Source: Sorangium cellulosum
GTDB taxonomy: Bacteria > Myxococcota_A > Polyangia > Polyangiales > Polyangiaceae
Length of the DNA stretch: 38,818 nucleotides
Direction: 5' to 3'
NCBI RefSeq assembly: GCF_001589285.1
Contig: NZ_JEMA01000572.1
Coordinates: 1 to 38,818 of the forward strand
The translations under genes and the position numbers were made by a program. This document shows, in pieces, positions 1 through 38,818 of this stretch. Within the stretch, counting starts at the first letter, position 1; every line of letters starts with the position of its first letter. The notes below the pieces were generated by a model. The model saw only the letters and a program-made list of their open reading frames with translations, made no database searches and was not told the origin of the DNA.

Positions 1-2765
1 GTCGCCGCTCCCGGCGATGCCGGAGCCGGCTGTGGCCCCTCGCCCGGCGCCGGCACGACGCCCTGCAGCTCTTCCGGGGCGCCGCCGTCCGCGGCCTCCG
101 CGCCCGCGTCCGCCTCGGGGACCGGCGCCTCCTCGACCGGCTCCGTGCCGGCGACGAACACCTCCTCGATCGCGTCTTCCTGCCCTTCGCGCGCGAGCAG
201 CCCCGTCGCCGGATCGATCTTCACGCGCACCACGCCGCTCGGCACCGGGAAGTCGGCCGCCGGGCGCTTCGCGTGCGCCTGCTTCATGAAATCGACGAAC
301 GCCGGCAGCGCCGACGTGGCGCCCGCCTCGCCCTTGCCGAGCGGCGCCGCGTCGTCGTAGCCGGTCCACACAGCGCAGGCGATGTCGGTCGAGTAGCCGA
401 CGAACCATGTGTCCTTCGACTGGTTCGTCGTCCCCGTCTTGCCGGCGATCGGCCGCCCGAGCGATCGCGCCTGCCTCGCGGTCCCGCTCTGCACGACCGA
501 CGTCAGCAGGCTCGTGAGCACGTACGCCTCGGCCTCGTCCATCACGCGGTGCGCCGGCGGGCGCGGCGGCAGCGGGATCTCCACGCCTCCGGGCCCGACG
601 ATCTTCGTGATGAGGACCGGCTGCTCGTGGACGCCGCCCGCGGCGATGCTCGCGTACGCTGCCGCCATCTCGCGCGGCGTCACCTCGTACGCGCCGAGCG
701 CGAGCGACAGGTCCGCGCCGAGCTTCGACTGGACGCCGAGCGCGCCCGCGAACGCGGCCACGTTCGAGGCGCCGACGCGCGACATCGCCGACACAGCGGC
801 CACGTTCACGCTGTGCGCGAGCGCCTCGCGCAGCCGCGCGGGCGACTTCCCCTCGCTCTCGTCGTGGTTCTGCGGGTTGTACCCGGAGACGGCCGACGGG
901 TTGGTCTCCAGGATCGTCGCCGGCGTCAGCGTTCGCGCGTGGATCCCGTAGCCGTACACGAACGCCTTGAACGTCGACCCTGGCTGCCGCCGCGCGAACG
1001 TCGCGCGGTCGAGCCCGCCGCGCACCGCCTCGTAGCTGCCGACGAGCGCGACGATCTCGCGCGTCCGCACGTCGATCGCGACGAGCGCCCCCTCGGGCCC
1101 GAGCTCGAGCCGCATCGGCACCGGCGCCGCGGGCTTCGCCGCGCTGCCCGCGGCCGCGGCGCGCTTCGTCTCGCCGGCGGCGTCCTCGTCGTCCCCCTCG
1201 GCCGGCGCGATGGCCGCGACGACCGGCTCCGGCGCCGGGCCGATCAGGCTGACGCGCAGCACCTTGTCGACCTCGGCGAACTTGCTCGGCACGAGCCCGT
1301 TCGGGTTGTACCGCTGCGCGCCGCGGAGCGAGACCGTGCCCTCGACCGTGCCTACCCGCACCGAGAGCGTCCCTCGAGCGTCGTCGGCGCCCGTGACGAT
1401 CCCGCGGAAGACCTTGTGGCCGGAGGGCGCCCCGTCGAACGGCGGCGGCTCCTTCTTGGCCCGCGCGAGCGGGCCGAACAGCTTGTGCCGCTTCGCGTAC
1501 GCGTCGAGGTTCTTGCGGACCGCCGCGCGCGCCGCCGCCTGCATCGCCGGATCGATCGTGGTCGTGATCGTGTAGCCGCCCTGCTGCGCGGCGGGCCCCG
1601 CGACCTCGCGCAGCACGCGCTGCGCCTCGGAGACCACCTCGGGCGCGAGCTCCGCGAGCGACTCGGTCTCGATGGCGAGCACCACCGGCTCACGCTTCGC
1701 CTGCTCGACAAGGATCTCGTCCGCGAAGCCCTTGCGCTGCATCTGATCGAGCACGAAGTCGCGCCGCCCCGCGGCGCGCTCGAGGTTCACGCGGGGCGAG
1801 TACACCGACGGCCCCTTCACGACGGCGACGAGCAGCGCGGCCTCGGCGAGCGTCACGTCGCGCACGCCCTTGCCGAAGTAGTACCGGCTCGCCTCCTCGA
1901 CCCCGTAGCGGCCGTGGCCGAAGTAGATCTTGTTGAGGTAGAGCTCCAGGATCTCGTCCTTCGTGAGCTCCTGCTCGATCCTGCGGGCCAGGATGATCTC
2001 GCGCGCCTTGCGGCCGTAGGTCCGGTCCGGCGTGAGCAGGACGTTCTTGACGACCTGCTGGGTGATCGTGCTCGCGCCCTGCCTCGTCTGGGTCGAGCGG
2101 AGGTTCACCGCGAGCGCGCGGAGCATGCCGAGGTAGTTCAGCCCTGCGTGCTCGTAGAAGCCCGCGTCCTCGGCGGCGAGCGCGGCGAGCTTCACCTGGT
2201 TCGGGATCTCGCCGATGCGCACCACGGTGCGTCGCTCGGTGAAGAGCTCGCCGAGGCGCGTCCCGTCGCGCGCGAGGATGCGCGTCACCTGCGGGGGCCG
2301 GTAGTCCTTGAGCTCGCGGGTCGAGGGCAGGTCCGCCTCGTAGTGCTGGACGACGAGCACGACCGCGACGCCGGCGAGGACGAGCAGCGCCGCGAGCGCG
2401 ATCCCGATGCGCTTCGCCCAGGTCGCGAGCCTGGCGTTCCTGTCCTGCGCGGCCGCCCCGTCCGGCGGGAGCGGCGCGCCCTCGAGGTGCGGCGCGCTGA
2501 TCGGCCGCGCCCCCGCGCTGTTCCGCTGCGGCGGCTCGCTCCCTCGCCCCGGCGGCACGGACCTCCGCGCCGGCGGCTCCGACGCATGCCGCGGCGGCTC
2601 CGACGCCCGCCGCGGCGCCTCCGACGCCCGCCACGCCGGCTCCGACGCGCGCCGCGGCGGCTCCGATGTCCTCCGCGGCGGCTCCGAGGCGCGCCGCGGC
2701 GGATCGGCCTTGCCGTTTGGATCGTTCCCGTTTCCCCCAGGGTTCCCTGATTGCTCCGAGGCCAT
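1..2765 (-). CDS. mrcA: Class A penicillin-binding protein 1A (3' end beyond window)
   Basis: Bifunctional peptidoglycan synthase that polymerises glycan strands and cross-links stem peptides on the periplasmic face of the inner membrane. About 921 residues are visible; the C-terminus runs off the window. Order: cytoplasmic tail of about 115 residues with Arg/Ser/Pro heptads (22-84); one membrane segment (about 119-140); GT51 glycosyltransferase with catalytic Glu199 in LAALAAEDAGFYEH and the motif RQGASTITQQ (228-237); an OB-like insertion (about 452-510) typical of PBP1A; then transpeptidase with STFK (Ser597), SVN (652-654) and KTGT (776-779). A Pro/Glu/Ala-rich periplasmic tail follows. 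The ATG is the first in frame after the kinase gene, which lies 120 bases upstream on the same strand, so co-transcription is plausible. The family call is very sure; the repeat tail is the unusual part. Confidence 0.95.
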   Translation of the reverse strand, partial: MASEQSGNPGGNGNDPNGKADPPRRASEPPRRTSEPPRRASEPAWRASEAPRRASEPPRHASEPPARRSVPPGRGSEPPQRNSAGARPISAPHLEGAPLPPDGAAAQDRNARLATWAKRIGIALAALLVLAGVAVVLVVQHYEADLPSTRELKDYRPPQVTRILARDGTRLGELFTERRTVVRIGEIPNQVKLAALAAEDAGFYEHAGLNYLGMLRALAVNLRSTQTRQGASTITQQVVKNVLLTPDRTYGRKAREIILARRIEQELTKDEILELYLNKIYFGHGRYGVEEASRYYFGKGVRDVTLAEAALLVAVVKGPSVYSPRVNLERAAGRRDFVLDQMQRKGFADEILVEQAKREPVVLAIETESLAELAPEVVSEAQRVLREVAGPAAQQGGYTITTTIDPAMQAAARAAVRKNLDAYAKRHKLFGPLARAKKEPPPFDGAPSGHKVFRGIVTGADDARGTLSVRVGTVEGTVSLRGAQRYNPNGLVPSKFAEVDKVLRVSLIGPAPEPVVAAIAPAEGDDEDAAGETKRAAAAGSAAKPAAPVPMRLELGPEGALVAIDVRTREIVALVGSYEAVRGGLDRATFARRQPGSTFKAFVYGYGIHARTLTPATILETNPSAVSGYNPQNHDESEGKSPARLREALAHSVNVAAVSAMSRVGASNVAAFAGALGVQSKLGADLSLALGAYEVTPREMAAAYASIAAGGVHEQPVLITKIVGPGGVEIPLPPRPPAHRVMDEAEAYVLTSLLTSVVQSGTARQARSLGRPIAGKTGTTNQSKDTWFVGYSTDIACAVWTGYDDAAPLGKGEAGATSALPAFVDFMKQAHAKRPAADFPVPSGVVRVKIDPATGLLAREGQEDAIEEVFVAGTEPVEEAPVPEADAGAEAADGGAPEELQGVVPAPGEGPQPAPASPGAA
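2514..2702 (-). repeat. Nine tandem 21-base repeats encoding Arg-Arg-x-Ser heptads
   Basis: Within the PBP1A cytoplasmic tail, nine consecutive in-frame 21-base units encode heptads: PPRRASE, PPRRTSE, PPRRASE, PAWRASE, APRRASE, PPRHASE, PPARRSV, PPGRGSE, PPQRNSA (residues 22-84). The first six are closest to each other and the last three are degenerate, as expected for an ageing tandem array. Read directly from the reverse complement. Confidence 0.93.
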
Positions 2766-2885
2766 GACGTCGTCCCCGTGAACGCTGGCGCATGCGATGC
2801 GCATCCAGAGCGCCCGGCGCACCGGCGCGGCGACGCTAGCACGCCCGCGTGGGATCGCCTCGATCCTGGGCGCAGCGGCCGAGGA

Positions 2886-4082
2886 TCAGCCCTGGAACAG
2901 CCGCATGGCCACGATGGTGATCAGGATGCCGGCGATCAGGCACCCCGCCGCGATGCCGACGAGCAGCAGCGGCTTCGCCTCGGCCCTGGCCGGCGTATCG
3001 GCCTTGGTCGGCGTCTTGGCCAGGGGCGCCGGCTTGGCGGCCGGCGCCGGCGGCTGCTGCATCATCTTCACCGTCTTCGCCGGCGACTTGAACGTCGGCG
3101 CAGGCGCCTTGCTCGCCTGGAGCGCGGCGGCGTGCTGCTTCGCCGCCTGCTCGAGCACCGCGTTCGCGTTCTTCGGCATCATCGCCGTGTAGCCCTTGCC
3201 CGCGCCGCCCGCGAACGGCTTGAGCGCGTCCGCGAACTCGGCGGCCGACTCGAACCGGTCCTCGGGCCGCTTCTCGAGCGCCTTGCCGAGCACCGCCGCG
3301 AGCCCGTGCGGGAACTGCTTCCCGGGGACGCGCTCGTCGAGCGGGATCGGGTTCTTTGTCACGTGGTGCTGGATGTACTCCATCGGCGTGCGCGCCTCGA
3401 ACGGCAGCTTGCCCGTGAGCACCTCGTAGAGGATGGTCGCCAGCGAGTAGATGTCGCTGCGCGCGTCGAGCACCTTGCCCTGCGCCTGCTCGGGCGACAT
3501 GAACTCCGGCGTCCCGAAGACCATCCCCTCCTGCGTGAGCATCACCGACCCCGGCCTGAGCTCGCGCTCCGTCACCTTCGCGAGCCCGAAGTCGAGCACC
3601 TTCGGGTAGTCCTTCAGCCCGCCGTTGGTCGACAGGAAGATGTTCTCGGGCTTCAGGTCGCGGTGCACGATCCCCTGGATGTGCGCTTCCTGCAGGGCGC
3701 CGCAGACCTGGATGAGGATCGGGATCGCGCGCTCGACGGGCAGCGGCCCTTCCTTCCGGACCACCTGGTTCAGGTTCTTGCCCTCCAGGTACTCCATGAC
3801 GATGTACAGCGAGCCGTCCTCGAGCTCGCCGTAGAGCAGCACCTTCACTGTGTTCGGGTGCGTGAGATGACTCATCGCCCGCGCCTCGCGGCGGAAGCGA
3901 GAGACGAGATCTTTTCGGTTCGCGAGCTTCGGGTGGAGGATCTTCACCGCCACCATCCGGTTCATCGCCGGTTGTGCGGCCTTGTAGACCGACCCCATGC
4001 CGCCGGAGCCGATCTTCTGAAGAATCTGGAACTGCCCCCCGAGCAGATCTCGACCGATGTTCGGGTCCGGACCGGCGGCCAT
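2886..4082 (-). CDS. Tail-anchored eukaryote-like Ser/Thr protein kinase
   Basis: Hanks-type kinase of 398 residues that transfers phosphate from ATP to Ser/Thr. The kinase domain spans about 18-275: glycine loop GSGGMGSVYKA (25-35), Lys47 in VAVKIL, HRDLKPEN (140-147, catalytic Asp142), DFG at 164-166 and activation segment FGTPEFMSPEQ. A linker of about 90 residues rich in Ala, Pro and Lys follows. A single hydrophobic segment (about 372-393) then leaves only about five residues outside, so the kinase is anchored by its tail and has no extracytoplasmic sensor. The frame stays open far upstream, but MAAGPDPNIG is the natural start because the glycine loop lies 25 residues in and the upstream codons are antisense to pgeF. 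It sits upstream of, and in line with, the PBP1A gene. Confidence 0.93.
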   Translation of the reverse strand: MAAGPDPNIGRDLLGGQFQILQKIGSGGMGSVYKAAQPAMNRMVAVKILHPKLANRKDLVSRFRREARAMSHLTHPNTVKVLLYGELEDGSLYIVMEYLEGKNLNQVVRKEGPLPVERAIPILIQVCGALQEAHIQGIVHRDLKPENIFLSTNGGLKDYPKVLDFGLAKVTERELRPGSVMLTQEGMVFGTPEFMSPEQAQGKVLDARSDIYSLATILYEVLTGKLPFEARTPMEYIQHHVTKNPIPLDERVPGKQFPHGLAAVLGKALEKRPEDRFESAAEFADALKPFAGGAGKGYTAMMPKNANAVLEQAAKQHAAALQASKAPAPTFKSPAKTVKMMQQPPAPAAKPAPLAKTPTKADTPARAEAKPLLLVGIAAGCLIAGILITIVAMRLFQG

Positions 4083-4169
4083 GCGTGGAGCGGGAAAATA
4101 CCACGCAACCCACCCGTATCGTCTATGACCGAAGCAGCCGACGCGTCCGATCGCGTCGTGACAGGACAA

Positions 4170-4982
4170 ATGACCGCAAAACTGGACGCCCCCGGGGCGG
4201 CCGAGGCGCTCCAGAGCCCTCTCCTCGCCGCCGCCGGCTTCTCGCACGCCTTCTTCACCCGGCGCGGCGGCGTCAGCGCCCCCCCGTGGGACACCCTGAG
4301 CTTCGCCGTCGCGCTGGGCGACGATCCCGCCGCCGTGCGCGAGAACCTGGAGCGCGCCGCGCGGCGCCTCGGGATCCCCGCCGCGCGGCTCTACTACCTC
4401 AGCCAGGTCCACGGCGTCGCGGCGCGCGTGCTCACCGGCGACGAGGACCGCGACGACGTCGTCCGCGAGGTGGGCGACGTCACCCTCTCGCGCGCGGCCG
4501 GGGTCGGCTGCGGCGTCCGCAGCGCCGACTGCGCGCCGATCCTCCTGGCCGATCGCCGGAGCGGCGCCGTCGCCGCGGTCCACAGCGGCTGGCGCGGCAC
4601 CGCGCTCCGCGTCGTCGTGGAGGCCGCCCGCGCGCTGAGATCGCTCGCCGGCCCCGACGCGGATCTCGTCGCCGCGATCGGCCCGCACATCGAGGCGTGC
4701 TGCTTCGAGGTCGGCGACGACGTCGCCGCCGAGCTCGCCGCCTGCTCCGCCGCCGGCGGATCCGTCGTCGTCCGCGGCGCCTCCCGAGCGCGCCCCCACG
4801 TCGACGTCCGGAGCATCCTCAAGGCCCAGCTCGCCGAGGTCGGGCTCGACGCGGCGCGGGTCGATGACGTCCGCGGGTGCACGGCGTGTGACCCCGCCCG
4901 CTTCTTCTCCTACCGGCGCGACGGACAGCGGAGCGGCCGGCTGCTCTCCGCGATCATCGCCGGCCGTACCGTCATCGGCTAG
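4170..4982 (+). CDS. pgeF: Laccase-domain peptidoglycan editing factor / polyphenol oxidase family (YfiH)
   Basis: A 270-residue member of the YfiH/PgeF family. The E. coli member affects peptidoglycan composition; other members show purine-nucleoside phosphorylase or oxidase activity. Seen: SQVHG (metal-binding His), SADCAPILLAD (Cys ligand), AVHSGWRG (His ligand), AAIGPHIEACCFEVG and the C-terminal CTACDPARFFSYRRDG. I chose the ATG at 4170 because AGGA lies five bases ahead of it. An in-frame ATG at 4125 (285 residues) lacks a ribosome site. A perfect 7-base inverted repeat lies just upstream of the chosen ribosome site. It is divergent from the kinase gene, and the next gene begins 9 bases after its stop, so the two probably form an operon. 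Confidence 0.9.
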   Translation: MTAKLDAPGAAEALQSPLLAAAGFSHAFFTRRGGVSAPPWDTLSFAVALGDDPAAVRENLERAARRLGIPAARLYYLSQVHGVAARVLTGDEDRDDVVREVGDVTLSRAAGVGCGVRSADCAPILLADRRSGAVAAVHSGWRGTALRVVVEAARALRSLAGPDADLVAAIGPHIEACCFEVGDDVAAELAACSAAGGSVVVRGASRARPHVDVRSILKAQLAEVGLDAARVDDVRGCTACDPARFFSYRRDGQRSGRLLSAIIAGRTVIG

Positions 4983-4991
4983 AACGGTTCC

Positions 4992-6254
4992 ATGGTCTCG
5001 CTCGCGCGCGACTCGTCGCCGATCGTCCTCGCCATGGTGGGCCTGCCCGCCCGGGGGAAGACATCCATCGCCCGCAAGATCGCGCGGTACCTCTCGTGGC
5101 TCGGCCACCCCACGCGGCTCTTCAACGTCGGCAACTACCGCCGCGCGCACCTCGGCACCGCGCAGCCGCACCAGTTCTTCGACCCCGACAACACCTCGGG
5201 CCGCCAGGCGCTGCTCGGCATGGCGATGACGGCGCTCGACGACCTCATCGGCTGGCTCAGCTCCGGCGGCGAGGTGGCGATCTACGACGCCACGAACAGC
5301 ACCCGCGCTCGCCGGAACCTCGTCACCGAGCGCTGCCAGGCGCACGGCTTCCCGGTCGTCTTCATCGAGTCGATCTGCAACGACGAGTCAATCATCGAGA
5401 CCAACGTCCGCGAGACGAAGCTCCGCTCCCCGGACTACCAGGGCGTCGATCCCGAGGCGGCGCTACGCGATTTCCGCGCGCGCATCGCGCACTACGCCCG
5501 CGCGTACGAGCCGCTGGGCGAGCCCGAGAAGAGCTACATCAAGATCATCGACGTCGGCCGCCAGGTCGTGCTGAACCGCATCCACGGCTACCTGCCGGCG
5601 CGGCTCGTCCCGCTCTTGATGAACATGCACCTCACGCCGCACCCGATCTGGCTCACCCGCCACGGCGAGAGCGTGTTCAACGAGAAGGGCCTGCTCGGCG
5701 GCGACTCGGATCTCAGCGCGCGCGGCGACGAGTACGCGAAGAACCTCTCCGTCTTCATCCGCGAGCGGGCCGGCGACGAGTACGTCAACGTCTGGACGAG
5801 CACCCTGCGCCGGACCATCCAGACCGCGCGCCCGATCACGCAGAACCACGTCGCCTGGCGCGCCCTCGACGAGATCGACGCGGGCGTCTGCGAGGGCATG
5901 ACCTACGAGGAGATCCGGCAGCAGATGCCCGAGGTCTTCAACGCGCGCGCGGCCGACAAGTTCCGCTACCGCTACCCGCGCGGCGAGTCGTACGAGGACG
6001 TCATCCAGCGCCTCGACCCGCTGATCATCCAGCTCGAGCGCCAGCGCTCGCCCGTGCTCGTGATCGGCCACCAGGCGGTGCTGCGCGCGCTGTACGCCTA
6101 CCTCGTGGATCGCCCGGCGCCCTCGTGCCCGACGCTGCCGATCCCGCTGCACACCGTCATCGAGCTGACCCCGACCGCGTACGCCTGCGAGGAGCGCCGC
6201 TTCCAGCTCGCGCCCGCGGTCCAGGGCGGCGACTCGAGCACCGCGCACCCCTGA
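4992..6254 (+). CDS. Bifunctional 6-phosphofructo-2-kinase / fructose-2,6-bisphosphatase
   Basis: A 420-residue protein with the full two-domain layout of eukaryotic PFKFB, which makes and destroys the regulator fructose 2,6-bisphosphate. Kinase half (about 10-205): Walker A GLPARGKT (17-24), FNVGNYRR (44-51), IYDATNSTRARR (97-108). Phosphatase half (about 218-405): LTRHGES (221-227; Arg223 and phospho-acceptor His224), EIDAGVCEGMTYEEI (294-308, Glu301), YRYPRGESYED (326-336), IGHQAV with His360, then PLHTV and LTPTAYAC. All expected catalytic residues are present, and the junction IIDVGRQVVLNRI also follows the eukaryotic pattern. The start is the first ATG, with a weak ribosome site. Family assignment is very firm; in vivo direction of flux is unknown. 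Confidence 0.93.
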   Translation: MVSLARDSSPIVLAMVGLPARGKTSIARKIARYLSWLGHPTRLFNVGNYRRAHLGTAQPHQFFDPDNTSGRQALLGMAMTALDDLIGWLSSGGEVAIYDATNSTRARRNLVTERCQAHGFPVVFIESICNDESIIETNVRETKLRSPDYQGVDPEAALRDFRARIAHYARAYEPLGEPEKSYIKIIDVGRQVVLNRIHGYLPARLVPLLMNMHLTPHPIWLTRHGESVFNEKGLLGGDSDLSARGDEYAKNLSVFIRERAGDEYVNVWTSTLRRTIQTARPITQNHVAWRALDEIDAGVCEGMTYEEIRQQMPEVFNARAADKFRYRYPRGESYEDVIQRLDPLIIQLERQRSPVLVIGHQAVLRALYAYLVDRPAPSCPTLPIPLHTVIELTPTAYACEERRFQLAPAVQGGDSSTAHP

Positions 6255-6279
6255 CGCGGCGGCGCGGCCGCGCCGCGGC

Positions 6280-6299
6280 CCGGCGCGCGCTCGCGCCGG
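6280..6299. terminator. Stem-loop between convergent genes
   Basis: CCGGCGCG, a four-base loop (CGCT), then CGCGCCGG: a perfect 8-base-pair stem in the 46-base gap between the convergent PFKFB-type gene and the minus-strand orphan. An 18-base GC palindrome (6259-6276) adjoins it. There is no T-run, as is usual in such GC-rich genomes, so this is a candidate bidirectional terminator. Confidence 0.5.
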
Positions 6300-6300
6300 A

Positions 6301-7293
6301 TCAGCGCTCCCGGCTGATCAGCTTGCGGAGGAGCTCCAGCGGGTGGAACGGCAGCATCGCGGCCATCTCGCTGTCGGTGCCGGCGCGCTCGAGCATCGCC
6401 CGCATCGCGGGCCCCACGATCCCCATCGGGTCGATCCGCTCCGCGATCGCGCGGAGGGCGCTGAGCGCCGCGCGCCCCGCGTCGATCCCGAGCGGGATGG
6501 CGAGGGCCGCGGGCACCGGCGCGAGGATCACGTCGCGCACGGCCACCGCCCGGGCCCAGGCGCCCGGGCTCGGGTCGACCTCGAGCTTCCGGATCGTCTC
6601 CGCCTCCGCGAAGCAGCCGAGCGACAGCTCCCCCGCCCGCTCCTCGATGGCGCGCGAGAGGTGCCGGTAGTCGCGGCGCCAGTCGCCGGCGAGCAGGCCC
6701 ATGTCCTTCCGCACCTCGTCGGGCCCGAGGATCAGGTTGATCCCCCGCGCGTCGCGGCGCATCGCGACGCTCGTCCACAGCTCCCCGCCCTCGAACAGGC
6801 CGATCACCATCGTCTTGCCGACCCCGGCGAGCGACTCCAGCGTGCCCCGCACGACGCCCGGCGACGGCATCGGCACGCCGCGCAGCCGCGCCGGCCAGAC
6901 GTCGATCTTCCCGGCGAGGACCTCTTCGCGCGCGAGCTGCAGCAGGAGGAGCGACTGCGCGATGAAGTCGTCGCCGCGCCGTATGCGCGCCCCGAACCGC
7001 TCCACGATCGCCTCGAGGGCGCCCGCCTCGATCACGGCGGCCCAGCTCGCGTGGTGGCGCGCGGCGAGCTCCTCCGCTGTGCGCGGCGCTGCGCGCTGCG
7101 CGTCGTCGATCCGGAGCCGGCCGGCGTCGGTGTGCATGAGCTTCCTGAGCCGGCCGCCCGCGTGGACCGCGACGACGCCGCCGCGCGGCCGGCCGGCCTC
7201 GGGCGCATCCGCGCGCCGCGGCCTGAACAACGACAGCACGCGGACCCAGTCGGTCGCGGTGAACCCCTCGAAGCGGACGTCGGACGACAGCAC
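6301..7293 (-). CDS. Uncharacterised protein, 330 aa
   Basis: I do not recognise this protein. It is a soluble-looking, mostly helical 330-residue protein starting at a GTG (MLSSDVRFEGFTATDWVRVL), without signal peptide or clear membrane helix. Features: an Arg/Pro-rich patch near residues 24-40; RRGDDFIAQSLLLLQLARE (about 105-123); the pattern LESLAGVGKTMVIGLFEGGELW, where GVGKT looks like part of a P-loop but lacks its context; and a C-terminal PFHPLELLRKLI. It is third in a minus-strand run behind rpoN and an equally unknown gene, 111 bases downstream of the latter across a strong hairpin. Coding nature is supported by length and third-position GC bias. Confidence 0.75.
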   Translation of the reverse strand: MLSSDVRFEGFTATDWVRVLSLFRPRRADAPEAGRPRGGVVAVHAGGRLRKLMHTDAGRLRIDDAQRAAPRTAEELAARHHASWAAVIEAGALEAIVERFGARIRRGDDFIAQSLLLLQLAREEVLAGKIDVWPARLRGVPMPSPGVVRGTLESLAGVGKTMVIGLFEGGELWTSVAMRRDARGINLILGPDEVRKDMGLLAGDWRRDYRHLSRAIEERAGELSLGCFAEAETIRKLEVDPSPGAWARAVAVRDVILAPVPAALAIPLGIDAGRAALSALRAIAERIDPMGIVGPAMRAMLERAGTDSEMAAMLPFHPLELLRKLISRER

Positions 7294-7341
7294 GGGGCGA
7301 GCCTACCGCCAGGGAGGGCCGTGCGCGAGCGTCAGGCCCGG

Positions 7342-7374
7342 GCGCGCAGCGCGCGAGCGCCAGCCGCTGCGCGC
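7342..7374 (-). terminator. Stem-loop between two orphan genes
   Basis: GCGCGCAGCG (7342-7351) pairs perfectly with CGCTGCGCGC (7365-7374) around a 13-base loop. It lies in the 111-base gap between the two minus-strand orphan genes behind rpoN. No T-run follows. It could end or attenuate read-through. Confidence 0.4.
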
Positions 7375-7404
7375 GCCGTCATCCCGGCGCGTTGGCGCGG
7401 CGGG

Positions 7405-8388
7405 CTACGCCCCCCACCAGAGCATCTCGTGCGCCTGGGTCTCGCCGCGGACGGGCACGATCACCCGCACCTTCTGGCCCTCGACCTGGACCACGTGCGC
7501 GGGGAAGCTGTCGGCCGGGTAGTACACGGACTTCACGAAGCCGCTCGCGTCGAGCCAGAACAGGTGCACCCCCTCCGCTGTCGCCCCGTGCATGAGGAGC
7601 ATCCGCCCGCCGCCGAGCAGCGCGAAATCCATGCTCTTGAACCCCATCTCCTCGAAGCGCTCGGGGGACGGGAAATCCTCGCCGACCGACCTGAGCTCCG
7701 GCAGGTGCGCGCGCAGGTGCTTGTAAAGCGTGTCGTACCGCACCTTCGCGAGCCTCGGGATCCGCCGGTCGCCCGCGGCAAGGATCGGGAGCTGCTCGGC
7801 GTCGAAGGTCGGCACCTCCACGTGGGTGCGGTAGCGATCCACGAGCCTCCCGCGGCCGATCTCCTCGTCGCTGAGCGCCTTGAGCCACCACTGAAAGATC
7901 GCGAGATCGCCCGTCCCCGCCCTCGACTCGAGCCGGACCAGCGACTCCCACAGCGGCCTCCGGACCAGCCATGTTCCGCCGTGGTTCCTGGCGACGCACG
8001 CCCCGACGTAGAGCGCCCCGTGCGTCACGAGGGTGACGATCATGGGCGGCTCCCCCGCCCCGCTCCTCGTCGGCGCGCCGTCAGCGTCCCGCGCGCCCTC
8101 TGCCGGCGCGAGCCAGGCGTCGCGCCGCTCGCGCGTCAGCGCCGCGCCCAGGCGGTGGACCGAGGCGTCGGAGAAATCGAGCCCGAGGTCGGGCGCGCCG
8201 AACGCCCCGGGCGCGAGCCGGGCGAACACCTCCGCGGCGTGCTCGATCTGGGCCAGGATCGACGGGTTTCCGGCCGGGTTCGCGTCGGTCGAGCGCGCGC
8301 TCGCCAGGTCGGCGAGCGCGTCGGGCGGGTAGTGCGGCGCGAAGAAGCGCTCGAAGAGCTGTGCGGCCGTGATCGGATCGGCGGGCAT
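7405..8388 (-). CDS. Uncharacterised protein, 327 aa, directly behind rpoN
   Basis: I do not recognise the family. The 327-residue product has no signal peptide or membrane segment. Its C-terminal half carries clear beta-rich stretches: FALLGGGRMLLMHG, GVHLFWLDASGFVKSVYYP and VQVEGQKVRVIVPVRG, ending MLWWGA. The N-terminal part (MPADPITAAQLFERFFAPHY) is helical. The ATG lies 34 bases after the rpoN stop and has no good ribosome site. A 7-base-pair hairpin lies in that gap, so translation or read-through from rpoN may be limited. Aromatic residues (WWLK, WLD, MLWWG) are more frequent than in most neighbours. Function unknown; a link to sigma-54 is suggested only by position. Confidence 0.75.
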   Translation of the reverse strand: MPADPITAAQLFERFFAPHYPPDALADLASARSTDANPAGNPSILAQIEHAAEVFARLAPGAFGAPDLGLDFSDASVHRLGAALTRERRDAWLAPAEGARDADGAPTRSGAGEPPMIVTLVTHGALYVGACVARNHGGTWLVRRPLWESLVRLESRAGTGDLAIFQWWLKALSDEEIGRGRLVDRYRTHVEVPTFDAEQLPILAAGDRRIPRLAKVRYDTLYKHLRAHLPELRSVGEDFPSPERFEEMGFKSMDFALLGGGRMLLMHGATAEGVHLFWLDASGFVKSVYYPADSFPAHVVQVEGQKVRVIVPVRGETQAHEMLWWGA

Positions 8389-8398
8389 GGATGGGGTG

Positions 8399-8417
8399 GC
8401 CGGGCGGGCGGCCCGGC
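8399..8417 (-). terminator. Stem-loop between rpoN and the next gene
   Basis: GCCGGGC (8399-8405), a five-base loop, then GCCCGGC (8411-8417): a perfect 7-base-pair stem filling most of the 34-base gap after the rpoN stop and ending 10 bases before the next ATG. It may act as an attenuator or terminator. Confidence 0.4.
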
Positions 8418-8422
8418 GCGGC

Positions 8423-9943
8423 TCAGAACATCTTCTTGCGCTTCGACGAGCTCAGGATGCCGAGCATCTCGCGGTACTTGGCCACGGTGCGGCGGGCGAT
8501 CTTGATGCCGTCCGTCTCCTCGAGGATCTTGACGATCGCCTGGTCGCTGTACGGGTTCGACTTGTCCTCGGCCACGATGATCTTCTTGATCGCCTGCTTG
8601 ACGCTCTCCGAGGCGATGTCCTCGTCCGCCACCCGGTGGATGGATGAGTTGAAGAAGTACTTGAGCTCGAAGAGCCCCTGGGGCGTGTGCACGTACTTGT
8701 TCGACGTCACGCGGGAGATGGTCGACTCGTGCATGCCCACCGACTCGGCGACGTCCCTGAGGATCATGGGCTTCAGGTAGCCCACGCCGCGCTCCAGGAA
8801 CTCGCGCTGCTTCTCGACGATGCACTCGGTCACCTTGATGATCGTGCGCCGCCGCTGCTCGATGGCCCGGATCAGCCACTGCGCGCTCCGGAGCTTCTCG
8901 CTGATGAACTCCTTCGCCTTCGGGTCCTTGAGCATCCGCTGGGCGAGGTTCTCGTTGATGTAGAGCCGCTGGAGCCCCTTGTCGTTGTCGGTGACGACGA
9001 ACTGATCGCCGTCCTTGATGACGTACACGTCGGGGGTGATGGCGATCGTCTTCTCGTCGACCTCGGCGAAGTTGCGCGCCGGCACGCTCTCCAGCTTCTG
9101 GATCTCCTGGACGGCGTCGTAGACGTCCTCCAGCGGGATCTTCAGCGCCTTCGCGATCGCGGGGAAGTTGCGCCGCTCCACGTTGTGGAGGTGGTCCTTG
9201 ATGATCGCCATCTCGATCGCGTCGAAGCCGAGCACCTCCGCCTGGACCCGCAGGCACTCCGACAGATCGCGCGCGGCGACCCCGACCGGGTCGAAGCGCT
9301 GGATCATCGCCAGCACCTCCTCCGCGTCCTCCGGGTGCAGCTCCGCCTCCCGCGCCAGGTCCGCGAGGCAGAGGTCGGGCCCCTTCGTCCCGTCCGGACG
9401 TTCGCCCCCCTTGAGGTCCAGGTACCCCTTCTCGTCGAGGTTGCCGATGACGAGCAGCGCGAACTGCCGCTCGTTCTCGACGAAATCGCTCATCTGGAGC
9501 TGCCAGAGCAGGTGGTCGCGCAGGTTCGACGGCTTCGTCAGGTTCTGGTCGATCGGCGGCAGCTCCTCGAAGCCGCCCCGGTGCGCTGGCATTGCCTGCT
9601 GGAGCTGGCGATTTTCCAGGAATTGCTCCCAGTCCACCTCCTTGACCCGCTTTTCCGTCTCGCGCGCCGCGATGTCGGTGTCGCGGTCGAACCGCTCGCC
9701 GTTCTCGAGCCGCTGCTCCGTCGGCAGGTCGGCGTTCCTCCCCCTCTGATCCCCCTTCTCCCCGTCCCGCGCCTTCGGGTCGGTCATGTCGTCCGCGAGG
9801 ACCGGGTTGCCGTCCAGCTCCTTCCTGATCTCGTCGACCAGCTCGAGCCGCGAGAGCTGCAGCAGCCGGATGGCCTGCACCAGCTGCGGGGTCATCACAA
9901 GCTGCTGGGACAGCTTGAACTGGAGCTTCATCTCCATGCCCAT
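8423..9943 (-). CDS. rpoN: RNA polymerase sigma-54 factor
   Basis: Alternative sigma factor that directs RNA polymerase to -24/-12 promoters and needs an enhancer-binding ATPase. The 506 residues show region I (KLQFKLSQQLVMTPQLVQAI, from residue 6), an acidic region II (about 50-110), the core-binding domain, a helix-turn-helix with GMHESTISRVTSNKYVHTP, and the RpoN box ARRTVAKYR (483-491) near a basic end SSKRKKMF. The ATG follows AAGGAG by about seven bases, so the start is firm. Myxobacteria have many sigma-54 activators. The usual RpoN companions (hpf, ptsN) are not next to it here; two orphan genes follow instead. Confidence 0.98.
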   Translation of the reverse strand: MGMEMKLQFKLSQQLVMTPQLVQAIRLLQLSRLELVDEIRKELDGNPVLADDMTDPKARDGEKGDQRGRNADLPTEQRLENGERFDRDTDIAARETEKRVKEVDWEQFLENRQLQQAMPAHRGGFEELPPIDQNLTKPSNLRDHLLWQLQMSDFVENERQFALLVIGNLDEKGYLDLKGGERPDGTKGPDLCLADLAREAELHPEDAEEVLAMIQRFDPVGVAARDLSECLRVQAEVLGFDAIEMAIIKDHLHNVERRNFPAIAKALKIPLEDVYDAVQEIQKLESVPARNFAEVDEKTIAITPDVYVIKDGDQFVVTDNDKGLQRLYINENLAQRMLKDPKAKEFISEKLRSAQWLIRAIEQRRRTIIKVTECIVEKQREFLERGVGYLKPMILRDVAESVGMHESTISRVTSNKYVHTPQGLFELKYFFNSSIHRVADEDIASESVKQAIKKIIVAEDKSNPYSDQAIVKILEETDGIKIARRTVAKYREMLGILSSSKRKKMF

Positions 9944-10290
9944 GAGGAGCTCCTTCTCTCAGTTCGCCGCCGGCGCCACCCGCCGAAGGGGGGCCGGGGC
10001 ATTGCGCGAGGTTCGTGCCATCGAGTGTTTCATTGGTGGCCTCACCCCCAACGTAGCATCGAACGGGGCAGCGGCCCGGGTCTTGCTTTCACGTCTGCAC
10101 CAAAAAAAAGCGCGGGGCCTCGGTCCTGCACGGCTGAACACAGTGTCAGCCTCTGGACCACGGCAGGATTTTTTCACCCTGCCTGGGAGCTCGCTCGCAA
10201 CCTGTTTGGATTGGCCCCCGTCGACGGATCGTTGCACTATCGCCCGCCGATCGGGAGGCTTGAAATCCCGAAAGGTTGGGCGAAGGCGCG
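9944..10290. other. Divergent intergenic region between rpoN and the Crp-type gene
   Basis: No gene seen in about 350 bases. It must hold the promoters of both divergent genes. Visible marks are a run of eight A (around 10100-10108), rare at this GC content, and an inverted repeat GGCAGG/CCTGCC around a T-rich 10-base spacer (10162-10183). I could not find a convincing -35/-10 or -24/-12 pair. Confidence 0.5.
10162..10183. promoter_or_regulatory. Inverted repeat upstream of the Crp-type gene
   Basis: GGCAGG, spacer ATTTTTTCAC, CCTGCC. A perfect 6-base inverted repeat with an AT-rich centre, about 110 bases before the regulator start. It could be an operator or a small hairpin. No factor is assigned. 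Confidence 0.3.
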
Positions 10291-11040
10291 ATGGAACGGC
10301 CGAAGGTGCGCGGACCTACGCTGGGGGTCGAGGGGGTGCGCGGCGAGGCCTCGCTGGGCGCCGACAAGGAGCGGATCCTGTCGCGCTCACCGTTCGCCCG
10401 CCTGACGTCGCCGAGCCGGCATGCGCTGCTCGAGATCGGCAGGTTCGAGCGGCTCGCGCGCAGGCAGAGCGTCGTCCAGCAGGGCGCGCCGGCGCGGCAC
10501 CTGATCCTGCTCGGGGCGGGGCGCGTGAAGGTCGAGCGCGTCGCCGACGGTCGGGTATTTCCGCTCGGGCACCGCGGGCCCGGCGACCTCGTCGGCGAGG
10601 GCGCGCTCGCGGGCGCGACGGTCGCGTGCGAGAGCGCGACGGTGCTCGACGAGGGGGACGCGCTCCTCGTGCCGCTCGCCGGGCTCGACCGGCTCGTCGC
10701 GGCCGACCCGGCGATCCGCGCCGCGCTCGCGGCGGCGCTCGTGGCGCGCCAGCTCGAGACCGAGGCGCGGCTCGGCTCGCTGCTCCTCTGCACGGTCGAG
10801 GCGCGCCTGCTCGAGTTCCTCCGCGCCGCCGCCCGGCGGTGGGGGCAGCCTCACGCCGCCGGCGAGCTGGTGTCGGCGCCGTTCACGCACGCCGACATCG
10901 CGCTGCTCATCGGCTCCACCCGCGAGACGGTCACCCTGCTGCTCGGCAAGCTGAAGCGCGCCGGCCTGATCTCGTTCGACAGGCGGCGGATCGTCATCCG
11001 GGATGGCGAGCACCTCGCGGCGCGCGCCGGGTCGACCTGA
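10291..11040 (+). CDS. Crp/Fnr-family transcriptional regulator
   Basis: A 249-residue DNA-binding regulator. An N-terminal tail is followed by a cyclic-nucleotide-binding-like beta-roll (about 35-145): QSVVQQGAPARHLILLGAGR, then HRGPGDLVGEGALAG. A long dimer helix leads to a C-terminal winged helix (about 175-245) with FTHADIALLIGSTRETVTLL, the Crp-type helix-turn-helix. In Crp the cAMP pocket follows the Gly-Glu with Arg and Ser/Thr; here the equivalent stretch reads TVACESATVL and the Arg is missing, so cAMP is unlikely to be the ligand. There is no Fnr-type Cys cluster. The ATG at 10291, behind GAAGG, is preferred to a TTG at 10276. Its 3' end overlaps the convergent receiver gene by 47 bases. 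Confidence 0.9.
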   Translation: MERPKVRGPTLGVEGVRGEASLGADKERILSRSPFARLTSPSRHALLEIGRFERLARRQSVVQQGAPARHLILLGAGRVKVERVADGRVFPLGHRGPGDLVGEGALAGATVACESATVLDEGDALLVPLAGLDRLVAADPAIRAALAAALVARQLETEARLGSLLLCTVEARLLEFLRAAARRWGQPHAAGELVSAPFTHADIALLIGSTRETVTLLLGKLKRAGLISFDRRRIVIRDGEHLAARAGST

Positions 11041-11650
11041 CCGTCCGCCCGGACGGGCCGCTGCGCGTCCTGCGCTGGAGCCGGACCACGGCGCCGCCGC
11101 GCGTCTCGACGGGCGCGTCGGCGCGCGCCTCGACGGAGGCCGCGCGCGTTGCGACCGGACGGACCGCCGCCTCGAGGGCGACCCCGCCGGCGGCGCGCAC
11201 GCCTCGCTCGCCCGGCCCGCTCCGCTCCGCCTTGCCGAGGTCGCCGCGGACCAGCCGGAGGCGGGGGAAGACCCCGGATTTCGTGGAGGGCGGGGCGCCG
11301 AGGTCGACGAAGATCGTGCTGAGGAGCCGGCCGAAGGCGTACGGCTTGAGCAAGACCTCGCTGACGTCGTCCGCGCCGTCGCACGAGACCGGCTCGTCGG
11401 CGCAGAAGACGACCCGCCGCGGCATCGTGCCCTCGCGCCGCAGGCGGCCCAGGATCTCGCGGGCGCTCTTCGTCCCGGGGGCGAGATCGATCAGCGCGAC
11501 GTCGTAGACGCGCTCGCGCGAGAGAGAGATCGCGTCGTCCAGGGTCGCGGCCGGGCTGACGAGGGCGCCGCGGTTGCAGAGGAGGAGCGCCGTGGCCCTC
11601 CGGAGGACGTGGTCCTGATCGAGGAGGAGAACGTTCGGTTGGTACGTCAT
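10994..11650 (-). CDS. Response-regulator receiver-domain protein with basic tail
   Basis: A 218-residue protein. Residues 5-120 form a CheY-like receiver: NVLLLDQDHVLRRATALLL (acidic Asp11 and Asp13), YDVALIDLAPGT (phospho-acceptor Asp55), VVFCADEP (Cys83 where Thr/Ser is usual) and VLLKPYAFGRLL (Lys102). The last 95 residues are Ala/Arg-rich and end very basic, with no output domain I recognise. That part of the gene overlaps the end of the convergent Crp-type gene by 47 bases. The start ATG follows AGGGA at a suitable distance. It is likely a single-domain-type signalling protein. The Cys in place of Thr/Ser could alter activation. No partner histidine kinase is in the window. Confidence 0.85.
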   Translation of the reverse strand: MTYQPNVLLLDQDHVLRRATALLLCNRGALVSPAATLDDAISLSRERVYDVALIDLAPGTKSAREILGRLRREGTMPRRVVFCADEPVSCDGADDVSEVLLKPYAFGRLLSTIFVDLGAPPSTKSGVFPRLRLVRGDLGKAERSGPGERGVRAAGGVALEAAVRPVATRAASVEARADAPVETRGGAVVRLQRRTRSGPSGRTVRSTRRAPRGARHPG

Positions 11651-12197
11651 CGGTATCCCTGCGGCTTGCAGTCGAATTGCGCCGCATCGACGAGGACGGC
11701 CACCAGCGCGCTCCCCGTCGTTCAGCGGCAGCATCCGCGTCCGCGGACGGTGCCCCCTCTTCGCAACGCACGTGCCGACGGCGGGTCGCCGCCGCCGCCC
11801 GGCCCCTCGTCGGCCCCGGATCTCCGCCTCAAACGCGGCCCTTCGCGCGGCGCTGCGGGTGGGGCTGCCCCGCGGCCCCCTCGACCGTCGCTGTGCCCGT
11901 TTCGCGCTCCTCCCGCGGCGCCCCTCCGCCCCGGCGACGACCGCGACCCCATGCTGTCGGCTCGCCCACCGCGCGCCTCCTGGCCGGTGCGCGGTTCGTG
12001 CGCACGGGCCAGCCCAGGTTTGCGGCCCCTCCAGGGCGGCGCCGTCCACCGATCCGCCGGATGCTCCAGGTTGAAGCCGGGCGCGAATTTTACGCCCTAA
12101 CTGATACAACATCCCCGCCTCGACGCGAACGGAGCACCGCGTCAATCTCATTTTCCGGCTTGATGAGGCTGGCGTAGGGTGCCACAAGCGTGCGCGC
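11651..12197. other. Intergenic region upstream of tRNA-Leu
   Basis: About 550 bases with no gene I can support. Frames on both strands are open but Arg/Pro-rich without codon bias. The stretch around 12080-12170 is distinctly more AT-rich than its surroundings and probably holds the tRNA promoter; I cannot fix the boxes. Confidence 0.5.
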
Positions 12198-12282
12198 GCA
12201 CGAGTGGCGGAATCGGTATACGCACCGGGTTTAGGTTCCGGCGCCGCGAGGCTTGGGGGTTCGAGTCCCCCCTCGTGCACCA
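12198..12282 (+). tRNA. tRNA-Leu (anticodon UAG)
   Basis: Cloverleaf read directly. The acceptor stem GCACGAG pairs with CTCGTGC (12272-12278), followed by an encoded ACCA. The anticodon stem CCGGG/TCCGG (12225-12229 and 12237-12241, last pair G-T) encloses the loop TTTAGGT with anticodon TAG at 12232-12234. The variable arm is long, as expected for leucine, and the T-arm is GGGGG TTCGAGT CCCCC. UAG reads CUA and, through wobble, other CUN codons. Single gene, not in a cluster. Confidence 0.96.
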
Positions 12283-12604
12283 CGGCATGAACTCGACCGC
12301 CTCGGGACGCGGCGCGCCGTAGCTCTTCCTTTCAGCAGGGGGCGGGCCCCCGGGACGGTCCGGTCCGCGCGTGGGACCGGCTGGGCGTGTGGAAGCGGGT
12401 CCGCGTCCACGCGACCCGCGCGCCCCTGACATCCCGGCGATCGGCGGCGCCCGGGCGGTGGAGAGCCGTCGGATCGTCGCGGCGGCGTTGTCGACGGAGC
12501 GCGCGGTCCAGGAATTGCGCGGCGCCCGCGGCGCGACTACGTTCGCGTTCCTCGGCCGGACCCTTTCCTCCCACCTGACCGCCGCGGAGCCAAGGCACCT
12601 AAAG
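12283..12604. other. Leader between tRNA-Leu and secA
   Basis: About 320 bases without a supported gene. Near the tRNA lie two adjacent hairpins (12338-12380). The remainder presumably carries the secA promoter and leader. No SecM-like secretion monitor is visible: the in-frame extension ahead of secA has no signal peptide and its first ATG has no ribosome site. Confidence 0.5.
12338..12380 (+). terminator. Tandem stem-loops behind tRNA-Leu
   Basis: The first is GGGGG-CGGG-CCCCC (12338-12351). The second is CCGGTCC, a 7-base loop, GGACCGG (12360-12380). Both stems are perfect and lie 56 bases behind the tRNA, so they probably terminate it ahead of secA. Confidence 0.5.
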
Positions 12605-15640
<3,036 letters not shown>

Positions 15641-15683
15641 GCCGGGCCTCCTGCCCGCCCGCCTGACAGGGCGCGATCTGGCT

Positions 15684-15708
15684 GCAAGGGCCTTCGCCAG
15701 GCCCTTGC
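15684..15708 (+). terminator. Stem-loop behind secA
   Basis: GCAAGGGCC, a 7-base loop, GGCCCTTGC: a perfect 9-base-pair stem 43 bases behind the secA stop and 66 bases before the transaldolase start. There is no T-run. Likely a terminator. Confidence 0.55.
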
Positions 15709-15774
15709 TCCTGCGTCCGACCCCCGCATGAACACGGGCGGAGGGCCGGTTCACCGGCCCGGGGAGGCAGGGCC

Positions 15775-16425
15775 ATGAAGATCTTCATTGATTCTGGGGA
15801 CATCGCGGAAATCAAGGAAGCGCAGTCGATGGGGGTCATCGACGGCGTGACCACCAACCCGTCGCTCCTCGCCAAGGGGGGCAGGCCGACGAGGCAGGTG
15901 ATCGCCGAGATCTGCGAGGTGGTCGACGGCCCCATCTCGGCCGAGGTGGTGGCTGTCGAGAAGGACGCGATCGTCCGGGAGGGGCGCGAGCTCGCGAAGA
16001 TCCACCGGAACGTGGTGGTCAAGGTCCCGCTCATCGACGAGGGGCTCAAGGCCGTCCGGATCCTCGCCGCCGAGGGCATCAAGACGAACGTCACCCTCTG
16101 CTTCTCGGCTGCGCAGGCGCTCCTCGCGGCCAAGGCGGGGGCCACGTACATCTCGCCGTTCGTCGGGCGCGTCGATGACACGGCGGGCGACGGCATGGAC
16201 CTCGTCATGCAGGTCGTGACCATCTACCGGAACTACGGCTTCCCGACGCAGGTGCTCACCGCGAGCGTACGGCACCCCGTCCACTTCGTGCAGGCCGCCA
16301 TGATCGGCTCGCACGCCGCGACGATGCCGATCAAGGTCATCAAGCAGCTCACGAAGCACCCGCTGACCGACATCGGGCTCGCGCAGTTCCTGGCGGATGC
16401 GAAGAAGATACCGGAGCTGGTATAG
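15775..16425 (+). CDS. Transaldolase, TalC/FSA-type short family
   Basis: A 216-residue TIM-barrel enzyme of the short transaldolase family (TalC/MipB, related to fructose-6-phosphate aldolase). It transfers dihydroxyacetone units in the non-oxidative pentose phosphate pathway. Seen: [13 protein letters not shown] at the N-terminus, [22 protein letters not shown] with the Schiff-base Lys83, [25 protein letters not shown] and the C-terminal [18 protein letters not shown] strong ribosome site (GGGAGG) precedes the ATG by about eight bases. The family cannot be split between transaldolase and aldolase from sequence alone; bacterial members of this length are mostly transaldolases. Confidence 0.93.
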
Positions 16426-16459
16426 CGATCCCGTGGCCGAGAAGCGCAAGGAGAGCTCC

Positions 16460-17041
16460 GTGACGAAGCGAGGCGGGAGCCGCCCGGCGGCCCCCGCGGT
16501 CGTGTCGATCACGACGCAGGGCGGACCGTTCAAGGGGGTGTCGACGGCGGTCGTGCGCCGGCGAGCGAGCAAGATGCTCGACCACCTCGCGCTGCAGGGC
16601 GTGGAGCTCTCGGTTGCCCTCGTGAACGACGAGGCCATCCACGAGCTGAATCGCACGTACCGGCACAAGGACAAGCCGACCGACGTGCTCGCCTTCCCCA
16701 TGCTCGAGCAGAACGGCGCCGCTTCCCGCCGGCGCGGCCGGCGCGGTCCCCTCGATCCGTCGGCGTGGAGCGGGCTGCTCGGCGACGTCATCGTCTCGGT
16801 CGATACCGCCGCGCGGCAGGCCGCTGAACGCGGCCGTCCGTTGCTCGATGAGATCACGATGCTGCTCGGGCACGGCCTGCTCCACCTGGTCGGCTACGAC
16901 CACAAGACCGACGCGGAGGAGCGGGAGATGACGGCCTTGACCCAGGAGCTCGAGGCTGCCGCGGCGTCACGGGGCAGCAGTCCTACTGGAATCCGGCCTC
17001 GCACCGGCGTCGCGAGACCGAATAAGACAGGGGCTCAATGA
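16460..17041 (+). CDS. ybeY: Endoribonuclease YbeY (rRNA maturation)
   Basis: Zinc-dependent single-strand endoribonuclease used in 16S rRNA 3'-end maturation and ribosome quality control. The 193-residue product carries VALVNDEAIHELNRTYR, KPTDVLAFP, GDVIVSVDTAARQA and the metal motif GHGLLHLVGYDH (H-3-H-5-H). The GTG at 16460 is chosen because AAGGAG sits six bases ahead; an in-frame GTG at 16433 is the alternative. Compared with E. coli YbeY (about 155 residues) it has extra N- and C-terminal tails and a small Arg-rich insertion (RRRGRRG) before the GDV motif. It begins 34 bases behind the transaldolase stop. Confidence 0.93.
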   Translation: MTKRGGSRPAAPAVVSITTQGGPFKGVSTAVVRRRASKMLDHLALQGVELSVALVNDEAIHELNRTYRHKDKPTDVLAFPMLEQNGAASRRRGRRGPLDPSAWSGLLGDVIVSVDTAARQAAERGRPLLDEITMLLGHGLLHLVGYDHKTDAEEREMTALTQELEAAAASRGSSPTGIRPRTGVARPNKTGAQ

Positions 17042-17105
17042 CTTATCCCTTGCGATGCGAAACCTCGCTTGTTAAACGGACGCCCCCTTTCGACTTGGAG
17101 GAAAC

Positions 17106-17414
17106 ATGCCCGGTTCGAACAAGCTGACCAAGGCCCAGATGATCGTTGGTCTTGCCGAGGCCACCAACCTCGACAAGAAGTCCGTGGCCAGCGTGCTCGA
17201 TGCGCTCGGCGAGCTGGTGAAGAAGGAGCTTGGTCCGGAAGGGCCTGGCGAGGTCACGGTTCCGGGCCTCGTGAAGATCAAGGCGAAGGAGACCCCGGCA
17301 ACGCAGGACCGGGAGGGCATCAATCCGTTCACGAAGCAGCCGATGACCATCAAGGGTAAGCCCGCGAGCCGCAAGCTCCGCGCGGCGCCCGTCAAGGCGC
17401 TCAAGGACGGCTGA
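17106..17414 (+). CDS. HU-like DNA-binding protein
   Basis: A 102-residue histone-like protein of the HU/IHF fold. The N-terminal helices KAQMIVGLAEATNLDKKSV and VLDALGELVKKEL are followed by VPGLVKIKAKETPA (beta saddle) and an arm region GINPFTKQPMTIKGKPASR. It ends PVKALKDG, matching the HU end PGKALKD. This is the extended type in which the arm carries a longer PFTKQP loop. A strong ribosome site GGAGG lies about eight bases ahead. The last 14 bases overlap the convergent lnt gene. Likely a nucleoid protein; whether it is the main HU or a specialised paralogue is unknown. Confidence 0.92.
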   Translation: MPGSNKLTKAQMIVGLAEATNLDKKSVASVLDALGELVKKELGPEGPGEVTVPGLVKIKAKETPATQDREGINPFTKQPMTIKGKPASRKLRAAPVKALKDG

Positions 17415-19173
17415 GCGGCGCGTCGGCTGCAGCTTGCGTGGCCGCATCCGGCGACGCGAGCTCCGGCGCCCCTTCGGTCGGGCGCGCAGCCGAGGTGATG
17501 TCCCGAGCATCGGGCGAGGCTTTCGCCGGGGAGCGTCGCGCCCTGAGCGCGCACGCGACGGCCGCGAGGACGAGCAGCGACGCGAGCGGGGCGTCGCCCA
17601 GGCGGGTGTAGGGCGTCAGCGGCGCGTCCCTGATCGTCGGGCTCGCGAACGTGATCTCCGGCGCAGCGCCCTCGCTGCGGCTGCGCACCACGCCGCTCGC
17701 GTCGATCCAGGACGTGACGCCCAGGTTCACGGCGCGCACGAGATCGCGGCGCAGCTCGATCGCGCGCATCACCGCGAGCCTCGCGTGCAGCTCGGGCTCG
17801 GCGCTCCCGGTGAACCAGGCGTCGTTCGTGATGTTGACGAGGAGGTTCGGGGTGAGCGTCGCGGTGATCCGCCGCCCCACCCCGGTGAGCGTATCCTCGT
17901 AGCAGTTGAGCACGCCGATCCGGAGCGAGGGACCCGGCTCTCGAGGGAGCGTGAGGGCGCGCGGCTCCGCGCCCGGGATGAGCCCGCCGCTCTTCTGGAA
18001 GATGCGCCGCAGCCAGGGCAGGTAAGCGCCGCCCGGGACCGTCTCGCCGAACCAGAGGAGCTGCAGCTTGTCCTGCGTCGGCTGCATGCTCCCGTCCGGG
18101 AGCACGAGGGTCGCGGAGTTGTAGCTGTTCCGCTCCACCACGCCGTCGGCGGCCTTCACGGGGGCCGCCTGCGTGATGAGCCCGGCGAGGACCGGGCCGC
18201 GGACGCCCGGCCCCAGGATCGCGCGGCCGCCGCGCGGCGCCTGCTGGGCGCTGTGCGGGAGGGGGTAGGGATACGCGGCCTCGGGCCAGAGGGTGAGCTC
18301 GGCGCCGGCGGCCTGGGCCTCCCGGGTGAGCTCGTGCAGCGTGCGCAAGATCCGGGGGTGGTTCTTCGGCTGCCAGCGCTCGTGGGGCCCGACGGCCTGG
18401 TTGACGAGCGCGACCCGCGTCGTCGGCAGGCCGACGCTCGCGCGGTCCACCGCGGCCATCCGCAGCGCGCCGTGGACCGCGAGCAGGCCGAACAGCCCGG
18501 CGCCCGCGAGCGCCGGGTAGACGACCGCGCGGGACAGCCGGGGGCGGGCGGACCGCGGCCCCTGCGCCGACACGCCGGCGAGCGGGCGCCCGCCCGGCGC
18601 TTTCCCGAAGGCCGCGAGCCCCGCGCGGGTGAGTAGGGCCGCCCCCACGGCGAACAGCACGGAGACGCCCCGCTCGCCGATGAGGTCCGCGAGCTGAACG
18701 AGCGCCGGCCAGGGGCTCATGAGGCCGGCCGGCGTCCAGCCGAACACGGTCGGGAGCGCCACGGCGACGAACACGCCGATCGCGAAGGCGAGCTCGAGGG
18801 GGGCGCGCAGCCGCCGGAGGAGGACGCTCGTGATGCCGCCGCAGACGGCCCAGACCAGCGACTGGGCGGCCGCGAGCAGCACCAGCGCGAGGTACGAGGC
18901 GGCCGAGCCGAGCGGCGTGAAGCGCTGGATGACCTCGGGCACGAAGCGCAGGCCCACGATCCCCGCGGCCGTTCCCCAGGCGGCGCCGCGGCCAAAGGCG
19001 CGCCAGAACGTCGGCGCGTCGTGGACGGCGGCCGCCAGCAAGGCGAGGCCAGCGATGACCGCGGGATAGAGATCCGTGGGCGGGGCGGTGAGGGCGAACG
19101 TCGCGCCGCCAACGACGGAAAGGAGCAGCGGGGCGCGGCCGCGAGGCGCGCGTGGGGTCGGGGCCTTGGGCAC
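17401..19173 (-). CDS. lnt: Apolipoprotein N-acyltransferase
   Basis: Membrane enzyme that adds the third acyl chain to the N-terminal Cys of lipoproteins. The 590 residues show an N-terminal multi-pass membrane domain (about 15-240) and a periplasmic nitrilase-like domain with the triad Glu298 (LTLWPEAAYP), Lys369 (TQDKLQLLWFGE) and Cys424 (VLNCYEDT). NITNDAWFTGSAEPELHAR and a last membrane helix (about 540-560) follow. It is longer than E. coli Lnt (512), partly from an Arg/Gly-rich loop (190-215) and a C-terminal Ala/Asp/Pro-rich tail of about 40 residues. It starts at GTG without a clear ribosome site. The 3' end overlaps the HU-like gene by 14 bases. Confidence 0.95.
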   Translation of the reverse strand: MPKAPTPRAPRGRAPLLLSVVGGATFALTAPPTDLYPAVIAGLALLAAAVHDAPTFWRAFGRGAAWGTAAGIVGLRFVPEVIQRFTPLGSAASYLALVLLAAAQSLVWAVCGGITSVLLRRLRAPLELAFAIGVFVAVALPTVFGWTPAGLMSPWPALVQLADLIGERGVSVLFAVGAALLTRAGLAAFGKAPGGRPLAGVSAQGPRSARPRLSRAVVYPALAGAGLFGLLAVHGALRMAAVDRASVGLPTTRVALVNQAVGPHERWQPKNHPRILRTLHELTREAQAAGAELTLWPEAAYPYPLPHSAQQAPRGGRAILGPGVRGPVLAGLITQAAPVKAADGVVERNSYNSATLVLPDGSMQPTQDKLQLLWFGETVPGGAYLPWLRRIFQKSGGLIPGAEPRALTLPREPGPSLRIGVLNCYEDTLTGVGRRITATLTPNLLVNITNDAWFTGSAEPELHARLAVMRAIELRRDLVRAVNLGVTSWIDASGVVRSRSEGAAPEITFASPTIRDAPLTPYTRLGDAPLASLLVLAAVACALRARRSPAKASPDARDITSAARPTEGAPELASPDAATQAAADAPLSRP

Positions 19174-19246
19174 GAGGCGGCGTTATACCGCGTGGAGGGA
19201 GCCCGGACCGCGAAGGCGGGAGGGGCGAGAGCGAAACCGAAGCGAG

Positions 19247-19267
19247 CCCCGCCAGGTCAAGGCGGGG
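19247..19267 (-). terminator. Stem-loop behind the outer-membrane protein gene
   Basis: CCCCGCC, loop AGGTCAA, GGCGGGG: a perfect 7-base-pair stem 20 bases behind the stop of the minus-strand outer-membrane protein gene and ahead of lnt. No T-run. Likely terminator. Confidence 0.55.
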
Positions 19268-19287
19268 AGGAGGCTACGACGCGCCGC

Positions 19288-20208
19288 TCACCAGTAAACG
19301 CTGAGCCCACCACGGAAGAGACCCCCGCCCGACGTATCGGTCGTGCGGCCTGTGTCGGGATCCCTGAACTCGGGAATGCGCCCGTCGTCCGTGCGGCCGC
19401 GCACGAAGCCGAGCGCATCGATGTTCAGGGCGAGACGGGGGGAGAGCCGGAACTCGAGGCCGATGCCGCCGTGCGCGCCGAAGTAGTCGTACTCCGTGTT
19501 CGGGGCGAACGCCTCGCCGCCGGCCGCCTGGCCGGAGCGCTGCTCGACCTCGGCGTGCGCGATGTTGAGGCCGCCCGTGAAGTAGAACTGCGTGCGGCTG
19601 CGCGGGTTGACGAACAGCATGCCGCTCAGCGAGAGCGGCATCTCGCTCCGCGGGTTGCCGTTGTAGTCGATGCCCGCGAGGAAGTCGGCGCCGAGATCGA
19701 GCGCGAACGCGGGGACGGGCCGGTAACGCAGGCTGATCCCGACGCCGCCCATCCCGGCTTCGTCGGCCCCGCCGTGCTCGCGGCCCATCATCAGGCCCTC
19801 CATGCGGAAGTTGACGCCCCACTGGCGCCGCCAGCGCTTCTTCGGCGGCGGAGGCGGCGCTGGCGGGGTCGTGCGGCGCACGATCACCCGGGGCGGAGGA
19901 GCGGTCCCGGGCGCCACCACGATGACCTGCGGGGGCTGGCCCGAGGGCGAGGTCTGGTAGACGACGACAGGCGGCGGGGCCGGGCGGGTCGCGCGCCTGC
20001 CCGGGGGCGGGACGGGCGGCGGTGGGGGCAACGCCTCGGCGGGCGGGGGCTCGTCGGCGGGCGGCGGCTCCGCGGCGGCATCGGGGGGCGGCTCCACTTC
20101 CTCGCAGAACCAGGCGCCAGGAGGACAGTTGTTGTTCTCCTGCGCGAGCGCGCTCATCGGCGCGGTCATCGCCACCGCAACAAGGGCATGGGTCAAGCAA
20201 CGGCGCAT
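19288..20208 (-). CDS. Outer-membrane beta-barrel protein with proline-rich linker
   Basis: A 306-residue exported protein. Signal peptide MRRCLTHALVAVAMTAPMSA, cut near LA-QE (about 22). Next come a Cys pair (Cys28 and Cys35 in NCPPGAWFCEE), a strongly Pro/Ala-rich linker (about 38-135), then a barrel domain of alternating strands (FRMEGLMMG, GISLRYRP, ALDLGADFLAG, QFYFTGGLNIAH, GGIGLEFRL, LALNIDALGFVRG). It ends in Trp (GGLSVYW), the usual barrel signal for BAM-dependent insertion. The start is firm: AGAGGAG lies seven bases ahead of the ATG, and an ATG 18 codons upstream lacks this. Function unknown; an OmpA-like small barrel is likely. Confidence 0.85.
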   Translation of the reverse strand: MRRCLTHALVAVAMTAPMSALAQENNNCPPGAWFCEEVEPPPDAAAEPPPADEPPPAEALPPPPPVPPPGRRATRPAPPPVVVYQTSPSGQPPQVIVVAPGTAPPPRVIVRRTTPPAPPPPPKKRWRRQWGVNFRMEGLMMGREHGGADEAGMGGVGISLRYRPVPAFALDLGADFLAGIDYNGNPRSEMPLSLSGMLFVNPRSRTQFYFTGGLNIAHAEVEQRSGQAAGGEAFAPNTEYDYFGAHGGIGLEFRLSPRLALNIDALGFVRGRTDDGRIPEFRDPDTGRTTDTSGGGLFRGGLSVYW

Positions 20209-20443
20209 CGGGCGACTCCTCTTCGGTGCAGGGAAGTTAGCAACCGGGATGCCATCGACCATCTCGCTGGACTGTCGTCACCATGGCCGCGAAGCACGCC
20301 GGCGTGCATCGGCCGCCACGGCGCGCTGTGGCGGAAGGTTCACACGCGCGCCGTCCCGCAGGGTACTAGCTCGAACGGCAAACGTCACGGCGCGGCCGCC
20401 CCCGTCGGCAGCCCTGCCAACATCGAGAGCAATCGGATTCATC

Positions 20444-21643
20444 ATGCCTACGGTTACGTTGAAGCAGGGTCATGTTCGACCCGTGTGGTCGGGGCATCCC
20501 TGGGTGTTCGCTCAGGCGATCGCGCGCATCGAGGGCGGCGCCGTGGCCGGCGACGAGGTCGTGGTCACCGACCCCTACGGCAGCGTGCTCGGTCGCGGGC
20601 TCTACACGCCGCGCTCGGCCATCCCGGTGCGCATGTACACGCGCGAGGACAGGCCGATCGACGCGGCCCTGTTCCGGCACCGGATCGAGCGCGCCATCGC
20701 CCACCGCCGCGAGCTCGGCCTGCCCGCGCGGGCGCCCGGCCACGAGACCGACGCTTTCCGGCTGGTCCACGCGGAGGGGGACGGCCTGCCGGGGCTGATC
20801 GTCGACCTGTTCGGCGACGTGGCCGTCGTGCAGCTCGGCACCATCGGGGTCAAGCGCCGCGAAGGGGTGATCTTCGACGCCCTCCAGGCGGCGCTCTCGC
20901 CCCGCGCGATCGTGGACAGGACCCCGGAATCGCTCGCGAAGCTCGAGGGGTTCACCGCCGACGCCGGCGTCGTGCGCGGCGATCCCGGCGTCGACCAGCT
21001 CCGGTTCGTCGAGCGAGGGCTGCGCTACACGATCCCGCTCGCGCTCGGCCACAAGACCGGCTTCTACCTGGACCAGCGGACGCTGCGGACCCGCGTCGAG
21101 CAGCTCGCCCACAACCGGCGCGTGCTCGACGCCTTCTGCTTCGTCGGCACGTTCGCCATGGCGGCGGCCCGCGGCGGGGCGAGCGAGGTGCTCGCGATCG
21201 ACGAGAGCGCGACGGCGCTCGAGGTCGGGGCGGAGTGCGCGCGGGAGAACGGGCTGCTCGACCGGATCACCTTCACGCGCGACGACGCCCGCAAGGCGCT
21301 GCAGAACGCGTCGAGGCTGGGGGGCTTCGACCTCGTCATCTGCGACCCTCCGAAGCTGGCGGGCACGCGCGCGTCGAAGGACGCCGCGCTCACCGCGTAC
21401 CGGCGCCTCGCGGCCGGGGCGTGCCGCGCCACGCGGCCGGGGGGCGTCCTCGTCCTGTGCTCCTGCTCCAGCGCCGTGAGCCTCGACGACCTGACCCGGG
21501 TGCTCGCGCTCGGGGCGCGCGACGCGCGCATGCAGGCCGCTGTGTTCGACCGGCACTTCCAGGGCGGGGACCACCCCGTCCCGTCGGCCTTCCCCGAAGG
21601 CCTCTACCTGAAGAGCCTCATCGCGCGCGTCGACGCGCTCTGA
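20444..21643 (+). CDS. RlmI-like class I SAM-dependent rRNA methyltransferase
   Basis: A 399-residue protein with an N-terminal PUA-type domain (about 1-75: KQGHVRPVWSGHPWVFAQAI), a middle EEHEE-like region (HAEGDGLPGLIVDLFGD, GHKTGFYLDQR) and a C-terminal Rossmann methyltransferase. Motif I is LDAFCFVGTFAMAAARGGA, with DESATALEVG after it, then CDPPKLAG (motif IV) and VLCSCSSAVS, whose Cys fits the catalytic Cys of m5C methyltransferases. E. coli RlmI methylates C1962 of 23S rRNA and has nearly the same length (396). The frame is open far upstream, but the PUA start PTVTLKQGH fixes the ATG. The HAD gene begins 10 bases behind. Confidence 0.9.
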   Translation: MPTVTLKQGHVRPVWSGHPWVFAQAIARIEGGAVAGDEVVVTDPYGSVLGRGLYTPRSAIPVRMYTREDRPIDAALFRHRIERAIAHRRELGLPARAPGHETDAFRLVHAEGDGLPGLIVDLFGDVAVVQLGTIGVKRREGVIFDALQAALSPRAIVDRTPESLAKLEGFTADAGVVRGDPGVDQLRFVERGLRYTIPLALGHKTGFYLDQRTLRTRVEQLAHNRRVLDAFCFVGTFAMAAARGGASEVLAIDESATALEVGAECARENGLLDRITFTRDDARKALQNASRLGGFDLVICDPPKLAGTRASKDAALTAYRRLAAGACRATRPGGVLVLCSCSSAVSLDDLTRVLALGARDARMQAAVFDRHFQGGDHPVPSAFPEGLYLKSLIARVDAL

Positions 21644-21653
21644 CGATCGCCCG

Positions 21654-22514
21654 ATGGAACCCCTCTCCCGGCTGACCCCCGACGCCGCCCGCGCCCTCGC
21701 GGGGGTGATCTTCGACCTCGACGACACCGTGCTGGACCACGGCGCCCTCACCGAGCCCGGGTACGGAGGGCTCTTTCGCCTTCGCGAGGCGGGCCTCGCG
21801 CTGATCGCCTGCACCGGCAGGCCCGCCGGATGGGGCGAGGTGATCCAGCGGCAATGGCCGATCGACGCGACCATCGCCGAGAACGGGGCCGTCGCGGTGG
21901 TGCGCGGGCAGGCCGGTCCCGCCTCCGGCGCCGGCTACCAGGGAGCGCTCGCCCGGAGCGCCGGCGGCGGCCGGGTCGCCCTGCTCGACGGGATGGACCG
22001 GGAGGCCAGGCGAGCGCGACGGGCCGAGCTCGTCGCGCTCGCCGACGACCTGGTGCGTCGTTTTCCTGCGGCGGCGCTCGCGGACGACAACGATCAGAGG
22101 GTGACCGACGTTACCATCGACATCGGAGAGCACCGGCAGGTCCCGCCCGAGGACGTGCAGACGATGCGCGCGGAGCTGCGCGAGCGGGGGGTGAGGACGC
22201 TGCTCTCCAGCGTCCACCTCCACCTCACCCTTGACCCGTCCGACAAGGCCACGGGGGTCGTGCGGCTGCTCTCGACGCGGTTCGGCGAGGATCCCACCCG
22301 GGCGCGGTACCGTTACGCCTTCGTGGGCGACAGCGGCAACGATGGCGTCGCTTTTGCCGCATTTGCGTTGACCTTCGGGGTCGCCAACGTCCGAGCCCAC
22401 CTCGGCAAGCTGTCGGTGCCGCCGCGGTTCGTGGCCTCGCTTCCCATGGGGCGCGGGTTCGCAGAAATCGCACACCGGATCACCGAACTGCGGAAGAATG
22501 CACCCGCGCCGTGA
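21654..22514 (+). CDS. HAD-superfamily (IIB, Cof-like) phosphatase
   Basis: A 286-residue hydrolase. Motif I is VIFDLDDTVLDH (nucleophile Asp, about residues 18-29), motif II is ALIACTGRPAGW, motif III Lys is in DPSDKATGVVRLL, and motif IV is AFVGDSGNDGVAF. The cap between motifs II and III (about 80-200) and the order of motifs fit subclass IIB, which includes Cof-type sugar phosphatases and mannosyl-3-phosphoglycerate phosphatase. The substrate cannot be told from the sequence. It starts 10 bases after the methyltransferase stop and probably shares its transcript. Confidence 0.88.
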   Translation: MEPLSRLTPDAARALAGVIFDLDDTVLDHGALTEPGYGGLFRLREAGLALIACTGRPAGWGEVIQRQWPIDATIAENGAVAVVRGQAGPASGAGYQGALARSAGGGRVALLDGMDREARRARRAELVALADDLVRRFPAAALADDNDQRVTDVTIDIGEHRQVPPEDVQTMRAELRERGVRTLLSSVHLHLTLDPSDKATGVVRLLSTRFGEDPTRARYRYAFVGDSGNDGVAFAAFALTFGVANVRAHLGKLSVPPRFVASLPMGRGFAEIAHRITELRKNAPAP

Positions 22515-22613
22515 TCGCCGCGCGCGCGAATGTGCCTCGCGCTGCGATCCGCCCCACACATGGAGCACGTACCCTAGCCGCGACGCGCACCGAAGGAATA
22601 GGATCGAGCTTTC

Positions 22614-22678
22614 GGGAGGAGCATGCCTCCCAACCCTTTACAGGGGCGCGTGTTCTCGGGGACCATGACCTTGGTCCC
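22614..22678 (+). promoter_or_regulatory. Tandem stem-loops in the leader of the second kinase gene
   Basis: Hairpin 1 is GGGAGG-AGCATG-CCTCCC (22614-22631). Hairpin 2 is GGGACCA-TGACCT-TGGTCCC (22659-22678). Both stems are perfect. Each carries an ATG, at 22623 and 22665, in the same frame as each other but not in the kinase frame. Hairpin 1 also contains a strong ribosome-site sequence. Hairpin 2 ends 20 bases before the kinase ATG. The position suggests control of translation or transcription of the kinase gene. Confidence 0.45.
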
Positions 22679-22698
22679 TCGCCCGCCAGCGGCAGCAG

Positions 22699-24591
<1,893 letters not shown>

Positions 24592-24644
24592 CTCAGCGCG
24601 TCGGTCGCGCCGCTCGCCGCTCGCCGGTCGCGCCGCGCGCCAGC

Positions 24645-24679
24645 GACCCTGCGGGGTCTGCCCGCCGACCCTCGGCGGG
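24645..24679. terminator. Two stem-loops between convergent genes
   Basis: GACCC-TGCG-GGGTC (24645-24658) and CCCGCCG-ACCCT-CGGCGGG (24661-24679). Both are perfect and almost abut, in the 121-base gap between the kinase and the convergent zinc-ribbon gene. Good candidate for a bidirectional terminator. Confidence 0.6.
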
Positions 24680-24712
24680 ACGCGCGCGGCGCCGGGCTTT
24701 TCTCCGGGGTCT

Positions 24713-25321
24713 TCAGGAAGGCTTGCGGGCGCGGTAACACGCCTGGCAGAACACGTCGCGCCCCTCGACCGGCTTGAACGGGACCTCGCCCTCGGCGCCG
24801 CACGACTTGCACGTGATCGAGAAGGTCGGACGGTTGCGCGGCGCGCGGGGCTGCTGCGCCGCGCTGCGGGTCGGCGGCGCCGCGCGGCGCTCGCCGGCGA
24901 ACGACGGGGCGCGGTAGTTGCCGTCGTCGCGGGCAGGCGCGCCGCCGCGCGGGCGCTGCTGGTAGTGGCTCGGCGCCGTCCAGGCGGGCGTCAGCCCCGA
25001 GTACGCATCCTGCATCGGGCTCCGGTACTCGTTGACATCGCCCGTGTAGCGAGGCGTCCGAGGCTGCCCGCCGCCGCGCGGAGCGCCGCGGTACCCTCCG
25101 GCGCTCCGGGCCGCTCCAGGGCGCTGGTGCTGCGCTGCGCGCGTCGTCGACGCGCTCTCGTGCTCCCCTCGATTGTCCTTGCGCGCGCGGCGGCAGGTCC
25201 GGCACCGCTTGGGCGGGGCCGCGAGCTTCCGTTCGGCGTAGACGGCCGCTTCCGCAGCCGAGAATAGGAACGACGTGCCGCAGCTCGCGCAGACAATGTG
25301 CTCGTCTCGATGCTGTTCCAT
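24713..25321 (-). CDS. Double zinc-ribbon protein with disordered Gly/Arg/Tyr-rich middle
   Basis: A 202-residue protein. The N-terminal zinc ribbon has CASCG (11-15) and CRTCRRARK about 29 residues later, with FSAAEAAVYAERK between, as in the small bacterial zinc-ribbon family zf-trcl. The middle (about 50-165) is low-complexity: Gly/Arg/Pro-rich with spaced Tyr (GGYRGAPRGGG, RYTGDVNEYRSP, SHYQQRPRGG). The C-terminus is a second ribbon: CKSCGAEGEVPFKP then FCQACYRARKPS. AGAGGAA lies close before the ATG, so the start is firm. RG-rich spacers flanked by zinc ribbons suggest nucleic-acid binding, but that is inference. Convergent with the second kinase gene. Confidence 0.85.
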   Translation of the reverse strand: MEQHRDEHIVCASCGTSFLFSAAEAAVYAERKLAAPPKRCRTCRRARKDNRGEHESASTTRAAQHQRPGAARSAGGYRGAPRGGGQPRTPRYTGDVNEYRSPMQDAYSGLTPAWTAPSHYQQRPRGGAPARDDGNYRAPSFAGERRAAPPTRSAAQQPRAPRNRPTFSITCKSCGAEGEVPFKPVEGRDVFCQACYRARKPS

Positions 25322-25509
25322 GATTCCTCTTTCGTCAGGCCGACGGGCCTCGCAGGCTCACGGGCTCGGGTGCTCGGGTGGCACGCGTGACTCGCGTGAC
25401 TGGAGCGCCCGGGAGCTGCCCCGCTGCGCTGGAGAAGCGCACTTTACGCGGGGGATCTCGATGATACTGGTGGGATCGCCCTCTTGATGGGGCACGGGAG
25501 TGCCTACGG

Positions 25510-25523
25510 TGACATGCTTGTCA
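25510..25523. promoter_or_regulatory. Small dyad, operator-like
   Basis: TGACA, spacer TGCT, TGTCA: a perfect 5-base dyad about 200 bases before the KOW-domain gene. The length and spacing suit a dimeric helix-turn-helix regulator, but none can be named. Confidence 0.3.
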
Positions 25524-25540
25524 GGGCGGTCAAGCGTGCC

Positions 25541-25581
25541 GCCTCCACGCATCGCCGGGATCGATCGCGCGGCGTGGAGGC
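25541..25581 (+). repeat. 10-base inverted repeat, possible attenuator
   Basis: GCCTCCACGC (25541-25550) and GCGTGGAGGC (25572-25581) match perfectly around a 21-base centre, and CTTTGATTTC follows. The stem plus short T-rich tail is terminator-like for plus-strand transcription, 134 bases before the KOW-domain gene. Confidence 0.4.
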
Positions 25582-25714
25582 TTTGATTTCGAAGCTCCTC
25601 ACGATACCATCCGCGCGACTTTCACCGGGGAGCGCAGCTCCTCCCGTACTCCTCCTCCCGTGACGGACCACGGGCATCACCCGCCCACGCAGCGCCTCGC
25701 AGCCAGTCGAAGCA

Positions 25715-27121
25715 ATGAGCCATCCTTCCCTGCACCTCACCGCTCGTGACTTCGACGCGTACGCCGCCGAAAAGGCGACCTCGAAGGCCTACTCGCGCCC
25801 TCGCCTCGAGGTGAAGCAGCGCGCGCTCGCCTGGGCGCGCGGCGTGGTCGCCCGCCTGGCCGAGCTCGGCATCTCCGTCGACGTCCACGGCTCGGACGAG
25901 CACCCCTCGATCCGCAACAGGCACCGGGCCGACTGCCAGTGGGTCTTCTTCTGGCGCGACCAGGCCGCGCGGGACGAGCTCGATCGCCTGCTCGATCGCG
26001 GCCGCTCGATGTCCGAGGCGATCGACGATCCGAGCCCTTACACGCGGCACGCGTTCCTCGCGCTGCGCATCTCGGAGGGCGAGGTGCAGGTGTGCTTCGC
26101 GGTCCACCCGGACGCGAAGGTCGATGTCGACAACCTCCGGGCCCGCGTCTCGGCGACCGAGGACGCGACCGGCGAGCCGACGTCGCCGCTCGCCGCCGAG
26201 CTCACGAGCGCGCTGCACGCGCTCCCGGAGCAGTTCTCGTTCGGCGCCGGCGGGGGCGAGCGCGTCGCCTGCAGCGCGGCCACGCCCGACGCGATCGCGG
26301 AGATGCTCCGCCGCGCCGCCGACGGGCAGGTGCCGCTCTGGATCGGCTGGGCCGTCCCGCGGGAGACGGCGGTGGAGCACGCCGACATCCTCGACGAGCA
26401 GCTCGAGGACGCGCTCGTCGCGCTCGCCCCCATCTACCGGCTGGTCGCGTGGTCGCGCGAGAACGACCGCATCGCGCTCGACCACAAGCTCGAGGGCATC
26501 GAGCAGGAGCGGGCGCGGGCCCACGCCGAGCTCGAGGCCGAGAACGAGCGGTGGCGCTCCGAGCAGGCCCGCGCGCGCGAGCGATCGATGGAGCAGGCGC
26601 GGGCGCGCGGCGACGAGCGCGTGGAGGCCGCCCTCCCCGCCCGCCGGCCGACCCTGGCGACGCTGTTCAAGTCGACGAGCGGCGCCGGTCGCGGCGAGCC
26701 GCGCCCCGCGCCGAAGCACGGCGGAGAGGGCGCCGCTCCGGCCCGGCGAGCGCAGCACGCCGAGACGGAGCATCAGGCGAAGGCCGAAGCTCCCCAGAGG
26801 CCGTCGGCCGAGCACGCGCCGCGAGCGCAGCGCGCGGCGTCCGTCGAGCCGGACGCCGCCGCGAGGATCACGCCGGAGCCCGCGAAGGCCGGCGTGCTCG
26901 AGAAGGGCAGCCGGGTCCGCGTGCGGCGCGGGCCCTTCGCCGACAAGATCGGCGTGGTGAGCGAGCTCGACGGGCGCGGAGGGGCGCGCGTCCTGCTCGG
27001 GCTGCTCTCGACGAGGCTCGAGATCGACGACCTCGAGCTCGTCGTGGAGGGCAGAGAGCGCCCCGCCCTCTCGACGTCGCACCGCAAGCCGCTCGCCCCG
27101 ACGCCGCGCAAGGCGCGCTGA
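25715..27121 (+). CDS. Orphan protein with coiled-coil middle and C-terminal KOW-like domain
   Basis: A 468-residue protein I cannot name. The N-terminal domain (about 1-245) is globular: SLHLTARDFDAYAAEKATSK, then VARLAELGISVDVHGSDEH and DCQWVFFWRDQAARDEL. A charged helical stretch (about 250-305, EGIEQERARAHAELEAENER) is probably coiled coil. A low-complexity Ala/Pro/Arg region (about 305-395) follows. The end holds a KOW/SH3-like unit: KGSRVRVRRGPFADKIGVVS then RGGARVLLGLLSTRLEIDDL, as in NusG and L24. No signal peptide or membrane segment. Start: first ATG, weak ribosome site (GAAGCA). The ABC exporter gene begins 26 bases behind, so co-transcription is likely. Confidence 0.8.
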   Translation: MSHPSLHLTARDFDAYAAEKATSKAYSRPRLEVKQRALAWARGVVARLAELGISVDVHGSDEHPSIRNRHRADCQWVFFWRDQAARDELDRLLDRGRSMSEAIDDPSPYTRHAFLALRISEGEVQVCFAVHPDAKVDVDNLRARVSATEDATGEPTSPLAAELTSALHALPEQFSFGAGGGERVACSAATPDAIAEMLRRAADGQVPLWIGWAVPRETAVEHADILDEQLEDALVALAPIYRLVAWSRENDRIALDHKLEGIEQERARAHAELEAENERWRSEQARARERSMEQARARGDERVEAALPARRPTLATLFKSTSGAGRGEPRPAPKHGGEGAAPARRAQHAETEHQAKAEAPQRPSAEHAPRAQRAASVEPDAAARITPEPAKAGVLEKGSRVRVRRGPFADKIGVVSELDGRGGARVLLGLLSTRLEIDDLELVVEGRERPALSTSHRKPLAPTPRKAR

Positions 27122-27147
27122 GCGTCGCCCGCGCGGCTCTCCCCGAA

Positions 27148-28941
27148 ATGATCAAGCGCGATCCTTCAACCTACCCCGTCGGGCTCGGCGCCCAGTTCCG
27201 CGACAAGCTCCCGCTCTACCTGGCCGGCGCAGCGCTGCTCGCGACGCAGCAGCTCCTCATGGCCAAGCGGGACTTCCTGGTCAAGGACGCCGTCGACGCG
27301 GCCGTGAAGCTCCAGTCGACCGAGGCCTCGCGGGCGGCGCTCATCATGCTCGGCGTGAGCGTGGGCGCCGCGATCATGCGCGTGTTCTCGCGGGTCACCG
27401 TCTTCACGGCGGGCCGCAACGTCGAGTACGAGCTCCGGGCCGTCCTGCTCGCGCGCCTGCACAAGCTCGGGCCGGCCTTCTTCCGCAAGATGCCGACCGG
27501 CGAGATCATGAGCCGGGCGACGAACGATCTGACGCAGGTGCGGCTGCTCCTCGGCTTCGGCCTGCTGAACGTCGTGGGCTCGATCTTCGCCTTCGCGAGC
27601 GCCCTGTACGTGATGCTCAACATCTCGAAGAAGCTCACGCTGGCGGCGCTCGTGACGATGCCCGCGCTGATGCTCGTCACCCGCTCGTTCTCGACGAGGC
27701 TCTTCACCCGCACCCGCGACAACCAGGAGGCGATCGGCGCCATGAGCGACCGCGTCCTCGCGAGCCTCGCGGGCGTGAGGGTGGTCCGCTCGTTCGCGCT
27801 CGAGGCCTCCGAGATGGCCGCGTTCTCCAACACGAACCAGGCCTACCTCGAGAAGAGCCTCTCGCTCGCCAAGCTGCGCGGGTCGATGGGGCCGCTCATG
27901 GGGGCCATCAGCTCGGTCGGCGTGCTCATCGTCTTCTGGTACGGCGGGCAGCTCGTGCTCGACGGGCAGATAACGAGGGGTGACTTCGTCTCCTTCTGGT
28001 TGGCGCTGCTGCGCCTCACGTGGCCGGTGCTCGCCCTCGGCTTCGTCGCGGCGATCGTCCAGCGCGGCCGCGCCGGTTACGCGCGGCTCAAGGCCATCTT
28101 CGAGGCCGTCCCCGAGGTCGTGAGCGGCCCGACGCCCGCCCCGGAGGCCGTCCGCGGCGCCATCGCCGTCAAGGATCTGACGTTCTCCCATGGCGCCAGG
28201 AAGGTCGTCGACGGGGTGAGCTTCGAGATCGAGGCGGGCAGGTCGCTGGCCATCGTGGGCCGCACCGGCTCGGGCAAGAGCACCATCGCCACGCTGCTCG
28301 CCCGGCTCATGCCCACGCCGCGCGGCACGGTGCTCCTGGACGGCATCGACATCTGCGATCTGCCCCTGGAGACCGTGCGCGCGAGCGTCGGCTACGCGCA
28401 GCAGGACGCCTTCCTCTTCTCGACCACCGTGGCGCGCAACATCGGCTACTCGCTCGACGATCCGGACTCGCCCGCCTCGTTCGAGGTCATCCGCGCGGCC
28501 GCGGCCGAGGCCGAGGTGCTGAACGAGGTGCTCTCGCTGCCGGACGGCTTCGACACGGTGGTCGGGGAGCGGGGCGTGCAGCTCTCCGGCGGGCAGCGCC
28601 AGCGCGTCGCGCTCGCGCGCGCGCTCGTGCGTGAGCCGAACGTCCTCGTGCTCGACGATCCGCTCTCCGCCGTGGACGCGAAGACCGAGCAGGCCATCCT
28701 CGCGGCGATCGAGCGGCAGGCCGCGCGGCGGACCGTCATCCTGATCACGCACAGGGTCGCGGCCGCGCGGCGGTGCGACGCGATCGTGGTGCTGGAGCAG
28801 GGCCAGGTCATCGAGCGGGGCACGCACGACGAGCTCGTCCGCGCGGGCGGGCTGTACGCGTCGTTCGCGGAGGAGCAGCAGCTCGAGGAAGATCTCGCGA
28901 CCTTCGAGGCGCCGGCCTCGCAGCCGGTGGGGCTCTCATGA
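27148..28941 (+). CDS. ABC exporter subunit A (membrane + ATPase; degenerate catalytic site)
   Basis: A 597-residue half-transporter: membrane domain (about 20-320) then ATPase domain. Walker A GRTGSGKST (371-379), Q-loop YAQQDAFLF, signature LSGGQ (479-483), Walker B VLVLDD with Asp504 where the catalytic Glu is expected, and H-loop His535. The Asp means its own ATP site is degenerate, as in one half of heterodimeric exporters (TM287/288, BmrCD, LmrCD). Its stop overlaps the start of the next gene (ATGA), which supports a fixed partnership. The substrate cannot be inferred; such pairs export drugs, lipids or peptides. The start MIKRDPSTYP is the first plausible ATG after the KOW gene. Confidence 0.92.
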   Translation: MIKRDPSTYPVGLGAQFRDKLPLYLAGAALLATQQLLMAKRDFLVKDAVDAAVKLQSTEASRAALIMLGVSVGAAIMRVFSRVTVFTAGRNVEYELRAVLLARLHKLGPAFFRKMPTGEIMSRATNDLTQVRLLLGFGLLNVVGSIFAFASALYVMLNISKKLTLAALVTMPALMLVTRSFSTRLFTRTRDNQEAIGAMSDRVLASLAGVRVVRSFALEASEMAAFSNTNQAYLEKSLSLAKLRGSMGPLMGAISSVGVLIVFWYGGQLVLDGQITRGDFVSFWLALLRLTWPVLALGFVAAIVQRGRAGYARLKAIFEAVPEVVSGPTPAPEAVRGAIAVKDLTFSHGARKVVDGVSFEIEAGRSLAIVGRTGSGKSTIATLLARLMPTPRGTVLLDGIDICDLPLETVRASVGYAQQDAFLFSTTVARNIGYSLDDPDSPASFEVIRAAAAEAEVLNEVLSLPDGFDTVVGERGVQLSGGQRQRVALARALVREPNVLVLDDPLSAVDAKTEQAILAAIERQAARRTVILITHRVAAARRCDAIVVLEQGQVIERGTHDELVRAGGLYASFAEEQQLEEDLATFEAPASQPVGLS

Positions 28942-30893
28942 CACAGCCGGGACCGGAAGAGGGCGCGACGATACGGGCCAGATCGAGCGGCGGCTCGGCC
29001 GCGGGAGAGGCCGGCGCGCGCCCGCGGCCGCCGGCGCAGGCGGCCGCAAACAGGGCCCGCGGGGCGAAGAAGGCGAGCCGCACCGAGGACGTGCTGAGCC
29101 GCTTCCACGAGGAGACGCAGCTCGGCGAGGCGTACGACGCGCGCATGCTGCTGCGGCTATGGCCGTTCGTGCGCCCGCAGGGCAAGCACCTCGCGCTCTC
29201 GCTGGCGCTGCTCATCGTCACCGCCTCGCTGGCGCTGCTGCGCCCGCTCATCATGCGCGACGCGCTCGACGCCTTCGACGCGCCCGGCGGGCTCGATCAC
29301 CTCACGCGCGCCGGCATCCTGCTCACGGGCATCATGCTCGTGGAGCAGTCGCTCGCGTTCCCGCAGCTCTACCTGATGCAGCTCGCCGGCGCGCGCGCGA
29401 TGGCTGACCTGCGCATACGCGTCTTCGGCTTCCTTCACACGCGCCGCCTCGGGTTCTTCGATCGCACGCCGGTCGGCCGGCTCGTCACCCGCGTGACGAA
29501 CGACGTGGACGCGATCGGCGAGATCTTCGCGTCCGGCGCGCTCAACGCGTTCGGCGATCTGATCCGGCTCGCCGTCATCATCGTCGTGATGCTGTCGCTC
29601 GACTGGCGCATGTCGTTGCTCGCCTTCGCGGCGGTGCCGCCCGTCGCCCTCGGCGTCAACTGGACGCGGCGGCGGATCCGCGACGCCTTCCGCGAGGTGC
29701 GCTCGAAGACCGCCAGGATGAACGCGTACCTCAACGAGCAGGTGTCCGGGATGGCCGTCGTGCAGGCCTACGCCCGCGAAGAGCGCTCGGCCGAGGAGTT
29801 CGACGAGATCAACGCGGCTTACCGCAGCGCCAACAACCGATCGATCGTGCTCGACGCCACGCTCGACGCCGCCATCGAGATGGTCTCGAGCGTCTGCATC
29901 GCCGCGGTGCTCTGGTACGCCGGCGTGAAGAGCCTGAAGGAGCAGGTCTCGTTCGGGACGCTGTTCGCCTTCGTCGCGTACATCGACATGTTCTTCGTCC
30001 CGATCCGCGATCTCTCGGCCCGGTACACGCTGCTGCAGTCGGCGATGTCCGGCGCGGAGCGCATCTTCGAGCTGCTCGACAACAAGGACGAGGACGCGAC
30101 GGCGACGGCGGCGAGCAGTACCGGCGCGGCGGCGGCCGCGGACGAGCGCGTCGCGTTCGAGCTCGACAACGTCTTCTTCGGCTACAAGCCGGGCGTGCCC
30201 GTGCTGCGGCAGGTCTCGATCGCGGCGAGGAGCGGCGAGAAGCTCGCGCTGGTCGGCGCGACAGGCGCCGGCAAGAGCACGGTCGCCTCGCTGCTGCTCC
30301 GCCTCTACGACGTCGAGGACGGCGCCGTGCGGGTCTTCGGCCGCGACGTCAGCGCGTACCCTCGCGACGAGCTGCGCCGCAAGTTCGCCGTCGTCCCCCA
30401 GGACGTGTTCCTGTTCCCCGGCACGGTGCTCACCAACATCGCGGCAGGCGACGCGATCCCGGATCGCGCGAAGGTGGTGAACGCGCTGAACCGCATCGGC
30501 GCCCTCGATCTGTTCGAGCGCCGCGAGGGCGGCCTCGACGGCCCCGTGCTCGAGCGCGGCAGCAACTTCAGCGCCGGCGAGCGGCAGCTCATCGCCTTCG
30601 CCCGCGCCCTCTACCGCGACCCGCCGATCCTCATCCTGGACGAGGCCACGGCCAACGTCGACAGCGACACCGAGGCGCGCCTCCAGCGCGCGCTCGAGGG
30701 AGCGATGGAGGGGCGCACCGCGCTGATCATCGCGCACCGCCTCTCGACGATCCGCGCCGTCGACCGGATCGTCGTGTTCCACAAGGGCAGCGTCGTCGAG
30801 CAGGGCACGCACGAGGACCTGCTCGCCACCGGCGGCGTCTACAGCAAGCTGTACCGGCTTCAGTTCGCTCGTCAGGAGGCGGCGCACGCCTAG
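28938..30893 (+). CDS. ABC exporter subunit B (membrane + ATPase; degenerate signature)
   Basis: A 651-residue half-transporter and partner of the preceding gene. It has an N-terminal Arg/Ala/Pro-rich cytoplasmic tail (about 1-70), a membrane domain (about 80-370), an Asp/Thr/Ala-rich linker (382-402) and an ATPase domain: Walker A GATGAGKST (440-448), Q488, signature FSAGE (544-548, instead of LSGGQ), Walker B ILILDEA with catalytic Glu569, H-loop His600. The altered signature faces the Asp-containing site of subunit A. The intact Glu faces the perfect LSGGQ of A, so only one full ATP site forms. The start overlaps the upstream stop by four bases, implying translational coupling. Confidence 0.92.
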   Translation: MTQPGPEEGATIRARSSGGSAAGEAGARPRPPAQAAANRARGAKKASRTEDVLSRFHEETQLGEAYDARMLLRLWPFVRPQGKHLALSLALLIVTASLALLRPLIMRDALDAFDAPGGLDHLTRAGILLTGIMLVEQSLAFPQLYLMQLAGARAMADLRIRVFGFLHTRRLGFFDRTPVGRLVTRVTNDVDAIGEIFASGALNAFGDLIRLAVIIVVMLSLDWRMSLLAFAAVPPVALGVNWTRRRIRDAFREVRSKTARMNAYLNEQVSGMAVVQAYAREERSAEEFDEINAAYRSANNRSIVLDATLDAAIEMVSSVCIAAVLWYAGVKSLKEQVSFGTLFAFVAYIDMFFVPIRDLSARYTLLQSAMSGAERIFELLDNKDEDATATAASSTGAAAAADERVAFELDNVFFGYKPGVPVLRQVSIAARSGEKLALVGATGAGKSTVASLLLRLYDVEDGAVRVFGRDVSAYPRDELRRKFAVVPQDVFLFPGTVLTNIAAGDAIPDRAKVVNALNRIGALDLFERREGGLDGPVLERGSNFSAGERQLIAFARALYRDPPILILDEATANVDSDTEARLQRALEGAMEGRTALIIAHRLSTIRAVDRIVVFHKGSVVEQGTHEDLLATGGVYSKLYRLQFARQEAAHA

Positions 30894-30992
30894 GCTCGCC
30901 GCAGCAGGCGCGGCCAGGGCTCGCTGGATGAACGCCGCGGGCGCTGACGCGCGCCGCGCGCTCTCTCTCCGACCCTGGGGTCGTGCGCTCCC

Positions 30993-31562
30993 TCAGCCGG
31001 GATCGCCGGCGTAGCACCGCACGCCAGCAGCGCCTCCGCCCGCGCCCATCGCGCCGTCGTCGGCGCCCTCCGCGCCCCCGGCGGTCCCGGTGGCGCCGTC
31101 ATCGGCGCTGCTCTCGCCGTCCGCGCCCTCTGCGCCGCCAGCGACCACCCGGAGCCAGTACTCGGAGCAGCTACCGTTCATGACGACCAGGTGCTGATCG
31201 TCGACGCAGATGACCTCGGCCTGGTTGCCCGCCGCGTGCGCCAGCGTCCCGCCGCTCCTCGTGCCGTCGCGCTCGAACGACAGGTACACCTGCCACCACC
31301 GCGGCCGCTGCCCGAGGTGATGCTTGAGCGCATACCGCATGCCGCCCGGGAAATGGAGGAGCTCGCCGTCCGGCGCCGAGGTCTCGTAGACGCCCCCCTC
31401 GGGCACGGCTTCGGTGAACTCGATCGGCGGGTTCTCGCTCTCGGAGCGATCGCACCTGCCCGGTGAGCACCCCGCCGCGAGCGCGGCCGACGCCCCCACC
31501 GCGCACGCGGCGGCCCACCTCGAACGCCGCGCAGCACCCCCGTCCGCGCCCCGGCGCTGCAT
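30993..31562 (-). CDS. Putative lipoprotein, low-complexity C-terminus
   Basis: A 189-residue product with an Arg-rich N-region, hydrophobic stretch WAAACAVGASAALAA and a lipobox ending in Cys32 (LAAGC), so probably a lipoprotein. The folded part (about 45-140) has GGVYETSAPDGELLHFPGG, WWQVYLSFERDG and CVDDQHLVVMNGSCSEYWLR. The end is a Gly/Ala/Asp repeat region (GGAEGADG, DDGATGTAGG, GGAEGADDGAMGAGGG) with a last Cys (RCYAGDPG). Family not recognised. Its ATG lies 3 bases behind the hemB stop, so it is translated from the same message. Convergent with the ABC exporter genes. Confidence 0.75.
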   Translation of the reverse strand: MQRRGADGGAARRSRWAAACAVGASAALAAGCSPGRCDRSESENPPIEFTEAVPEGGVYETSAPDGELLHFPGGMRYALKHHLGQRPRWWQVYLSFERDGTRSGGTLAHAAGNQAEVICVDDQHLVVMNGSCSEYWLRVVAGGAEGADGESSADDGATGTAGGAEGADDGAMGAGGGAAGVRCYAGDPG

Positions 31563-31565
31563 GGC

Positions 31566-32549
31566 TCAGCCGAGCCAGCGCGCGGCGTCGAGCGCGTGGT
31601 AGGTGAGGATGAAGTCCGCCCCGGCGCGCCGGATCGACGTGAGCAGCTCGAGCACCGCCCGCTTCTCGTCGATCATCCCGCGCTCCGCGGCCGCCTTGAT
31701 CATCGCGTACTCGCCGCTGACGTTGTAGGCGCCGAGCGGCAGCGTCGTCACCTCGCGCACGCGGGCGATGACGTCGAGGTACGCGAGCGCGGGCTTCACC
31801 ATGAGCATGTCGGCCCCCTCCTCCTCGTCGAGCGCCGCCTCGCGCAGCCCCTCGCGCGCGTTGCCGGGGTCCATCTGGTAGCCCGCCCTGTCCCCGAACT
31901 TGGGCGCGCAGTCGGCCGCCTCGCGGAACGGTCCGTAGAAGCCGGACGCATACTTCACGGCGTAGGAGAGGATCGCCGTCCCCGTCAGCGACTCGGCGTC
32001 GAGCGCGCGCCGGATCGCGGCGACGCGGCCGTCCATCATGTCGCTCGGCGCGACCACGTCGGCCCCCGCCTTGGCGTGGACCACCGCCGCCCGCGCGAGC
32101 ACCTCGAGCGTCGCGTCGTTGTCGACGTCGACCGCTCCGGACGCGTCCTGCCGCAGCAGCCCGCAGTGTCCGTGGTCGGTGTACTCGTCCACGCACACGT
32201 CGGTCATCACGAGCAGCTCCGGCACCGCGTCCTTCATCGCCTTGATCGCGCGCGGGACCGGGCCGTCCTCGTCGTAGGCGCTCGTGCCCGACGCGTCTTT
32301 GATGCGCGGGAGCCCGAACAGGATCGTCCCGCCGACGCCGAGCTCCTTGCAGAGCCGCGCCTGCGCGGCCGCGGCGCTCACCGGGAGCTGCGAGACGCCG
32401 GGCATCGTCCCCACCGGGCGAGGCGCGTCGAGCACCTCGTTGAAGAAGAGCGGGAGGATGAAATCTCCCGGGTTGAGGGACGTCTCCCGCACCAGGGCGC
32501 GGAGGGCGGGAGAGCGACGGAGCCGGCGCGGTCTCTTCGTGGGGAACAC
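31566..32549 (-). CDS. hemB: Delta-aminolevulinic acid dehydratase (porphobilinogen synthase)
   Basis: Condenses two 5-aminolevulinate molecules to porphobilinogen, the second common step of tetrapyrrole synthesis. The 327 residues show FPTKRPRRLRRSPALRALVRET at the start region, LFGLPRIKD, the metal site DVCVDEYTDHGHCGLL, SDMMDGRVAAIR, KYASGFYGPFREAA (first active Lys) and MLMVKPALAYLD (Schiff-base Lys). The metal site holds Cys-Asp-Cys, between the three-Cys zinc type and the Asp-rich magnesium type. The GTG start places the conserved N-terminus correctly; the frame is open farther upstream but without a good start or ribosome site. It is followed 3 bases later by a lipoprotein gene. Confidence 0.95.
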   Translation of the reverse strand: MFPTKRPRRLRRSPALRALVRETSLNPGDFILPLFFNEVLDAPRPVGTMPGVSQLPVSAAAAQARLCKELGVGGTILFGLPRIKDASGTSAYDEDGPVPRAIKAMKDAVPELLVMTDVCVDEYTDHGHCGLLRQDASGAVDVDNDATLEVLARAAVVHAKAGADVVAPSDMMDGRVAAIRRALDAESLTGTAILSYAVKYASGFYGPFREAADCAPKFGDRAGYQMDPGNAREGLREAALDEEEGADMLMVKPALAYLDVIARVREVTTLPLGAYNVSGEYAMIKAAAERGMIDEKRAVLELLTSIRRAGADFILTYHALDAARWLG

Positions 32550-32755
32550 GGCGGCGGAGCATAGCAGCCCTTCACCCGCGAGGACCGCTCCGGTCGCGGC
32601 ACGCGCGATCCGCGGATCGCGGAAGCCGGGCGAATCGGCTAGTGTTCGCCCGAAACCGCCCGCATGAGACAGGCCCCCCACCCCCCTTCGTCCGGCCGCG
32701 CTCGCCCTGCCGCGCGCGGCCCGCGCTCCCGGCGCCGGACGGGCGCGCACATCGC

Positions 32756-33118
32756 TCAGCGGTGCGCCGCTCCAGGGCGCGCGACCGGGCGCGTCGCTGT
32801 CCCGGTCCGCGGCGAGGTCCTCTCTCCCGACAGCGGGACGGTGTCGTCGTCGTCCGCCGCAAACTCGTCGTCCGGCTGCACCGCGGGCGTCGCCGCGTCG
32901 GCGACCGTAACCATTGCGATGTCGGACAGCGGGCGCCACACGGTCCACGCCTCATTGCGGACGAAGCTATCGAGCGGGACCACGCCGTTCTCGATGCCCC
33001 GCGCGAGCTGGTCGAGGCTGACCGGCCCGACCGATTGCTCCCCGTTGCTGACGTACCATCGGTCCGTAAAGCCGCGCTCTGAGCTCCGCAGCTCCTCGAA
33101 CAGTTTCACAGATCTCAT
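32756..33118 (-). CDS. Small GYF_2-domain protein
   Basis: A 120-residue cytoplasmic protein. Residues 21-67 match the GYF_2 pattern: WYVSNGEQSVGPVSLDQLAR then NGVVPLDSFVRNEAWTVWRPL. The WY..NG...GP...L opening and the final W.PL are typical. GYF folds bind proline-rich peptides in eukaryotes; the bacterial version is usually attached to other domains and its role is unclear. The remaining 50 residues are acidic (FAADDDD) then Arg/Thr/Pro-rich and look disordered. It is divergent from the cobA-hemD fusion, with overlapping promoters between, and lies about 200 bases upstream of hemB on the same strand. Confidence 0.85.
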   Translation of the reverse strand: MRSVKLFEELRSSERGFTDRWYVSNGEQSVGPVSLDQLARGIENGVVPLDSFVRNEAWTVWRPLSDIAMVTVADAATPAVQPDDEFAADDDDTVPLSGERTSPRTGTATRPVARPGAAHR

Positions 33119-33145
33119 CGAATGGACTCCAGAAACCGCCGGACG

Positions 33146-33173
33146 TTGAATCGAACGGGTGCGATTCTATACC
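33146..33173 (+). promoter_or_regulatory. Sigma-70-type promoter candidate for cobA-hemD
   Basis: TTGAAT (33146-33151), 16-base spacer, TATACC (33168-33173), about 55 bases before the ATG. It lies in an AT-rich island. Its -10 overlaps the -10 of the minus-strand promoter by two bases. Confidence 0.5.
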
Positions 33174-33191
33174 TTTAACGCACCGAGTCAA
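33164..33191 (-). promoter_or_regulatory. Sigma-70-type promoter candidate for the GYF_2 gene
   Basis: On the minus strand, TTGACT (33191-33186), 16-base spacer, TAGAAT (33169-33164); each box differs from consensus at one base. It lies about 45 bases before the GYF_2 start. It is the best -35/-10 pair I see in the window and overlaps the opposing promoter, so the two may exclude each other. Confidence 0.6.
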
Positions 33192-33228
33192 CATCACTGC
33201 AGAATCGATAGGACAATCAACGTCTGCC

Positions 33229-34917
33229 ATGAATGAGCGACAGAACGATGAGAGTTTGACGGCGCTCTCCGGGCGTCACGGAGCCTCCGAGGAGGGTCAG
33301 GGCGTGGGGGCCGCGCGCGGGGGGCCGGGCGCGGCCAGGCCGGGCGTCGTGTACCTCGTCGGCGCCGGCCCGGGCGATCCGGGGCTCTTCACGCTGCGCG
33401 GCGCCGAGCTCCTCGCCACGGCCGACGTCGTGCTGCACGACGAGCTCGTCCACCCCGCGCTGCTGGACGGCGTGCGGGAGGACGCCGAGGTGCGCTCGGT
33501 CGGCAAGCGCGGCGGCGACCGGGTGCTGAAGGACGCGAAGCAGGCGGAGATCGACGCGGAGCTCGTCGCGCTCGGGCGCGCGGGCCGCAGCGTCGTCCGG
33601 CTGAAGGGCGGCGATCCGTTCCTCTTCGGGCGCGGCTCCGAGGAGGCGGAGGCGCTCGCGCGGGCCGGGGTGCCGTTCGAGGTGGTGCCGGGCGTCTGCT
33701 CTCCGCTCGGCGCGACGGCCTACGCCGGCATCTCGCTGACCCACCGGAACATCGCCTCCAGCGTGATGATCGTCAGCGGCGTGACGCGGGCGGGCAGGTC
33801 GTTCGACTGGAGCGAGCTCGCCTCGGTCCGCGGGACCATCTGCGTCCTGATGGGCATGCAGGCCCTCGACGCCGTTGTCGCGGGGCTGACGGGGCCGGGG
33901 CGCCGCGATCCCGCGACGCCGGCGGCCGCGATCCAGTGGGGCACGCGCGCAGACCAGCGCGTTGTCTCCTGCCGCCTCGACGAGCTGCCCCGGCGCGCCA
34001 GCGAGGCAGGGCTCCAGAGCCCCGCTGTCATCGTCGTCGGCGCCGTCACCGGCCTGCGCGACGCGCTGCGCTGGTTCGACCGGAAGCCGCTGTTCGGCAA
34101 GCGGGTGCTCGTCACCCGGCCGCGCCACCAGGCGCGCTCGACGTCCCGGCTCATCCGCCTCCGCGGCGGCGAGGCGGTGGAGCTCGCGACCATCGAGATC
34201 CGCCCGCCGCCCGACCCTGCGCGCGTCACCGCGGCCGTCCGCGGGCTCTCCGGCTACGACGTCGTCGTCTTCACGAGCGAGAACGGCGTGGCCTGCTTCT
34301 TCCGGGAGGTGGAGCGGCTCGGCCTGGACGCGCGCGCCTTCGGCGCGGCGCGCCTCGCCGCGATCGGCGCCGGGACGGCCGCCGCGCTCGCCTCGCGCGG
34401 CGTCCGCCCCGACATCGTCCCGGGGGAATTTCGCGGCGAGGAGCTCGCGCAGGCCCTCCTCTCCGACCCGGCGCTGGCCGAGCGCCTGTCGGCGCGCCCT
34501 GCGCCCCGCGTCCGGGTCCTCATTCCCCGCGCGCTCGTCGCCCGTGAAGTGCTCCCCGAGCGGCTCCGCGCCGCGGGCTGCGAGGTCGACGTCGTGCCCG
34601 TCTACGAGACCCGCCCCGCGTCGGCCGGGCGCCGCGAGGAGCTGATCCGAGCGCTCTCGGCGGGCGCGATCGACGTCGTGATGCTGACCTCGAGCAGCAC
34701 CGTCGACAGCCTCTGCGAGCTCCTCGGCGAGGGCGCCGCGGCGCAGCTCGACCGGGTGCTCCTTGCGAGCATCGGGCCGATCACCACCGCGACAGCCGAG
34801 AAACGGGGGCTCCGCATCGGCGTGACCGCCGAAGTGAGCACCACGGCGGGTCTCCTGGACGCGCTGGATCGATACTTCGCTGGGCTCCAGGCTGCCCCTG
34901 CAAGCGCCGGCCGGTGA
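33229..34917 (+). CDS. cobA-hemD: Uroporphyrinogen-III C-methyltransferase / uroporphyrinogen-III synthase fusion
   Basis: A 562-residue two-enzyme protein. The N-terminal half (about 38-290) is a SUMT: VYLVGAGPGDPGLFTLRGAE (41-60), RLKGGDPFLFGRG (124-136), GVCSPLGATAYAGISLTHR and VLMGMQALDAVV. It methylates uroporphyrinogen III at C2 and C7 toward siroheme and cobalamin. The C-terminal half (about 297-555) is HemD-like: GKRVLVTRPRHQARS, YDVVVFTSENGV, VYETRPASAGRREEL and VVMLTSSSTVDSLCELL; it closes hydroxymethylbilane to uroporphyrinogen III. The fusion channels product to the siroheme/B12 branch. A Ser/Gly-rich N-tail of about 35 residues precedes it, and no close ribosome site is seen. hemB lies 680 bases away on the other strand. 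Confidence 0.95.
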   Translation: MNERQNDESLTALSGRHGASEEGQGVGAARGGPGAARPGVVYLVGAGPGDPGLFTLRGAELLATADVVLHDELVHPALLDGVREDAEVRSVGKRGGDRVLKDAKQAEIDAELVALGRAGRSVVRLKGGDPFLFGRGSEEAEALARAGVPFEVVPGVCSPLGATAYAGISLTHRNIASSVMIVSGVTRAGRSFDWSELASVRGTICVLMGMQALDAVVAGLTGPGRRDPATPAAAIQWGTRADQRVVSCRLDELPRRASEAGLQSPAVIVVGAVTGLRDALRWFDRKPLFGKRVLVTRPRHQARSTSRLIRLRGGEAVELATIEIRPPPDPARVTAAVRGLSGYDVVVFTSENGVACFFREVERLGLDARAFGAARLAAIGAGTAAALASRGVRPDIVPGEFRGEELAQALLSDPALAERLSARPAPRVRVLIPRALVAREVLPERLRAAGCEVDVVPVYETRPASAGRREELIRALSAGAIDVVMLTSSSTVDSLCELLGEGAAAQLDRVLLASIGPITTATAEKRGLRIGVTAEVSTTAGLLDALDRYFAGLQAAPASAGR

Positions 34918-35248
34918 CGTGCTGGTCGCGCGATGTGCGGCCAGCGCCCACGGCAGAAAAGAAAAGAGCGTCGCAGCGGACCTGGGGGGGGAAGGTCTCC
35001 GCCGCGACGCTCGGGTTCCCTTGAGCACGAGGCGTGCCTGCGCCTTCCCCTAGTAAATTCAGTTACTTAAGGGGCATCAACAGGAGATTCCTTTCGCTCC
35101 TGCGCGTTCATGGCGACAGTCATGCTAGGAATTTCCTTACGCAGCGATACGACATTGCGCGCACAACAGCGCTCCCCGGGCCCGAGCAGACGTACAGGGC
35201 CACAGCCGGACAGCGCCTGTGGGCCGAGCTCCTTCAGGAGCCGCTCTG
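34918..35248. other. Convergent intergenic region
   Basis: About 330 bases without a supported gene. It includes a strong hairpin (34966-35012). From about 35040 to 35160 there is a noticeably AT-richer stretch with an imperfect hairpin CCCCT-AGTAA / TTACT-TA-AGGGG (35047-35074). A plus-strand open frame at 35034-35378 lacks codon bias and overlaps the end of the glycosyltransferase gene. Confidence 0.5.
34966..35012 (-). terminator. Strong hairpin, intrinsic terminator for the minus strand
   Basis: GAGCGTCGCAGCGGA (34966-34980) and TCCGCCGCGACGCTC (34998-35012) pair over 15 positions with one A-C mismatch around a 17-base G-rich loop. The adjoining AGAAAAGAAAAGA (34955-34967) gives a T-rich run after the hairpin on the minus strand. 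It serves the glycosyltransferase transcript, and may also stop cobA-hemD. Confidence 0.65.
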
Positions 35249-38125
35249 TCACTCGAACGTTGCGCGAACGACGAGAAACTTGTTGTTGAGCTCGAGAGAA
35301 GTGAGCTTCTCGAAGAAGCGAGGATTCCCGAGCTCGTTCGAGAGCGAGCTGGTGCGCCCGTGCTCGGTGACGAAGTAGAAGGTCTTCACGCCCTTCTTCT
35401 TCTGTTCATTGATGTAGTCCTGGAACTTCTTTCCGCTCGACACGAAGACCGGCAGATGGTTGCCGGCATAGAAGTTCTCGCCCTTCCAGTTCATCTGGTA
35501 GGCGACGAGCGGCCCAGGGATCTCCTGGCGCGCGCGCATGTAGGCGAGCAAGGTCTCGCGCTGCCCCCAGTGCGGCGACGTCCGCACGAAGTAGACGTCG
35601 AGCCCCCACGCCGTGAACACGACGGCGAGCGAGAGCAGCGCATAGAGGACGTGACGGCGAAAGCGCGCGACCATCAGCAGCAGACACAGGACCGCCGCGG
35701 CGACGGTGAACGCCCACAGGGTCGCGGAGAAGTCGAGCGACTGCGGCCAGGGACGCTTGTAGTTGTACGTGAACAGGTGCAGCAGCCTGGCCTGGCTCGG
35801 CTGCCCCTCGCGGGCCATCGCGAGGTCACGCCCGACGAAGAAGACCAGGATCGCAGCGCCGATCGCGACCGCGCCGAGCATCGCGCGCTCGTAGACGACC
35901 ACCGCGCTGGAGCGCGCCGACGGCGGCGTCGACGAGGCGTCGCTCCAGCCACGCGCGAGCCGGCGCGCGCCGCCCTCGAGGCGCAGCATGTCGTCGAGCA
36001 GGATCCCGGTGAGCATCGCCGCCGGCGGCACGGCCGGCAGGATGTAGTGGTGGAACTTCGTCAGCATCAGCGAGAAGAGCGCGAAGCCGAAGATGAACCA
36101 CATCGCCAGGAACACCGAGGCGTCGCTCTGGCGGACGTCGGCCGAGCCCGGCCCGCCGGAGGCTCTCCCGTCCCCTGCCGCTGCCCCCTCGCGCCGCCTG
36201 AGCCACCACACGAGCGAGGCGGGCACGAGCCCCGTCCACGGGAACGTCGCGTAGCCGAGCTGCCACACGTAGTAGCGGAAGCTCACGTCGTCGCCCTCGT
36301 TGGTGTCGTGCACGTGCGTGAACGCGCGCTTGAACATGTCGTGGAACAGCAGCCTGTCGGTGAACGGCTGCCCGTGCCGCGCGTACATCGCGACGAACCA
36401 GGGCAACGCCACGCACGCGAGCACGAGCAGCCCGACGGGGATCTCCATCTTGAGCAGGTCGCGATACCGCCGCGAGACGACGACGTAGCCGAGCGCGCAG
36501 AGCACCGGGAGGCCGAAGCCCGCCGGCCCCTTGGCCATCGTGGACAGGGCGGCGAAGAACCACGCCGACAGGAAGAGGAGCCGCTGGACGCGCCGCTCGC
36601 CCCAGCTCGCGTACAGGACGATGCCGAGCGTCTGCGCCCAGATGAGCGCCTGGAGCGCGGGCTGCAGGCCGGGGAGCACGGGCAGCACCGACCGGCAGGC
36701 CTCGTTGCCGGGGAGCCCGCAGTTGCCAGGGGAGCCCGAGCTGAAGACGTCGCCGTGGAGGCGCACGCCGAACGGCGCCGGCTGGATCTCGACGTGCCGC
36801 GAGAGCAGGTAGAGGATCTGCGGCAGCGCGCAGGCGATGATCGCGCCGAGCACGAGGTGGTAGCCGGAGAGGCCTACCTTGAGCACGCCGAGGTCGACCT
36901 CGTAGACGCGCGCCTCGCGCGCCTCGTCGGTGTGGATGCCGAGCAGGAGGAGCGCCATCGCCGCGGCCATCGTCGCGACGAAGGGCATGTCCGTCATGGT
37001 CTGGTGCGAGACCAGGAACCACTGCGGCATCGTCGCGAGGACGACCCCCGCGAGCAGCCCCGCGCGGCGGCTGAAGATCGTCGCGATGGCCTTGTAGAGG
37101 AGGTAAATGGCGATGAGCGTCAGCGCGAAGACGGGCAGCCTGACCGCCCACTCGGGCCACGGCACGCGCCCCTCGGCGACCGCCGAGAGCATCTCCCCCG
37201 ATCGGTAGCGGACGCCGAAGGCCGCCATGGCGAGCGCCTGCATCCAGAAGTCGAGCACCGGCTTCGACCAGAACCAGCCGTCCTGCGCCCACCAGAGCGA
37301 GATCCAGTCGTTCCGCGCGAGGATCTCGCGCGCGACCTCGCCGTAGTGCGTCTCCCACGGATCGATGAGCGAGTGGCTCCCGAGCATGGGCAGGTAGAGC
37401 AGCGTGACGAGGGCGACGAGCCAGAAGCCATGCCGCCGGAGCAGGGGGCGCGGCGCGCCCGCCTCATCGAGGCGACCGGGGCCGAGGCGCTCGCCGATCC
37501 GGAAGGCGCCGGCCACCGCCGTGAGGAACGCGGCAGGGATCGCGACCGCGGGGACCGCCAGCGAGATCAGCGCGGGCGCGCCGTCCCGCGAGAGGGAGAG
37601 CGGCGAGAAGTAGCCCGCCACGCTGAGCGTGATCAGCGCGAGGAACGCGGCGAGCCCGCCCCCGAGCAGCGCGAGCGGGCCGAGGAGATCGCGGATCCCG
37701 ACGCGCGCGGCGACGCGCTCGGGCGGATCGTCGAACGTGCCGAGCAGATCGAGCAGGCCGAGCGTCGCGACGCCGACCCCGAGCGCGCCGAGCGGGACCC
37801 CCCAGCGAAACCGGGGCGCGAGCGCCATCACGACGAACGCGACGAGGGAGCCCGCGGCGAGCGCGGCAGCGCCGCGCCAGCGGAGCGGGTTGCCCAGGGG
37901 AACGAGGCGCTCCTCGCCGGCGTCGGGATCGACGTCGTCCGTGCCGGCTCCGCCGTCGTCCTCCGCCGCCTCGCCCTCCGGAGAAGGAGCGCGCGGCGGA
38001 GCTGCGACGCGCGGCTCGGCGGCGCCGGAGCTCTCCACGCCGCCTGCGGCCGGCTCGTCGCCCGCGGTCATGTCGTCACGGGCGTCCGCGGTCGCGCCGC
38101 TGCTCTTGTCGTGCGTGTCGTTCAT
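35249..38125 (-). CDS. ArnT/PMT-like membrane glycosyltransferase, 958 aa
   Basis: Large multi-pass membrane protein of the GT-C fold (ArnT / protein mannosyltransferase type), which moves a sugar from a polyprenyl-phosphate carrier to a lipid or protein on the periplasmic side. An N-terminal acidic cytoplasmic tail (about 1-72) is followed by about four extra membrane helices (about 80-210). The catalytic first loop follows with IDPWETHYGEVAREILARND and WSKPVLDFWMQALAM, which fits the ArnT pattern (acid..RYAE.AREM...KPPL..W). About ten further helices and a periplasmic C-domain with LVAYQMNWKGENFYAG follow. It is much longer than ArnT (550). The ATG at 38125 has no clear ribosome site. Acceptor and sugar unknown. 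Confidence 0.85.
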   Translation of the reverse strand: MNDTHDKSSGATADARDDMTAGDEPAAGGVESSGAAEPRVAAPPRAPSPEGEAAEDDGGAGTDDVDPDAGEERLVPLGNPLRWRGAAALAAGSLVAFVVMALAPRFRWGVPLGALGVGVATLGLLDLLGTFDDPPERVAARVGIRDLLGPLALLGGGLAAFLALITLSVAGYFSPLSLSRDGAPALISLAVPAVAIPAAFLTAVAGAFRIGERLGPGRLDEAGAPRPLLRRHGFWLVALVTLLYLPMLGSHSLIDPWETHYGEVAREILARNDWISLWWAQDGWFWSKPVLDFWMQALAMAAFGVRYRSGEMLSAVAEGRVPWPEWAVRLPVFALTLIAIYLLYKAIATIFSRRAGLLAGVVLATMPQWFLVSHQTMTDMPFVATMAAAMALLLLGIHTDEAREARVYEVDLGVLKVGLSGYHLVLGAIIACALPQILYLLSRHVEIQPAPFGVRLHGDVFSSGSPGNCGLPGNEACRSVLPVLPGLQPALQALIWAQTLGIVLYASWGERRVQRLLFLSAWFFAALSTMAKGPAGFGLPVLCALGYVVVSRRYRDLLKMEIPVGLLVLACVALPWFVAMYARHGQPFTDRLLFHDMFKRAFTHVHDTNEGDDVSFRYYVWQLGYATFPWTGLVPASLVWWLRRREGAAAGDGRASGGPGSADVRQSDASVFLAMWFIFGFALFSLMLTKFHHYILPAVPPAAMLTGILLDDMLRLEGGARRLARGWSDASSTPPSARSSAVVVYERAMLGAVAIGAAILVFFVGRDLAMAREGQPSQARLLHLFTYNYKRPWPQSLDFSATLWAFTVAAAVLCLLLMVARFRRHVLYALLSLAVVFTAWGLDVYFVRTSPHWGQRETLLAYMRARQEIPGPLVAYQMNWKGENFYAGNHLPVFVSSGKKFQDYINEQKKKGVKTFYFVTEHGRTSSLSNELGNPRFFEKLTSLELNNKFLVVRATFE

Positions 38126-38425
38126 GGCTGCGCCGGACGCGGAACGAGGCGCGGGCCTGGCGTAGCAACTCTACGTCCCCGGGCAAAGCAGCGGCCGCAT
38201 GCTCGCGCGCGACAGACCGCCGCGAGCGCCGGTGGGGCGAGGCCATGCCCCGCGCGAGATCTCCGCGGGGGCTCGCGCGGCTCGACGTGTGATCGATGGG
38301 CTCGTGGGAGCAAGCAACGCGCGGCGCAGGCTGGTACGCCGCGCGCGGCTCGCACACCTCGCCGGGGACCGCCCCGCGCGTGGGAGGCTCGCCGACGACA
38401 GCGGCCGCGCGGCCGCAGCGCGCGG
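38126..38425. other. Intergenic region upstream of the glycosyltransferase gene
   Basis: 300 bases between two minus-strand genes. I see no gene; only a small hairpin CGTAG-CAACT-CTACG (38161-38175) and short GC palindromes such as GGCCGCGCGGCC. The region presumably holds the glycosyltransferase promoter. Confidence 0.45.
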
Positions 38426-38818
38426 CTACTTCGTCAGGCGCGCGATCTCTTCCTTGATGATCGTCTCGGCGAGGACCGGCACGACCTCCCAGACGACGCG
38501 CTCCACGACCTCGCGGGACAGCGCCATCACGGCCTCCACCTGATCGGCGGAGAGGCCGAGGCCCTCGAGCTTGCCCGCCATCTGGCCGTTGACCTGCGCG
38601 GAGGCGGAGGCCGCGACCGCTGCGCCGGACGCCGTCTTCGGCACGCCGGAGACAGGCGTCGGCGAGAAGGCCATCGTCGTCTGCGGCAGGCCCGACGGCG
38701 CGCCGCCCGGCGCCGCCGCCTTGACCGAGGCCTGCGCCGGCGCGGCGCTGGTGGTGGCCGGCGCGTTCGGCGTGTAGATGAGCGTCTTCGCGCGCTGGAG
38801 CGGGCTCGTGGCGGCGCC
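38426..38818 (-). CDS. C-terminal part of a probable response regulator (5' end beyond window)
   Basis: 131 codons are visible and the frame is open to the window edge, so the N-terminus lies outside. The visible start-like ATG at 38674 is internal. Most of the segment is an Ala/Pro/Thr/Gly-rich linker (LQRAKTLIYTPNAPATTSAA and onward). The last 45 residues form an amphipathic helix pair: LGLSADQVEAVMALSREVVE then VVWEVVPVLAETIIKEEIAR. The phrase LSREVVE..VWEVVP.LAE..I..E is, from memory, the end of many myxobacterial receiver-domain proteins, so the missing part is probably a receiver domain. I cannot confirm this from the window. Confidence 0.7.
   Translation of the reverse strand, partial: GAATSPLQRAKTLIYTPNAPATTSAAPAQASVKAAAPGGAPSGLPQTTMAFSPTPVSGVPKTASGAAVAASASAQVNGQMAGKLEGLGLSADQVEAVMALSREVVERVVWEVVPVLAETIIKEEIARLTK

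Follow-up and report, generated by a model that had tools for sequence, protein, structure and literature searches.

The window, by which we mean the whole 38,818-nucleotide stretch of Sorangium cellulosum DNA analysed here, carries near its start two consecutive minus-strand genes, one for a Ser/Thr kinase and, downstream of it, one for a class A penicillin-binding protein (PBP1A) with a repetitive N-terminal tail. The following features were assigned:

3..2765, minus strand: PBP1A (class A penicillin-binding protein), 921 codons in the window, from domain and family profile matches
2334..2450, minus strand: predicted long helix with a single membrane span, PBP1A residues 106-144, from structure prediction
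2514..2702, minus strand: nine heptads in the N-terminal tail, PBP1A residues 22-84, a 21-base minisatellite, from translation and tandem-array search
2766..2885, minus strand: gap between the kinase stop and the PBP1A ATG at 2765, 120 bases, in which the PBP1A frame is open with an in-frame ATG at 2804
2886..4082, minus strand: tail-anchored Hanks Ser/Thr kinase, 398 aa, without PASTA or other extracytoplasmic domain, from profile matches and a structure model
2895..2969, minus strand: predicted C-terminal membrane helix of the kinase, residues 372-396, from the structure model and hydropathy
2970..3200, minus strand: juxtamembrane linker of the kinase, residues 295-371, of low confidence and probably disordered, from the structure model

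Profile search located two domains in PBP1A (Transgly, residues 169-343; Transpeptidase, residues 559-794) and placed the protein in the PBP1A family TIGR02074 (538.5 bits, curated cut-off 508.75); its last C-terminal residues are missing because the frame runs past the window edge. The start codon is uncertain, since all six Sorangium A copies of the gene keep a second in-frame ATG, located 13 codons before the one at 2765. Translated from the ATG at 2765, heptads 1-5 read PPRRASE, PPRRTSE, PPRRASE, PAWRASE and APRRASE, and heptads 6-9 PPRHASE, PPARRSV, PPGRGSE and PPQRNSA. The first-pass annotation had described a cytoplasmic tail of nine heptads, with exact RRx[S/T] in heptads 1, 2, 3 and 5, and the translation agrees on both counts, placing the heptads N-terminally at residues 22-84. 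At the DNA level they form a tandem array with a 21-base unit (8.6 copies with 78% matches), which at a score of 192 is the top-scoring array in the 38.8 kb window; the runner-up scores 75. The Ser codons are TCG throughout heptads 1-6 and TCC or AGC in heptads 7-9; by their DNA, heptads 1-6 are recent near-copies. In the structure model, residues 1-105 have a predicted pLDDT below 50 and no secondary structure, and the long membrane-span helix comes next: the tail is thus predicted to be cytoplasmic and disordered. Directly before the membrane span lies W-x-K-R, of which W116 is nearly invariant (at least 90% in alignment A1, 20 sequences). A coiled coil formed by the heptads was rejected on the lack of predicted secondary structure in residues 1-105.

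The kinase had been annotated as a membrane-anchored Hanks kinase encoded co-directionally 120 bases upstream; the gap is indeed exactly 120 bases, and the membrane anchors of both kinase and PBP1A are predicted. Its Pkinase domain (residues 18-278; PF00069, 168.7 bits, cut-off 31.7) is of the Hanks type, and the catalytic Lys, HRD Asp and DFG Asp are present in 55/55 orthologues. Only about seven residues follow the strongest hydrophobic stretch of the window's kinase, leaving no PASTA or other sensor domain; among the 55 orthologues this number is 2-9, except in L183 (26) and L184 (71). The solved structure nearest to the kinase domain by sequence is PknB; against the PASTA kinase profile NF033483, however, the protein scores 319.3 bits and so lies below the cut-off of 450. 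The structure model of the kinase is of low confidence (mean pLDDT 63.1).

The pairing of the two genes was followed through 79 genomes of the family Polyangiaceae, sampled from a larger group, 75 of which had a PBP1A match that passed the threshold. Among 73 matches outside Sorangium, 72 were taken, the one in G022, at a contig end, being left out; a further seven loci with less than 1400 bases upstream were dropped from the pairing count, giving 65. PBP1A start codons were assigned by rule (the ATG that first follows the kinase stop or, where there was none, the first GTG or TTG), and a kinase needed at least 330 bits to be accepted as an orthologue. At 45/65 of these loci such an orthologue is encoded co-directionally upstream, no more than 1200 bases away, and in 6/6 Sorangium genomes it is paired with PBP1A. 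At the non-Sorangium paired loci the gap is 200 bases or less in 35 and zero or less in 12, and the genes touch or overlap in a fifth of the sampled family loci; L184 is among the 12, although by the rule no start codon follows its kinase stop (gap -151). The remainder of the 65 consists of 17 loci without an orthologue by score, two with the orthologue more than 3 kb away and one with it on the opposite strand. Counted among the 17 are L188, which has a partial 301-bit match ~5 kb upstream, where the fetched sequence ends, and L177, which groups with a Sorangium paralogue; in L038, the orthologue lies on the same strand ~3.6 kb upstream. In L164, which at 78% identity is the outgroup nearest to Sorangium, the kinase lies 103 bases upstream of a PBP1A with a 24-residue tail.

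The kinase/PBP1A pairing is therefore old and conserved in the family, and because the pair is conserved (45/65 loci outside Sorangium and 6/6 Sorangium genomes), the functional link between the two proteins that had been proposed is likely. A pairing owed to the heptads is not supported, as the kinase persists with tails of 6-30 residues and with tails free of Ser/Thr. At the 45 paired non-Sorangium loci the shortest tail has 6 aa and the longest 225 (median 48; 30 aa or less in 15), these lengths being approximate because the start codons were assigned by rule. In five of 46 kinase-paired non-Sorangium PBP1As (the 45 loci plus L214, for which 1206 bases of upstream sequence are available), the cytoplasmic segment contains no Ser/Thr even in its longest reading. 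None of the tails at the 45 loci contains an R-x-x-S heptad array, the nearest resemblance being a short Arg/Ser/Pro-rich stretch in L227. The co-occurrence of repeats and kinase, which a comparison of orthologues had been suggested to test, breaks down here: a kinase without heptads is the rule outside Sorangium, and heptads kept without the kinase were not seen among the family loci compared. That the heptads accompany the pair throughout the family was accordingly rejected, as they were found in Sorangium alone among the tails compared, and the tail does not belong to the conserved substrate tails, in the sense of a repeat tail present wherever the pair occurs.

Within Sorangium, the repeats themselves vary between strains, in copy number as well as in unit (PPRRASE, PLRQASD, a 12-residue unit with RPASAPHIA, PPRAGSA). 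One alternative is that the heptads are a near-neutral, GC-rich 21-base minisatellite in a segment tolerating almost any soluble sequence. This strain variation agrees with it, as do the near-identical DNA of heptads 1-6 and the unrelated repeats in the PBP1A tails of other family members (L204, L215, L229) and of a Sorangium paralogue (L129). On the other hand, an R-x-x-S-x-P core recurs in 6/6 Sorangium A tails: R-x-x-[S/T]-x-P occurs 3-11 times per tail there, at most twice in any of 72 other family tails and not at all in seven Sorangium paralogues, two of them with cut tails; a phosphosite-like core may thus be maintained in the genus. A second point against neutrality is a Fic-family protein on contig C480 of the same assembly, which carries independent KPQRASD/RPQRASD heptads in other codons, although it is perhaps from another organism, since the assembly is split into 1269 contigs and its contamination is estimated at 7.94. 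We regard near-neutrality as somewhat unlikely. A query of the organism's own genome with the tail, 150 of 455 candidates being scored, gave 46 matches including the window itself: the Fic-family protein had an E of 2.4e-6 and the other 44 an E of at least 0.0565. A pattern search gave 59 matches, compared with 16 in the reversed-pattern control. The same heptad occurring in many proteins of the genome was rejected, with one strong match besides the window (the Fic-family protein) among the 150/455 scored.

A second alternative, that of the first-pass annotation, is multi-site phosphorylation of the heptad Ser by the kinase encoded next door, which would tune PBP1A through charge or recruitment of a partner. 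Kinase and R-x-x-S tail occur together in 6/6 Sorangium A copies, Ser is kept in 9/9 heptads of the window, Arg at -3 recurs through several repeat units, and in mycobacteria the phosphorylation of a PBP tail by a kinase has been proven (PMC4483258). The Sorangium paralogues, B and C, point the same way. R-x-x-S heptads are found in 0/7 of them, two (L132 and L133) being cut at a contig end, with cut tails and missing upstream sequence; at the five with upstream sequence the kinase orthologue is absent (5/5), four showing no kinase gene in ~3.3-3.6 kb upstream and L131 two unrelated kinase genes (30-35% identity). Shuffle tests covered five Sorangium tails and 14 others; for the sixth tail from Sorangium (G001), motifs were counted only. 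A basic residue at -3 or -2 of Ser/Thr exceeded the shuffles in 5/5 Sorangium tails and 0/14 others, with p-values that count against the argument in being overstated, because the repeats are copies of one another, which shuffling ignores. Moreover, strict RRx[S/T] exceeded the shuffles in just two of the five Sorangium tails, those of the window and So0157-2, the heptads of the sixth genome being mostly RQAS; outside Sorangium it did so in L024 (p 0.04) and L038 (p 0.02) of the 14.

The residues of the kinase pocket weigh further against this alternative. Positions equivalent to PKA 127, 170 and 230 were placed in the kinase by comparison with the PKA sequence. Across the 55 orthologues, the presumed equivalent of 127 is Asn in 52 and Ser in three, that of 170 is Glu in 55/55 and that of 230 is acidic in 0/55, i.e., 127 and 230 are non-acidic throughout. 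In the rule established for eukaryotic kinases, an acidic residue at 127 goes with Arg at P-3, and the acidic pair 170/230 with Arg at P-2/P-5 (PMC3219626). By this eukaryotic rule, the enzyme falls outside the basophilic kinases that read R-R-x-S: it retains 170, in contrast to PKA, where 127 and 230 are acidic Arg readers as well. The heptads do contain the RRAS of the PKA substrate Kemptide, LRRASLG (PMC4183626). RRxS as the sign of a matched, Arg-directed kinase, as had been supposed, was rejected on these pocket residues and on the tails of other strains, and with the kinase also retained beside 6-30 aa tails and tails lacking Ser/Thr, multi-site phosphorylation as the explanation of the locus appears unlikely.

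Quite unlikely, too, is a tail serving as a multivalent docking site for a GpsB-like cytoplasmic adaptor, with phosphorylation not needed: an Arg-rich, membrane-proximal and predictedly disordered tail on a class A PBP would suit this role, and GpsB reads Arg in PBP mini-domains (PMC6335420), but the heptads lack the SRxxR(R/K) motif and PBP1A tails are unconserved between genera. It would be more surprising still if the Sorangium pair had gained a length-tunable multi-site phosphorylation array, in which minisatellite slippage would give strains different numbers of R-x-x-S-x-P sites (between 3 and 11 across the six genomes) with the core retained across units, so that the gain of the kinase's control of peptidoglycan synthesis would depend on how many repeats are present.

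The reading that we consider probable combines an old, conserved kinase/PBP1A module with a young, minisatellite-built disordered tail in Sorangium. The old part is a two-gene Polyangiaceae module, a sensor-less, tail-anchored Hanks Ser/Thr kinase followed by PBP1A. The kinase most likely works at the inner membrane, its target being either the PBP1A complex or a cytoplasmic partner in wall synthesis, and wall growth would thereby be tuned by phosphorylation; given the five PBP1As without cytoplasmic Ser/Thr, a partner protein is a more likely target than the PBP tail. That the kinase controls wall synthesis is what we infer, and pairing alone does not prove that one protein acts on the other. 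The young part, observed in Sorangium alone, would have arisen by growth of the 21-base minisatellite within the disordered cytoplasmic tail of PBP1A, most likely yielding a flexible, charged spacer or docking region close to the membrane. Phosphorylation of the tail in Sorangium is possible, and its Ser residues may be targets, but retention of the kinase in the genome would not be owed to them. Three observations run counter to this combined reading: the non-Sorangium loci without a nearby co-directional orthologue, the recurrence of R-x-x-[S/T]-x-P in the six Sorangium A tails, and the RRx[S/T] excess in L024 and L038, by which basic-Ser motifs extend beyond Sorangium. Because the heptad motif is a recent, strain-variable expansion, substrate motifs drawn from a single genome call for caution.

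A full-text literature search, judged by titles, found no title naming such a kinase-PBP1A pair or repeat tail. Kinase control of wall synthesis is known in Actinobacteria and Firmicutes, where it is usually exerted by multi-target PASTA kinases. The Sorangium kinase resembles the PASTA kinases PknB, StkP and Stk1 in its membrane anchor, its cell-wall context and a kinase domain closest to PknB, but differs in having neither PASTA nor any other sensor domain. The GpsB-bound mini-domains of Firmicutes PBPs similarly place an Arg-containing cytoplasmic segment before the membrane span (PMC6335420); by their lack of SRxxR(R/K), with the tail read by eye, the heptads stand outside this class. Another close parallel is mycobacterial PonA1, whose cytoplasmic tail is phosphorylated by PknB, at T34 in M. 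tuberculosis (PMC4483258): it, too, is a class A PBP whose cytoplasmic tail is long and unconserved, in a cell that also has a Hanks kinase in its membrane (PMC4483258), and wall growth under kinase control, as in PonA1/PknB (PMC4483258), is proposed here as well. PonA1 has a single Thr site in a tail not described as repetitive (PMC4483258), whereas here many candidate Ser lie in tandem heptads, and the kinase, in contrast to PknB, lacks PASTA domains and is encoded next door to its PBP1A. A sensor-less, tail-anchored kinase retained beside a single PBP in much of a Gram-negative family amounts to a simple pair of one kinase and one synthase, which allows the target of the kinase to be asked for.

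The kinase and PBP1A genes lie next to each other at the start of the window:

4082 to 2886, minus strand: Hanks Ser/Thr kinase gene, 398 codons
From 2765, running off the window start, minus strand: PBP1A-family class A penicillin-binding protein gene, 120 bases past the kinase gene

The spacing and shared orientation of the two genes, as described in the first-pass annotation, were borne out on the minus strand. The window is contig C570 of its assembly, and its four closest named matches all belong to Sorangium; their best-segment identity is 80-89%. An in-frame ATG approximately 13 codons upstream of the window ATG at 2765 is kept in all six Sorangium A copies (the PBP1As with the kinase upstream), accompanied in all six genomes by MRIACASVHGD or a close variant, which suggests that translation starts earlier or that a leader is conserved. 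Near the pair, and directed away from it, lies a bifunctional 6-phosphofructo-2-kinase/phosphatase-like gene (4992-6254, plus strand; PF01591, E 1e-73; PF00300, E 5e-38), an architecture best known from eukaryotes.

PBP1A was matched in 6/6 genomes of the genus and, at the set threshold, in 75/79 genomes of the family, and the DNA upstream of the loci was examined; four Sorangium loci were taken from the set of matches to the window. A kinase orthologue (at least 330 bits) directly precedes one PBP1A copy in all six Sorangium genomes and is absent upstream of the five Sorangium paralogues with upstream sequence. The comparison beyond Sorangium covered 72 of 73 matches, 65 of them with at least 1400 bases upstream. 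In 45 of these 65 loci, the orthologue lies no more than 1200 bases upstream on the PBP1A strand (within 200 bases in 35, touching or overlapping PBP1A in 12); in two it is more than 3 kb off and in one on the opposite strand. At the score used, it was not found in the remaining 17, which include L188, with a partial kinase match ~5 kb upstream, and L177, which groups with a Sorangium paralogue. Among 46 more distant loci of the window's match set (L039-L084), the kinase search returned a single match, at L059, with 28% identity and on the opposite strand. On a tree of 85 PBP1A entries, the paired label changes 10 times, compared with 21.1 times in shuffles, indicating that the pairing passes down by descent and has been lost or gained repeatedly.

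The kinase domain has mycobacterial PknB as its closest solved structure, and the catalytic residues are intact in all 55 orthologues. The predicted structure places the membrane helix at the extreme C-terminus (residues 372-396 of 398), leaving no sensor domain outside the membrane; a PASTA-kinase model scored under its cut-off on the window kinase.

The nine heptads of the cytoplasmic tail are exactly as first annotated (PBP1A residues 22-84), within a segment predicted to be disordered (residues 1-105). At the DNA level, they form the top-scoring tandem repeat of the window (period 21, 8.6 copies, score 192 vs 75 for the runner-up); six are recent near-copies sharing one Ser codon, and the last three have other Ser codons. 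A second 21-base array at 31030-31139 is weaker (60% matches, score 55).

The tail is not conserved with the kinase-PBP1A pair. PPRRASE-type heptads occur in the window and So0157-2; Sorangium genome G001 has PLRQASD-type heptads, So ce26 a 12-residue unit with RPASAPHIA, So ceGT47 a PPRAGSA unit and the Sorangium MAG BD_FP_2_bin.35 a few degenerate units. Such heptads are absent from the seven Sorangium paralogues read, two of which are cut. Tails of the 45 paired loci outside Sorangium span 6-225 residues, with a median of 48, and 15 of them have at most 30; L164, the nearest outgroup, combines a kinase 103 bases upstream with a 24-residue tail, and the tail of L227 has a short Arg/Ser/Pro-rich stretch. 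With the longest start taken, the predicted cytoplasmic segment lacks Ser/Thr in 5 of 46 paired PBP1As (L170, L208, L211, L214 and L223) and has one in three more. The idea that repeats and kinase gene form a co-occurring set did not hold across the family in the orthologue comparison, the kinase being kept with short or Ser/Thr-free tails; the five organisms whose PBP1A is predicted to lack cytoplasmic Ser/Thr would be good ones in which to find the kinase's other substrate. Unrelated short tandem repeats (PPPPSPPLAG, GPSEP, AEQAD and SAADG types) occur in the tails of L129 (a Sorangium paralogue), L204, L215 and L229, so the PBP1A tail seems prone to repeat growth.

Another protein encoded in this assembly, 666 residues long (L007; contig C480, 960-1154 minus and around), has similar heptads (KPQRASD/RPQRASD). 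Its long N-terminus is histone-H1-like and rich in Lys/Arg/Ala, and it contains a Fic domain (PF02661, E 1.1e-8). The codons of its heptads (CGC GCC AGC GAC) differ from those of the PBP1A heptads (mostly CGG/CGC GCG TCG GAG); the R-A-S-acid heptads of these two unrelated proteins are therefore apparently not DNA-level copies of each other.

The tails of the window and So0157-2 have more strict RRx[S/T] than shuffles, unlike the other three Sorangium tails tested; so do two others out of 14, L024 (p 0.04) and L038 (p 0.02). In L038, a relative from the window's match set, the tail (around 5395-5800) is Ser/Arg-rich and non-repetitive, with five RRx[S/T], and the kinase orthologue, on the same strand, lies ~3.6 kb upstream; the original phosphorylation model would single out this tail too. 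By the looser criterion of Ser/Thr with a basic residue at -3 or -2, 5/5 Sorangium tails and 0/14 others surpass shuffles, which ignore that repeats are mutual copies. R-x-x-[S/T]-x-P occurs 6 times in the window tail, 11 in G001, 8 in So0157-2, 5 in So ce26, 4 in GT47 and 3 in BD_FP_2_bin.35; none of 72 other family tails has more than two, and the seven paralogues have none. The persistence of this core through changes of repeat unit is the best remaining argument for tail phosphorylation; ancestry can also account for it, since two tail elements common to several strains already contain R..S.

The kinase pocket counts against an Arg-directed enzyme. In all 55 orthologues, the position of PKA 127 is Asn or Ser and that of 230 is never acidic, Glu170 being retained throughout; positions are numbered as in PKA. 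The proposed basophilic RRxS reader is tentatively disfavoured on these grounds, by a rule drawn from eukaryotic kinases. Thirteen other kinases met in these loci have no Glu at 127 (Asp in one) and no acidic 230, so the lack is common among the bacterial kinases of this sample. By that rule, Glu127 of PKA accounts for the P-3 Arg preference, and Glu170/Glu230 form the P-2/P-5 acidic pair (PMC3219626).

The likely reading has two parts: a kinase-PBP1A module of long standing, with a substrate other than the tail, or not the tail alone, and a young, disordered repeat tail in one genus. Two precedents may be compared. GpsB docking is one for Arg-containing PBP tails, but the GpsB-binding motif is not in the window heptads (PMC6335420). 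The closest is mycobacterial PonA1: PknB phosphorylates its cytoplasmic tail, which is long and unconserved, and elongation slows as a result (PMC4483258).
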